A stretch of 64,000 nucleotides of DNA, taken from the NCBI GenBank assembly GCA_964019415.1, contig OZ025872.1, positions 7,705,322-7,769,321 of the forward strand. The letters are read 5' to 3'. Each line of letters opens with the position of its first letter. The stretch's first letter is position 1. The position numbers were made by a program, and so were the translations under genes. This DNA is from Ianthella basta (lineage: Eukaryota > Porifera > Demospongiae > Verongiida > Ianthellidae). This document shows positions 1 through 64,000 of this stretch, piece after piece. Below the pieces are notes generated by a model. The model was not told the origin of the DNA. It searched no databases and saw only the letters and a program-made list of their open reading frames with translations.

Positions 1-267
1 CGGCTTAAAGGAAGATGGCGATGCTTGTTGAAGCGTACTGACATGGATCTCAAACACATACCAAATGTAATTGCTACATGTGTTGTACTTCACAACATTT
101 GTGAAATACACAAGGAACAATTTAATGATGAATGGCTCACAGAGGCACATGGCGTTAACTGTACCAGCAGTGAGCAAGACACTACTGGCAGTTCAAGCTC
201 TACTGACCCATCTGCAGAGGACATTAGAAGAGCCTTGAAGGCTTATGTTGTGGAACACCCATTGTAA
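1..267 (+). CDS. PIF/Harbinger transposase, C-terminal end (partial)
   Basis: The reading frame is open from the first base to the stop at 267, so this is the 3' end of a gene that starts outside the window. It encodes the tail of the DDE-type nuclease of PIF/Harbinger transposons: RLKGRWRCLL, then IPNVIATCVVLHNICEIH, the conserved helix that ends this family (known from Harbinger nucleases and HARBI1). The catalytic residues lie upstream and cannot be seen. A Myb/SANT-like gene converges on it from the other strand at 412-1286, which is the usual two-gene plan of Harbinger elements, so I read it as a transposon gene and not a domesticated HARBI1. No break is visible in this part. Confidence 0.82.
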   Translation, partial: RLKGRWRCLLKRTDMDLKHIPNVIATCVVLHNICEIHKEQFNDEWLTEAHGVNCTSSEQDTTGSSSSTDPSAEDIRRALKAYVVEHPL

Positions 268-411
268 AGTAGCATCTATTGTACATGCATGCACCTGGAC
301 TCATTAACATACGTAGTTACATACCTAAAGTGATACTTCAAGGTTCATGATGATACATGTAGCACAATATATAGTCTACACAAATGTTCTTGACCATGTA
401 TGTCATTACAT

Positions 412-1286
412 TTAATGGCTGTCTTCTGCATTCTCGGCATCATATGATTGGGGAAGAGGTGGCGCTACCATTCCTCCACGGTTATGGGGATACATAGATG
501 TAACTCTGGCTAAATAGGGAGGATAACTTGTAGCATACTGTGGAACTGGCGGGGATGACTGCAATGCAAGCATCATCATATGCATCATGCGTTCTTCGTG
601 TGCACGCTCTTCTTTTCTGTATTCTTCTTCCCTCTTGATGAATCTTTCTTCAGCAGCCTGCTCGTGAGCTGCAAATGTTGACATCATCTTCGTTAGTGCT
701 TTCTCCAGGGCACTGTCCTTCTTTGTAATTTTACCCTTTTTTCGAGCAGGACTGTGATCAGAAGTACCCTCCGGTGCCCGCTTAGAACTACTGCCCGAGT
801 TCCCAGTCTCTCCTGATGCCATTTCGGATCTTTCAGGTACAACCTCATTGCTGCTCCCACTGGTGATGCAACTGTTGCTGATGGTGATATGATGCTGCTT
901 TCGCTCTCATTTTCAGATTCACTGTCTTCTTCACGCTCTCTGCCGGTCCCTGGCATACTTTCAAGTATTCCAGTAGGACGGGTGGTGTGCCTGGTGCCTA
1001 GTACCCCATCCATTTCCTCCATAAACTTCCACGTAGTCAACCCATGCCCACTTCTGTTGTTCTCATCCTTGGCTTTCTTGTATTCTGTCTTTAAATTCTT
1101 CAATTTCTCCTGGCATTGCTTATAATCTCTCGTATGTCCTTGCTCATGCATCTTCTCTGCTATTTCCACATAAATGGGTTTGTTTCTGTGAACACCATCT
1201 AGCTGCTGTTGTATGTGGTCTTCCGCCCATAGGGAGAAAAGAGCGCACACTTCTTCTTCGCTCCACGTCTGTCCTCTTGTCATCAT
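412..1286 (-). CDS. Myb/SANT-like DNA-binding protein of the Harbinger element
   Basis: The minus-strand ORF starting at 1286 opens with MMTRGQTWSEEEVCALFSLW and continues through a three-helix Myb/SANT-like (trihelix) domain over about 90 residues, including YKQCQEKLKNLKTEYKK. In Harbinger transposons such a protein binds the element ends and helps bring the nuclease to the nucleus. After an acidic Glu/Ser stretch near 860-900 the frame changes. A second frame (822 down to 412) continues with a basic, then Glu/Arg-rich, probably coiled-coil tail. The change at about 830-860 could be a very short intron or a one-base frameshift; I cannot decide which. The gene lies tail-to-tail with the nuclease at 1-267. 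Confidence 0.72.
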
Positions 1287-1550
1287 CTCACGCTACGTAG
1301 CTACGAGTCTCTTTAAACTTCGTGGGACTCCCGCGGGGTAACACATGTGTGCCAGAGTAGTCATAGTGATGTGTTAAACCGGATTACGGCGTTTACACTG
1401 ACAACTAGATTAGTTAAACCGGTTTCTAAACCACCTCGCGAAGTGGTTTAGTTAAACCGGTTTGCTATCCGCATTAGCGCATTTACACTTAACCCGGATT
1501 TAGTTAATTCGCATTCCAAACCGGTTTAACTTGCTAGTGTAAACGGGGCT

Positions 1551-2711
1551 TTGTCTACATCAGAGCCGGCAGTCTTTGTCAGCATTAGCTATTCACACTC
1601 AAGAGTTCTTTCCCTGCATGGCCCATGCATGGTTGCTGTGTATTTTACTAAGGTGGATGCTTTAATTGTATGGATGTCTTTGGGGTATACCATAACAATA
1701 TTGGTGGTATTGGATTGAGATGCAAAGCTTATTATGTAATAGCTTATGCAACCCATTTTGCAGTTTCGTTGTGTTACCTCTCCATTTGTACACCTCCAGT
1801 AGATCCCCCGGCCCAGACGAATGGCATAGCAGAAACATCATTCAGTAAGCTTTTGTCTTTAGGTTATTGTTGTCATCTAATTGGCAGTTTAAGCAAAGCA
1901 GGAGTAACTATGATGCTGTAATTTAATGACTATATGATATAAAATGACACAGTAATTAATTACACCATGAAATAATTACATACAATACATTACACAGTAA
2001 AATTTACTGAATTTGACTAAGATTACTTGTTCCAAATGGATTGGTTCAAAAAGTAGTTTTCGAATAAGGCAACGCAAGTGTATAATTGTGAGGTAACACT
2101 GGCGTCATTATTTGCCAAATTCATCTTTGTCAAAGATTTTAACACGTTTGATTCAGGACAGTGGTGCCTGCTCACTCAAGTATTGTTTTGTTCTACAGTG
2201 TTACATGGAGAAGATAACTAGAGTTGCATAGATAATCAGATCAGTTAGCTTACATGTTCTTCAGCTGATATACGCTGTTCATTATTAGCAGGACAAATCA
2301 AGCTAATTATTGTTGTTGCTTCACTTGGTTCACTCTCACTGCATCTCTAACCCCCCTTAATGCAATTACAAATAACGGCATGACTTGTGTTACTTTTGTT
2401 CTACAGTATGTTGTGTTACTTTTCTGTAATTTTCTTATAATCCTCCAGCTGCGATGTTAGTACAAAAGGTGTGAGATTATTAGATCGGCTATTGGTATCA
2501 ATCACTGCCTGTTATTGAATATTGGATTATTGAAATATATGTAAAAATTCATATTAATGCAACTCTAAACTCCACATTTCTAAACCTTATTAATTAGACT
2601 GTTATTGTAATTTCATTAACAATGCTTGGATATTGATATCAGAGAGTATGGTAGTGTTGTTTTTGTATAGGAACAGACTCTGGAAAGAACTGAAAACTGC
2701 CTAAACTATAT
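1551..2711. other. Intergenic, AT-rich, no gene seen
   Basis: No coding pattern, RNA gene or clear element end was recognised here. The sequence is AT-rich with short simple runs. Confidence 0.5.
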
Positions 2712-2910
2712 GTGAGCGGATTTGAGAAAAGGGACCATTTCGCGCTAAAAATCGATTTCGAGTTAGTGGTACTGAGTCGATGGGGTCTCTGTTGCACTTT
2801 GTTGCACTTCAATAGCTGCTCCCGTTCCCGAGTTACGCTCGCTCAAAGTACGAAAATACGCTCGGTGCAATTACGAGAAAACGGCCCGTAACCCTTCCGT
2901 GTAGCTCAAC
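2712..2910. repeat. Truncated copy of the GTGAG-ended TIR element
   Basis: The stretch starts GTGAGCGGATTTGAGAAAAG, which matches the left end of the complete element at 41338-42598. The later part (CGCTCAAAGTACGAAAATAC at about 2850) matches the inner part near 42320 of that element. The right end is missing, so this is a deleted copy. Confidence 0.55.
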
Positions 2911-3079
2911 TAGATCTGGTCAGCATATTGTGTACTACAGCGTGTGTGATGTCATCATTTTATCATCATAAGTCCCCACTACCGGAGAGTTGCAACTTCA
3001 GACTGGACATAGACCAAGTCCAGAAATTTGGGAAGTCACAGTGCAATGGGAGAGCAATTAAGGACCTGCACCCACGGAT

Positions 3080-4310
3080 TGCATCTTTGCACTGAAAAAC
3101 ATCACTGAGAAATCCTTGATAGGGGACTGGGACTATTGTATGGCTCTGCTAGACATGAACTGAGCTTTTGATACTGTTTACAAGGACAAGCTTGTGGATG
3201 TGCTCCAAGAAGCACTGGGTAGTGAGAAGACCAAAGCAATCATGCTGCTCTTTAGAAACACATAAGCCAAAGTAAAGATCAATACAACACTCAGTAACAC
3301 ATTCAACATTGGCACTGGTGTAATTCAAGGAGATGGACTCAGTTCTACAGTATGCACAGCCTATTTGGAAGCAGCCCTATGTCACAGCCCACAAATGTCA
3401 GAGTCAGGTATGCCCTATGATGGCTTGGAGTATGCTGATCACGTCAGTTTCGTACACGTAGATCACTAAGGGCTCTTCAGGATAACATACAATGAGCTAA
3501 GGAACACCTTAGAGAGTGGGGACTACAAGTGAATGGCACCAAGATTCAGTGGTTGAAAGTCAGATGGTGAGGGCCATCTGAGTGGAGGAACTGTGTCTAT
3601 CTAGGGTCCTGCTTTGACGCAGAAGTGGACATCAAACACAGATGCTCTCAGGCAGATGCTGCACTCCACACCGTTCGTACCGTAGTCTTCAGTCACAGTC
3701 TAGTATCAACTGGTCTGAAGCTTAAGCTCTTCACAACTCTTGTCTTTAGTGTCCTGCTGTACGACAGCTAGTGAGCTGTGGACAACCATGCAGACCCTGC
3801 TAGATAGACTGGACAGGCGACTCAGACAGCTTTCAAATGAAGACTAGTATTCTGGAACAGGCCAGGAGCCCATCAGCAGAATGGTGCAGGAAAAAAGGCT
3901 GAAATGGTTTGGCCGCTGCATCAGAGCTGCTTCAAACTCACCAGCAGGGGGCATGGAACGATGATTGTGGCCCACTTAGTCACATTGAAGCTGAAAATCA
4001 GTGAATTAAAATGATACGTATCTTGCACCAGATGAAGTGTAGTGTCATGCTGTAGGACTGGCCTTGTTTGGAAGCAATTAGCACTGCTAGTCTTCTGAAT
4101 GCTACTGTTGCCAAAGGTCCTCATCCCCCACTGGTAGACAGGACCGGTGGAGCATAGGTCCCATGCTCAACTAGAATTTGTCTCTCACACTCTCTCCTCT
4201 TCTTCTCAGGATTAGGAATCTTATTTAACCTGGGGAGCCATAGCCACAGGCTACTACAAAGGCACCCGGGAAAAGACGTAACAACACACATACAATACAA
4301 TACAAGCAAA
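3080..4310 (+). pseudogene. Decayed LINE reverse transcriptase, plus strand
   Basis: Pieces of a non-LTR reverse transcriptase can be read in broken frames: AFDTVYKDKLVDVL near 3165, TGVIQGDGLS near 3320, then LEYADHVSF near 3430, where the catalytic YADD has become YADH. Further thumb-domain pieces follow to about 3950. Several stop codons and frame changes interrupt it. A short (ACAAT)n run at about 4285-4305 looks like the element's tail. The fragment is 5'-truncated and inactive. The clade is uncertain; the GDGLS motif is common in RTE-like and related LINEs. Confidence 0.6.
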
Positions 4311-4329
4311 AGATCATCAGTAAATAAAG

Positions 4330-6760
4330 ATTAATAGGAAATTGGAGATGAAGATTTACAGTTCATTGGAGTCTCAGAGTAGGAAATCATGTGCACATCC
4401 TGAGAATGATCTATAGTACTTCAGGTATTGGATGTTAGCTGGAAGACGCGGCCACAATGATGCTCCTGCAAAACTGAATGCTGTCTGGCCGAATGAAGTC
4501 TGGGTAGGTGGAGGCTCAGTTGGACACTTGATACAGAACAAGTATTCTAGTGAGTACAAGGAGAAGCAAATTGTTGGGAGAGATAGTGTGGGGAATGTGA
4601 GGATAGACGCTTATACAGTCTGTGCCATGTGGAACCTTTTGATTGCGAGAGTTGTTATGTCAATTTCCTTAGGTGCTGCAGAAGCAGAATGGTCACGACG
4701 TCTGTGAAGAAAAAGCCAAAATTCAGCAGTGTTTCCTGATGATGAGTTTCATCCTTTGTACTGGCAGACCAAACCATATCACAGTAATTGATATAAGGTA
4801 GAACATAAGACATCAGATATAGGCTAAGAAGAGAACTTAGTAGGAACCAAGAAAGTCTTCGAAAGAGATTAAGACTGTGAGACACCATGCCAATGTGATC
4901 ACTCCAAGTTAAAGTGTCATAGATGATAAGAGCAAGATATTTAAATGCCTGACCTGTTCAATAGCCAAGCCATCTAAGCTTAAGATCAGGTGTCAACCTT
5001 TCTCCGGGAGGAGTGAAAAGCATGCATTTGGTTTTAGAAGTGCTCAATGTGATTGCATTGTTTGACATCCACAAATTAGCCAAATTTGAGACAGAGTTGG
5101 AGGGAAGAGTTTAGGGAGGGAGGATTTTTTGCTGATCATGTAAGTTGTTGTGTCATCGGCGATGAGAACAGTGGAATCTAAGGGTAAAATATTTGGAAGA
5201 TCGTTGATAAACACTGAGAAGAGAGTAGGACCAAGAATGGAACCTTGGGGAATACAGGAGGAAGGGAATCCAGGAGTACAATATGAGTCAGCGACACAAG
5301 TGAACTGGGAATAGTTAGAAAGATAGGATTGAAACCTAGAGACAGTGGAAGGAGGGAGATCAAGTTGGGACAGTTTAGCCAGAAGAACGTCATGATTGAC
5401 TGTATCGAAAGCCTTGGAAATATTAAACACAATACCAACATATATAAGTCTGTTGCCTTGTACCATTTATGTAAGCAGTAAAGAAGCAGTAAAGAAGAAG
5501 TGTTTGGGTTTAGTGTGAAGCACTGAAACCAGTTTGGTAAAGGAAGAGAAGATCATTGGAATTATGGTGCACTGAAAGTTGTTGCTGAGCACATTTTTCT
5601 AGGATCTTGCTGCAGACTGGAAGAAGGGAGATGGAATGATGATTAGAGGGAGTGGATTGGTAACCATCTTTGTGGAGAGGCTTGACACAGGCACACATCC
5701 AGGATTCAGGTAAGACAGAAGTGGACATACATGTAGAAGAGTTGAGAATAGAGCAAGGAGGTAAGAGTTGAGAATAGAGCAAGGAGGTAAGCAGATCACA
5801 GAGTGAGCAGCAATAACAGCAGAGGCAGATTGGCAGAGCATCTTCACACCAAGTAGGAGTAGTTGGGGCAAGAGATAGAATAAAATCTGGGGAAGACACA
5901 GAAGGAGGAAGGAGGGAAAGTATCAGAAACAGAGGAGCTGACAGAAGCAAATTGGTTGTTAAGAGTACAGGGGCATAAGAACCATATAACCAGGATGGGC
6001 TTGAGCCCCCTTGGATTAAAATGAGGGGGGGGGGGGGGGGGGGAGGGGGCTCAGCCCCCCTTAGAAAATGAGCTGTACAGCCCATATTTGACTCAATTAT
6101 TGCAGAGCCTCGGCTAACCACTTAGCAGATGCATTATCAATGGGTAATGATAAGATTGATTGAACTGGGCTACCCATAGCTTGATCATTGAACCTTGGAG
6201 TTGATTCAGCCCCCTCTAACTTGAACCATCTTCCTACATTACTGGAGTGTTCGCAATGGAAGATGTGGCCATCTTCCAAGAAGATCAGTTGACTGAAGAT
6301 TTAGATGAAATTCCAGCAAGTTCAGTGTGTTCCATGATATGGATGGATAAGCCTTATTGTTGCTAACGTGCTGGAAATAGCTTTTCTTCACTTGGAATTG
6401 AAAATAGGAATATCAGGGGTGACAAGAAACAGATCCAAGATGGATTTAGTAGTTTCAGAGTAGCGTGTTGGGAGAGTTATTGAGGGAGTGAGGTTATAAA
6501 GTGGTGGAAGAGTTTAGAGTGAGGTTTGTTCAAGTCTGCCACATCAATGTTAAAGTCACCAGTAGCAATGACATACTTCATCGAAGTCATTACCTATTCA
6601 ATGTCAGAACAAAGATCATGGACAGACTGGGAAGGAGAGGTTAATTGGAGGATGATAGAAGCAGCCAAGGGCAGGAGATGAGGGGAGGTGATCAGATTTG
6701 ATAGAAACCTACAAAGACTCTACACTAGGAAAAAAGCACCACAGCAGAGCATGATATATA
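4330..6760 (-). pseudogene. L2/CR1-like LINE, minus strand, degenerate
   Basis: Read from high to low coordinates, this minus-strand relic shows an APE endonuclease piece (TGDFNIDVADLNKPHSK near 6530-6580). An RT start follows (HHSISLLPVCSKILEK near 5600), then the palm (NISKAFDTVNHDVLLAKLSQ near 5400; PQGSILGPTLFSVFINDLP near 5210-5260; IADDTTTYM near 5140). The C-terminal region contains SLYLMSYVLPYINYCDMVW and ends with TAFSFAGASLWPRLP near 4420-4560. These motifs and their order fit the L2/CR1 group. Stops, frame changes and an insertion around the poly-G tract at about 6024 show that it is dead. Confidence 0.68.
6024..6048. repeat. Poly-G tract inside a LINE relic
   Basis: About 20 or more G in a row lie between two mirror-like segments (GAGCCCCCTT before and CTCAGCCCCCCTT after). 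It is probably part of a separate short insertion in the minus-strand LINE. The length is likely to be unstable or misread in assembly. Confidence 0.6.
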
Positions 6761-7282
6761 GATCTGATGATTGGCACAGTATAGAGATACACTGCCACCA
6801 GAACGATTCCTATGACTATGATGAACAGAGTAACTAATAGAATAAGTAATGGTGAAAAAATGAATCAGTCAATGCTCCAAAAATGCAATAATTGACTTTG
6901 TAATCATGCAAATAAAGGGAAAGATATTACAATTAATTATAGTGAGAGACCTACCCCCGCAATCAGGTTGCATGCAATTGTGCATGCATGCATGTAATGG
7001 TAATCATCAACTAACAATTAGCGGCATGGTAATAAAGAACTGAATGAAATGAAACTGCTGGACTTGAGCTTTGCTGCAAACTGTAAGTGTTTTAGTAGAT
7101 GCCCTACACATTATAGAAGTCCTCAACAAGCTTATCAGAGAATGACAATGCCAGCATTCACAATAGGCTGCAGGCCTCTAGAAAGTTACCTTAGCCCCTT
7201 GGTTAGCATGAGCACATATTTTATTACAGTTGTCCTAAAAGTTTACAAATACGCTGTTTCTTTTGGATATTGTTTTCACTAT
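6761..7282. other. Intergenic, no gene seen
   Basis: AT-rich sequence with a TGCATGCATGCATG run near 6980. The open frames here are short and show no recognisable domain. Confidence 0.45.
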
Positions 7283-8118
7283 TAGGTATTTGTATGGCTT
7301 CATGTTTGTAATGGGCCATGTATGTATGTATATTTCGGGCAATTCAAGATGGAGGCGCTTGAAGTCTATGCTTTACAAGGCTTGCTATCATCTATGTTTG
7401 CATTTTGCTGTCTATTTATCAAACAAAATTAGGACATAGATATGTGTTTACACGGTAATCTTATTATATTAAACGTAACGCACATTTCGTTGTTCAGGAT
7501 AATCTCCTTCAATTCTGGACGAAACGTCACGAAACTTGGTAGGATTACGAAGAGGGGGACTGTGAGTAACCTCGCAGAGCCGAAATTTGGTTTAAGGCCG
7601 TTCCGTCCGAGTTCTTGCCACTTTTACGGTCGCCGCCATATCTAAGAGATAGGGAAAAGATCGCGTTTGGTTGTGCAGGAACTCCTCCTTCAATTTTTCA
7701 CCAATCTTCGCCAAACTTGGAAGAGTATATCACGACAATACGGGGGGTGACCTAAGGTGGTTAGTGCCTTCGCCGCTGGACTCCTTTAAACGAAATAGAT
7801 TAACATAAGTAAATTCTTTGCGTACGGAGTTTTACGGAACGAGTCTATGGAATACTCCCAATTAAATGGACGGTTCTGATTGGTTAAATGCTCAAATTTC
7901 AAGCGATAAGATGGGAACCCACCCGAAGGGCGGGCATTCGGCTAGTATTAGTAAAAAGCCTATTGAAAGACTCTCGTGTGAGATATAGCTCCAAATATCA
8001 TGAAGACCAAGAGACGGGCATTTTAAAATGGAGGCGCTCTGAGACGAGTCGCTATCGACTTACTACATATTGCTTTTTAATTAGTTTATGCGGGCTTAGA
8101 ACCATATGTTCATTATAA
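7283..8118. repeat. Dispersed repeat, related to 36117-36940
   Basis: The start (GTATGGCTTCATGTTTGTA near 7293) recurs as GTATGGCTTCATGTTCGTA near 36126. The later segment GTGAGATATAGCTCC near 7977 recurs as GTGAGATACAGCTCC near 36696. In both copies, phrases close to AATGGAGGCGCT or AATGGCTGCGCT follow. No coding capacity is recognised, and the class is unknown. Confidence 0.45.
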
Positions 8119-8454
8119 TATGCCAACGCAATGAGGTTCCTTGGATGAATTAGCTGGATTTTCAACCGAACAGCCTGATATTGCGCATGATAGGAAGCTA
8201 GCTAGCTACCCTCGTGGAGTTCGTTGAGACAGTGAAACAGTGCGGCACACTTCAGGAAATCATGGCACTGAAGTATGCAAAGGTTAGTACTCCTAGAGGA
8301 ATCGAAAGTACACTATATATGGGCAGGTAACATGCGCTGAAATGTTCCTCCATTTACAACAGACCTTGCTAGCTGACGCTCTGTGTCTACCCCCATCTCT
8401 CTCACTCTGTGTGTGTGTGTGTGCATGCATGTTTATTTGTGTGTGGCTGTTCTG

Positions 8455-8640
8455 GTGACTTGAAACTCTTGCAAACCTAACAGTCTATTGCTTCTTGATG
8501 TATATTTCAGGCCGTTAGTATTGCTGTATCCCCTTTCTGAACTAATGAACATTCATGTAGAGATTGCTAGCAAATAGTTCGAGTTCAGGGGTGCCCCGGC
8601 GCCGCACGTGTTATTTAACTTGAAATACTTGTTCTGCCTT
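8455..8640. repeat. Dispersed repeat shared with 37115-37300
   Basis: CAGTCTATTGC..., TTTCAGGCC..., GCTAGCAA.TAGTTC and GGGGTGCCCCGGCG occur in the same order here and at 37138-37270. The last part also resembles 32262-32320. It looks like an old interspersed element. Its TTTCAGGCC looks like a splice acceptor but belongs to the repeat. Confidence 0.55.
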
Positions 8641-8659
8641 GTACTGCCTGAACATCTAG

Positions 8660-8734
8660 ATGATCCTAGTGATGCTCCTGTGGGGACAACTGACACGAGG
8701 ACTTCTATTGAGGATGCTACTGATGTCAGAAATG
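8660..8734 (+). CDS. Channel gene, N-terminal exon (tentative)
   Basis: The exon follows CTAG and ends AATG|GTAAAA. It reads DPSDAPVGTTDTRTSIEDA, acidic and Ser/Thr-rich, with phase 1 at its end. That phase joins in frame to the exon at 9873 (…RN-DELDPAI…). The acceptor lacks a strong pyrimidine tract and the upstream exon is not identified. Confidence 0.45.
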
Positions 8735-11700
8735 GTAAAATTCATGTGCATGTGCTCTGTGTGTAGGGTGGCAAGGGCATGGACATATTATATATATAGT
8801 CAATGAAACCAAGATGAAGGTAATCAAAATTGTTAAGCAGATAGTTAAAGCTGAGCATTTTCCTTTGAATAGTCCCTGTAATTTGTGTGCATGTGATATT
8901 GAGATTATGCACACACTTCACAGACACTGATTTGTGCAGCAGCGCATACATATGCCATGAAAGAACACTTGCAATTGTGCTATCATAATTGTTAGTCTCT
9001 TTGAACATTGTTGGGATCTTGATTCCAAACTGCACAGTTTTTGTGAACCTGCCGATTGTATCCCCATGCACTGTATGTACCCATGTCTCATTCATAACTG
9101 TATAAATGCTACACATGTACTTAGATCTGTGCTGCATCAGAAAATGGGTATTAGAATTGGCACATAGCCCGAGACTTTCTACTGGAGACTAGCTGTTCCC
9201 AGGCATGTACTGGTTGGGACTGTATGCCAGGAACTCAGCCCTTTTTTACTTGTGGCCTTCTCTGCAAGAGATACAAACTAGTTGCACTCAATGCCAAGGC
9301 CTTTGCTATGAGAGACTGCCTACACCATGGCCAGAAGCGTATACGTCTTCACTATGAGAGACTAAACTATATATACAATAAAGCCAAGATGTGAGACCAA
9401 CTGTTCCATTGGTCAAGGCTTTAATTTGCAATGAGAGACTAATTAGTACATCAGAAAAATAGGTCTTTGCTGAATGAGACTATTTTCTAAAGCCCAGTGT
9501 TTCTCTATGTGAGATTATATTATGCCCAAACCTTGGCTGCTTGTCATGAAGCTATGCCTGAAGTCCAGATCTCTAGGTGAGACTCAATAATACCAGATGT
9601 CCAGACTAAGAAAACTCTTCAAATGCTTTTTGCACACTGACTATATGTGTAATACACCATGGACCTATTACAGGCCCTTTACAGTGCCCACTTGAGTCTT
9701 TGTCATAGTGTATTTGAGATGCAAAGTGCAAGTTTATGTAGTTACGTGTAAAGAGTGAGCACATCATGATTCTACATTAGTGTCACAGGGTGTGATATTA
9801 TGCAGCGTTCAACATAAATCTTGTGCATAAATTCTCCCTTTAATTAGCCTGCTCTACATTTGTTTTGTGCAGATGAACTAGATCCAGCCATAGTACCATT
9901 CCATGATAAGACAATCTTTCAGCAGACAATACCATGTGTAAAATTGCAAGATGGTGTGGGCAAGAATAAACTGACGACTTTTGTTTCTTGTGAGAATGAA
10001 ATCAATGCTGCAAGATGGCTTTCTGATCTTTCCGAGTTGATTGGGGTGAAGAAAGTAAGTTCATGTTAATTTTGTCTTTTGTGGGATGATAATGCAGCTG
10101 CAATGTTCAATTCTATATGTTGTTTGAGACCATGCTGACGTTGCTTTCACTCTGAAGGGCACTAACAAAGATCAGTGGAAGGCACAATTGGCTGTCAATC
10201 TGCTCCGTGCAATGTGTGACACAGAGCTACTACCTACATTTGTGGGATCTAAGATGCCACTGTTGCATGAGGTCCTTTCTCCAAAGCATAAGTACAACAA
10301 CCTGGCAGTAAGTTCATTACCTACATATCACTTCAATGTGTGTAGCATATTCTAGAACCATTCTTTGTTCAAACATGAAGCGTACAATGTATGGAATAGG
10401 ATCACTGTAGATCAGTGGCTACAGCAAGCAACCTGTCCATCAGGTTAGTGGAATGTTACCATCATTCGATACTGGCTTGCTGTATGCAGCTTCTAAATGG
10501 CAGCAGTTTGTGGCACAACTGCATGGTTAGTTCAACTACTTCATTGTTCCAAAGTAGCCTACGTATAAGACACGGAAAGGCGAATTGTCATGGCAATGTT
10601 AGTCGGCTTGGTTTGCTGAAGCTCCACAATTGACTGTAAGTTGTCCTGGGTTTCATCCTGGCTGTTGCCAAATTTTCCTATTTTCCTATCTTTCGTTGAG
10701 TTGTGACTATCATTAGATTTGTTATAGTTACAACTGACTCATCTATCTTGGGTATGAATGGTTGGGTTTCAGTATGAAAAAATTGAATCGAATGGCTTGC
10801 TCAAGTGCTATGTCGCGGTGCAAGGACTGTAAGGAACATGAGAAATGGATTACTTGGGGATGATGAATTTCCCAACCATTTGGGTGTTTGATTGGCTGTA
10901 CAGAAAGTACATTGAATGCTGATGGCAGGCTGATACTACGGGTATTGCTTTCTGCAACAGCATGATCAAGTGCAGGTGCACCCACTGTACTACCATAGCT
11001 GTTCTGGAACGGGTGCTATTTCTTTGTATGAGGGCTATCTAGACATCTCAACTAGTCCATTAACAATTCACTGATTCTAATGACACAGACAACTCACAAA
11101 TACTGAGACAACTGGCAACTACAATACGTGTGGCAATGAATAGAGCATGTATGATCTCATGTGCATAAGTACCAGAATCACAGGACTGTACAGGAAATAC
11201 AGGCATAAAAAATGCACTGAATTTCCACTTGAGTTGATCTGTCAAATTGCGTTTTAAAGCTCGTTGTTTGCTGAAATCCTTCTTCAACTGTACCCTTCGT
11301 ATGAAAATCTCTGAATAAATCACAGGTGATTAAAGAATTTGCTGTAAATAGACATGGAAGAAGTCTTAGTCATTTTCAAAGAAGAATTCAACTCTTTGTT
11401 GCCAGGAAATGCCGCACTTGCCGCACCCATTTTAGGTTGCTATGGAGCCTATGCTACATAATGTTGTTAACCAGTCCTGGGCAGATATGCATTTGTTGGG
11501 AACGAATCACTGGTCCCTGGATAATAACGAATATAAGGGTACAACTAATGTTGCTGACAGTATAACATGTTGTGCACACTGTGTGTGCTCAAGAAACACA
11601 TGCATGGTGATGAGGCGGTACAATAATCTCAGATGAAGCTGTGACTAATATTAAGTAATTTGTATCTTCTCCAAATTAAAAAGGTATGATTTTTTAGCAA

Positions 11701-14700
11701 CCCTACATAAATGTGACCATAATCATATGTGAATGTTGTGGCATACACTACAGTCACTGGAGAAATTAACACAGTAGCTGTAGTAGCGATTAAAATTACT
11801 TACCCAGACAACGCGCATGTGAATCTAGTGTAAAATAGTACCAGTGCGAGTGAAATTCCACTTGTGCGAGTGAAAATCTCACTCGTACGAGTAAAAATGG
11901 TCGACGTGTTAGCCATAGGCGTTAACGAATGACTGCTCTTGAGCAAAAATCATACGTCGGGAGTGATCTTAGAGAGGAATGGGCCATTTAACAGAAGAAA
12001 GAAGACATGTTCACTCTTTATTCGGTTATTTATGGCAGTGAAGTGTTAGTTCGTGGACGCAAGGTATCTCACACATCACCAGGACTCTCCCCACAGAGAG
12101 AAGAAGCAGAAATTGGGAACCAGCCACAAGGTGTCTTTCTCCTGAGGAGGCAAGAGCAGAGGAGGAAAGTGAGGAATCGTATGGAAGACATTTTACGTTT
12201 TATGTTTACGTTTAACATTATATTGTGCATGTTGCGTAACGGGGATTATACAGGGATACGAGCTAACCTGCTCTGCCATCTTCCACTTCGTTGGCTCTTA
12301 GGAGGGTCCCAGTCTAGCAAACCAGCCACTGCACCGAGGTATCGCTGGCACTAAACCTCACGACAACTTCTGCTCCGACCGTGATCTCCGCAAGCTGTCC
12401 AACAACCTGCTTCGTATTCCCATGGTTTGTCTTCCTAGTGTGACTACGTCCTTCAATTCCTACCACTTCACTGCCATTTTGTTTGGTATACAAGACAACT
12501 TCTTCTCTTTGGACATGTTTTTGCAGGTTAGACATAAGGACAATTTTGCACGTCCGAATGAATAGAGAATTAATGCTTGTGTTAACTTCCGAGTACATTC
12601 CTCACTTGTATGAGTATATTTCTTACTCATACAAGTGAATTCCGTGCACACATAGCATCTGTGAGCTGTATACAATTTTATGGTTAGCTATTTCTAATCG
12701 GTACAGTAAACAAATGAATACTCTAATGAGCAGTTTTGAAAACTGACATAATCTGAGCACAAGCACATCAAGGCATATTCTGCCTATGTGGAAGCAGATT
12801 GTTGGCAGTGGGCTGGAGAAAGAGAGTGGCAGGCCGATTTAGATGGTCACATGTCCAGCTTTGGCAATCCAGCACAAGTTGGCTATGCGTGCAGTAGATT
12901 GTTTTGGCAGTACTCAGTTGAACAGTGCAGGAAGACACGCAAAGCAATGCCATTCGGTAAAACTGTGAAGCCATCCCTATCAACAAAAATAATAAACATT
13001 TTCTATAAAAATTGTAACGATGTTGGGATGGCATAAAAAGGACAGAAACAAGTAAAGGCTGTTACACAGTGGAGCATTAACCATGGTCCCAACATGCAAG
13101 AATGTCGCACCGTATAGTCCTACACCCTTGAATGTAGGGACGATGGTTGATGCTTCACTGTGTAACAGCCTTTACTTGTTTCTGTCCTTTTTATGCCATC
13201 CCTACATCCTTACAATTTTGTAGAAAATTTTTATTATTTCTAGTTTCTGTACTTTTTACAGTGGACAGCTAAGCTGAAGCAACACACTTAGTCTCAACCA
13301 TAGGGCATTGGTGCAGGCATTATACCTCATTTCTGTAATCCTGAAGCTCAAGGTGTGGGCTAGCACCTAGGTTCTGCGCTAACCCAGCGAGAAACGGCGA
13401 CCGGAAGCCAACCGTGGCAGTGAAATGCACGTACGACCGCGAAAGTCCTTCAAACGGTGCACAAGCTAACTGCTGCAGCTGCTATCAATGGCACCACTCA
13501 CTCCGGTTTCATCCGGTTTAATTACGTAATTTGAAAATGGCGTCCGTCCCGCTTGGCCAAGCAACTCGGCAGGAGTCGTGGCAAGCGCTGTCTTCCACAC
13601 TAACTCGCGCCGCCTTCTAACCTACAAAGGAATGCAGCCAGTCAAAAATGGTGCTGTATGGTGCGAGAAATATTTTCCTGGACCCTCTGGTTCGTGCGCT
13701 ACGGCTGTCAAAAAAGAAGAATAAGAATAAGAAGACGAAATGTGAGAAATGTCGAGGGCGCTATCTACGTGTAGGCGCTCCTTCACTGGGAAGTAAGGAT
13801 AGTTATGTGCACTATTCAGTCCCCGCTTCGTCACGGTAATCTTCGTTTGCCGGTGTCACAGTTTATTTTACCCCCCGTATAAAGTATCCCCCGGGTAACC
13901 GAAGATTGGTTAAACGACACAGAAATGCTGATAGAAGCTAGTAAAATGCACCCTACTGCAGGATGAGGCTTACCACTACCAGAAGAGACTGTTAGGTGAC
14001 GATATCTGCGAACCCTGCACTTCCTTTGCAGTCCTTGCAGAAGACCACATCAATCTTGTTAACTGACGACCGCGGTGAGGTTTTCGTCCTTCTAACATGG
14101 CTGGGATGCTTTTGTAGTCCTCTGGGTTCTCGAAGAATGTCAAGAGGGCACTACTACAACGAGCAGAAGTGTTTGAGTATCAGTACGGCGTGCAGTTACG
14201 CAAACTGGTGGACATCGATGTGCAGGTACATCGACGCTACAGCGTGAGCATGTGAGGAGCATGAAACGGTCCGAATCTTAGCAACTGCTTGTCAAAGCAG
14301 GGTTGATGGATGTCATAACAAACCCTCGAGGTGAAATACACCAAAAAGAGTTAAGAAATACTCAGAAATTTGAAGTCGGGGGATAAAGTATCCTGGTTTA
14401 TTTTACCCGGGGGAATACAAAACTGGGGGGATGGAATAAACCGTGACACCGGTTTTTGGCCTTATTCAGGAGTAGCGCGACTTTTCGTTTGTATTACAGC
14501 ATACAAGCAACCACTGCCTTAGCCCTACACAGGCTAAGGCTGATTACTTTTACCAGACAACCTGAAGCTGAGCTGGTTTTATAGCTATGTAACAAAAGAT
14601 GCTAATTGGCTTCAGTCACAGCATAGAACATGCACTCTCTGTTCTGCTGCCAACCTTGACCGTGAACACCATATAAAATGTCACACCTTACCATATATTC

Positions 14701-17700
14701 TCTTATTTTAAGTCACGACAATGTTCTGAGAAACAATGTAATTTATTAGAAGTAAATTGCCTGGCTAGCTGAACCTGGCAAGTAGAAAGCAATGGTGACT
14801 GAATAGAAGTTGCAGGAGGCCATTTAATTTGGAGAAAAGTGAATGCCTTTCTTGGGTTCAAATTAGTTAATTGCTGCTGTTTAATGGGTTATCACATATG
14901 TAGAGTTGCACTCAATATGGGTTATTCGATTTCCGATTTTTAAGTAATAGTTATAATAGATGTCGCTGATTTATATGCACGAGGCCCGAGGGGGGATTGC
15001 TTATAAATCAGGCGACATCCCAAAAAGGAGGTGTTATAAATGATTTATTTGCCGAACAAAGGGAAGCGTGGGCGAATGTTAATTGGTTTCTTGCCAAATA
15101 TGGAAAGCATTAGGGGAGTGCGGGTGAATCCAATGCATTTTCATTCTTTAGGAGAGCTAGCTAGCGAGGAGCTAAGCGAGTCAGGCAGAAACTTCCGTAC
15201 ACTACACCTCCGGAAGCCTCTTCCTCTACGGAGGAGACTTCTTGCCCTGCTCCTGCAGTGCGATCGGAGGCGCCAACAAGACTTGGCTGGTGAATTGTGC
15301 GTCGGCGGAAGGTGAGCCCGACGGCATTGGAGGCGGAGGGAGCCAAGCTGGCTCAGAGGAATCTGACAGCGGGACAGGACGGTGGATCGGTGATCAGCTG
15401 CGGTGGAACTGACCGTGATCTGAGTCTCTATGTTCATTCAGTAGCTAGCTAGCTACTTGAGATGTCTTTCCGCCGTGACCAGTTCCTCTCATGCTGAGGA
15501 ATCGACCACCATCGACGCACAAATTTCGACAGCTGCAGCACGGTAGAACGGCAGTAATCAGTTCTTCCAATAGGATGAAGCTTTTTGTGCCCTGATCCGT
15601 GACTGAAACTACAGTGGCACCATAGATATTCAAAACCCAACCATATTAATGGTTGGGTAGTGTAGAGTTACTGTATGCTTCATTGAACTGTTCTTGTGTT
15701 TAATTCATCTGAATGCAAGCACTTGCATGTGAAGTGTTGTTGCTATTGATTGAATCACAGTGAACCCGATTAGATATTTTCGTGAACCCGATTAGATTTT
15801 CTTGCTCTCCAATAAGATATAATCGCTCTCCAATAAGTTATAATTGCTGTCTGATAACAAATTGTCACCTCTTACTGCAAGTAGCACTTTTATAGTCACT
15901 CAATAAACATAGCAACCACCTAGCAACGGCAAAAAAGTGCCGATACCGATCCTATATTCCAATTTTTGCTTCACAATGTGTACCTTGGTTTCTTTGATCT
16001 ACTGCCTGAAGCCCTGGGTCTCAGCCACAGAGAACGGCTGACAATCGAGTGCAACCATCTCACCAGTTCTCCTGTGAATACGCTGTGTGTGCGCATCATT
16101 AATACAGCTTAGCCTACAGATTCATATGCGAGCTCCGCTTTCAGGCTTGAAGCAATATCTGCCAGAAAGGCGCCGGACTACTTGATAAAGTTGCTGCATT
16201 CTGCACCTCAACCTTTTGTTGACACTGTCTGTGTAATTGAGTGTGCTTGTCCTTCAGATGCTGCGCTAAATTCTTATAATCCCATAATATAACTCGTGCA
16301 ATTCCTACCACCGCACAGATTCCTTCTTGTTGCAGGCCTGGCACACTATGAAGTTGAGGTCCTCGTCGACAGCGAAGTAGTCCCATGTTGGTGACATCTT
16401 TCTTCCTGGCGATTCCATGTGCCGGAGACCCAGAACAAACCAATGGCAGACACTGCAACAACGTAACCACTCAACATAACACTTACACGCAAACGTCACG
16501 TGCTCGAGGTGACATAATCGGTAGGGGATGAATTAAAAACCGATTACCGATAAGGTTACAGAGACCCAAAATCGGCCAATACCGATTGCCGATCCGATTA
16601 TCGGTGCAACTTTACACGTATGTTACTAGGAATACACTATAGTTAGAGGAAACATGATAATTCGTACAATATTATTAAGCCACAAATTGTTGCATGTTCC
16701 ACAAGTGAATGCATTTGACCTAACCTGACCCTTCCCTTGTGGGTAGGTCAAGCAGTGTATGTCTGACTACTACATGTTATGGTGTCCGCAAGTCCTGCAT
16801 GTGTATGCACCCGCTACAGTTGAGGCTTAATGTACACCCTCCATTGCACACTAAGTTGCTGAACATGTGGTTTTACAACATGCCAAAATTCAGCACAGTG
16901 GATAATGTCTACCACTTTGACTGATTCCAGTACTGCTATTACCATACCAATATATCAATCAATCAGTCAATCTGTGTGGACATATCCCCGAAATTGGGGG
17001 TTGTTCTTACAATAAGAATGCTGATGTTGCTATGAGGGTCTCAAAGTATAATTCATGTTAAGTACTTTTTATGGCATGGTTCTATAATCAGACTTTAAAA
17101 ATCATTACTCCATCTTTATCTCAGTCTTCCTCTGGGTATCCTTCCCTCCACCTGCCCTCTCATCACCTTTTCGACTATACTGCCCTGGTTCTCCAACACT
17201 CTGTCTTTCCATCCTTCTCTCCTTCTCTTCACCTGTGCCACCACTGCTTCCTGCTTCAACCCCTTCCTTATCTTTTCATTCATTACACAATCTAATCTGG
17301 TCACTCCTGCCACACCCCTCAAAACTTTCATTTCCATTGCCTGCACTCTTGATTTATCTCTCTCCTTCAAAGCCCATTCCTCACAACCATACACTAAGAT
17401 ACTGTAGGTACCACAACCACATTGTACACTCTCAACTTGGCCTCTTTACTAAGCTCTTTGTTCCCAAACCTGGTTCTCTCAGTGCCCCTACTGTTGTAGC
17501 TGCCATGCCAATCCCCCGCTCCAGTTCACCCTCCATCCCACCATTCTTACTCAGCCTCACCCCAAGATATACCGTCTCCCTTGCTTGCTCTATCGTTACT
17601 CCCTCCACCTCCACCTTGCATTCCATGTGATCTTTGCTAACTACCATAGTGTTGGATTTACTCCAATTTATTGTTAGACCATGCCTCTTGATTGCTTCAT

Positions 17701-20700
17701 GCAGTCCTTTGATGTTTGCAGACAGGTCTCCTTCAGTCTGTGCCACAACTATGGTGTCATCTGCAAACAACAAAATCTGTATGAGGCAGTTATCTAGTGC
17801 TACTCCTCCCTGAAACTCCTTCATTGCCTCCCTCACTACTCTGTCCAGAAAGATATTAAATAACCAATATAACATAATTCTTTCAAGTTATGCTACGTAT
17901 GTCCTTCAATCATTACAGAGATGCACACTGTTTGCAGCTGCTGTGTATGATGTTGGGCTGGACGATGTGAAAGAAAGTGATATCCTGTTGTATGCAGCAC
18001 AACTTGGTTATTGCACCATTATTCAACTGCTATGCAAATGGGGAATGAACGCCAACAAGCAATCCAGTTTCACTGGCACAACACCACTTCTAACTGTTGT
18101 TAGCCCTAACCATCTCAGTGAAGACGAGAAAAAGAAGACAGTTGCTGTACTGTTGAAATGTAATGCCAAAGCCAGTGTTAATGTCCAAAATCATGTTAAG
18201 GACTCTCCCCTGACCATGGCTGTTCTGACAAAGCATGCTGATGTATTTGATCAGCTGCTGGATGCAGGGGCAGCCGGAGGTGAGCCTGACGCAGATGGAA
18301 ATACAATTATGCACATTGCCACTCAGGTGAATGCTGTTGCCATTTGTGAGAAGATGATGGACAAGGATGAATTCAAAAACATGATTGCCATCCAGAACAA
18401 TGACGGCCAGACGCCCATTCACCTCGCAGCAATGCATAGCCCCCAGTGCTTGAGTGGAATTATCTCTGCTCTTAAAAACCAACATGACCAGAGTGGTTAT
18501 CTAAAGTTTGTGGAATGGTTCTCAGCACCTGACAGTGGTGACTGCACACCATTGGATGTTGCTGCAAAAGCAGGACAGAAGGAAACATTTGAATTGATGT
18601 GGACAGAAGTGAAGAAGTATTCTCCTGCTTATATTGAAGCAGAGCGCAGCAAATTGAGGTTCTTCATCAAGGAGGCTGAAAGTGATCCTTCTCAATGGCA
18701 GAGGGTGAATGATTTCCTCAAGCTTGTTCCCAAACGAATGTGAGTCAAACTTATGGCTTATAACATGCTGTACTTGCTTGAATAAGACCCACCTATGCAT
18801 ACACATTGTCATTTGTATATGACAAAACAGTAACTGCCAGACCAACTTTAGGTGGAATTTATGTGCTCATGCATTTTGATAGTGTTTATGCTTGAAATAG
18901 GGATTATACAGTGTGTGTGTGAAATGACTGTTGTTGGCATTATGAATCTGATTTGTTTATCATGCACTGCACAATAGCATAGCCGATGTACGCTACACAC
19001 GTGTTTGTATTTCCTATTATTTGTGATAGGCTCCATGAGGTGCTTTTGGATGATGTATGTGATGCACAAGATGAGAAGCTATCTTTTCGCAGACTGATTA
19101 CAGCCACTGTGAAGGGCGATGCCAAGAGATCTGACCAAGGTCTTCAGGTATGTATGTGTAAACCTTGTAGTTGTACCCAGGGCAGAAGCTCTCTGCATGC
19201 AGCTGCATGAACTGTTCAAGGTAATCATGTAGTAATGATGTTTAAGTCACATACTACAAGAAGTGTAGTGACATCAATTTGTACAGTACCAAAATGTTAG
19301 AAGATAAAAATGGCGGAAGTCCTGAAATTTGAGTTGATCTTGCTCGCGATCCTCTTGCGAATCCTGTACGCCAACGCCAACTCACATCCAGTAGCATCCG
19401 GTGAGCAACCTTTCCCTACCTCCTCTCCTCCAACCCGCTGTCAATTTGCTTTGGAACCCTTCGTGGCTTTCAACGGCAGAAGTCCTCGCCTCCCCGACAT
19501 CAGTAGACGCCAGAGTCGGTGTAGAACTCGCTCTACCTTGGTGGCGAACAAGCTCAAAGTAAGCCAGAAATCAGTGCTATATCTTGCTACCATTTGCCTT
19601 CTGCTGTCGGGTGATGTTGAGCTCAATCCTGGACCGAGATACAAGTTCCCATGTGGCAGGTGTGAAAAACCTGTGCGAGCCAAACAAAAAGGCTTGCAGT
19701 GTGATGAGTGCGATAAATGGTTCCACAGTGTGTGTGAACAGGTTCCTCCAGCAGTGTATTCAACCCTAGCAGGTGGGGATGATGACTGGTTCTGCTCATT
19801 GTGTTCCTTACCCTCCCTCTCAGACAGCTTTTTTGATCCTCCAGTTACCTCTGACAATGCCTCCCACTCCATGCTGGAGTCGAGTGTGGATGTGGACCTA
19901 GACCCTGTCTCACTAGCAGATGTAGTGAAGAGGTACAAGAAGGGGAACGTTTTTGGTCACCTGAATGTGCGGAGTTTGTCTCGATGTGTTGATGAGATCC
20001 ACGACCTTATTGCCCCTATTGGAGATAGCAGCCTGTTCCTCTCCTTGAGTGAGACCTGGCTGGACAGTAGCTGCCCTGACGGTGTAGTGTCAATTCCTGG
20101 ATACAGAATATTCAGGAGAGACAGACGTGGGCTGTCCGTCTGCAAGCATGAGGTCGAGGCTGGGCTGGATGACCCTTCACAACAGAAGGAGGATGCAGAG
20201 GGTGGTGTGCACCAGAAGATGCTTAAGAGGTATGGGACCGAACTATATGAAGATAATGTTTGCAATGAATGAGAGCCTTGGGCTGCGGAGTGCAAGGAGG
20301 CCAAATGATCTGCATTTGAAACCATGCAAGACCAATTGGCTGAGCAGGTCCTTTGCTTACTGTGCAGGGCAGGATTGGAACAGTCTAACTTTGTCAATCA
20401 GAGATGCAAGTGACACTACTTTTAAATCAGCCTTAAAGCAATATTTCATTGACCATGACCTTGGATTGAACCATTGAATTATGTTATGACAATGCAATTT
20501 ATCACAATTCAGTAACAGTATATTATTTCATGTTCTCCCTGTTGTCTATGTTTCATGTTTTCCCTGTTGCCTTTATCCTACTGTATCTTGTTGGGTCCCC
20601 CATTCACACCAGCCTTGTGCTGAAGGGGTAACCTTAATAAATACAATACAATACAATACAATACAATACAATACAATACAATACAATACAATACAATACA

Positions 20701-23301
20701 ATACAATACAATACAATACAATACAATACAATACAATACAATACAATACAATACAATACAATACAATACAATACAATACAATACAATACAATACAATACA
20801 ATACAATACAATACAATACAATACAATACAATACAATACAATACAATACAATACAATACAAAATGTCATGATATGCAAAAATGTATCTTTCCTTTCTAGT
20901 CCTTTGCCTTGCTGTTCAGCATATAAGCCTTTTTAACTATGGGGGTGAGTAGTCAGACAGTGTACAGTAGCACTAAGTAAGCAGTGGATAAGTATGGCAA
21001 GAGCCTCCAACAGAAAGACCAGGAGCAGAGATCTCTTATAGAGCAATTAATTAACTTACTTTCGCACCCGGCATTAAGCATTTCCCAACCTGATAGGATA
21101 GATAGTGAACAAACAAACGTGTATACACACATTACTCTATTGATGAGCTTCCCAGCAGTTTGATGACTTCTGTATGCACTTTTAGCACTCATTGGCTGTA
21201 TGCATACTGAAGAAATAAATGTGTAAGTATTAGTTATACCACGGTGTATTCTGTTCTCCTTGAAACAGTGCGTTCCTACTGCTGCAGTGATTTTGAGTAC
21301 CCTTGCATACAAATTAGTGCATGAACTTGCTGTTTCTCATTTGTGCACTATACGAATCACATACATGGTTTATCTAGCTCGGCTACGGAGCGCTGTACGT
21401 TGTTGGCTTGTGTGTATTGATTGCAGCATGATGGAGGGAAGTATTCTTCTTTTCAATGCTTTGTGGACTCTTCCAAAGCCATGCAAAGTTGAAGCTGACT
21501 GCAAGTCGTGGCATTTGTATGTATGTGCTTTGGTGTGATTTGACACTTTCGTTGTTATCAATAACAACTTTCATATTTGGGCAATGATAACAGGATTTAA
21601 GTGCCCCTGTGCAGTATATAGCTTCTTATTGCAGTTATACCCCAAAAATGGCTTCTTATTGCAGCTATATCCTGGCAGTTGCCCCAGCAAATGAGTATAT
21701 GTTGGTCATATATCATAGTATGCCAAAAGGCTGCTTTGAGGTTAGGGATCATGGCCTAGTCAATTAGTTGTAGAAGTTGTAGAGTTATTTTTGATCATCA
21801 TCAGACAGCACGGTAGTGCTGTCTATGTAGGGATGGCAGTGGTTGTTTGTATGCTGTAATACAAACGAAAGTCGCGCTACTCCTGAACAGGACCGAAAAC
21901 CGGCAAATGATGTTTACCATGAAGAAGCAGGGACTGAATAGTGCACATAGCTAACATTACTTCCCAGCGTCTACATGTAGATAGTGCCCTCGACGTTTCC
22001 CACGTTTTGTCTTCTTCTTTTTCTTCTTCTTTGACAGCCGTAGCGCACGAACCAGAGGGACCAGGAGAATACTTCTCGCACCATATTGCACCATTTTTGG
22101 CTGGCTGCGTTCCTTTGTAGGTTAGAAGGTGGCGCAATTTAGTGTGGAAGATGGCGCTTGCCACAACTCCCACCGTGTTGCTTGGCCAAGCGGGACAGAC
22201 ACCATTTTCAAATTACGTGATTAAACTGGATGAAACTGGCGTGACTGGTGCCATTGCAAGCAGCTGCGTACAACTTCCAGAGACTTCTTCTGTTGTTTTG
22301 CTCCACAGTGGAATTCTTTGCCTTGCTCTACGACTTAGCATGGCATTTGGGTTGTGGAATGAATTATTTACAATGTCAATACATTTTCTCAAATGCAAAT
22401 TGCAGCTAATTCTATCAGGAGCTACACAAGTAGTTTAAATTGCTAGCTATATCATGTATCTTAGCTCCTGCTCCATAAAAAGTGCAGAAACTAGACATAA
22501 TAAAATTTTCTACAAAAATTGTAAGGATGTAGGGATGGCGTAAAAGAATGGGAACAAGTAAGGGCTGTTACATAGTGGAGCATTAACCGTTGTCCCTACA
22601 TTCAAGAGTGTAGGACTATACGGTGTGACATTCTTGCATGTAGGGACCATGGTTAATGCTCCACTATGTAACAGCTTTACTTGTTTCTGTTCTTTTTATG
22701 CCTTCTCTACATCCTTGCAATTTTTGCAGAAAATTTTTATTATGTCTAGTATATAATTAATTCATCATATTTTCAATCATCTTGATCTACATTCAATTTT
22801 CAATCTGCATACATGTATAGGGGGCTGTGAGAGCAGTGTTGGATAGCAGCCTATTTGGTGGTAATGCATTTGTAACCTCAACTCTTGATGGAAGAAGCAG
22901 CACTGCCCGATTCAAACCTGGTGTATGCTGTGCAGGCTGTTGTTGTGCCCGTTGCTATTCAGAAGGATCGAACCTAGAAGCTCTATGTACCACTGACATT
23001 CAAGTAAGCTACAGCAGAGAATGTCCCATAAAGTATACCATTCACATGTGCTTGTGTGCTGTGGGAATGTGTGCATTCTCTGATACACATGTGTGTGTTT
23101 GTGTGCATACTGCCCTGAGGGAGCCATGCGACTGGGGTGATAAGGTTGGTGTCTCCACAGCCAACGGTGCCACTGGTCATGTTGCCACCAGCTGGTTCAC
23201 CTCATTGATGGGGTCCATGTAGCCAAGTCTTGGCTGTCGTATTGCAAATTACAAGTTACAGGCTAAGTTGTGTGCATGTATGTGTGTGTGCGTTGCGCAT
23301 G

Positions 23302-23400
<99 letters not shown>

Positions 23401-23428
23401 ATGTGTGTGCATGTGTGTGTGCATGTGC

Positions 23429-23510
<82 letters not shown>

Positions 23511-26500
23511 CTATGGTGGGTTGTAGATTCAAGATCATTGGGTAGTATACAAATTGAAGGATATGGAATGCTAAGAGCAGTTCTGGCATATTCTGGAGAT
23601 GCTGAATTTTGACTGTTGTGACAGTAACTTCTCAGAAGGAATGGTCAGATGCATTCTTGTGCCTATTCCCATATATAGGACTTATCTCAAAATGTAACAT
23701 TTGCCAATCTCTTTGCTAGATGTTATAGAGATGGTAATCACAAAGGTGGAGTCAGAAGGGCTCAAACCCTACGGAAGAAGCATAATACATTCTACCAAAT
23801 TGTCTGTCCCCTTATCCATATGGGCACCGTCAATCTGGGTTTGAATCTGGGGTATGAATTGATTAAACCTGGATTTAATCACATGAACAGCAGCATGTTG
23901 CAATTAAACCTAGAAGAACATTAGAAGAAGTTAAGAAGATGGGGCAGCTAGATTGCTTAGATTACACTATCTGCCATTGTTGGACTTGTATCAGTGATAT
24001 GGAGCAGACTCATCAGACAGTGATGAAGGATGCACTTCAGGTGGAGGAGTATGTACATAGTTTATCCAGGAGGAGACAGTCTGCAGATTTCTATGAGGGT
24101 GGAGTGAGAAATGTGGGCCACTGTGACTGTTGTTTGTGCTCACTCTACATTTTCTCTGTTTCTGTCATTTCTCCACACCTCTGATAACTGGAAGTTTGTA
24201 ACCATATCATGAAATGAGATTGTAACCCTGGTCTACACCCGGACACAAACCCGGTTGAATTAGATCATACCCAGGTTAGCTGGTGTACTGTTGTGAATGC
24301 CAAAACCCAGATATAATCTGGATCATGGTGCCTGTGTGAAAGAGGGGAATGACGTTTCAGTAGAGAATGTTCCTACTCATGGTGATCATATATATAGACT
24401 AATAGTTTAATGCTAAACTGGTGGAGAAGCCTGCATCTTGTAGTGCAAGCCAATATTGTGGTTCAGTGACAATAGTGTTGTGAAGGCATGTCTCCCAGAG
24501 GCTCCGATCACCTGCTGTCATGTAACAATGTGTCATGTAACAATGTGTAGTGCCACTTTGTCTAGAACTTTCGACACATGCATCTATAAAAGATCACCTC
24601 CTCCCTTTGTAACTGCTGCTGTTGTTGTTCAATAAAGCTCCCTGGTTCCCGTTACCAGTGTCCGTTCGCGTAGTGCCTGTCCCTTACCCTGTCCTCGCTG
24701 TCTGGACTTGTCCCATGTACCCCGTGCCCACGACAACGGTACAATTGGTGTCAGAAGTGGGATCTAGATGAGTACCAGAGCGACAACCAAGATGGAGGCT
24801 CTTCTTGAGGAGGTGATCCAGCAGAACGAAAAGATAGTCCGGCGAATGGACGAGCAGTCGGAGCAAATTAGCGAGCATCTGAGGATGCTGAGTCAGCAGC
24901 AGTCGGAACGAGTAGACGGTATCGCCCAGAAGCAAAAGGAGACTGAACAGGAAGTCAGTGCCATCGCAGGAGATTTGAGCTCCGTAAAGCTGACCGTTGA
25001 GGGTCGGCTGAGTGCAATGGAGAGCTCAGTATCAGGACTGACGAATCAGCTCCGCACCGAGGTCGGAGAAAGCCGCGAGTCACTGAAGCAGGAACTTCGC
25101 GTGGAACTACTACGGGAGCTTGGAGCTACACCCGGTCTTCGCCCTGCTGCGCGCCCCTTCACGCCTTCGGACCCGAATACAGAAGCAATTGGAGGGCAGA
25201 CTAATCGGGTTGGGGACACCAGTGCAGCGGGCAGGACACCCCTCACCCCGAGTGTGGTACAACAGCGCCCTGCACCATTCGATGGGACGCTTGCTTGGGA
25301 CGCCTACCATGCCCAATTTGAGTTGTTGGCAGAAATGAATAGGTGGGACCGCTCAGAGAAGGCCACTTATCTGGCCATCAGTCTAAAAGGGGCTGCAGCC
25401 ACCGTATTGACAAACCTCCCTCCGGAGAAGCGCCATGACTATGCAGCCCTGACTACAGCACTGGACTCCCGATTTGGTGCGACACACCAGACTGAACTGA
25501 ACAGGATGCGCCTCAAGTCCAGAACCCGTCACAGAGATGAGACCTTGGCTGAGCTTGCAGAAGATGTTGAACGCCTTACACGCCTTGCATACCCAGGAGC
25601 TTGCCAACCTGAGACAAGTGTTTGAACGGCTGAGGGAGGCTAAACTGAAGTTGTCACCAAAGAAGTGCACTCTTTTCCAGAAGGAAGTGAACTACTTGGG
25701 TCATGTAGTCAATGAAAAGGGCATCTCCCCAGACCCCTGCAAGGTTGAGGCAGTCAAGTCCTGGCCTAAGCCTACTACGGCTACCGAAGTGAAGAGCTTC
25801 CTGGGCCTTTGCTCCTACTACCGGCGATTCATCAGTTTCTTTGCCGACATTGCACACCCCCTACATCAGAGTGCCACAGTCTCTCCTTTTGAGTGGACAC
25901 AGGAAGCTGATGATGCCTTCAGCAAACTAAAGCAGATGCTGACAGAGTCCCCTATTCTTGCCTATCCGCAACTGGATGTTGAGTTTGTGCTTGACACCGA
26001 TGCAAGTAGCACTGGCATCGGTGCTGTTCTTTCACAGCAGGTTAATGGACAAGAGAGGGTGGTTGCTTATTTCAGTCGCGCCTTGAAAGCACCAGAACGC
26101 CACTATTGTGTGACCCGTAAAGAGCTACTGGCCATGGTGAAGGCAATCAGGCACTTTCATGCTTACCTGTATGGTAGGAAGTTTCGGCTTCGCACTGATC
26201 ATTCAGCTCTTCGTTGGTTGTTGAACTTCCGGCACCCAGAGGGCCAGACTGCCAGATGGATTGAGAGTCTCCAGCAGTATGATTTCTCAGTGGAGCACAG
26301 GCCCGGTGTTCAACATACCAATGCAGATGCACTCTCAAGACGGCCGTGCCTGAGAGATACTTGTAAGCACTGTGAACGATTGGAGTCACGAGAGTGGGGG
26401 AACAAGCCTCATGACCGTATAACTGGTCAAGATGTACCACAGGTAGCCACGCTTGCCTTGAGTGGACCAGAACCCACTGGAGGCAGGTCTTGGGAGAATC

Positions 26501-29500
26501 TGAGAGAAGCCCAGCTGTGTGATCCAGAGATCAAGCCAGTGTTAGAATGGATGGAGAGAAGTAAGGACAAGCCTTCATGGGAGGAGACTGCATCCCACCC
26601 TCCAGCCACAAAAGTTTATTGTGCCCAGTGGGAGAGTTTGAAAATCTTCCATGGAGTGTTGTATCGACTCTGGGAGACACCGTCTGGAGATGCCACTGTC
26701 AGGCAGCTGGTGCTCCCCAAGTCCCTGAGAAGGGAGGTTCTGCAGGAGTTGCACAATGCCCCAACTTCAGGACACTTGGGCATGGCTAAGACCCTCAGTC
26801 GTGTCAGGGAGAGATTCTATTGGCTCCAGTGTAGACGTGATGTCCAGGAGTGGTGTCGAAGCTGTGATCTGTGTGCACAGAAGAGAGGACCTCAGAGAAA
26901 ACCTAAAGCCCCGCTGAGGACATACAATGTGGGATCCCCTTTGGAGCGCATAGCCATCGATGTACTGGGCCCACTACCCCCTACAGAAGCAGGCAACAAG
27001 TATATCCTTGTCATTGCGGATTACTTCACCAAATGGGTGGAAGCCTATCCAATGGTCAATCAAGAAGCAGGGACCATAGCAGAACTACTGGTCCAGGAAT
27101 TTATCAGCCGGTTTGGGATGCCGTTAATAATTCACACTGACCAGGGGCGAAATTTTGAGTCAGCTTTATTTGCTGAGATGTGCAAGTTACTAGACATCCA
27201 GAAGACCAGAACAACTCCCTACCATCTACAGTCAGATGGCATGGTTGAACGATTCAATAGGACCTTGGAAGCCTTACTTTCTAAGTTCGTTGATCACAAC
27301 CAGAAGGACTGGGACGAGCACCTCCAGATTCTCCTAATGTCCTACCGTTCAGCCGTCCATGAGAGTACTGGTTGCTCTCCAGCCAAGCTGATGATGGGGA
27401 GAGAACTGACTCTGCCAGTTGACTTGACATTTGGTAGACCTGAAGAAGAGGAGCCTCAGACAACTGTGGAGTACACCAATGCCCTGCACGAGCGACTTGA
27501 GAGGGTCCATGACTTTGCCAGAAACCATCTCAAGCTGGTGACGGACAGAATGCGGCAGAGGTACGACTCGTCACCGGAGTGTCACAGGCTGCAACCAGGT
27601 GACGCAGTCTGGCTCCACAACCCACAGCGGACTAAAGGCCTTTCCCCTAAGCTTCAACGCCCATGGCAGGGCCCTTTCACCGTCATTAAACGGATCAATG
27701 ATGTAGTCTACAGGATCAAGCTCAGTCCAACTGCAAAGCCAAAAGTGGTTCACAGAAATAGACTGTGGAGCTATACTGGGGCTAGCCATCCAACCTGGTT
27801 CCAGGCCCAGGAGCAAACAATTTCAGCGCCCTGCACCACTACTGATCCTCAGGCTGATTCGGTACCTAGGGACTCATCAAGCCAACCGAGAAGGAGCAGT
27901 CGGACCAGACGCCCTCCTGATCGTTATCACAGTTGATTGAGGAACCGAACCCAGTGTGAAGTTAAGGAGGGGAGAGTGTTGTGAAGGCATGTCTCCCAGA
28001 GGCTCCGATCACCTGCTGTCATGTAACAATGTGTCATGTAACAATGTGTAGTGCCACTTTGTCTAGAACTTTCGACACATGCATCTATAAGAGATCACCT
28101 CCTCCCTTTGTAACTAGCTGCTGTTGTTGTTCAATAAAGCTCCCTGGTTCCCGTTACCAGTGTCCGTTCGCGTAGTGCCTGTCCCTTACCCTGTCCTCGC
28201 TGTCTGGACTTGTCCCATGTACCCCGTGCCCACGACAACGGTACAATAGGGTGCATTGACAATTAGAACACAATGTGGGTGGCATTCAGGAAGCTAAATT
28301 GTATTGAGAATCAGAAGGGATACATATCAAGAGAGTGGAAGGAATGGCATGTATTCGTAATTCCAAATAGAGCCACCTAAATTTTCTACGCGTGCTGGTG
28401 ATCCAATGTTTTCAGCACTGGTAGACCTTGTGGTAAGTAGTGAAATTCCAAGTTTGAAGTCAAAAGCATGTTTGGCTTAGTAAATATCAGCATTCAAAAC
28501 TTGTGTTTTCTGCATACAATGTATGGGAAAAGTGTTAGGAATATGGCACAAATGATATTATGAAGCAGAATTGTACCTGTGAGTGAAGAATGTGAAGCTG
28601 TGCAGTGCCACTTAAGTGTATAACCAAGTAAGGTAGTGTGCATGACTGGTGAAAATTGAAGGAGCAGTTTCTGGTGAATACAAGAGCATGACAAGAATGT
28701 GTCCTTACCTCCAATCTGTAAACTGCTACATGGACAACACATTGAGTGAAGCAGCTAATCGTATGGGAGTAGAGGTATCAGCATTAGCCTTAACTTGTGA
28801 TCAGCACCATCGAAGCCCTAACCTAATATGCTAGTATACTGTGGAAGAGTCAACAACTGTTCAGCACAAACTGCTTGCTTGCAGATGATTGGGCAGTAAA
28901 GTAGAACAGTAGCAGGACCTACAGCAGATGTTTACAGTGGTTGCAATAAATGGGACGGTGGTGAAGTCAAAGGCAGTTAGCAATGTACATGTGTATGTCA
29001 ATGCAATGATCTGGTCAAGCGAACAGAGCCTGGAGGAGATTGAATCTTCAACTATCTAGAAGCAGTATTGACAAGGCTGGGTAGGTCATTTAACTACTTG
29101 GATGGCGAGAGCGAGAAGAGTGTGCCAAATGCATGAATTGCCTGAGGGACATCCTAGGAATCAGACTAGGAATCAGACTGGGTGTGAAAATATCCTACAC
29201 ATTGTCTACGTAGTGGTATTGAAGACAGACTGAAACACTGTTCTCCTAAGAATAGTAGATGTTCTATCATTACAATGTACATCATAGAACTGGAAGTCTA
29301 ACAATTGAAGAAGGCCTCCACGGCCAAAATGTTCTTTATCCATTGATGGTATATACTACGTGATCTGCTCAGATTATTAATTTCCCATTTCCAGTTCTAC
29401 TCTTCTCCAGTAGGCAGAAGAATTAACTTCCTTTCTTGGACCCAAGACAAATGACATGGGTGCTGGAATATTTTGAACAAACAAAAATAAAGGGGTCAAA

Positions 29501-32500
29501 AAATAGAATTTTAGCTTCTTTTCATTCCAACGTCACCATCTGTAGGTCCTTTGTCCTGGGATTTGATAGACCCAGGCTTTTTACTGGATTTCCATCGACC
29601 CCCCACCCCCTCATTGGGACTGTCTGTCAAGCCCTTCATAATAGGTGAGTTAGGGGTTTGGCCCTTGTCATCTCAGTTCAGGGGAAGCGGTCCTCACAGG
29701 TTGGTGACCGACGACAGATCCAGAATGGGCTCAGACCGTCAACTCAGACGCTGAAAGGTGACCTCTCAGGATCCGCACAGCAGCATGAAGCGCTGCATCC
29801 CTTCGATCTGTGACTCAGTCTTCTCCGCAGTGGGGAAGCAGTCTAAGTCGCTCACCAATTGGTGTGTGACTGTATCCAGTCCCCCAATTACCACTGGCAC
29901 TGTGCCCAGTCGATAACCAGGGTACTGTCTCCTCAGGTCAGTGCGTAGATCATCATACTTGGACAGCTTCTCAGCTCTTTTCTCTGTCAGGTTATAGTCC
30001 CAAGCAACTGCCATCTCAATGACATACAGCTGCCTGTTCCCTTGTACTGGCGAAAGATGTCTGGACGACGGGCCATAACATCTCTGTCTGTGGGGATGGA
30101 GACGTCTCAGAGAATCTTCGCATGGTGCTTTTCACGGACAGGCAAGGGTTCGAGTTCCCACCATCGAGGCATCACTTCAAAGCCGTAGTGAGTGCAGAGG
30201 TCATGGTAGACTGCTAGCAGAGCATGATTGTGTCGTTACAAATAGAGGTTGTACCCCTTTGGTTGGCATTGGCTGAGAATGTGCCTGACAACTTCTATTC
30301 CCTCACCACATTGACGACAGTGCGTATCGCCTGCACTACCCATGCAATTCACTTTGAAAGAGCGTGTGTAGATGCAGTCGTCCTGAGCAGCTAAAATCAG
30401 GGCTTCAGTAGTGCTTCGGAGTTGGCCTTTCTTCAACCAGCAGTTTGATAAGTCTTCATGAAGGGCAGCTTGACATCGCAATTCCTCATGAACTTCCCTT
30501 GGTGCTGTTTTGAAGCAGCGTTTGAGATGAGTTGTGCCTGCTGAGTTTTCTGAAGGTCACGAATGACCCTCTTCCGGCTCAGAGGAGGGTTGTCTGGAAA
30601 CGCCACATCACTTCCAGCCTCTTGAATGATTTGGTTTGCCACAGGAAGCAAACTGAAGTAGCTCTTTCCGCCCACAGCTGTAGGTGCTTGTACACCACAA
30701 CCATGATTGGATCTCGGATGGTCGCGAGGTAAGCCGCTAAGCTCACCATCTCCTGCTCCCAGATCAACAGGCAGCTCATGAGTCCCCTACCTCCCTGGGA
30801 GCGAGGAAGATACAACCTCTCAGAGGCATTCAAGTGGGGCTTTGATAACTTATCAAGACTTTCCTTGTGAACACATCCAGGTCCCTAAGCTCTCTCTTAG
30901 TCCACTTCACAGTCACAAACCGACATCTCAGAAGAGACACAGCCAGGGTGTTGGTGGCATCGACTTTGTGACGAGAGTTTAGTTGAAAACCCCATATTTT
31001 GGGAAGCCTCTTCCTGTACTCTGCAATTACAGAGTCCTTCACCCTCTTGTCATTGGCTGTGAATAGTTGCTCAACTCTACTCTTCTCCAGTGTACATTAG
31101 ATTTGTACAGATAATTATGCAAACGTTGCATACACCAGCACAGTCTTGATGGCATATTGTGTTCTTTATCTAAAGTGAGCTGTGAGGTGTGTTCATTTGT
31201 AACATTACAATGTTCCGTGCTGTTTCCTCAAAGCAATACAGGAAATGCACATTGAGGTTGTCTGTTGTTCTGACATATGACTTTAACTCCATCTGCATGT
31301 ATGCATTACTTAAGGTAATTTTTTTCAATGCTTTTGTAGGTTTGGGATCATCAAGCAATAAAGCTGTGGATTAATCACAGAATGAAGTGCTATGGGTGGT
31401 TAGGCATACTGTAAGTGTCTACATGCACTGTTACAAGGGTTTCCCTATTTGATAGATTGGAACACTTCACTGAAGTACTGATCTGCCTTTATGCAACATA
31501 GTGTATGACCTCATAATTGGTTGTCCGACATCTTCCTAACACTTAACTATTCCAGTTAATGCATGTGTTTAGTTGCATTATGCTGTAACAACTGCTTGCT
31601 CGGAGGAGGATTGTATAGTGTGTGCTGATGCAATGAAGGACCACTGCTGACAGTGGTTTAATTGTGCGAGCTGTTCTGTAAACAACCAAGGCTTCAATCA
31701 TGAGGGTAACAATCCGTTTTCCCCTATTGCCATTTCAGTTGGTCCTTAATGCTAATTAATGTATAGACTGAGGTATCTTCCAGAGAAGGATGCCTGTTGG
31801 TAAACAAAATTGGACAGCAACCATGGTTGATCAGTTTTTAATTCTTTTAATTCCAAGTCTGTAGAAGGATCTATGCTCTGGCTCAGTACATTTCAACAAA
31901 ATGACTGATGACCAATTATGACATTACCATCTTGCTTGTATATACATAAATTTAGCAATCCAATTGATGATCCAGTCCAGAGACACTATATTATAACGTT
32001 GTTTGTGCCTGTGAAAGAAAGTGGTTATAATGTTTTAGTGGGGCTGTGTTTTGGCAACTCTGAGAATATGCAAACTGTGTATGACGTATGTAAGTTAATG
32101 TACTGTGCTGTTGTGCAAATGTGACTCTATGCATGTCCGCTTCAATTATTTGTGTTCATTCTTGTATATGAATTGCGTTCACAAGTGTATTGATGACATA
32201 CACAAAATTGTTGCAATAGCTATGTATTGATAACACAGCAGTGACCAGAGGGAGCAAGTGTTTTGAATTGGGGCAGCAGCCCCACGCATTTTTCAACTCG
32301 AAATGCTTGTTTAAATGACTTAGTGTGAAATGTAATCCTCATATGTAGATACTTCTGAACTAACAAACAATCTCATCTACTGATAGCACTTCTCCTGAGT
32401 GGCTCTTTGCCTGTCCTTTGCAAATCACATTACTCAATAAAAGCTGGGGCCTGTTGCAGATTCGTTTTTTCTTGTACCATGAGGTAGTATGACAAGAATG

Positions 32501-35500
32501 TGCTATAAGTTAAGATGTAGACTCCATGCAATAACTCTCATTCAACAACAATTCCATTTAAGATAGTGGTAGGTCGTTTGTGGACAAAGCCACTGTAGCT
32601 ACATGGTTACATGTAGTCATCACTCAGTCATGGTCTTTAAAATTTATGCTGGCAAGTGGTTGTGTGACACTATAACTATTATGTGTACATATTAGGTAAC
32701 AAGATTAGAAACAATAATGCAAGCACCTTACATGGTCATGCTCACACATGTACACATGTACTGGGACCAGTTAGGTATTCTCAAAGGTTCTCCGTATTCT
32801 TTTAGGGTGTATTTCATCCTGTACTGGGCATTTCTCGGAACTGCATATTCAGCGCTTCACTTGGCTGCGGACCTGAATGCCACAGCAGACCAACTTGTGG
32901 CCTACAAGGATAATGGCAGTACAACTCTTGGCTTGGGAATTGCTGCTATTCTTCTGTGGTTCCTTATTTTCTTTCTGGATGCTGCAGATGTGTGCAGGTA
33001 TGTAAGTGCCTTTGGTTCTATTATTGGACCCATATGTACGTGGTCAGCAAGCATGTTGCAGATCAATGATTTCAGTATCTAGCCCTTGCACTGGCAATAG
33101 AGCTTAGAATGATGTTGTTAGGAAGACAGTAGGTATTTTCATTATCACAATTCATTCAGAGCTCCCATGCAGATCACAAGTAATTGTATTATGTTATCTG
33201 TCAACAACTATCTGAAAATTGCATCATTTGTATTTTTCAGGCTTGGGCTATACTACTGGAAGTGGTTCGGCGTGTATCCAAGGGTTGCTGTCCATCTATG
33301 CTTCATTGCTTTATCAATTGCAAATCTTTGTCGCCACAACAGTCAGTGGATATTGGCTTCACTTTTCATCATCAGTGCTGCATTGAGAGCAATGGAAGTA
33401 TTCACTCTTTTAAAGTAAGTTCTATATTTATTTTGAATTAAGAAGAATTCATGAGTTAATTCACTTGGATGTCCCTGAAGCAATAATATAATCTGGCAGA
33501 TTGTTCACTGCATGGTAACAACATCAGTAAGTGCCGGGATGACCAATATTTTGTCCTCCTCAGCAGATATTTTACATGCCTTTAGCTTGTCAATATATAT
33601 GATATATAGTATTTCTGCCAGTGTCAATGTGTACAGCTATGTGGGGTTTGAACTGTGCTCTTTTCATGTGGGCTGTACTTCTGTAGGAAATATTATGTGT
33701 TCATTACATTTGCAGGTGGAGCAGTGTTTACCTTGTAACTTTGTGGATCATTCTTCGTCGAGAATTGGTCAAATTTCTGCTCTTTGTGGTACTGTTCATA
33801 GTTGTCATATCTATGGCTCTGAGATTTGCAGTGCAAGCAGAAAGGGATGAGGCTTCCAGACTCCAAGGTACTTCAGTTAGCCCACCACCAGGCAGTCCAA
33901 TGAATGGCACCAACAGCACTGGTATTCGCACAGGTGCACTAACTGAGGGAGTCAGCTATTTACTAGGTGGACTGCAGTGAGTTCAATCGGTGTTTCACAG
34001 AATGTTTTAAAACCTAGATGAGCTGAAGTAACTGTATATGTATTTATTGTGACTTGCGCCGGAGGATCAAATGGATTTTGAGTATATTATATTGCATAAT
34101 CCTTCAGCGTGCTTTTTGGCCGTCTTTGTGGAAGCTAAAATCCGCTAGTGTGCCATAAAGTATGCTAGCAAGAAACGCAAGCACTCAAACTCCTTACTTA
34201 CGCTTTTAAAGGTATCCTGTCTAGTGCGGTTTACTGAGATTGCAAATTTTGAAAGTTCGTCTTCATTTCTGCTGAAATATGACCTTGCTGCTCCGTAAGT
34301 GAAAGCCTAGCCTGCTACCCATCCTTTGCTTCTGAAAGGCGGCAGCAAGTGCTCTAACGACAGAGGGAAGGTGCTTCACTAGTCTCTCTGCGTCTCTTGA
34401 ACTGGCAGTTCGAGTGGGCATCTATGCAGTAGCTAGCTAGCTAGCCGAAGGGACACGAACAATGGCAGCATATATAATTGTTCTTCCACAATGATAAAAA
34501 GATCAACTCGCAGTTCGGACCTGTTCTATTGAGGCTCATTGTGAGTCTTCTCGCCATGCAGCGAAGGAGCGTTTTTGCCCACTGCTGCTACAGCTATTTG
34601 CTTCACTCTTCCTTCTGACCAGAATGTGGGGCAAATTTGAATGGAGTCAACCAATCAGATTAGAGATGATGCAATAGAATCAACCAAATATGGCTTGCAG
34701 ATGATGCGATTGGAAAATGGAAGACTGAAGGCCGACCATCCACCTGCGGAATTCACAATAAACCACTTAAAGTTGGTTAGGAGTCTTTTGGGATTTATAG
34801 CACTTGAGGTGAGGTCTCGGTGCCTGATACAGCATGAGGCGAAGCCGAATGCTGTATCAGCCACTCGAACTCACCTCTCATGCCATAAATCCCATAATGG
34901 ACTCCTAACCAACTTTAGGTAATACATACATGTGCATGGTTCAGTGTATCTCAGTTAGGTGTTCTCAAATATAATATACTGCATACACACACACACATGA
35001 TGTACATTGTTGGATTACAAAACATGACAAGGCATTGCAATAAAATTCTACTAAACTTAGTATGGATACTTGTCATTTGCATTCCAATCCATCTGGTGAA
35101 AACAGGTTCTTTGCTATGACTTAGCTTCATGTTACCCTTAACTAGTGCCCTTCTGTACTTAATAATATAGTCATGTTCTTTGCTTTGTTTCTGCAGGAGC
35201 CTGGGATATTTGATCAATGCCAACTTTCTCTCATTTGCTGGCGGTTCAAGCGACCTTAACTACGGTGACGGACAGGAAGGCTATCAGTAAGAATGCACAG
35301 TATTCACATCAGCATTATGCCTGCATCCAGATGCTTTGCTTACTTATGTTAAGCTATGCGGGCTTTATCACAGTCTTCTATGTTACTGTGGCTACACATG
35401 TAACTGTGTTTAATATCCACCTGATCCTCTCTGTGGGTACATGATAATGAATGCACAAGTTGCCAAACTCTACCTATACTTATGAATGTACCTTAACTTG

Positions 35501-38500
35501 AGAGAGAGTGAAATTCTGCATGGCACTGTATAAGATTCTTTTGTGTAAGGAGGCAGGCTACAACCTAGGCATAGAAGGGGTGAATTCACCTGATAACCTG
35601 CTTGACCTGGTCCTGAAATTGGGTGGCTACCCTTGACTTTAGCATCTACCCTAAGTGCAGTAGAGTATCAAACTGGGGTACAAATTCCAATATAGAGTGA
35701 GTTAATTGGAACGATGGGGTGAGAAAATGTTGCTAATAAAGAGATTGTAATAGTACCAAGCCAGTGACCAGTACAGGTGGTGAACTTAAATGAGACATAT
35801 CAGGTAAGGCAATGCTATTATGGGAAATGTTCGTAAGGCAGGTAAACAAGCAATTTAACAAAGCACAGTCAACATAAGCAAAAACAATGATTCTTTATCC
35901 TGTAGAGGCTCATGGTTGCATTGATAACTCCACTGGTAACAAATTCTTTAGCAGGATACAACTGTTAACAATTAATCAACTGCAGGACTGTCACATTACA
36001 ATTCAACCTGGAGGTCTCTGCCAACTGTGTGCAGGAGTCAATTTGTTGCCAGTGTTGCAAGAATCTTCTTGTTTATATTTGGGACGCCAAAGGCTCCCCT
36101 ATAATGCTTTCAGATTTAGGTATCCGTATGGCTTCATGTTCGTATGTATTTCTGTCATTACAAATGGCGGCGCTCATGCCGTTCTTTACAAAGCTTTAAA
36201 TCATTTCTAATGGCTTTTTGCCGTCTCCGAATGAAATGTGTTTATGAGCATGTGTTAATAGAATGATACTAATGAAAACCATAACGAGAGACTATTCTGC
36301 ACTAGTACTTGCTCCAGCGACTCTCAGTGCAGCTCAACAGCCATCCAAGCTAAGGGACCGCCCTTGGGAGCCCCAGCGTGGACTTCCCTAGCATGTGACA
36401 TTTTAGCTGCTTTGATGATTTTTGTTCACTTTCATATCCTGCAATTCCTGCATGTAATGTTGGAATGTACAATATAATTTGATTGTTTAATTCATCATTA
36501 TTTTTAATTACATCATCATCATTCATTCATTAATTAAAATTATCTTATTAATCATCTATTTATTAAATTTTTCTGCAAACAGTCTATTTATGATCTTTAG
36601 CCTATTTCCTTGTTATCAAATTATGTGTATCACATGCTTGTTCATCTATTATATTGCATACTCTGTACTCAAATGCATTTAGAGGAATAAATTCTGTGAG
36701 ATACAGCTCCAATTATCACGGATGGACATTGTAAAATGGCTGCGCTAGACGCTCTCTGTTTGCTAGGCTCAAAATCATCTTTCTTCCTATTTCGCAGTGT
36801 ATCCAATGAACCAAAAGTGTTTCTAGAACAAGTTTAAGCAATAGCGTTGTAGTGGAAAGTAGAAGTAGAAGTTCTCCTGTGAGGTACAGCCCCAAATACG
36901 ACAGAGGTCGAACCTGTTGGCTAATAATTAATGACATGAACTAGCGAATCAAGGCATTACCACTTAGGGTAGCATTTGTAGCCAGCAGACTCTTCCTCCA
37001 GGCACAAAGTAACATGTACATTGTCATTCAGAATGTTATGTAGATAAAAAGCAGTCAGTAAAGCATTTGGACAATTTAGTGGTGGTACTTTCATTGGATA
37101 ACTGGCTGGTCTGGAGATTTGAACTCTTGCATATCCCAACAGTCTATTGCATCTTGAAGTATCTTTCAGGCCATCAGCAATGCTGCACCCCCAACTATCT
37201 GAACTATTAAACCTACACTGGGAAGTTGCTAGCAAGTAGTTCTGGTTCAGGGGCGCCCCGGCGCTCCACGAATTTTTTAACTCAAAATACTTGTTTTTAT
37301 TCATCAGTTTGGGGGTTGGGGTTAGCCCATTAGTGCCGAATGACACCTGTAGGTGTCATTTATTAGTTTGCACATAAGTCCGGATGACGCCTGTAGCCAT
37401 CATAACCGAAGGCGCACATTAAACTTTGTTTATTTCTTGCTACGAGCCTTGCAAGGGCACACCAATTTCGAAGGATAGACAGCAGTCCCAGAGCTTTGAA
37501 CAGCCACATTGTCTCGTCGCTTAGTTGTGTCCAAGGCCCACACTCGAGCGCCAAAGTTTGCACTCAGTATGCAACGGGTGAAAGTGAGTTCATTACACAA
37601 TGCAGCACAAATGTAAGACAACAATATCGCTACCAATACAAGGCAAATTACCCTTCCATCTTTCTGACTGACATTGGCAACAGGGCGCTCTTCTTCCACT
37701 GTTTAGGCGCGAATAAAGTTCAGAACCGTGGCACACTGAATTGCTCACGTGCTTCACCATTTTAATTTCAGCACTGGGTGCATGGCACAAATTTTAAACT
37801 TCAGCGCTAATGGGTTAAGTTGCTTGAAAATGAGGGCAAGATTAGGGGGAGATGTCCAAATATACTGCTGATATGCTGAACTCTGCCTTCTGTCCAAAAG
37901 TGTCATAGTGGTCTCAGAGATGCTGGCAACACTGCTGGTGGTTTCTGCCCTAGGTGGAAGGTGTGTACATTAAACAGCAAACCACTAACTCTCCCATCTG
38001 CAAGTGCCTCCTGCAGCTGCTTGGTGAACAAATGTCTGTAAAGGGGTTGACCTCTCTGTATAAAAAAGAGGCCAATCTTGCATCCCTGCACAACCAAGTA
38101 TGCAGCAATGCAGCACTGACAAAGGTCAGCTGCCAATACCGCCCAGGGTAACTGTAACTATTTAGTGGAACTGATCTGCTTTGGATATAATTATGTCAAG
38201 CCTGAAAGCTAGTAGGGAGAGGAAGTGTTTAATGATACGTCATCCATTGACATGCATAGGTGGATCGAATCTGACAGAATTAATTATTGAATCAAATCAG
38301 TTCCCACATAGAAACTAAAGAAGCGGATGCAGCAGGCAGCCCCTAAGAAGGTGCTGTCATGAGCGTTTGATTGCTTGACCGGAGAAGGTTTGATACGCCT
38401 CAAAATGCAACAGAGTGGGTGTAATTGGTAATCAAATCACAGGCAGCCCTGTTGAGCCTGAGCTTACCCAGTACCTCAAGGTGAAATGGCCATCTGCGGG

Positions 38501-41500
38501 GTATGTAATGTCAGAAACTAAGCAGAAGGGTCTAAAGTAAGTTACACATGCATGAGGGATGCTAAGTAGGATTCCATGGTAGAAAGGAATAGGCCTTAAG
38601 TTCCAACATATGCCATGAACAGTGTAGCCTTTTCAGAGGTGACAGGGGTTAGCATCAAGTTGAAAGTCTGTGCAAACTTGGTGCAACAGGTTCGCCACAT
38701 GTGGTGTACACCTTATGTGTGGAGGAGGCTAGCCCTGCCTTCGTAAACTGTTGCAGAGCCGCTTCCACTGGGGAGATGTCTAGTCCACCTGATGCTTGAA
38801 CAGCAGGTCTCACAGCTGAGGTGGTACCTGGGTGGGGTGTGGGGGTGCAGACAGATCAACTGACAAAAACCTGCCAGCTCTGTTAAGTGAACAATCGTAA
38901 GCCTGTGTGAATAATTTCAGGTGTTCACAGATATGCACAACCTGAATATGAATATCAAAACATGTCTATAGGCCAAAAGAAGGCTAAGCAGTAGTACAAT
39001 GAAAGGGGTTCATGTTTATTTCAGATTTGCTTTTTGTATGCTTTCAGGAGAATTAAGAAAGTTGAGGGGAAATACAAAAGTCAGTTCACCCCTGCCCATA
39101 AGCTCACATTGTTTACATCAAACATTATACATAATAGGGCCACCAGTATGCATTATGTATGTTCATCTACTGATTACTGTCTGCCAGAGCATTATCTACT
39201 GCCATATACCTGTATAATCAGACTTCCAATTAGAACCACAGTGTCCTGGAAGGGCCTTAGCAAAAATGTTACTGATGGATCGGTATGATGGAATTACCTG
39301 AACATGTAGTAAAACCCTATGATTTCATCACAATGACCTAACCTATAGGTGTACATGGAGTATGTATAATGAGAAACCCTATATATGTACTATATAGCAT
39401 TTCTGCATGCATGCTCTTCCTTCAGTGCTTTTTCTATGTATACATATATATATATATATGACAGAACATTGCCATTTCCTTTGCAGGCTCTTTACAACTA
39501 TCCTGTACCTTGCCTTCCTTGGACTAGTGGTAGTGCTGCTTATCGGTGTGTTCACTGCACAAGCTGTTAGCAGTTACAGCGAAGTACAAGAAATTGCTGA
39601 CCAAATGGCCAATTATTCTTCTGCTCGCTTGCTAACACAGACAGCATCTATGCTACCGATGTGGTTTTCCAGCTGGATTTGCATGGTAAATTCTGTTTTG
39701 ATCATCACTACACAGCTAGATTCTATCAGTGCATGATACGGTAGAGCCATTACAGACCCCACTACCATATGGTGTTTGTGTTCTGTATGTCACTGTCACT
39801 CCACACACATATGATTGCTTAATGTGAGTATGCTGATTCGATAGATTAATTCTCATATGTAGCTGCTGTGCAGATTCAAAAGGAATTCAAATGAGTAATA
39901 CAGTAGCTTGCATTGGGGGAGGTGGTTGCAGGATGTTTCAGCTCAAGAGCCTTTGTCAACTGCTTACAGAGACCATCTCTCCCATTTCAAGCTGCTGTAT
40001 TGCTTGATTGAATTCTCATTTGAGTGAGATGCTGCATGCAGTGTATATTGTGGTGTATAGTACCAAAATGTCTATTGCTTTCAAAGCAACAGATATTTTA
40101 GTGTTATACTAGAGCATATACATTACAATGCAAATGGCCTCGGTGGTGAGTATATTAACATATTATACAGTGTGGATAAAATGTAACAATCGAGAAGTTT
40201 GCAGTGACATCAGAATAACGTGGCTGCTTATACGTATATTTGTTTATGCACATTTGTTTATCACTGCGAGTGTATGAGCAGATTACGTGGTTACTACATA
40301 CAACGAAGAGCAGCACGAAACATCTAGCAGGAATTAAAGACTGTATGTGCGAGCACTACGGACATTAGGGACGTTCAACATGGCACCAAGTTTGGACGAA
40401 TTTACCCAGTGTAGCGTTGACGAGTCCAGGCTTCATATCTATAGTTACTGTAATGCATAATCACACTTTGCATCAGCGATTGCTATCAGTGGTGTATTGC
40501 TCACACGATTGAGGTAACTCTAGGGTCTAAATCTGAGAAATGGCCAGCAGCAGGAAGTTGTTTTACAAGGAATGTGAAGTCGTCAGTGCAGTGGATCTAC
40601 AAAAACGTTTTCCTGAGACAAGGCCATTTTGTCTCTGCTCTTGGGTAACTGACGCCATGTTTCTCAACACCCCCTGTGGATGGAGGGATTTGACAAAGAT
40701 GTGGGCAGAAAATGCTGCAATTGGTCGCCGACTTAACCACCACAAGTGCAACAAGGAATTGGATGCAGCCTAAATTGAGAAGCCAGCACGTAGTAAGCAC
40801 ATGTGGAGCAGCTGTTGACCATAGGAAAAGCTACAAATGCAGTTTCGAGGCCACGGGTGTGGCTTCTGTAGCTGACTGTGATGGACATACATACATAATT
40901 ATATATTATATACAAATGCTCGGTGAGCTTAGGTATCAAGGTTAGTTGCCTTGCCTTCCAGCTCAGCAGCAAGAGAGCTACATGAGCCAGTTGTTAACCT
41001 ATAAGCCTTAACTCAAACGATAGGAAAGGGAGAAAGACTTGCCACATATCCTGCAAAGAACCCTGGACTTCACTCTAGCATGCACTTGTAGCCATGTAAG
41101 CTAAACCCCAGACCCTTGCAGTTAGTGGTGGCAATTCACTCTCTCTCTCACACACACACTGTATACCAGCAATGAAAGAGTTGCTATATATTCATGGCTG
41201 CTGAAGGCCACACCATTGAGTCCATGCAGTGCAGAGCAGTAGCAAGGTCTCGACTCCTGACCAATTAACTTAGTGGCTGAGTTGATTGCTGCAGCTGCTA
41301 AACCCATGTACTATGAGGTCTTCTCTATTCTATAAATGTGAGCAGATTTGTCAAAAGGGCCCACTTGTCACTATTTGTCGATTGTGAGTTAGTGGTACTG
41401 GGTGGTTAGATGACGCATGTGGGTTATGGCTATGTAAACAATGCGGGTGCTGTGCGCGGCCGATTTTTTACGTCCGTATAATTGCTTATATCTTCTGCAA

Positions 41501-44500
41501 GCTTTGTTCAATCGACGTCAGACGAGTACCAGAAGAAAAAACAGACTCAGCTCTCTAAGTCTACATACAGTATCTGCTGACGGCACCTTGCTACACTGAG
41601 CAATATTGCCGCTTACGAAGCCATCAAATTAGCGGGAATAACTTTCTGGCTATCAGAGGAATGTCTAAATGGAACAAAAGAACATTAATCTGTTCATACA
41701 CATACGATCTAACTTCTGCATGCATGCATTGTTGTTAAACTAATCCTATCCGAAGTTACAGCAAGAAAACTAACTTTCTTTGCTCTCTGACCAACTTCTG
41801 CACCTTGTAACTCCTTACAGGAAGCGAGAACGAACAATGCTTGCAAGGAAAAGCTAGATAATTTCCGTAGCATGCAAAACGAGATATCAACGTGCCTCTA
41901 CCTAGCAATACCGATAGTCAGAAAGTTCTTTTTGCAAACAATCATAACAGCCCGCCTTCAGGGGCAATGTCTCGTGACGTCCTTGTGATATTTCTAAAAA
42001 AAATGGCTGACAGCATTATAGCACATCACACTGTTTGGCATTTTTGCTCAAACGATTAGATCAAGTCTGCTCTTTGAGGCTTGTTTTTGTTCTTAGGTAC
42101 ATACCTAGCTGCCAGATACGACATTCTAGGACAATTTTTTCCCTAAGATAATCCCAGATCATGTGCACATCACATGACATTGCACGCGTAGCCTTGGAAA
42201 CAGAGGACAATTCACACCTTTGTGTTATGATTTGCCTTATGTAAACAGAGCTGCCATAACCTACAAGCAGAGCTCTTCGTTGCGCTTCAATAGCTACATC
42301 TTGTTCTCGAGATACACTCGCTCAAAGTACGAAAATACGCCCGGTGCAATTATGTGTAACCCTTCCGTTGTTATATTCGTAAACATGGCGACGGCGTGAC
42401 TATTCTTCCTGATTTGAAGTGCAGGAAAGGATTACGGGTTTCAAACTTGGCCAGGGTGTTGGGACAATACCACAGGTATGAAAGACACAAAAATCGGAAT
42501 TTACTCAAAACATCACTTGCAAAATTGGTTGCATGTTTTCGTTTGTAGTGACACTTCATACATAGCGACAAGTGGCCCCTTTTGTCAAATCCACTCACAA
42601 ATATGTTCAATAAAATTTGTGTGCTGGATGTAGCTATGAACATTCTAATCTGTAAATCATGACTCTTGGTTGAAATTCTGTGTTAGAGCATGGGCCCCTG
42701 AGTTCAATGCTCACTGTGAGGCAGATTTTCCCTACCTAACCTATTCTTTGAGTCATAGCTTGCAGGATAAGATTGTTCAAAGTAACCTCTGACTTATAAA
42801 GCTGTCCTGAATATATAAATGGAATGAAGACCACGTGCACGCAATAGGCCTGCATGTGGGTTGTTAAGCAGCTGCAGTGAGTAGTTCAGCCACCGTTAAT
42901 GCAACCTTGCCATTCTTCCGCACTGACCTTGACAGTCTGGTTTTGGTTGCCTTATGGTGGCTATCTCATTACTGGTATAAATGCTGCATGAACAAAGGTG
43001 GATTGTTACGACTGAGCCAGTTTGGCTTGGTGGCTTAAACTCTGTATTGGAGAGTAAGTCCCGGGTTTGGTGCATACTGTGTGTTGCTGGAATTTGCTGT
43101 CCATCCCATCACTGACAACAGAATGCCGTATGCTTGACTGTAAAGTTCAGCCTTGCATAATTATATTTGTGTAGCATTCCTTCAATGGCATTATTTTGTG
43201 TCATACTGAATTATGTGTGTAGTAAGAGGTCACCTGGTGATGGTTGTAGCCTTTCCTTTCACTGTCAACAGAACATTCATCTTTCTAATGTTTCAACATA
43301 TGTCTGGTCAAACTGGCCACTGCACAAGTGTACAGGCAACATGGACAGTAAGGACTGTTGCAATGGACGTGTTCATACATTGGTACAGTTGCTTCTGGGT
43401 TTTTGGAGAGGTTTGCAATCTATGTAAGTGTCATTGCTGTATTTTGACATTCGATATGTTGTAAGGCAGTGTGCATGTTATGTAACCATTTTATCTGTTC
43501 TATAGGCATATCATGTCTATATCTTTGTATGTATGTTTCTTACATTGAATAAGCAAAGTGCTATTTACAAACAGCATGAGTTGTGCTTGAGAATGGTGAA
43601 ACTAATGCAATGTGTGCTTAATTTTAAAAGGTAAACCATAACTGATTGAAATGCTACTTTGCTTTTATAGACTTATCACAGAGTCCTCTTCACTGATCAG
43701 GAGAAACAAGTGGGTTTTGCTATCATTTCTTACTGTTACACATTATAGCAATCACTTTACTATGCATACGCTGTGCATTCATGTTGTATGAAGTCCACCT
43801 TCATAGTGCAGTACTTTATTATACATCATAATTATAGGAAGTTATGTTTTAGGGCAGGTTTGGTATTTAGCTTTCTTCCTTATGGAGGTATTTTCCTTTG
43901 CGCAGCTGCAGGATACCTAAGTAGCTCTGTTTTCTGCGCTGAGATCAGCAATCCATGGCTCATAATATGTACCACCATCTTGTCTGTGACTTTGGTGCCA
44001 ATTAACACTAGTACTTAGTCGAAAATAACCCTTGTACTCTCCGGAGTGGTTTTGAAGCCACAATCTTCAGGAATATTTATCAAGGGCAGATCCAAGATTT
44101 TATAAGGGGGGGTCACAAAGCAATTTTCTCCACTCATTTACTATCACAACCTTGCATGTAAATACAGTTACACTGGCATTTTCGCATCAGCATGCATTTC
44201 TAATCTACTGTACATTAAGCAATTAAGCGAGTATAAAATGCTGACAAAATATGTAGGCTCTGATGTAGCTAGATGTCTCAGCAGGCATGTTAACAATGCT
44301 GTTAGCTGCACCAGCTGCAGAAGTTCCAATACTGTGGGGAAAAGCTTGCTAGAACTCCCAAGGAGATATTAATAGATTTCTCTACCCAAGAAGAATGCAC
44401 AAGGCCATTTTACTAGCTAGCTACGTACCTGCTGGAGCTTCAAGAAAAGAACTGTAGCAAGTTTATACTGCCAGGTACTCATTTGGCAGCTGGTCCTCTT

Positions 44501-47500
44501 AGCTTCTCACTTGATTTTGCATCTTCCTATCTTGTCTCTCTTGCTGCAGAAGTGATTCTGTTAAGTTACTAAACTTCAAACGTCAGAGCGGCCCTCTTTA
44601 TTGCATAATAACACAAGCAACATCATAAATAGTGTTTGACAGCAACTAGAATCAAAGGAAAATTTTAGTGTATTGGACTACTATACAATCACAGCAGGCA
44701 GGTTTAGGATAATAATAACCATAGAGTATTTATAACTTTATCTATGCCACAAATCTGTTTAATTCAATTTTCTGCTGTTAAAACATCTGAAGGTCTAGGC
44801 CCAGAGAGGGGTTCACAGGACCCCCTGTATTCGTGTAACTAAACGGCGACGAGAATTGAACTTCCAGAGGCTTAAACTTCAATAATTCAACCTCCAGACA
44901 AAGGCACAAAAGCACAAAGGCAATACAACCATGCGGAACAATAAAAACCGCATGTCATGTGCATAAAGGAACAGGAAATACAGGTAAAATGGAACAGCCA
45001 ATGATGCGTTACAGAAAATACTATAAAGCACACACAGGAAATGATATGAAGCACACACCATGCCAGGCTAATGCATACACTACATCTGCCCCTGTTTATC
45101 TTACTGCACAAACATGCGAACGTGCCGTTTTTTTCACAAACTTGAAGCCAAATCTGTATTCTAAACGTTGATAGATCGTAACGCACATTCTAAGCTTGGT
45201 TTCTAAAACCCATAGACTTTCTTGTATTTCATGCGGAATCTAAATCATTTAGATACCAGTATCTAAATCCTGTAGGCCCCTCTATAGTAGAGTAACTGCA
45301 GCTGTGATAACAATAGTAGCTCCATAACATACAATACGATGCACAGGTCACCCGGCTTACTTGTTTCGTTGATAAGCAGGATACAGGAACAATCCGACTA
45401 CGAATCAGAGCCAAATGAATTTAAACTGCAGCTGGTTAGCTATGAGCTATGCGGGGAACAGGCTTTGATAGCTAGGTACACAGCTCTGGAAAACGCTGTG
45501 GCTGACATGGTTGACAGTGAGTAAGCTTACGCTTAGCTGCTGTGCCACATCCACTGTCAACCTGTAGGAAATGCCGCTGCGAGATGAACAACCCAACTTG
45601 ACACCTGAATCACATGACGTTTTCACCGCCACTGTCAGGAGTAGCTAACTACTTCTGGAAGACGTGTGAAGGCGCAAGGACAAGTAGGTAAACTGATTCA
45701 CTGCCGGCTCCTTGCCCAATCATTTGGGATCTATAAGACTTAAATGCTGACCAATTGGTGTCACTGAAGATTTAGACCACATGGCACTTGGGCACCCTTG
45801 TGCCTTGTGCCATCAATCTCAGAGACACCTCTTCGTCAGTATTTAACTATTTCATAGGGTGATTTCCAGCTTCCATCACAGCATAGAACACTCTCTGCTC
45901 TGCTGCCCTTTGTGGAGATGATTACAATCAATATTTCACACCTTTCCTGTAATCTGCTTGACCATGCAACTATTGTAAAATGGCTGATGGGCTGACAACC
46001 GTCTAATGGAGTCCGGACATCGACTCTATTATTTAATAGAGTCATAACATCGACTCTAAATGTCTACCCTTCTTGTCCATCCATTTCCAACTCCTCTATT
46101 CTAACATGGTGCTGTTTAAGAAGAGTGCGAAGAAGCAACATTCTACCAGCCGATTTTCCATTGCAACTTGGAACGTCCGTGGACTATCAGTGAAGGAAAA
46201 GAAGGAGCAGTTGGGCAGAGATTGTAGCGCATACGCCCTCGATCTAGTATGCGTACAAGAGACGAAAGTCCCAGAGTACGTCGAGATCAACCTTTCATCT
46301 GGACACAAGTTGATTTTGATGCAGCAAAAGACAGCCAAATACTGTGGTCTGGACTTCTTTATTGGGCTCCGTCTAATACCACACGTAAGATCCTGGTGGT
46401 ACGTCAGCGATCGTGTAGCATCGATATTGCCATTCCTAATCCAGGAGGGAGGTTCACAGACTGCCGTGTGATCAATGCCTATGGACCCACAATGCAGAAG
46501 ACAACTGACAACCCTGCACTGAGGGACAGATTCTATGCAGAACTCAGCAGTGCAGTGACTGCACCATCCCGTTTCCAGGTGTTTGTATGTGGTGATTTCA
46601 ACTCAAAACTGGGGCAGATGACTCTGGAAGATGAGGAGGCTGGGTTAAGTTGCTGTCTTGGTGTCCATGGCAAGGGCACTCGCAATAGCAATGGTGAAGC
46701 ACTGATTCAGTTCCTCCTACATCATGGACTGTTTGCAAGCAACACAGCATTTGAACATGCTAGCCGCCACAAGACTACATGGACTGGGTGGATAAAAGAT
46801 CGTAATGCCCCCTTACACTCTGAGGCTACTAAACCAGTTTACAACCAAATTGACTATGTGCTATGCAAGACCAGTGCTAAAACCCTGCTTACTGATGCTC
46901 GTTCCTATGGTGGTGCTACTTTATCATCTGACCACAAGCCTGTGGTGGCCCGCCTACAGTTTGCCAACATCCCACTGGTACGGAGGCAAAGTCCCAAGAA
47001 CTCCAGTACGATCTCCATTGACTAACTTCAGACACTTCACTACAGGAAACGTATTGCAAGGACTTAGAGGACCGTATGATCAGAATCCAACCCAGCACTG
47101 ACCCAGACAAAGCACTAGCTGATATGCTCAATTGTGTCAAAAAGTCAGCTGAGACAACGATAGGTACTATACCTACGAACAGAACAACACGTTACTGTCA
47201 AGACCACCTTGTAGCCTCTTTATCAGAAGAACGAAAGCAACTGCGCTTACGCATTGAGGCATGCAACGACTCTAACACTCGGAAAGAACTACGCAAGCTG
47301 CGCACCAGCACATTGAGAAAACTAAACAATCGGCTACGTGAAGTGGCTTGTCAGAAGGCTGACCAGTTGGCCAAAGACATTGCCTCCACTGATGACAGCC
47401 GCCGAATGTTCAAGGCTGTTCAAGCCATCAAATCTACCAAATGACCTCCACCTTTGACTGTTCACAACAAGGATGGCAAATGCATTGGCACAGACCAAGG

Positions 47501-49625
47501 TAAAGCTAATGCCATTAGTGAATGGTTTGCGCAGCAGCTCTCTGATCAATCTGATGAACAACTGAACCCTTTCATTGGCAGTCCACGTCCACTGAATCAA
47601 CCAGTTACAGCTGCTGAAGTTGCAAAGGCACTTGGATCTCTCAACTATGGATGAGCCTCAGGTCCAGACAACATCAGTAATGAATTGTTGAAGTATGCTG
47701 CCAGTGTAATATACACACCCCTTGCTGACATCATTAACATGATGTTTGAGCAACACATTGCGTTAGACTCCCTGGGTAAAGGCATTTTAATAGCCCTGCC
47801 TAAGCCTAGGAAGCCACTGGGCCCTCTATCCAGCCTACGCCCCATTGTGCTTCTAAACTGCACCAGAAAGCTCATCTCTCTTGTTGCTCTTCACTGTATA
47901 CGAGAGAAAGTAAACATCTTCACTGGTGCCTCTCAAGGGGGCTTCAAACAGGGCCGCAGTTGTGCAGACTTAGTCTGGGCACAGCGCATGCTCATAGCCA
48001 CAGTACAGTGCCGTCAGTGGGGTTTCCATAAGATGGGCATCGATATGTCCCGTGCATTTGACATCATCAACAGAAGTAAAGCCCTGGAAGTCCTAAACAG
48101 GACTGGATGCAATGAAGATGACCATCGGTTGGTCAGAGCTCTATTGGCCAACACACATCTAACTGTCTGAAACATCCATTGGGTCCCCTCAAGGGGACTC
48201 ACTGTCCCCTGTACTCTTCACTTGCTATCTTGCAGCTGCCCTACGCGAAGTTCGGGATAGTACATCATGGCTGAACCCCCTGTATCAGATCTAGGAATGC
48301 CCCTGGAGTGGGAATATGCAGATGATGTTGACTTCGCCAATAATGAAACAGAGCCATTAGACCTTCTACTTCCACCAGCATGCAACATCCTTCGGGATTG
48401 GAATCTGCTGGTGAACAAATCAAAGACAGAGTTCACACACATCCATCTAGCAGATGTAGATCAGAAGGATAAAAATGGCAAAGCTGTCCGTGGTAATGAA
48501 CAGTGGCGTAATAGCAGATCCCTTGGGTCTCTTTTATGCAGCAGTGCAGATGTATTTCACCGATGCAGTCTTGGCACTGCAGCATTCCATTCACTCTGGG
48601 CCATGTGGTTGAGGCATCCTCTCATCACACTACAGAGAAGACTGCGGATATACCATGCGGTAGTGGTGTCCATAATGTTGTACAACTGTGGCAGCTGGGC
48701 AGTACCCCAGTCAGTCCTCAGTCATTTGGACAAATGCCATCGGCACCACCTCAGATCCATATTAGGCATCCGCTGGCCTACCACCATCTCAAATGAGCAC
48801 CTTTACATCAGGTGTGATGCACGACCATTATCAGAGTTGGTGACAGAAGCACGTTGGCGGATGACGGGGCATGTATTGCGCATGGCAACAGACACTCCAG
48901 CCCAAGTAGTGATGCGGTTTGCCTTACAGGGAGCCATGGAGTACAAGGGGAGACGTGGACAACATCAGACAAATCTCCTTGAGACAATCCGAGCTGATCT
49001 CAGTAAACACCAACTGAAGTTGCAGTGCGAAACAGACATCAAAACCCTGACAGAGCAAGCAACCGATAAGAACAAATGGAGAGCACTAGGACAAAAGGAC
49101 TGATTGCAACACTAATTACACTAACACTGTTATTATTGTTTGCAGAAACCAGTTTCTAATAATAATAATAATACAACTATTGTTATGAGGTGCACAAGTC
49201 AATATTGTAATAGACCATAGATACAGGGCTCACATGATGTGTGCAGCTGACTAGTATCCATTACATTCATAATACATGCATCTATAATTTGTATTTATCA
49301 CTCTATGATCACTGATACAGGACATGAGTATAAACATTACATGACACCCTCTATTTCAGCAGTGTGTTCATATCTAGATCTGTTGCACACACTAGCTATA
49401 GCCAGTGTGCATTTCACTTGCTAGCATAAATTATGTAGGACAATCACATAGTTTGTATGTATGTATAATTATAGATCAGCATATACGTAATTGTACAGTG
49501 GGAGGTCAAGATTACACTTTCCATGGGTAACGTTGTCTTGCTGCAGAGACAATCAGTGGAAACGTCGCTGTGAAGAGCTGGAAACTGAAAATGAGCAATT
49601 GAAACAACTTATGCAAGAACTATAA
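8660..49625 (+). CDS. Ankyrin-repeat TRP-like cation channel (multi-exon, reconstructed)
   Basis: I joined exons by GT-AG sites and reading phase: 8660-8734, 9873-10054, 10158-10307, 17919-18739, 19030-19147, 22821-23003, 31340-31410, 32806-32997, 33241-33414, 33716-33976, 35197-35286, 39487-39685, 43272-43423 (weak), 45380-45516 and 49549-49625 with stop TAA. Every join keeps frame, giving about 960 residues. The order is N-terminal region, ankyrin repeats, Cys-rich linker, pre-S1, S1 to S4, a S4-S5/S5 segment (SSVYLVTLWIILRRELVKFL, a TRP-like pattern), pore (FAGGSSDLNYGD), S6 and a C-terminal coiled coil. Ankyrin repeats followed by six membrane segments fit the TRPA/TRPV-type plan, so a plasma-membrane cation channel is inferred. 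The subfamily is not assigned. The start codon is not settled: ATG at 8262 (followed by a donor after 21 bases) is a candidate, but its phase does not match the exon at 8660. The introns are packed with transposons. Confidence 0.7.
9873..10054 (+). CDS. Channel gene exon: N-terminal region
   Basis: Acceptor TTTTGTGCAG and donor GTAAGT frame an exon of two bases plus 60 codons. It reads DELDPAIVPFHDKTIFQQTI and later FVSCENEINAARWLSDLSEL. No named domain is recognised. It joins in frame (phase 0) to 10158-10307. Confidence 0.65.
10158..10307 (+). CDS. Channel gene exon: N-terminal region
   Basis: The acceptor CTCTGAAG and donor GTAAGT frame 50 complete codons, including LAVNLLRAMCDTELLPTFVG. 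The helical, Leu-rich pattern would suit a capping or first ankyrin-like unit. It joins in phase 0 to the ankyrin exon at 17919, leaving a 7.6-kb intron. Confidence 0.65.
10308..11829 (+). other. Intron sequence of the channel gene, nothing recognised
   Basis: Broken open frames occur on both strands, but I cannot assign them to a family. A degraded transposon is possible. Confidence 0.4.
11838..12660. mobile_element. Candidate element with (A)CTTGTxxGAGT inverted ends
   Basis: The left side (11843-11900) holds repeated GTGCGAGTGAAA / ACTCGTACGAGT units. The right side (12590-12655) holds related units in inverted sense (CACTTGTATGAGT, ACTCATACAAGTGAATTCC). The symmetric ends suggest a non-autonomous DNA element. 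The open frames inside show no domain. No target duplication was found. Confidence 0.35.
12985..13255. repeat. Palindromic repeat, copy A
   Basis: The stretch is a long imperfect inverted repeat. GGCATAAAAAGGACAGAAAC near 13028 pairs with GTTTCTGTCCTTTTTATGCC near 13178, and the GGAGCATTAACCATGGTCCC region pairs with its complement around a centre near 13115. A second copy, also palindromic, lies at 22490-22745. This is the form of a foldback or MITE. Confidence 0.7.
13256..14528. mobile_element. Repeat copy A, split by a nested element
   Basis: From about 13460 to 13853, and again from 14453 to 14528, the sequence matches 21829-22260 in reverse orientation. Shared landmarks include CGCTTGGCCAAGC, CCTACAAAGGAA, TTCGTGCGCTACGGCTGTC and GCGCGACTTTTCGTTTGTAT. 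The part at 13256-13460 does not match the other copy. The match is interrupted exactly by the nested element at 13854-14448. No transposase is seen. Confidence 0.6.
13854..14448. mobile_element. Nested 595-bp TIR element with CCGG duplication
   Basis: Ends are TGTCACAGTTTATT on the left and, in complement, TGTCACGGTTTATT on the right, each followed by a C-rich run. CCGG stands directly outside both ends (13850-13853 and 14449-14452). The related copy at 21829-22440 has a single CCGG at the same place and no insert, so it is an empty site. Subterminal repeats (GATAAAGTATCC, CCCGGG) are also inverted. There is no recognisable transposase, so the element is non-autonomous and its superfamily is unknown. 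Confidence 0.75.
14529..15932 (+). other. Intron sequence, nothing firmly recognised
   Basis: A GC-richer patch at 15150-15420 is open in more than one frame, with Arg- or Ser/Gly-rich translations, but no domain is recognised. It could be an old exon or part of a transposon. Confidence 0.35.
15933..16614 (-). mobile_element. hAT transposon remnant with BED zinc finger
   Basis: The right edge at about 16600 reads, on the minus strand, AAAGTTGCACCGATAATCGG. The left edge near 15933 reads AAAAGTGCCGATACCGATCC. These are related inverted ends of hAT type. Inside, minus-strand frames at 16141-16499 encode a BED zinc-finger start (MSPTWDYFAVDEDLNFIVCQ, then CNKK, then NLAQHLKDKH), split by a frame change. 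The rest of the transposase is missing. It is a dead, internally deleted hAT. Confidence 0.62.
17116..17875 (-). pseudogene. LINE reverse transcriptase fragment, minus strand
   Basis: The frame at 17875-17432 carries FNIFLDRVVREAMKEFQGGV, then the catalytic LLFADDTIVVA and LTINWSKSNTMVV, which are palm and thumb motifs of a non-LTR RT. After a frame change it continues at 17394-17116 with MYGCEEWALKERDKSRVQAM. The 5' half (endonuclease, RT fingers) and the 3' end are missing. It ends only about 45 bases before the ankyrin exon of the host gene, on the opposite strand. Confidence 0.68.
17919..18739 (+). CDS. Channel gene exon: ankyrin repeats
   Basis: Acceptor TTCAATCATTACAG and donor GTGAGT frame 273 codons plus two bases. 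Ankyrin-type units are visible: LLYAAQLGYCTIIQLLCKWG, then TPLLTVV, SPLTMAVLTKHADVFDQLLD, NTIMHIATQVNAVAICEKMM, GQTPIHLAAMHSPQCLSGII and CTPLDVAAKAGQKETFELMW. That makes about six repeats, some divergent. The end codon splits as AT|G and joins in frame to 19030. Ankyrin repeats at this place are the cytosolic N-terminus of TRPA/TRPV-type channels. Confidence 0.85.
19030..19147 (+). CDS. Channel gene exon after the ankyrin repeats
   Basis: Acceptor TTGTGATAG and donor GTATGT frame an exon that reads LHEVLLDDVCDAQDEKLSFR and so on for 39 codons. It starts with the base that completes the split ATG codon of the ankyrin exon and ends in phase 0, which fits 22821. No domain is recognised beyond a linker role. 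Confidence 0.68.
19310..20272 (+). pseudogene. LINE ORF: hydrophobic N-terminus, 2A-like motif, PHD finger, endonuclease start
   Basis: The 320-codon frame begins MAEVLKFELILLAILL, a signal-like hydrophobic start. At residues 101-109 it carries GDVELNPGP, preceded by LLLS. This matches the 2A ribosome-skipping consensus D(V/I)ExNPGP, with the break expected between Gly108 and Pro109. Next is a PHD finger (CGRCEKPVRAKQKGLQCDEC, WFHSVC, WFCSLC). The start of an APE endonuclease follows (FGHLNVRSL, SLSETWLD), then a junction after IPGYRIFRRDR into unrelated frame. 2A-like sequences are known in some CR1/L2-type LINEs of marine invertebrates. The frame is truncated by internal deletion, so it cannot make a full LINE protein. 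Confidence 0.8.
20300..20477 (+). pseudogene. LINE ORF2 C-terminal remnant
   Basis: This frame carries RSARRPNDLHLKPCKTNWLS and then RSFAYCAGQDWNSLTLSIRD. That is the C-terminal signature of L2/CR1 elements (RSF.y.g...WN.Lp). It lies in a different frame from the 5' part, as expected for an internal deletion. Confidence 0.68.
20636..20863 (+). repeat. (ATACA)n pentanucleotide tract
   Basis: About 45 near-perfect ATACA units follow the LINE 3' UTR sequence CCTTAATAAATACA. Tandem short-repeat 3' tails are typical of L2/CR1-like LINEs, so the tract is the tail, probably expanded after insertion. Long open frames across it are artefacts of the period not divisible by three. Confidence 0.92.
20864..21828 (+). 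other. Intron sequence, with a short repeat near 21600-21710
   Basis: The stretch at 21610-21710 (GTATATAGCTTCTTATTGCAG, then CCCCAAAAATGGCT, CCTGGCAGTTGCCC) recurs at 52098-52180, so it is a dispersed repeat. The rest shows nothing I recognise. Confidence 0.45.
21829..22489. repeat. Repeat copy B (inverted relative to 13256-14528)
   Basis: In reverse orientation, the 21829-22260 part matches copy A without the nested insertion. The part near 22270-22480 differs from copy A. No transposase is seen. Confidence 0.6.
22490..22745. repeat. Palindromic repeat, copy B
   Basis: This is a long inverted repeat whose arms run from TAGACATAATAAAATTTTCT to AGAAAATTTTTATTATGTCT, with the centre near 22618. 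It is homologous to copy A at 12985-13255 and lies next to body copy B, as copy A lies next to body copy A. Confidence 0.72.
22821..23003 (+). CDS. Channel gene exon: Cys-rich linker
   Basis: Acceptor ACATGTATAG and donor GTAAGC frame 61 codons in phase 0 on both sides. It reads GAVRAVLDSSLFGGNAF, then a dense Cys cluster CCAGCCCARCYSEGSN, then LEALCTTDIQ. It joins in frame to 31340. The cysteines could bind metal or be lipid-modified; the sequence alone does not decide this. Confidence 0.65.
23296..23508. repeat. (GT)n microsatellite
   Basis: About 200 bases of GT repeats with a few GCAT interruptions at 23399-23430. Open frames of Val-Cys and Thr-His repeats here are artefacts. Confidence 0.95.
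24476..24743 (+). repeat. 5' LTR of the Ty3/gypsy element
   Basis: It begins TGTTGTGAAGG and ends GGTACA. Inside are a TATA-like CTATAAAAGATC near 24584 and a poly(A) signal AATAAA near 24631, giving U3-R-U5 order. A direct duplication of ATGTAACAATGTGT occurs near 24520-24545. Confidence 0.88.
24746..24763 (+). promoter_or_regulatory. Primer-binding site, tRNA-Leu type
   Basis: TGGTGTCAGAAGTGGGAT lies two bases after the 5' LTR. It is complementary to the 3' end expected for a leucine tRNA (…ATCCCACTTCTGACACCA), the primer for minus-strand synthesis. The tRNA match is from general knowledge of tRNA-Leu ends. Confidence 0.75.
24768..25625 (+). CDS. Gag of the Ty3/gypsy element, truncated
   Basis: The ATG lies just after the primer-binding site. 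The first 120 or so residues are a Glu/Gln-rich coiled coil (EEVIQQNEKIVRRMDEQSEQ). A Ty3-type gag core follows (PFDGTLAWDAYHAQFELLAE, then KATYLAISLKGAAATVLTNL, ALDSRFG, LAELAEDVERLTRLAYP). The last residues after LAYPGA are read from pol in the wrong frame, because a deletion joins gag directly to mid-RT near 25600. No nucleocapsid zinc knuckle remains. Confidence 0.85.
   Translation: MSTRATTKMEALLEEVIQQNEKIVRRMDEQSEQISEHLRMLSQQQSERVDGIAQKQKETEQEVSAIAGDLSSVKLTVEGRLSAMESSVSGLTNQLRTEVGESRESLKQELRVELLRELGATPGLRPAARPFTPSDPNTEAIGGQTNRVGDTSAAGRTPLTPSVVQQRPAPFDGTLAWDAYHAQFELLAEMNRWDRSEKATYLAISLKGAAATVLTNLPPEKRHDYAALTTALDSRFGATHQTELNRMRLKSRTRHRDETLAELAEDVERLTRLAYPGACQPETSV
25537..27936 (+). pseudogene. 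Pol of the Ty3/gypsy element: RT back half, RNase H, integrase
   Basis: Meaningful pol sequence starts about 25597 (LANLRQVFERLREAKLKLSP), within the RT palm/thumb. It continues to RNase H (VLDTDASSTGIGAVLSQ, RTDHSALRWLL, NADALSRRPC), the integrase HHCC finger (HNAPTSGHLGMAK… CDLC), the DDE core (AIDVLGPLPP, HTDQGRNF, SDGMVERFN) and a GPF module (WQGPFTVIKRINDVVYRIKL). No chromodomain is seen. The catalytic RT Asp pair and the protease are absent. Its frame differs from gag. The remaining 2.3 kb are open, in keeping with recent loss. Confidence 0.9.
27964..27976 (+). promoter_or_regulatory. Polypurine tract
   Basis: AAGGAGGGGAGAG stands directly before the 3' LTR, where plus-strand synthesis is primed. 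Confidence 0.8.
27977..28245 (+). repeat. 3' LTR of the Ty3/gypsy element
   Basis: It matches the 5' LTR except for one A-to-G change (CTATAAGAG here) and one extra base (AACTAGCTG here against AACTGCTG). Confidence 0.88.
28650..29290 (+). pseudogene. Very decayed LINE fragment
   Basis: Pieces such as VKRTEPGGD…FNYLEAVLTRLGR near 29015-29085 resemble the region after the palm of non-LTR RTs (the YLG.v.t pattern). Stops are frequent and the ends cannot be placed. Confidence 0.4.
29412..31091 (-). mobile_element. 5'-truncated R2-like LINE (endonuclease end), minus strand
   Basis: Minus-strand frames from about 31042 down to 29766 read as the C-terminal part of a non-LTR element. Visible parts are SERLYLPRSQGGRGLMS, a helical region, a zinc knuckle CRQCGEGIEVVRHILSQC, MARRPDIF, and LTEKRAEKLSKYDDLR…VPVVIGG. 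A CCHC knuckle followed by a PD…(D/E)-like restriction-type endonuclease is the plan of R2/NeSL-type LINEs. Frame changes and a stop in the endonuclease show decay. The 16-mer TCTACTCTTCTCCAGT occurs at 29396-29411 and 31076-31091, on either side, as a target duplication would. Confidence 0.68.
31340..31410 (+). CDS. Channel gene exon: pre-S1 segment
   Basis: Acceptor TGCTTTTGTAG and donor GTAAGT frame a short exon, VWDHQAIKLWINHRMKCYGW plus LGI. It fits the pre-S1 segment of TRP channels (a hydrophobic residue, H, then a basic K/R-W-like helix). It ends CT| and takes G from the next exon in frame. Confidence 0.65.
31411..32805 (+). other. Intron sequence; short repeat at 32262-32320
   Basis: GGGGCAGCAGCCCCACGC and TTTTCAACTCGAAATGCTTG resemble the end of the repeat at 8590-8635 and 37250-37300. 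Nothing else is recognised. Confidence 0.4.
32806..32997 (+). CDS. Channel gene exon: S1 and S2
   Basis: Acceptor TATTCTTTTAG and donor GTATGT. It contains the membrane segment VYFILYWAFLGTAYSALHL (S1), a loop with an N-glycosylation-like NAT, and GIAAILLWFLIFFLDAADVC (S2). It joins in frame on both sides. Confidence 0.78.
33241..33414 (+). CDS. Channel gene exon: S3 and S4
   Basis: Acceptor TTGTATTTTTCAG and donor GTAAGT. It contains YYWKWFGVYPRVAVHLCFIA (into S3) and ILASLFIISAALRAMEVFTL (S4). S4 has only one Arg, so it is not a regular voltage sensor, as is usual in TRP channels. It joins in frame on both sides. Confidence 0.78.
33716..33976 (+). CDS. Channel gene exon: S4-S5 linker, S5, turret
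   Basis: Acceptor TACATTTGCAG and donor GTGAGT. VYLVTLWIILRRELVKFLLF leads into VVLFIVVISMALRFAVQ (S5). A Pro/Ser/Gly-rich extracellular loop follows with NGTNST, a likely N-glycosylation site. The S4-S5/S5 pattern is the most TRP-like part of the protein. Confidence 0.8.
34765..34920. repeat. Hairpin-forming palindrome in an intron
   Basis: AAAGTTGGTTAGGAGTC (about 34769-34785) pairs with GACTCCTAACCAACTTT (34900-34916). Inner arms also pair (GGGATTTAT / ATAAATCCC, GAGGTGAG / CTCACCTC, TGATACAGCAT / ATGCTGTATCA). It is an imperfect hairpin about 150 bp long with no coding capacity. Confidence 0.75.
35197..35286 (+). CDS. Channel gene exon: pore loop
   Basis: Acceptor TTGTTTCTGCAG and donor GTAAGA. 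It reads SLGYLINANFLSFAGGSSDL and NYGDGQEGY. Its position between S5 and S6, with a pore-helix-like stretch ending in a GG and acidic residues, makes it the likely selectivity filter. It joins in frame on both sides (CA|G). Confidence 0.7.
35287..36116 (+). other. Intron sequence, nothing recognised
   Basis: AT-rich sequence without domain-bearing frames. Confidence 0.4.
36117..36940. repeat. Dispersed repeat, related to 7283-8118
   Basis: It shares the start, AAATGGCGGCGCT-like and GTGAGATACAGCTCC-like segments with 7283-8118. A second GTGAGGTACAGCCCC near 36880 suggests an internal duplication. The class is unknown. Confidence 0.42.
37115..37300. repeat. Dispersed repeat shared with 8455-8640
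   Basis: It has the same ordered landmarks as 8455-8640 (CAGTCTATTGC, TTTCAGGCC, GCTAGCAAGTAGTTC, GGCGCCCCGGCG). It abuts the piggyBac-like element. Confidence 0.52.
37326..37814. mobile_element. piggyBac-like non-autonomous element
   Basis: The left end CCCATTAGTGCCGAA and, in complement, the right end CCCATTAGCGCTGAA form inverted repeats. The right flank is TTAA (37815-37818) and the left flank TTAG (37322-37325), a TTAA site with one change. CCC ends and TTAA targets are the mark of piggyBac. The 489-bp body holds no transposase. GACACCTGTAGGTGTC near 37340 is a small internal palindrome. Confidence 0.62.
37850..38830 (-). pseudogene. Tyrosine recombinase relic (DIRS/Crypton-like)
   Basis: Minus-strand frames read AALQQFTKAGLASSTHKVY near 38720-38790, then TPVTSEKATLFMAYVGT and MESYLASLMHV near 38560-38650. 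The C-terminal part follows: AAYLVVQGCKIGLFFIQRGQ, PLYRHLFTKQLQEALADG and HTFHLG near 37935. The order fits the eukaryotic tyrosine recombinases of DIRS- or Crypton-type elements. In that family the end reads HSFRIG followed by a catalytic Tyr. Here the Arg is lost, the Tyr region reads HISSIF, and several stops occur, so it is inactive. Confidence 0.55.
39487..39685 (+). CDS. Channel gene exon: S6 and post-S6 helix
   Basis: Acceptor CATTTCCTTTGCAG and donor GTAAAT. FTTILYLAFLGLVVVLLIGV is S6. Then YSEVQEIADQMANYSSARLL forms a cytosolic helix in the position of the TRP-box region, although a WxE-type TRP box is not clear. It ends in phase 0. Confidence 0.75.
39686..41337 (+). other. Intron sequence, nothing firmly recognised
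   Basis: A 78-codon frame at 40540-40773 starts MASSRKLFYKECEVVSAVDL but shows no family, splice support or flanking element, so I do not call it a gene. Confidence 0.35.
41338..42598. mobile_element. 1.26-kb TIR element with AAAT duplication
   Basis: The left end GTGAGCAGATTTGTCAAAAG and the complement of the right end GTGAGTGGATTTGACAAAAG pair over about 32 bases with few mismatches. AAAT flanks both sides (41334-41337, 42599-42602). No transposase is recognised, so it is non-autonomous. A truncated relative lies at 2712. Confidence 0.72.
43272..43423 (+). CDS. Possible channel gene exon (weak)
   Basis: CACTGTCAACAG and GTAAGT frame 50 codons plus two bases. This segment would link the S6 exon (phase 0) and the exon at 45380 (needs phase 2) in frame. 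The translation (WSNWPLHKCTGNMDSKDCCN and so on) resembles nothing I know, and another frame is open as well. I rely only on splice sites and phase. Confidence 0.3.
43424..45379 (+). other. Intron sequence, nothing recognised
   Basis: Open frames near 43840-44017 (plus) and 44887-45186 (minus) give hydrophobic translations, but they lack family features and consistent splice joins. Confidence 0.35.
45380..45516 (+). CDS. Channel gene exon: C-terminal acidic helix
   Basis: Acceptor GATAAGCAG and donor GTGAGT. It reads IQEQSDYESEPNEFKLQLVS, then YTALENAVADMVD. This is helical and acidic and joins in frame (A|AC) to the last exon. Its membership in the channel gene rests on strand, position and phase. 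Confidence 0.5.
46073..49175 (+). pseudogene. APE-type LINE, nearly complete but broken
   Basis: The endonuclease starts near 46130 (FSIATWNVRGLSVKEKKE, VCVQETK). After a frame change near 46340 it continues with NAYGP, VFVCGDFNSKLG, NQIDYVL and SDHKPVVARLQF. The RT follows from about 47600 (SGPDNISNELLKY, SSLRPIVLLNCTRKLIS, GGFKQGRSCADLVWAQRML, MGIDMSRAFDIIN) to the catalytic YADDVDF near 48315. A C-terminal region ends at 49103. A (TAA)n tail lies at 49158-49173. In-frame stops at about 47442, 47655 and 48168 and two or more frame changes make it dead. It lies in the last intron of the channel gene. Confidence 0.82.
49549..49625 (+). CDS. Channel gene last exon: C-terminal coiled coil
   Basis: After CTTGCTGCAGAG the frame reads NQWKRRCEELETENEQLKQL and MQEL, then TAA. 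The heptad pattern is a short coiled coil; such tails help TRP and related channels form tetramers. Using the second AG as acceptor keeps the frame from 45516. Confidence 0.6.
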
Positions 49626-50849
49626 GTTTCACACCAATATGTTTCATGTAACACAACTGTAGCACCTGATTCTCTTCTCTTCGAAGTGCAGTTTTATTGC
49701 CGAGCCGAAAGGCAAGGCAAGTAATCGTGATGCGCTGTCGTCCCCTGTTTGTATATATGTATGTGTATGTATATCCGTCCCTGTCAACCCGAGATACCTA
49801 GATTGCGCAATAGCCCAGTATTCTCCGCAGGCGCTCACGACAACAAAACACTCTACTTGGCCACCATCGGCCACGAAACTGCTCAACACTCCACTTCATC
49901 GCTGCACGCTGCATTCAGATTGTTGTTATTGGCTGACATCATTTGCCCCGCATGGCCGGAAACACTACCACTGTTCCCTCGGGTGAAGCGCACAACGTGC
50001 ACCGTGTTAGCTCAGCAGGGACGGGCTTCCCTGCGCAGCTCCAAATATGTAGGTGTCGATTGCCCAGCTGCCATTCAGTGCTTCGTCTGGCTTGCTAACC
50101 CTTCTTTCTGACAGCCAGCGAAAGCAGATTACAGTTCTATTGCCCAAATTGTACTTGCCCTTGCTGAGTTACGCTCATGCACTGTACTTTACTGAAATAG
50201 CTAGCTATATACATTCAAGCGAGGCTGGTTGCATTTTAATGTATGCCCTAGTATAAACATAGCACACAGTATCCATACAATATCTCAGCACTATCTGATG
50301 TGAAATTGTCTTTGATTTCTTTACCATAGGCCCCGTGCCAGGCAAACGTTCGAGAGCATTGTATAGACATGAAGTAAGGGCACTCTCTCGTTTATTTCTC
50401 TATTATAAGTTGCATTAATTAGTATAATGCAGCGTAGACCATATTACAATTATAGAGTAGACTTATCATGAGTGAACATGCATAAGCAACTTTAGATCTG
50501 TGCACTCATTAAGTTAATTTGCACTTAGGACTGTAAAGAAATTGTGTTCGTTTGCCAATATACATTTGACAATGTTGATGTATGTATGTAGCTTCAAACC
50601 TATTAATATACCTGTGTGTGACCATTTGCTATAATAATAATTCTTGTATATAATTTTAATATGCATGGGACCTTTGGTATATCTATGGAATAATAACAGT
50701 TGTTGTATGGTTGTGGTTAATATCAAAGGAAAAAAGTGTGCATTGTTTCTTGTAATTGACACACTTTTTTTACCTTTACAACCACAAGTGTGCGTAGGTA
50801 AGTAATTGTCACCTATAAGAGCCTCTCTTATCAAAACAATCACATGGAA
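49626..50849. other. Intergenic, no gene seen
   Basis: AT-rich sequence with several short frames and no domain. Confidence 0.4.
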
Positions 50850-51238
50850 TCAATTTGAGAACTCGACTGGAAAGGGTAGATTCTCCCAAAGCTTCTCCTC
50901 GTCTGCTTGGCTGACTACCGATGTTTCTCCAGTACCAGCACCGACGGCCGAAGCATTGAGCTTCCTGTAGTTTCCCGTCGCAGATGTTTTCCAGCAGGTG
51001 GAACTCCGGATCAGCGAAAACAATAGAAACGGAGCTTCTTCCATTTCTCGACCCACGCGGTAAAGGTTTCGAGACCCCAAGACGTGAACTACTGCCTCGA
51101 GGCTACTGAAGGCATATTCGCAGGCTAGAAAGGCTTGGATACGGGCCTGAAACGGTCTCAAAGCCGTAGTCGTCTTTGCCGAAGTCGAAATCCTTTGATG
51201 GCCGATAGTTTTCATCGTTTGGAGATCGTTTGGTAGCC
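50850..51238 (-). CDS. Unrecognised minus-strand ORF, two frames
   Basis: An ATG at 51238 opens MATKRSPNDENYRPSKDFDF for 45 codons. A second frame then runs from about 51170 to 50850 (FLACEYAFSSLEAVVHVLGS … LWENLPFPVEFSN). A one-base slip near 51140-51170 would join them. Base composition is GC-richer than the flanks, as in real exons here. I do not recognise a family. It may be a gene with a small intron, a broken gene or a transposon gene. Confidence 0.3.
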
Positions 51239-51342
51239 ATAGGGTTCTGCTGAAGGACAAGCAGACTATGGCAGCTGCTGAAAGACGAGCAACAAGCAAC
51301 GTCTCCCCGGAACTAAGCGCAGAAGGGCGCATACAACAAGTA

Positions 51343-51458
51343 AGTTATTGTATGGTCAACGATGCATTGGCTCTTTATTGCACTCGCCCTCGGGCGCTTC
51401 GCGCCCTCGGGACTCGAGCAATAAATGCGCCAATGCATCGTTGACCATACAATAACTA
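51343..51458. repeat. 116-bp near-perfect hairpin
   Basis: The outer 28 bases (51343-51370) are the exact reverse complement of 51431-51458. The GC-rich inner part (CGCCCTCGGGCGCTTCGCGC) also folds back. No coding capacity. It may be a MITE or a foldback unit, and it lies about 105 bases upstream of the ATG of the minus-strand ORF. Confidence 0.85.
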
Positions 51459-52472
51459 TTACTAATATTGTGTAATTGCAAAGGAGGGTATCCATGTATG
51501 GCAATAAGCTAAGGCTTGAAAGAGAAAAGGATTACTATATACATGCAGTGAGGCAAGAAGGCATTCAGGAATGGCTATATCGCAGAAAATGCATAGTTAT
51601 TCACACATGTACGTAGAATTAATAGTAATTCCCCACTTTAATTCACATCATTTCTGTAGGTGTATCAGTAGCTAGGAATGCAGAGTGCATGAACTCCGGG
51701 GCCAGTCCACAAAAATGAAGCATATAATTATGATAAGACTAAATACCTCCAACTTGGAATATATATATTGCATGTGCATGGTGCCAATTAAGGCCACTGT
51801 ACTGGTCACAATTGCAAGCAGAGGCTATACTACAGCAAATGCTAGATCTATAGAGCGAATGGCACATGACACCAAACAATTTAAGGATGATTATGCATCT
51901 CCTATAGCTATACCACCCACAATATAGGTGGGTCCTACCCAGTCTATGATATATGATTATATGTTATCCGGTATATACACCGGTATAACAACCATATGTA
52001 TTTTGTTAGCGTCTGTGGGCTAGTTGTTTGCCAAAGAATATATATATAATTATGTATTAGTTATTTACCACAGTAGCCTAGTAGTACCTTCATAGTATAT
52101 AGCTTCTTATTGCAGTTAATTACACCCCAAAAATGGCTCTTATTGCATTTACATCCTGGCAGTTGCCCTGGCAACGGTGTATATTATGCTGATAGTACTT
52201 GTACATATATTATGGGTATATAGCAGCTACGCATATTTGTGCTAGTGATGGTACAAAACTATACATTACACTACCTCCTAACTAGCACTCTTGCATGTAT
52301 CAATGTTATGTGCTCCACCATGTTTGAGAATACCACATGTACATGCCACTTTAGACCCATATGCCAAAGAACCTCACAACAAGTATTACACCCATTCATG
52401 GTGCAGTGCACACATGTACAGGATCAATTGCAATTCACAACTGAGCTAGTCATAAAGGTGGTGTGTCTGTCA
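51459..52472. other. Intergenic; dispersed repeat at 52098-52180
   Basis: The repeat matches 21610-21710 (AGCTTCTTATTGCAGTTA, CCTGGCAGTTGCC). Otherwise nothing is recognised. Confidence 0.4.
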
Positions 52473-54519
<2,047 letters not shown>

Positions 54520-54604
54520 ATTGTCTTCTGCAGAATGAACCACGTGGAAAGCATGTGCGCATGCGCAGATTCATGTGGTCACGACTCGACGGGGTGGGTC
54601 TAAA
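54520..54604. promoter_or_regulatory. Bidirectional promoter of RPS13 and the R-SNARE gene
   Basis: The 85 bases between the two start codons hold CACGTG (54541-54546, an E-box) and TGCGCATGCGCA (54556-54567), the perfect palindromic NRF-1/alpha-Pal site. NRF-1 sites are common in TATA-less bidirectional promoters of housekeeping genes in animals. No TATA box is seen. That both genes use this site is inference. Confidence 0.65.
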
Positions 54605-55306
54605 ATGGCTGCTGCCGGTGACAGAAGAGTAACCGTCCTGTATTGCCTAGTCGCTAGAGGCAAAGTCATCCTATGTGACTACACTCTACGGAACAGCAAA
54701 AACTTATATTCTGTGGCTCAAGATGGACTCAGTCGGTTTCATGAAAGTGACGATCCTGGTTCGACAATTGTCGCCGGGGATTACGAGCTGCATGTACTAA
54801 GAGATCAGGTGTTCATATTCCTTGGTATTACCGAGCAAACCAGTACACCACAGAGATCTGCTATTTTTAAGATGCTAAACCGTGTGAAACAGGATTTTGA
54901 CCAACTTGGACTAAGGCATCGTGGTCAAACTGCCCAGGATTTTGCATTGAGACAAGACTTCGCTCACATACTGAAAGGCCTCATGGAGGAATGTACGTAT
55001 GGTGATTCACAGGTACGAGCACTTGCTACTAAGACACATGATGTTAAGGATCAAATGGTTGAGAATATTCAAACTATGAAAGAAAGGGGTGACAAATTGG
55101 ATGAACTGAGCGAATCTACTCAGCTACTGAATCGTAGTTCAGTCGAGTTCAAAAGGTCCTCTTCTCAGTTGCGCAGGACCATGTTCTGGAGGAACTGCAG
55201 ACTCCGATGTATCATTGCTACCATCATCATTGTCATCCTGGTTGTACTTCTATTAGCAATAGTCATTCCAGTGGCAGTGACGCAAAGTGCGAAGAAGAAT
55301 AAATAA
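54605..55306 (+). CDS. VAMP7-like longin R-SNARE
   Basis: The intronless frame from ATG 54605 gives 233 residues. An N-terminal longin domain spans about 1-120 (VTVLYCLVARGKVILCDYTL, then FIFLGITE). The R-SNARE motif spans about 142-195 (MVENIQTMKERGDKLDELSE), with the zero-layer Arg161 in KERGDKL. A C-terminal membrane anchor lies at 201-224 (IIATIIIVILVVLLLAIVIP). This is the VAMP7 plan: a tail-anchored v-SNARE for fusion with late endosomes, lysosomes or plasma membrane, kept in check by its longin domain. VAMP7 in most animals has introns, so the single exon is notable. An AATAAA overlaps the last codons. Divergent neighbour: RPS13. Confidence 0.92.
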   Translation: MAAAGDRRVTVLYCLVARGKVILCDYTLRNSKNLYSVAQDGLSRFHESDDPGSTIVAGDYELHVLRDQVFIFLGITEQTSTPQRSAIFKMLNRVKQDFDQLGLRHRGQTAQDFALRQDFAHILKGLMEECTYGDSQVRALATKTHDVKDQMVENIQTMKERGDKLDELSESTQLLNRSSVEFKRSSSQLRRTMFWRNCRLRCIIATIIIVILVVLLLAIVIPVAVTQSAKKNK

Positions 55307-55342
55307 CTCTCAGCAAGGCCAATGTGCAGATGTACACACACA

Positions 55343-55349
55343 TGCACAT

Positions 55350-55441
<92 letters not shown>
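55343..55441. repeat. (CA)n microsatellite after the R-SNARE gene
   Basis: Nearly 100 bases of CA repeat, just after the stop codon and probably in the 3' UTR. Confidence 0.95.
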
Positions 55442-55890
55442 GAGTGACTACACTATGGATTTGCAGTTTTTGTCTATACTGCCCACTGACCTTTTTGTTG
55501 AATCCCCTCATTGCTATTTTTGTGTGCCATTATAAGATGAAGTGTGATCGTTCAGCAGTGGTGGAATCTTTAGAATGTGAAAGGTGTAATTACTGCATGT
55601 GTTTGCTCCGGCATACTGTTGGATGTGTAGCTAGTCATGTATTATGTGTTAGTGGCCAGTGCAGCTCTCTTTTTACCAGGTCCTTGTTTGGCTGGGGAAT
55701 TGGGGGAGAGTTGCAGCCATAGTATGACTAAGTACCCTGGGCCATAGTATGGCCAAGAGTACATCTTGTGCAAGTAGTATCACTAATGAGTACGTCCCCT
55801 CTTGGTGTAGCCTAGGGCTGCTAGACCATCCCTACTGACGTCCCGCCCCCTTGCACTTTGCGTACCATCCACTGTAAATGGAGGAAGCGA
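55442..55890. other. Intergenic or 3' UTR, no gene seen
   Basis: TATGGCCAAGTAC-like units occur about 55722-55760. No coding domain is seen. Confidence 0.4.
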
Positions 55891-56191
55891 GGTAGAAGGT
55901 GCTAAAATCGCTCAAAGAGCGCCTCAGGACGAAAGTTGTCGTCGCCATGTTTTCCACGGCTGCAGATATTCGATCAGTGACGTCGAATACTTGCGACTCA
56001 CTAGCAAGTCCGACTCCGATAACGCTTCTGCTTTGGACGAACTTGTCGCTAAAGGAAATCGAGAGTTCGATGGGTTCTGTTCGGCTCTGAGGAAGAGTGG
56101 GTATGCGCACTGGGCGACGCAGCTGGAAGAAGTGGCAAAAGAGAAGCTAGGAACCCCCACCAATGATGAATCTGCACTGTCGCTCTCAAAC
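55891..56191 (+). pseudogene. CARD-like domain fragment split over two frames
   Basis: One frame (about 55891-55975) gives LKSLKERLRTKVVVAMFSTA, like a first CARD helix. The next frame (about 55970-56191) gives ISDVEYLRLTSKSDSD, then ALDELVAKGNREFDGFCSAL and RKSGYAHWATQLEE, which match helices 3 to 6 of caspase-recruitment domains (pattern GDEAFDAFCEALR). It ends at TAG 56191. A one-base shift near 55965 would give one continuous domain. It is either a broken gene, a sequencing error, or an exon with unusual splicing. A possible small downstream exon is at 56521-56571 (EELEGNKGLPQTVHTV). Confidence 0.5.
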
Positions 56192-57740
56192 TAGCTAGCT
56201 AGCTGTCCAGCTATGCATGCGTCTCGGTCTTTTGACAGCAGCATTCCAGTGGATAACTTAATTGTTCACTTACAGTGTTTAATTTCTAACAGCTTCTTGG
56301 ATAAGTACGTAGTTAATTGAATCCACCTATAGCTATAGCTAGTTTGCACAGAAAGCGCTAGGTGCTAGGTGCGATAGCTACACTGCTAGCTAGATATACC
56401 TATAGCTAGCAGTATAGCTAAGTACCTAGCTATAGCTATAGGTATAGCTAGAGTTCACAGTACGTAGTTTCACCTTTAATGTGTATGACATTGTACAATG
56501 GCATACTTAGCTATGCTTTAGGAAGAGCTGGAAGGGAATAAAGGACTCCCACAGACAGTACACACAGTGGGTGAGTTTGTAGAATGCCCGCGCTTTGCAT
56601 TCATGTAACTTCTATAGTGCTACGCTCAAAGCGGAAACAGTTTAACTTGTGTTGTATATGGAATTTCAGCCAATCCTGATAATGGGCATTTGCCCTCTTA
56701 ATTGTGCACAATGAGCTCAGCGTGTGATGCAGCCTAATTGTATACCCATGCCTTTGAGGCTACCTTTCATAAAATGATGAGAGGCACTGTCAATGGCACA
56801 CTGCATGCATGCTGGATGCAGCTTCATATAGTTTCTTATTCTCTTGCCTCCTTGTCTCTTGAACCTCTCTCCTTACACCCATGTATCCAAATCAGATCAC
56901 AGGCATTGTGCCATTTTGTTCAGGAGATATGTAAGCCAAAGGTGTGAGCCTTTTGCATGAAGTCATTTAATGTGCACGGTAGATGGAACATGGCTGGAAC
57001 ATGGGACAAGCCAGCATCTAAACCAAATATATAGAGGTGCTCTTTATTTTTCCTTCTTCCTCATGCTCTCAGGCACACTCTACATTTTGCAGAAGTGCTC
57101 CCTCTGTATGAAGGCTTCTGGTTGGAAGTTATATCATTATGTAAACACTCCATAGTATTTGCATTCCGAGAGTATTAAGTCAAGGTGTTGAGGCGTTATA
57201 ACCCCTATCTCTAGCAGAAAGGTCAGCTGTGTTGTATGTTTATTGCTATATGCTTCAACTTTTGTAGGGTTTGTAGATTGCGAGTTTTCGTAACTTCTGT
57301 ATGTGTTTTTATTTTTGTGGTTGTAGGGTTTTAGTCTGGCTAGTTAGAGCCTAATCTGAATATTAGCAGAATGAAACTTTCATGAAAACTGCAAAAGTTC
57401 AACCTCACAAAATTTCCAGTGCATACAGGGTAGAAAACAACCCTTGGAAGCATACATTACTGCTGAGGAGTAGTTTTGTGAAGACACAGTGCTGCTCTTC
57501 CACCTTGCATGGAATGGGACATCTAGACTGTTGTGATGGGTGTGTAGATTGTATGATAGCATCAACAATCTCTCTATCAGTGTACACATGGCTGGTTTGT
57601 TGGCTATGGTAAGGAGTTGCATGGGCCTTTTACAGACCCAAGTAGTCTATGGTGTAACCCGGCCCGCTACATTAGTTCGTGCTGAGTCACATGCTATTTG
57701 TGGTGGGTGAGGTGTGTGCACACAGTGTGTCCTTGTTGCA
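56192..57740. other. Intergenic, AGCT/CTAG-rich, no gene seen
   Basis: The stretch at 56320-56460 is a low-complexity array of CTATAGCTAG-type units. A few splice-framed open pieces occur, but none has a recognisable domain. Confidence 0.45.
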
Positions 57741-58010
57741 GACCAGAGGGCATGTACTGAAGGAGTGGTTGGAGGGCGGGATCCTATGGTGTGGTGATGA
57801 CCGTGGTGCATTGTGTCACCCATACTCTGCATTTCTTGCAGCTGAACAAGTTCTTGCCCAGCTGCAGGACCGGTTCTTTCATGAAATGGATACTGCCAGT
57901 ATAATACTAGATCTTGTACATTGAAGTATCATTGATGGTTGTGATGTGGCGGCTATCACGACAGAGGATGATCAAAGCTGTCTCGATGCTGCACTACACA
58001 GCTAGGGCCT
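57741..58010 (+). pseudogene. Broken copy of the CARD-like exon
   Basis: After TTTCTTGCAG at 57832-57841 the frame reads EQVLAQLQDRFFHEMDTASI and ILDLVH, then TGA. After a frame change it reads IIDGCDVAAITTEDDQSCLD. The parts align with the intact exon at 63356 (EVLSRFRNRFISDMDAHAIV … IIADGDVRDIRGATDLK), including the same acceptor phase. An early stop breaks it. Confidence 0.5.
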
Positions 58011-58308
58011 CTGGTATGTAGCTATATATGTACCAGTGCTCTGTATGCCACTGCACTATTACACTGCATGTGTAATGTAGTGTGCACATGTAACTGTGTG
58101 ACTGTGTCCAATTGTGTATGTGTAATTAGTGTTTAGAGTAACATGTGAAATTAGTGTTTAAAATAACACATATTATTGCAATGTATATACAATAACAGTG
58201 AAGTCATGCACAGATGGCTATAAATAGTAGCATTACTTCCATAATTGGTTAAGAGTGCAATAGCTGCATTCCTAGAACTGCCATGTGGCACCAACAACAA
58301 CTCTCGTC

Positions 58309-59604
58309 ATGGCCGTCTACAGCTACAGAGGAGTAGAGTACGAGTTTGTGAACACTCAGACAGAGCTACTGGAGGAACTGAAGTGTCCCATCTGTTTAGA
58401 GCTGGTCTCTGACCCGGTGCAGACTGATTGTGGGCACTTGTTCTGTGGAAAGTGCATCCAAGAGCCAAAGACTTGTCCTGTTGACCGCAAACAGTGTACT
58501 TTCCACAAAGACAACTACAATGATCGAAGAGTATGCAATCTCAAGGTGAAGTGCCCCAACAAAGGAAGAGGCTGCCTGTGGCAGGGTGATCTAGGAAGTG
58601 CTGCTAGACACACTGAAGTAGACTGCAAGTATCAGACTGTGGAATGCAACAATGAAGGCTGCAGTATGAAGGTGGAGAGGGGACAACTGGTTGATCATAT
58701 CAACAATACATGCCCCCAGAGAAAGTACAAGTGTCCCCACTGCAGCAAAGAAGACACGTATCTCGAAGTGACAACCACACACTTCACAACCTGTGATGAC
58801 ATGCCCCTTTCCTGCCCCAGCAGGTGTGGTAGACGAAGACTAGTGAGAAAAAACATGGCCCAACACCTCTCAACTGAGTGCCCAAAGGAGCTGGTAGCTT
58901 GCACATATGCCATTGCTGGGTGTCAAGAGGTTGTTAAGCGAAAGGATCTGCAACAGCATGTGCACGACAAGGATCAACATTTCGGTACTGTCTTGTCAAG
59001 CTACATCTCCATGTCACAGCTTATGAGAGATTTGGTTTGCACAATAAAATACAACAAGCATGAAGACCTGCAGGCTTTGTCTCTCCCTCTACCATTCTGC
59101 AACTGGCTCCAGAACACTCCCACGCGCTACCCCCGCCCACCTTGGGTTATCAAGATGGAAGGATTTCAGGAGAAGAAGGAGAATAATGCTGTATGGTACA
59201 GTGATCCTGTGTACTCTCACTTCGGAGGGTACAAGATGTGTCTCAATGTGGATGCTAATGGAAGTGGAGATGCAAAAGGCACTCATGTGTCTGTGTTCAT
59301 CTACTTGATGAAAGGAGACAACGATGACAATCTGAAGTGGCCCTTCAAAGGCACCATCAAAGTGAGCCTGCTCAACCAGCTAGAGGATGGGCAGCACCAC
59401 ACTAGAGAGCTTTGGTTAGCTGATCGTGATATCCCTGAACACGTCAATGGGCGTGTCACTGATGAGGAGAGAGCAACCAAAGGTTGGGGATACCATCGGT
59501 TCTTCTCCCACCAAGGCCTCCAGACTGTTGGCGAGAATTGCCAGTACTTGAAAGACAACACTCTGTTCTTTAGAGTGGACCGCTTTGAACCGAAACTTGA
59601 TTAA
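58309..59604 (+). CDS. TRAF-like E3 ubiquitin ligase, intronless
   Basis: ATG 58309 opens a 431-residue frame. An upstream GTG in frame is not a likely start. Residues 26-59 are a RING finger (CPICLELVSDPVQTDCGHLF … CPVD) with Cys26, 29, 41, His43, Cys46, 49, 56 and Asp59, as in TRAF RINGs. About 80-230 hold TRAF-type zinc fingers (CNNEGCSMKV, CPHCSKEDT, CPSRCGRRR). About 277-425 form the MATH/TRAF-C domain (GGYKMCLNVDANGSGDAKGT, LLNQLEDG, FFRVD). The long coiled coil of classical TRAFs is missing. The family links receptors of TNF/Toll type to NF-kB and JNK through ubiquitin chains; that role here is inference. Death-fold fragments flank it on both sides. Confidence 0.93.
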   Translation: MAVYSYRGVEYEFVNTQTELLEELKCPICLELVSDPVQTDCGHLFCGKCIQEPKTCPVDRKQCTFHKDNYNDRRVCNLKVKCPNKGRGCLWQGDLGSAARHTEVDCKYQTVECNNEGCSMKVERGQLVDHINNTCPQRKYKCPHCSKEDTYLEVTTTHFTTCDDMPLSCPSRCGRRRLVRKNMAQHLSTECPKELVACTYAIAGCQEVVKRKDLQQHVHDKDQHFGTVLSSYISMSQLMRDLVCTIKYNKHEDLQALSLPLPFCNWLQNTPTRYPRPPWVIKMEGFQEKKENNAVWYSDPVYSHFGGYKMCLNVDANGSGDAKGTHVSVFIYLMKGDNDDNLKWPFKGTIKVSLLNQLEDGQHHTRELWLADRDIPEHVNGRVTDEERATKGWGYHRFFSHQGLQTVGENCQYLKDNTLFFRVDRFEPKLD

Positions 59605-60060
59605 GCAATAATGGATTACCTCAAATTTGTACTTCCTATATATGCACATTACAATACATTGAACAAAGTATAATACATATATACATGTGAATGTAACCAA
59701 TTAAGTTTTATACTCTAGCTTATGCATAAGTACAGATTCAGCTGCAGTGTGTGTGAAGGTCTATATAGATAGGCTGTTTATTCAAATATAATGCATTATG
59801 GAGTACAACTGCATGATCATCCAGTTTTGAGTTGTAATTTTTTTCAATACTTTATCATAGCTTGAGGGCAAAATGCACCAAAATTATGCCTTGATGGGTG
59901 CCTGCGATGTGATTGTTGCTGTGCAAGGCAACCTATAGCTAGTGATCATGAAGAAGTCATTACTTGGGTGATGACATTAAGAGTGATCTGGAGAGAGGTA
60001 GGTGTTGGGTGTGGCTATCTGTTGGTCTGACAGTGCAGGAAGTTACCATTCTGTGTGTGC

Positions 60061-60091
<31 letters not shown>

Positions 60092-60860
60092 TGTGTGTGA
60101 TCTTTTCAAGTGCTGTATTTATGGTTGATGTGCCTTAGAAGTTCAGTTTACAATCCAAGACTTGTGTGTGTTTGAGCTGTAGGTGTTGGATGTAAGTGGG
60201 AGGGTGAGGGCAGTGTCGCCCTGACCTGATCTGCCACCTCTCCCCCTGTCCCCCTATCCCCGTCACTTGTCCCCCTCACCTGTCCATCCACCCCCCGTCC
60301 CACCCACCTGTCCTCCTTGTCCCCCCCCCCCCCCCACCTGTACCTCCACCTGTCTCACCCAGCTGTTCTCATCATCTGTCCCCCACCTGTCTCCCACCTG
60401 TCCCCCTGTCCCTCTGTCCCCCTCATCTGTCCCCTTGTCCCCCTGCCCCCACCTGTCTCCCTACTTGTCCTACTCACCTGTCCACCTCACCTATCTCACC
60501 CACCAGACCCCCACACTCTGGCATACATAGGCTTGCATGCACGACATTCTGTGTCACAAGGCTCTCCATGCATTCTCCCTACTGTGATGTGCAAAAAAAG
60601 CTGACACCCTCTCCCACACTCCACTATCCACTAGCCAGTCCTCGCATGATTAACATTCCAGCACACTCTGGAGGCACATAATGTGTGTGTGGATACCTTT
60701 CATTCCTCTACGTTTCACCTCTGCACCTACAGATTCACCACAGAGTGAGACAGTGGGCAGTGATGATGTGAAGGACAACATCTTGTCACAGAAGTTGTAT
60801 TGTGAGCTATGTCTAACAGTATGTCACTTGTGAGGGAAATGATGTGAAGGGTCTTACATC
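59605..60860. other. Intergenic; simple repeats
   Basis: (GC)n followed by (GT)n lies at 60058-60099. A C-rich minisatellite of CCCCCACCTGTC-like units lies at 60230-60500. Pro-rich frames here are artefacts. Confidence 0.6.
60230..60505. repeat. CACCTGTCCCC minisatellite
   Basis: Irregular tandem units of CACCTGTCCCC / CATCTGTCCCC repeat more than 15 times, with a run of C near 60324-60336. Each unit contains the E-box core CACCTG. Confidence 0.85.
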
Positions 60861-60867
60861 TTTACAG

Positions 60868-61166
60868 ATCATCCAGGCCATCTCAACCTCCTCAGAAAGC
60901 ACGTCAGCAGAAGAGCTTCAGGCAGTTGCAAGGGGAAGGCCATTCTGGAGGGATTGGAGCAAGACTCAGCCACAATACATACATGTTTCTGGAGCAATCC
61001 CCTTAATGTGGAAGGTGCAGTGCAAGCCAGGCTTGCTAAGTGGATAAATGGCAGGGCCACCAACCTCCCACATGGGACCTGATTCTGGAGGCCATGGAGT
61101 AGCAGATGTTGTGGAACAGCACATTGAAGGTCTCAAGACAGACCTTGGCTACACTGAAGGTCGATG
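60868..61166 (+). pseudogene. Decayed death-domain-like fragment
   Basis: Frames in this stretch read IIQAISTSSESTSAEELQAV, then in a second frame VQARLAKWINGRATNL. They then read DLILEAM-like and VADVVEQHIEGLKTDLGY pieces, ending at TGA 61166. The W.nGrAT..l..aL pattern fits helices 4-6 of death domains. At least two frame changes and a stop break it. Low similarity makes the family call tentative. Confidence 0.4.
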
Positions 61167-61199
61167 AAGTATGCTCAAATGCAGTATGTGGCATTATTG

Positions 61200-61420
61200 C
61201 GTGTTGTGAAATGTATGTGTTATACGTATATACATAATATGTGTTGTGTGTTTATGTATATATGTGGTGTGTTGTGTATATTATGTATGTGCCGTGTGTG
61301 ATATATTATGTGTGTTGCGTTGCGTGTTTTGTGCAGTGTGTGAATGTGTTGTGTGTTTGTGTTGTGTGTTTACGTGGTGTTGTGTTCTCACTTAGTATGT
61401 GTGTGTGTGTTTCTGTATTG
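61200..61420. repeat. TG-rich low-complexity region
   Basis: Irregular TGTGTTGTGTAT units over about 200 bases. Confidence 0.8.
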
Positions 61421-61935
61421 TTAAAATAATTCATGCATGCCACTTGCTTCACACACATATTTTGCCCTTAGCTTATATTCTGCTCTAAATTGAAGGCTTG
61501 GTTACGTCAGATAAAGTACTCCACTCTAAACCCTGTCCGTGAATCCCTCTCACAATCATTATGGGATGCATTAATATTGAATGCATGTTGCTGACTCTCA
61601 CTGTGTGATTCTAGGGTGATCATAGCATTTTATTCTCCTCAACTGTTCTTGCCTTATATCTCCATCAACTATACTGTAGCATGTTGGTGTGCTGGGTCAT
61701 GTGGCATGTTTGTACGTGTGTTATAAGCAAGTTGCTACATACCTAATTCTGTCCTTTCTGCAGAGACGGAAGAGGAGGAGGCACAAAGTGAGTATTTTGT
61801 GGCGAATGACAGGACTAATTGCACTACTGATGTGACCCCGGTGACCCTGTTCAAGTGGGTGTAGGGTGGTCCAACAGCGAGCATCAGGTGTTGGCCAGTG
61901 TGACTACCATGCATATCTCTTCCCTACACATGCAG

Positions 61936-62130
61936 TTGAACAAGTACGTACTTGACTTCTTCCAAAATTGGTTCATAAAGTACATGGACACAAGTGCCAT
62001 TGTGTACAGTCTGAAGGACAAGGAGGTCATTAGTGATGGTGCATGATGAAGCAACAATCAGCATGAAGAACGCAGTGTGACACTGCAAAACCAATTCCTC
62101 CATGGCTGCTTAAAGGCAAAGTGCACCAAT
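61936..62130 (+). pseudogene. Second broken copy of the CARD-like exon
   Basis: After CACATGCAG a frame reads YVLDFFQNWFIKYMDTSAIV and YSLKDKEVISDGA, then two stops. It aligns with FRNRFISDMDAHAIVFRLKT and ENIIADGD of the intact exon at 63356. The rest is frame-broken. Confidence 0.5.
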
Positions 62131-62597
62131 GATGCCTTCCTGACGTCGACTGTCTGTGACCCCCAATGTGTAGCAATGTTGGATATGAGCATCTTTTGTG
62201 ATTTTGAAGCAGTGTGTTGCAATACTTTGCTGTTCATACACTGTATGTACACATAGCTACCTCTCGCTGCATCAAACATTAATTGCTGTGCAAGTGATGC
62301 ATGCACAGTGTATTACATGCCCAACAGCAACAGACACCTGTATAATACATATGGCGATGATTAGTTGTCTGGTTAATGACAGAGATCTGCAGGCTGCATG
62401 GGCAAATGTGTGTACGTATACAAAGGCCGAGGACATTTAAATGACCAAGCACTGCCTGTACATACGTGCCTTCTATCATAATTTTTTTAAAGTTTTGTGC
62501 ATAGCCAAGCCAGCAGTGGTTAATATATCAGTGTATATGCATGCATAATTATGTCATTGTATATGCATAGGGCACATACACCGGCCTGCTGGATAAC
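62131..62597. other. Intergenic, no gene seen
   Basis: AT-rich sequence with no recognisable feature apart from TGCATGCATAATTATG near 62538. Confidence 0.4.
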
Positions 62598-62916
62598 TGC
62601 GCATGCGCACAACGTCACGCCCTCGTGCACGTGGGCACGCCCTCGTGGAAGATACTCGTGAACATTGTAGATTCTCCCATAATAATTCTCCCTGGTAGTC
62701 TATATAGCTGCCGCGCTAGCTATGGAGATATGAACCGGAATCTGCGCATGTATAAATTTAACAATTGGATGCAGAATCAAGGTGTTCTAACCTCTAAGGT
62801 CCGTTGTGGTAATTCTTCAGAGTTGAGACGAAGCTGTGTTTCACGTCACGTACTGGTGTCTCTGCAACTGCGTCACACTTTTCCACAGCCGATATACAGT
62901 TTACTAGGAGCCGACA
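62598..62916 (+). promoter_or_regulatory. Promoter of the CARD-like gene with NRF-1 palindrome
   Basis: TGCGCATGCGCA at 62598-62609 is a perfect NRF-1-type palindrome. It is followed by ACGTCACGCCC (a CRE-like half site) and GTGCACGTGGGC (E-box CACGTG). A CTATATAGCT stretch is near 62700. The start codon is at 62917. The promoter role is inference from site type and position. Confidence 0.5.
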
Positions 62917-63634
62917 ATGGCCGCTGGTGAGTATTAATGTGTGCAAGAGACGTATTGTATTATAGCGATAGTGTTTGGTAAGCTTAAGGGGAGAGATGGG
63001 GGAGGCAGGAGAATGAAAGGGATTGTTAGAGAAGGAGGTGAAAGAGGTTGTTAGATGAGCCGGTTAGCTCGTGTAGTACTTGTGGCATGTGTGTATATGT
63101 AGTCATGCAGTGTGACTGTAGGGGCTGTACAGTATACTTGGACATATGTAGTCATTGTAATATGCATCGGACTGCAACTAAAATTATACTGTAGATATGT
63201 GTTACCCCCCCCATCTCTCCACCTTGTTTTCTTTTTTTGTGACCTGTAAGCCAGTACTGGCTGTGCAGCCTAAATTTGATTACATGCTGCTGTCACTGTA
63301 TTCTGTGACAATGGATGTCAGCAGATTGAGCCTCAATCCTCCCATTTCTTTGCAGCTACTGAAGTTCTTAGCCGGTTCCGGAACCGATTCATTAGTGATA
63401 TGGATGCCCATGCCATTGTGTTTCGCCTTAAAACAGAAAACATCATTGCAGATGGTGATGTGAGAGATATAAGGGGTGCGACTGACCTGAAATTGAAGAA
63501 TGAGATCCTTCACGATCACTTGGTTAAAACGTGTACCGAGAGAGCCTTGAAGAAACTGTGTGAGATCATCATGGCTGTGCAAGGCAACCCAAAGATGGCA
63601 GAATTGGGTGAAGACATGAAGAGCATGCTAGCTG
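62917..63634 (+). CDS. CARD-like death-fold protein, first two exons (partial)
   Basis: Exon 1 is 62917-62926 (ATGGCCGCTG, donor GTGAGT) and exon 2 is 63356-63634 (acceptor CTTTGCAG, donor GTAAGT). The split codon G|CT keeps the frame. The product begins MAAATEVLSRFRNRFISDMD and continues AHAIVFRLKTENIIADGDVR, NEILHDHLVKTCTERALKKL and ELGEDMKSML. About 90 residues form six amphipathic helices in CARD-like order. Such domains bind like domains in adaptors and caspases. The exon ends in phase 1, so the gene continues past the window. Two broken copies of exon 2 lie upstream at 57741 and 61936. Confidence 0.68.
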
Positions 63635-64000
63635 GTAAGTGTACGTAGTGTGTGTGCTCATGCATGCTTGTATGTTGTGTGTGAATTAGTGTGTCTGAGA
63701 ACAACATGGCCCTGTGTGTTCTACAAACCATAGGTCAATCTACATGAGCTATACCTGGCTAGGTTTTGTGCTGAGATTTGGGCGGCTGACTAATTGATTT
63801 ACTTTGGTTGCGTTGTAGTGACTTTTGTACATTAATTTTATACTCACCTTTGTATACAGTAAAGTGCATACATTACCAGTGCATAAAATTTCTTTTAGAA
63901 TTAAAAGTTATTTAGGAATGGCCAGCAGAAAAGCATAGAAACAAGAAACAGTAGCTTAACACCATGATGAACCACATTTCTGTGAAGTTTGCTCTGCATT

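Follow-up and report, generated by a model that had tools for sequence, protein, structure and literature searches.

A dead LINE copy encodes a 2A core ahead of a PHD finger

Within the window (the whole stretch of 64,000 nucleotides from Ianthella basta contig OZ025872.1 that we analysed), an ankyrin-repeat ORF at 17943-18743 is followed downstream, in the sense orientation, by a LINE copy that belongs to what we term family A and that probably sits in an intron (Table 1). (Note that a long GT microsatellite at 23270-23545 of the window yields spurious ORFs.) The LINE copy carries a 320-aa ORF that opens with MAEVLKFELILLAILLRILYANANS and bears the sequence SVLYLATICLLLSGDVELNPGP. The original prediction, made from the letters of the window, was that this frame contains the ribosome-skipping motif GDVELNPGP at residues 101-109, with a PHD finger next and the opening part of an APE endonuclease (EN) after that, and motif, order and frame are all as claimed. 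In particular, the 2A core fits the pattern (D/G/C/N)(V/I)ExNPGP and occurs once in the window as against no occurrence in 100 shuffles, the PHD finger is matched with an E-value of 1.8e-7, and a run of ~60 residues beyond the PHD finger aligns with the start of EN in intact relatives. (The Pfam domain Exo_endo_phos begins at residue 220 of the L042 frame; Pfam gave no match to EN in the 320-aa ORF of the window.) The interval first assigned to the feature, 19310 to 19750, needs correction: its end cuts the PHD finger, and the element runs from ~19306 to 20859.

Alignment with intact relatives shows that 2,249 bp, from the start of EN to near the end of the coding sequence, are missing from the window copy, with a 3-nt GGC microhomology at the join. 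Because this segment, which comprises most of EN and all of the reverse transcriptase (RT), is absent, the copy is unable to encode EN-RT; it retains the leader, the 2A and the PHD finger, and has lost the enzyme. The copy is dead, and the finding concerns its family. The original prediction had overlooked this deletion, as it had the near-leaderless start and the host 2A arrays described below. The deletion junction occurs once in the genome even when up to 2 mismatches are allowed, and on that ground we rejected a multi-copy deletion derivative. Tails of the AATAC pentamer, shorter than that of the window copy, were present in all six family A copies that were compared.

Table 1. The LINE copy and its parts, in window positions
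Feature	Positions	Strand	Basis
Whole LINE family A copy, 5'-complete, internally deleted	19306..20859	+	Two blocks 98.5-99% identical to L042/L039/L041; upstream flanks diverge
TISU/YY1-like start context AAAA-ATGGCGGA at element 5' end	19306..19317	+	Family A comparison
320-aa ORF: leader, 2A, PHD, truncated EN, frameshifted tail	19310..20272	+	
Signal-like hydrophobic N-terminal leader segment, ~residues 6-22	19325..19375	+	KD17 and predicted helix
Hydrophobic stretch ahead of 2A core (SVLYLATICLLL)	19571..19606	+	Resembles, by eye, the L-rich LLLLSG upstream class of PMC12846837
2A/StopGo core GDVELNPGP, predicted skip G108/P109	19610..19636	+	Residues 101-109
PHD finger, residues 115-165	19652..19804	+	Pfam PF00628, E 1.8e-7; best PDB sequence match Pygopus PHD (2vpe, E 4.3e-7)
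APE endonuclease N-terminal fragment	19955..20131	+	Alignment with intact copies; L042 EN is residues 220-420
2,249-bp internal deletion junction, GGC microhomology, frameshifting	20130..20132	+	
Leftover LINE 3' end: last coding stretch (frame ends 20477) and 3' UTR	20130..20639	+	98.7-99.1% identical to L042/L039/L041; ORF 20127-20477
(AATAC)n 3' tail, 220 nt	20640..20859	+	By eye

The element is a single-ORF LINE of the PHD type

Matches to PF03372 and PF00078 above the Pfam cut-off, in one frame with the PHD finger, were found in L042, L049, L057 and L058; in two of these, L049 and L057, the PHD finger itself scores slightly below that threshold. The PHD finger precedes EN and a separate ORF1 is absent; indeed, there is no room for one, because upstream of the ORF the copies have no more than 19 nt in common (see below). 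Judged by its architecture, the family is a single-ORF, PHD-type APE LINE that is CR1/L2-like. The PHD finger of Pygopus is a histone H3 reader. Pygopus provides the best PHD match for the present LINE and for L2 subgroup 4 alike, and its H3-reader role fits the suggestion that the PHD finger guides integration (PMC4120745). Single-ORF, PHD-type CR1/L2 LINEs have been described as type IIIA (CR1 subgroup 6 and L2 subgroup 4), and the present LINE is like them in having a single ORF, one PHD finger, an APE endonuclease and RT; the text of that account, in which '2A-like' does not occur, presents single-ORF elements as possible reversions or parasites, of which StopGo offers another reading (PMC4120745). 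(On contig C1, 2A sites at 6974005, 11023691 and 2425111 lie directly before an EN match with no PHD match between, and LINEs with a 2A and without a PHD finger may exist.)

The 2A core is conserved across five LINE families

A search of the genome (209 Mb in 96 contigs) with residues 1-272 gave 147 matches, and we analysed the best 30 of these 147, the window copy included. D[VI]ExNPGP is intact in 24 of the 30, and the other six have, one each, a 7-residue deletion, a replaced leader, HPGP, NPCP, NPEP and NPRP. Loss of NPGP from full-length relatives had been named beforehand as a result that would refute the prediction, and the test did not refute it; among the 13 of the 30 matches with an open frame of at least 1,100 aa (stop to stop), the motif is kept in 12, one of which (L028) has a stop inside the leader, and the thirteenth is the NPCP copy, with an open frame of 1,159 aa. 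On contigs C1-C3 below 9.15 Mb, where the list of sites is complete, a 2A site is present in 15 of the 21 motif-spanning matches and absent from 6 (some of the 21 overlap the 30). Genome-wide there are 360 matches to the 2A motif and none to the reversed pattern, which, together with the comparison between the window and its shuffles, argues that the motif does not occur by chance.

All five families (A-E) carry the 2A motif. Intact relatives consist of one frame of 1,086-1,153 aa with the order leader-2A-PHD-EN-RT, and in all five families the frame runs on past the 2A into a second protein, of which the window copy has only the PHD finger and an EN stub. When representatives were aligned (L042 for family A, L049 for B, L057 for C, L058 for D and L054 for E), mean pairwise identity was 23% for residues 1-25, 20% for residues 26-90, 27% for residues 91-99, 76% for the nine core residues, 47% for the linker and PHD finger, 44% for EN and 52% for RT. 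(The value of 76% is an underestimate, for family E is represented by the NPCP copy and the alignment has a gap within the core of family C.) Among motif-bearing representatives (L024 being used for family E), 48 of the 80 comparisons of core codons (eight codons in ten family pairs) differ synonymously and 4 differ nonsynonymously, the latter count being low partly by choice because representatives were picked with intact motifs. In all five families, then, the core residues have been retained despite change in the codons.

The aspartate at p12 is preceded by a leucine-rich context, namely LLLSG in families A, B and E, LILAG in family C and LLIAG in family D. An L-rich StopGo class with G at p11 and D at p12 has been described, and motif 6 of that class is active in vitro (PMC12846837). 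In a class assignment made by eye, the LINE context, with (S/A)G before the D, resembles motifs 2/6 of that study; it differs from them at p15, which is L, C or I in the LINE families whereas S is preferred in motifs 2/6 (PMC12846837). Taken together, the sequence evidence makes it very likely that the 2A skips in this LINE family, as predicted.

The leader has a signal-like N-terminus

A signal-like hydrophobic N-terminus had also been predicted, and it recurs in all five families even though the sequence differs. The highest 17-residue Kyte-Doolittle mean (KD17) falls within the first 28 residues in every family (1.90-2.61; shuffle P 0.0008-0.018), as in L042 of family A, where the maximum is 2.10 at residue 4 (shuffle P 0.008). 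The Fisher combined P of 2e-8 over the five families is too small because the families are related and so are not independent. A helix is predicted at residues 2-25, with a mean pLDDT of 80-84 for residues 1-20, and this N-terminal helix is the only usable part of a single-sequence structure model of the leader and PHD finger (mean pLDDT 43.8). The middle of the leader has a net charge of +6 or +7 in four of the five families and of -2 in family C, and hydrophobicity ahead of the 2A is weak in some families (KD17 0.94-1.89). The leader is predicted, with about an even chance of being right, to go to the ER or a membrane. Given that 12 of the 13 long frames keep the motif and that the N-terminus is hydrophobic in five families, the claim that a separate N-terminal peptide is made is well supported.

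A different account of the same leader is that it is a mere spacer, and that the 2A is kept for trimming, which would leave the PHD finger near a free proline end. Such an account would fit the position of the first PHD cysteine, which in every family comes 5-9 residues beyond NPGP, and the near freedom of the leader to vary (20% identity in residues 26-90), but N-terminal hydrophobicity is retained where the sequence is not, and a start codon beside the PHD finger would be a simpler route, one that is open to L047, which has a 1,049-aa open frame starting there. We regard the spacer account as unlikely.

It is more doubtful that skipping is incomplete by design, so that some leader-PHD-EN-RT is deliberately sent to the secretory pathway. 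We know of no use of a nuclear endonuclease-RT in the secretory pathway, and the core and its context (D at p12, G at p11) resemble efficient StopGo. What speaks for such dual targeting is the signal-like N-terminus in all five families, the proposal of dual targeting for the 2A signal sequences of sea urchin NLRs (PMC4981915), and a published case in which the 2A was inhibited when the upstream protein was ER-targeted, some ER-targeted upstream sequences being inhibitory (De Felipe et al., PMC2978324), a result that also weighs against the leader-shedding model given below. The sea urchin NLRs and the LINE are alike in having a 2A near the N-terminus, signal-like hydrophobicity and two possible products, and with the NLRs as precedent it is plausible that failed skipping alters targeting, as had originally been suggested for the LINE. 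However, in the sea urchin NLRs the 2A is the signal itself (PMC4981915), whereas in all five LINE leaders the signal-like segment ends ~60-80 residues ahead of the 2A core (the best hydrophobic window lies within residues 2-28, and the 2A ends at residues 93-109). At that distance, we infer, much of the segment should be outside the ribosome at the time of skipping.

It is very improbable that NPGP is an inactive relic that no longer causes skipping, for although the motif is absent from 6 of the 30 best matches, the 48 synonymous differences among 80 core codon comparisons, with the amino acids kept in all five families, and the genome-wide count of 360 against 0 argue against it.

LINE copies begin within about 20 nucleotides of the start codon

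The start was present in 28 of the 30 loci, comprising the window copy at 19310 and 27 loci among L010-L038 (nine in family A, five each in B, C and E, and four in D). Exact sequence shared upstream of the ATG amounts to 1-19 nt in all 28 copies, or up to 22 nt if one mismatch is allowed, and mean identity within families at positions -60 to -21 is 24-28%, as expected of unrelated DNA. In family A, AAAA stands before the ATG in 8-9 of 9 copies at each position, and beyond it the flanks diverge. The tetramers before the ATG are AAAA in family A (AATA in one copy), AAAG in B, CAAG in C, CAAA or GAAA in D and CAAA or AAAA in E. ATGGCG is the start in all five families, a result on which there is a mild bias in that the probes used to find the starts began with ATGGCG (8 of 33 mismatches were allowed). 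Codon 2 is GCG in 26 of the 28 copies and GTG, a CpG-type change, in two, while elsewhere in representative ORFs only 5.5-12% of alanine codons are GCG.

These starts call to mind the TISU element, the 12-base consensus of which is SAAS-ATGGCGGC. The LINE starts match this 12-base form only partly: families B and C alone have G at -1, D and E depart from the consensus at +7, and A, B and C do so at +8. What they share with TISU, which is both a start site on very short leaders and a YY1 promoter element and which was tested in mammalian cells, is an A-rich stretch followed by ATGGCG, a leader that is very short as judged from genomic 5' ends, and overlap with a putative YY1 site (PMC2518114). 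In another sponge, Amphimedon, a YY1/Kozak-like motif is located ~10 bp after the start site in a fraction of genes (PMC4773876).

If genomic 5' ends are taken as a proxy for the start of the RNA (reverse transcription that stops short could mimic them), LINE RNA probably starts within ~20 nt of the start codon and is near-leaderless. Since shared sequence reaches no further than 19 nt ahead of the start codon, which lies in a TISU/YY1-like context, the promoter probably overlaps with coding sequence; where a 5' UTR is all but absent, a promoter would have to do so or else lie outside the element. Whether the 5' coding region itself serves as the putative promoter we consider evenly balanced. 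(When the 5' ends of five representative LINE loci were searched against Rfam at E up to 1, no ribozyme was matched, whether HDV-like or of another known type.)

A proposed model for a LINE that sheds its leader

Building on the observed anatomy, conservation and genomic 5' ends, we consider it likely that the element, as a whole, is a near-leaderless LINE in which the 2A sheds a membrane-seeking leader and leaves a separate PHD-EN-RT. The RNA would begin within ~20 nt of the start codon, translation would start in the TISU-like manner used on short leaders, and an internal promoter would lie within the first coding nucleotides. The ribosome would then make a leader of ~90-110 residues: first the signal-like N-terminus, next a variable middle (basic in every family except C), and finally a hydrophobic stretch with GD[VI]ExNPG at its end. 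At this point 2A/StopGo would make the ribosome skip the Gly-Pro bond, so that the leader is released and Pro-PHD-EN-RT follows. Skipping would thereby free the nuclear EN-RT from a leader that might otherwise draw it to the ER; because the leaders keep a signal-like N-terminus, it would keep PHD-EN-RT off the secretory pathway and in the cytosol or nucleus. Skipping would also allow promoter-bearing 5' DNA to be translated with no burden on the enzyme.

On the simplest account, which the conserved skipping signal suggests, one RNA with one frame probably gives rise to two proteins, the enzyme that copies the element and a small peptide that seeks membranes, and a conserved 2A behind a membrane-seeking leader makes this a testable answer. 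The near-leaderless start in turn suggests a use for the shed leader, since it would force the promoter into coding sequence.

The occurrence of 2A sequences in LINEs is already known. Odon et al. reportedly found 2A-like sequences in APE-type LINEs in 2013, and Heras et al. are said to have found one in L1Tc of T. cruzi in 2006; a 2A-like sequence within the ORF of an APE-type LINE is common to these elements and to the present families. What may be new is the present combination: among the titles and abstract openings listed, drawn largely from open literature, none described a LINE that joins a 2A to a near-leaderless or TISU-like start, and a prior description may exist.

2A motifs also occur in arrays with probable NLR-like host genes

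Some of the 2A motifs in the genome probably belong to host genes. At least 53 of the 360 are in tandem arrays that are paired, by position, with what are probably NLR-like (STAND NTPase) host genes. The minus strand of contig C2 has 40 2A motifs at 1.10-2.16 Mb, with a median spacing of 24.8 kb, and 13 further same-strand motifs at 3.61-3.89 Mb, the spacing on C2 being ~20-25 kb overall. Among 22 scored nSTAND3 matches (of 359 candidates), 21 fall in these two arrays, where their open frames are mostly ~540 aa. Of these 21, 18 are at most 10 kb and 20 at most 12.5 kb downstream of a same-strand 2A, with one at 32 kb; a random point in the first C2 array has a 38% chance of falling within 10 kb. 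The remaining nSTAND3 match is in an array on contig C4, 9.3 kb downstream of a 2A.

This C4 array has at least 68 2A motifs of the non-G class at 4.05-8.92 Mb, mostly on the plus strand up to 8.3 Mb, and at least 3 of them adjoin LINE matches. Of 437 Death-domain candidates 150 were scored, and each of the four scored matches on C4 has a same-strand 2A 1.8-3.5 kb upstream of it, where the chance per site is 0.025; on C1-C3, none of 38 Death matches is within 3.6 kb of a 2A. NB-ARC gave 10 matches genome-wide; one falls in a C2 array, and five are within or next to the array on C4. Judging from position, an array 2A and the nearby domain probably belong to one NLR-like gene, and the C2 and C4 arrays with an upstream 2A are reminiscent of the sea urchin NLRs.

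Similarity between the leaders of the LINEs and those of the C4 array is mostly 35-42% over ~43-49 residues, the shared core included, and is not significant (E 0.87-4.5), so we rejected a common origin of the two on this evidence. As a tentative and rather speculative extension, StopGo might be a shared N-terminal module, by which LINEs shed a promoter-encoded, membrane-directed peptide and of which the NLR-like (STAND/Death) arrays carry the same kind, either by exchange between LINE and gene or by parallel recruitment. If this were true, the 2A would be no peculiarity of echinoderms or viruses but a general animal device by which a leader of the signal-like kind is joined to a product that may or may not be cytosolic. 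Judged from the host arrays, immune-type genes of animals may use 2A more widely than the sea urchin case shows.

It was the NB-ARC, Death and nSTAND3 searches that gave the NLR-like lead for the C2 and C4 arrays. We had also entertained the idea that these are NACHT genes, but none of the 102 scored NACHT matches (of 469 candidates, the unscored ones of which may fall there) is in the arrays. Large NACHT arrays are present apart from the 2A arrays of C2 and C4, at 8.2-8.65 Mb on C8, 10.4-10.7 Mb on C5, 0.15-1.3 Mb on C10 and 0.9-1.85 Mb on C17.
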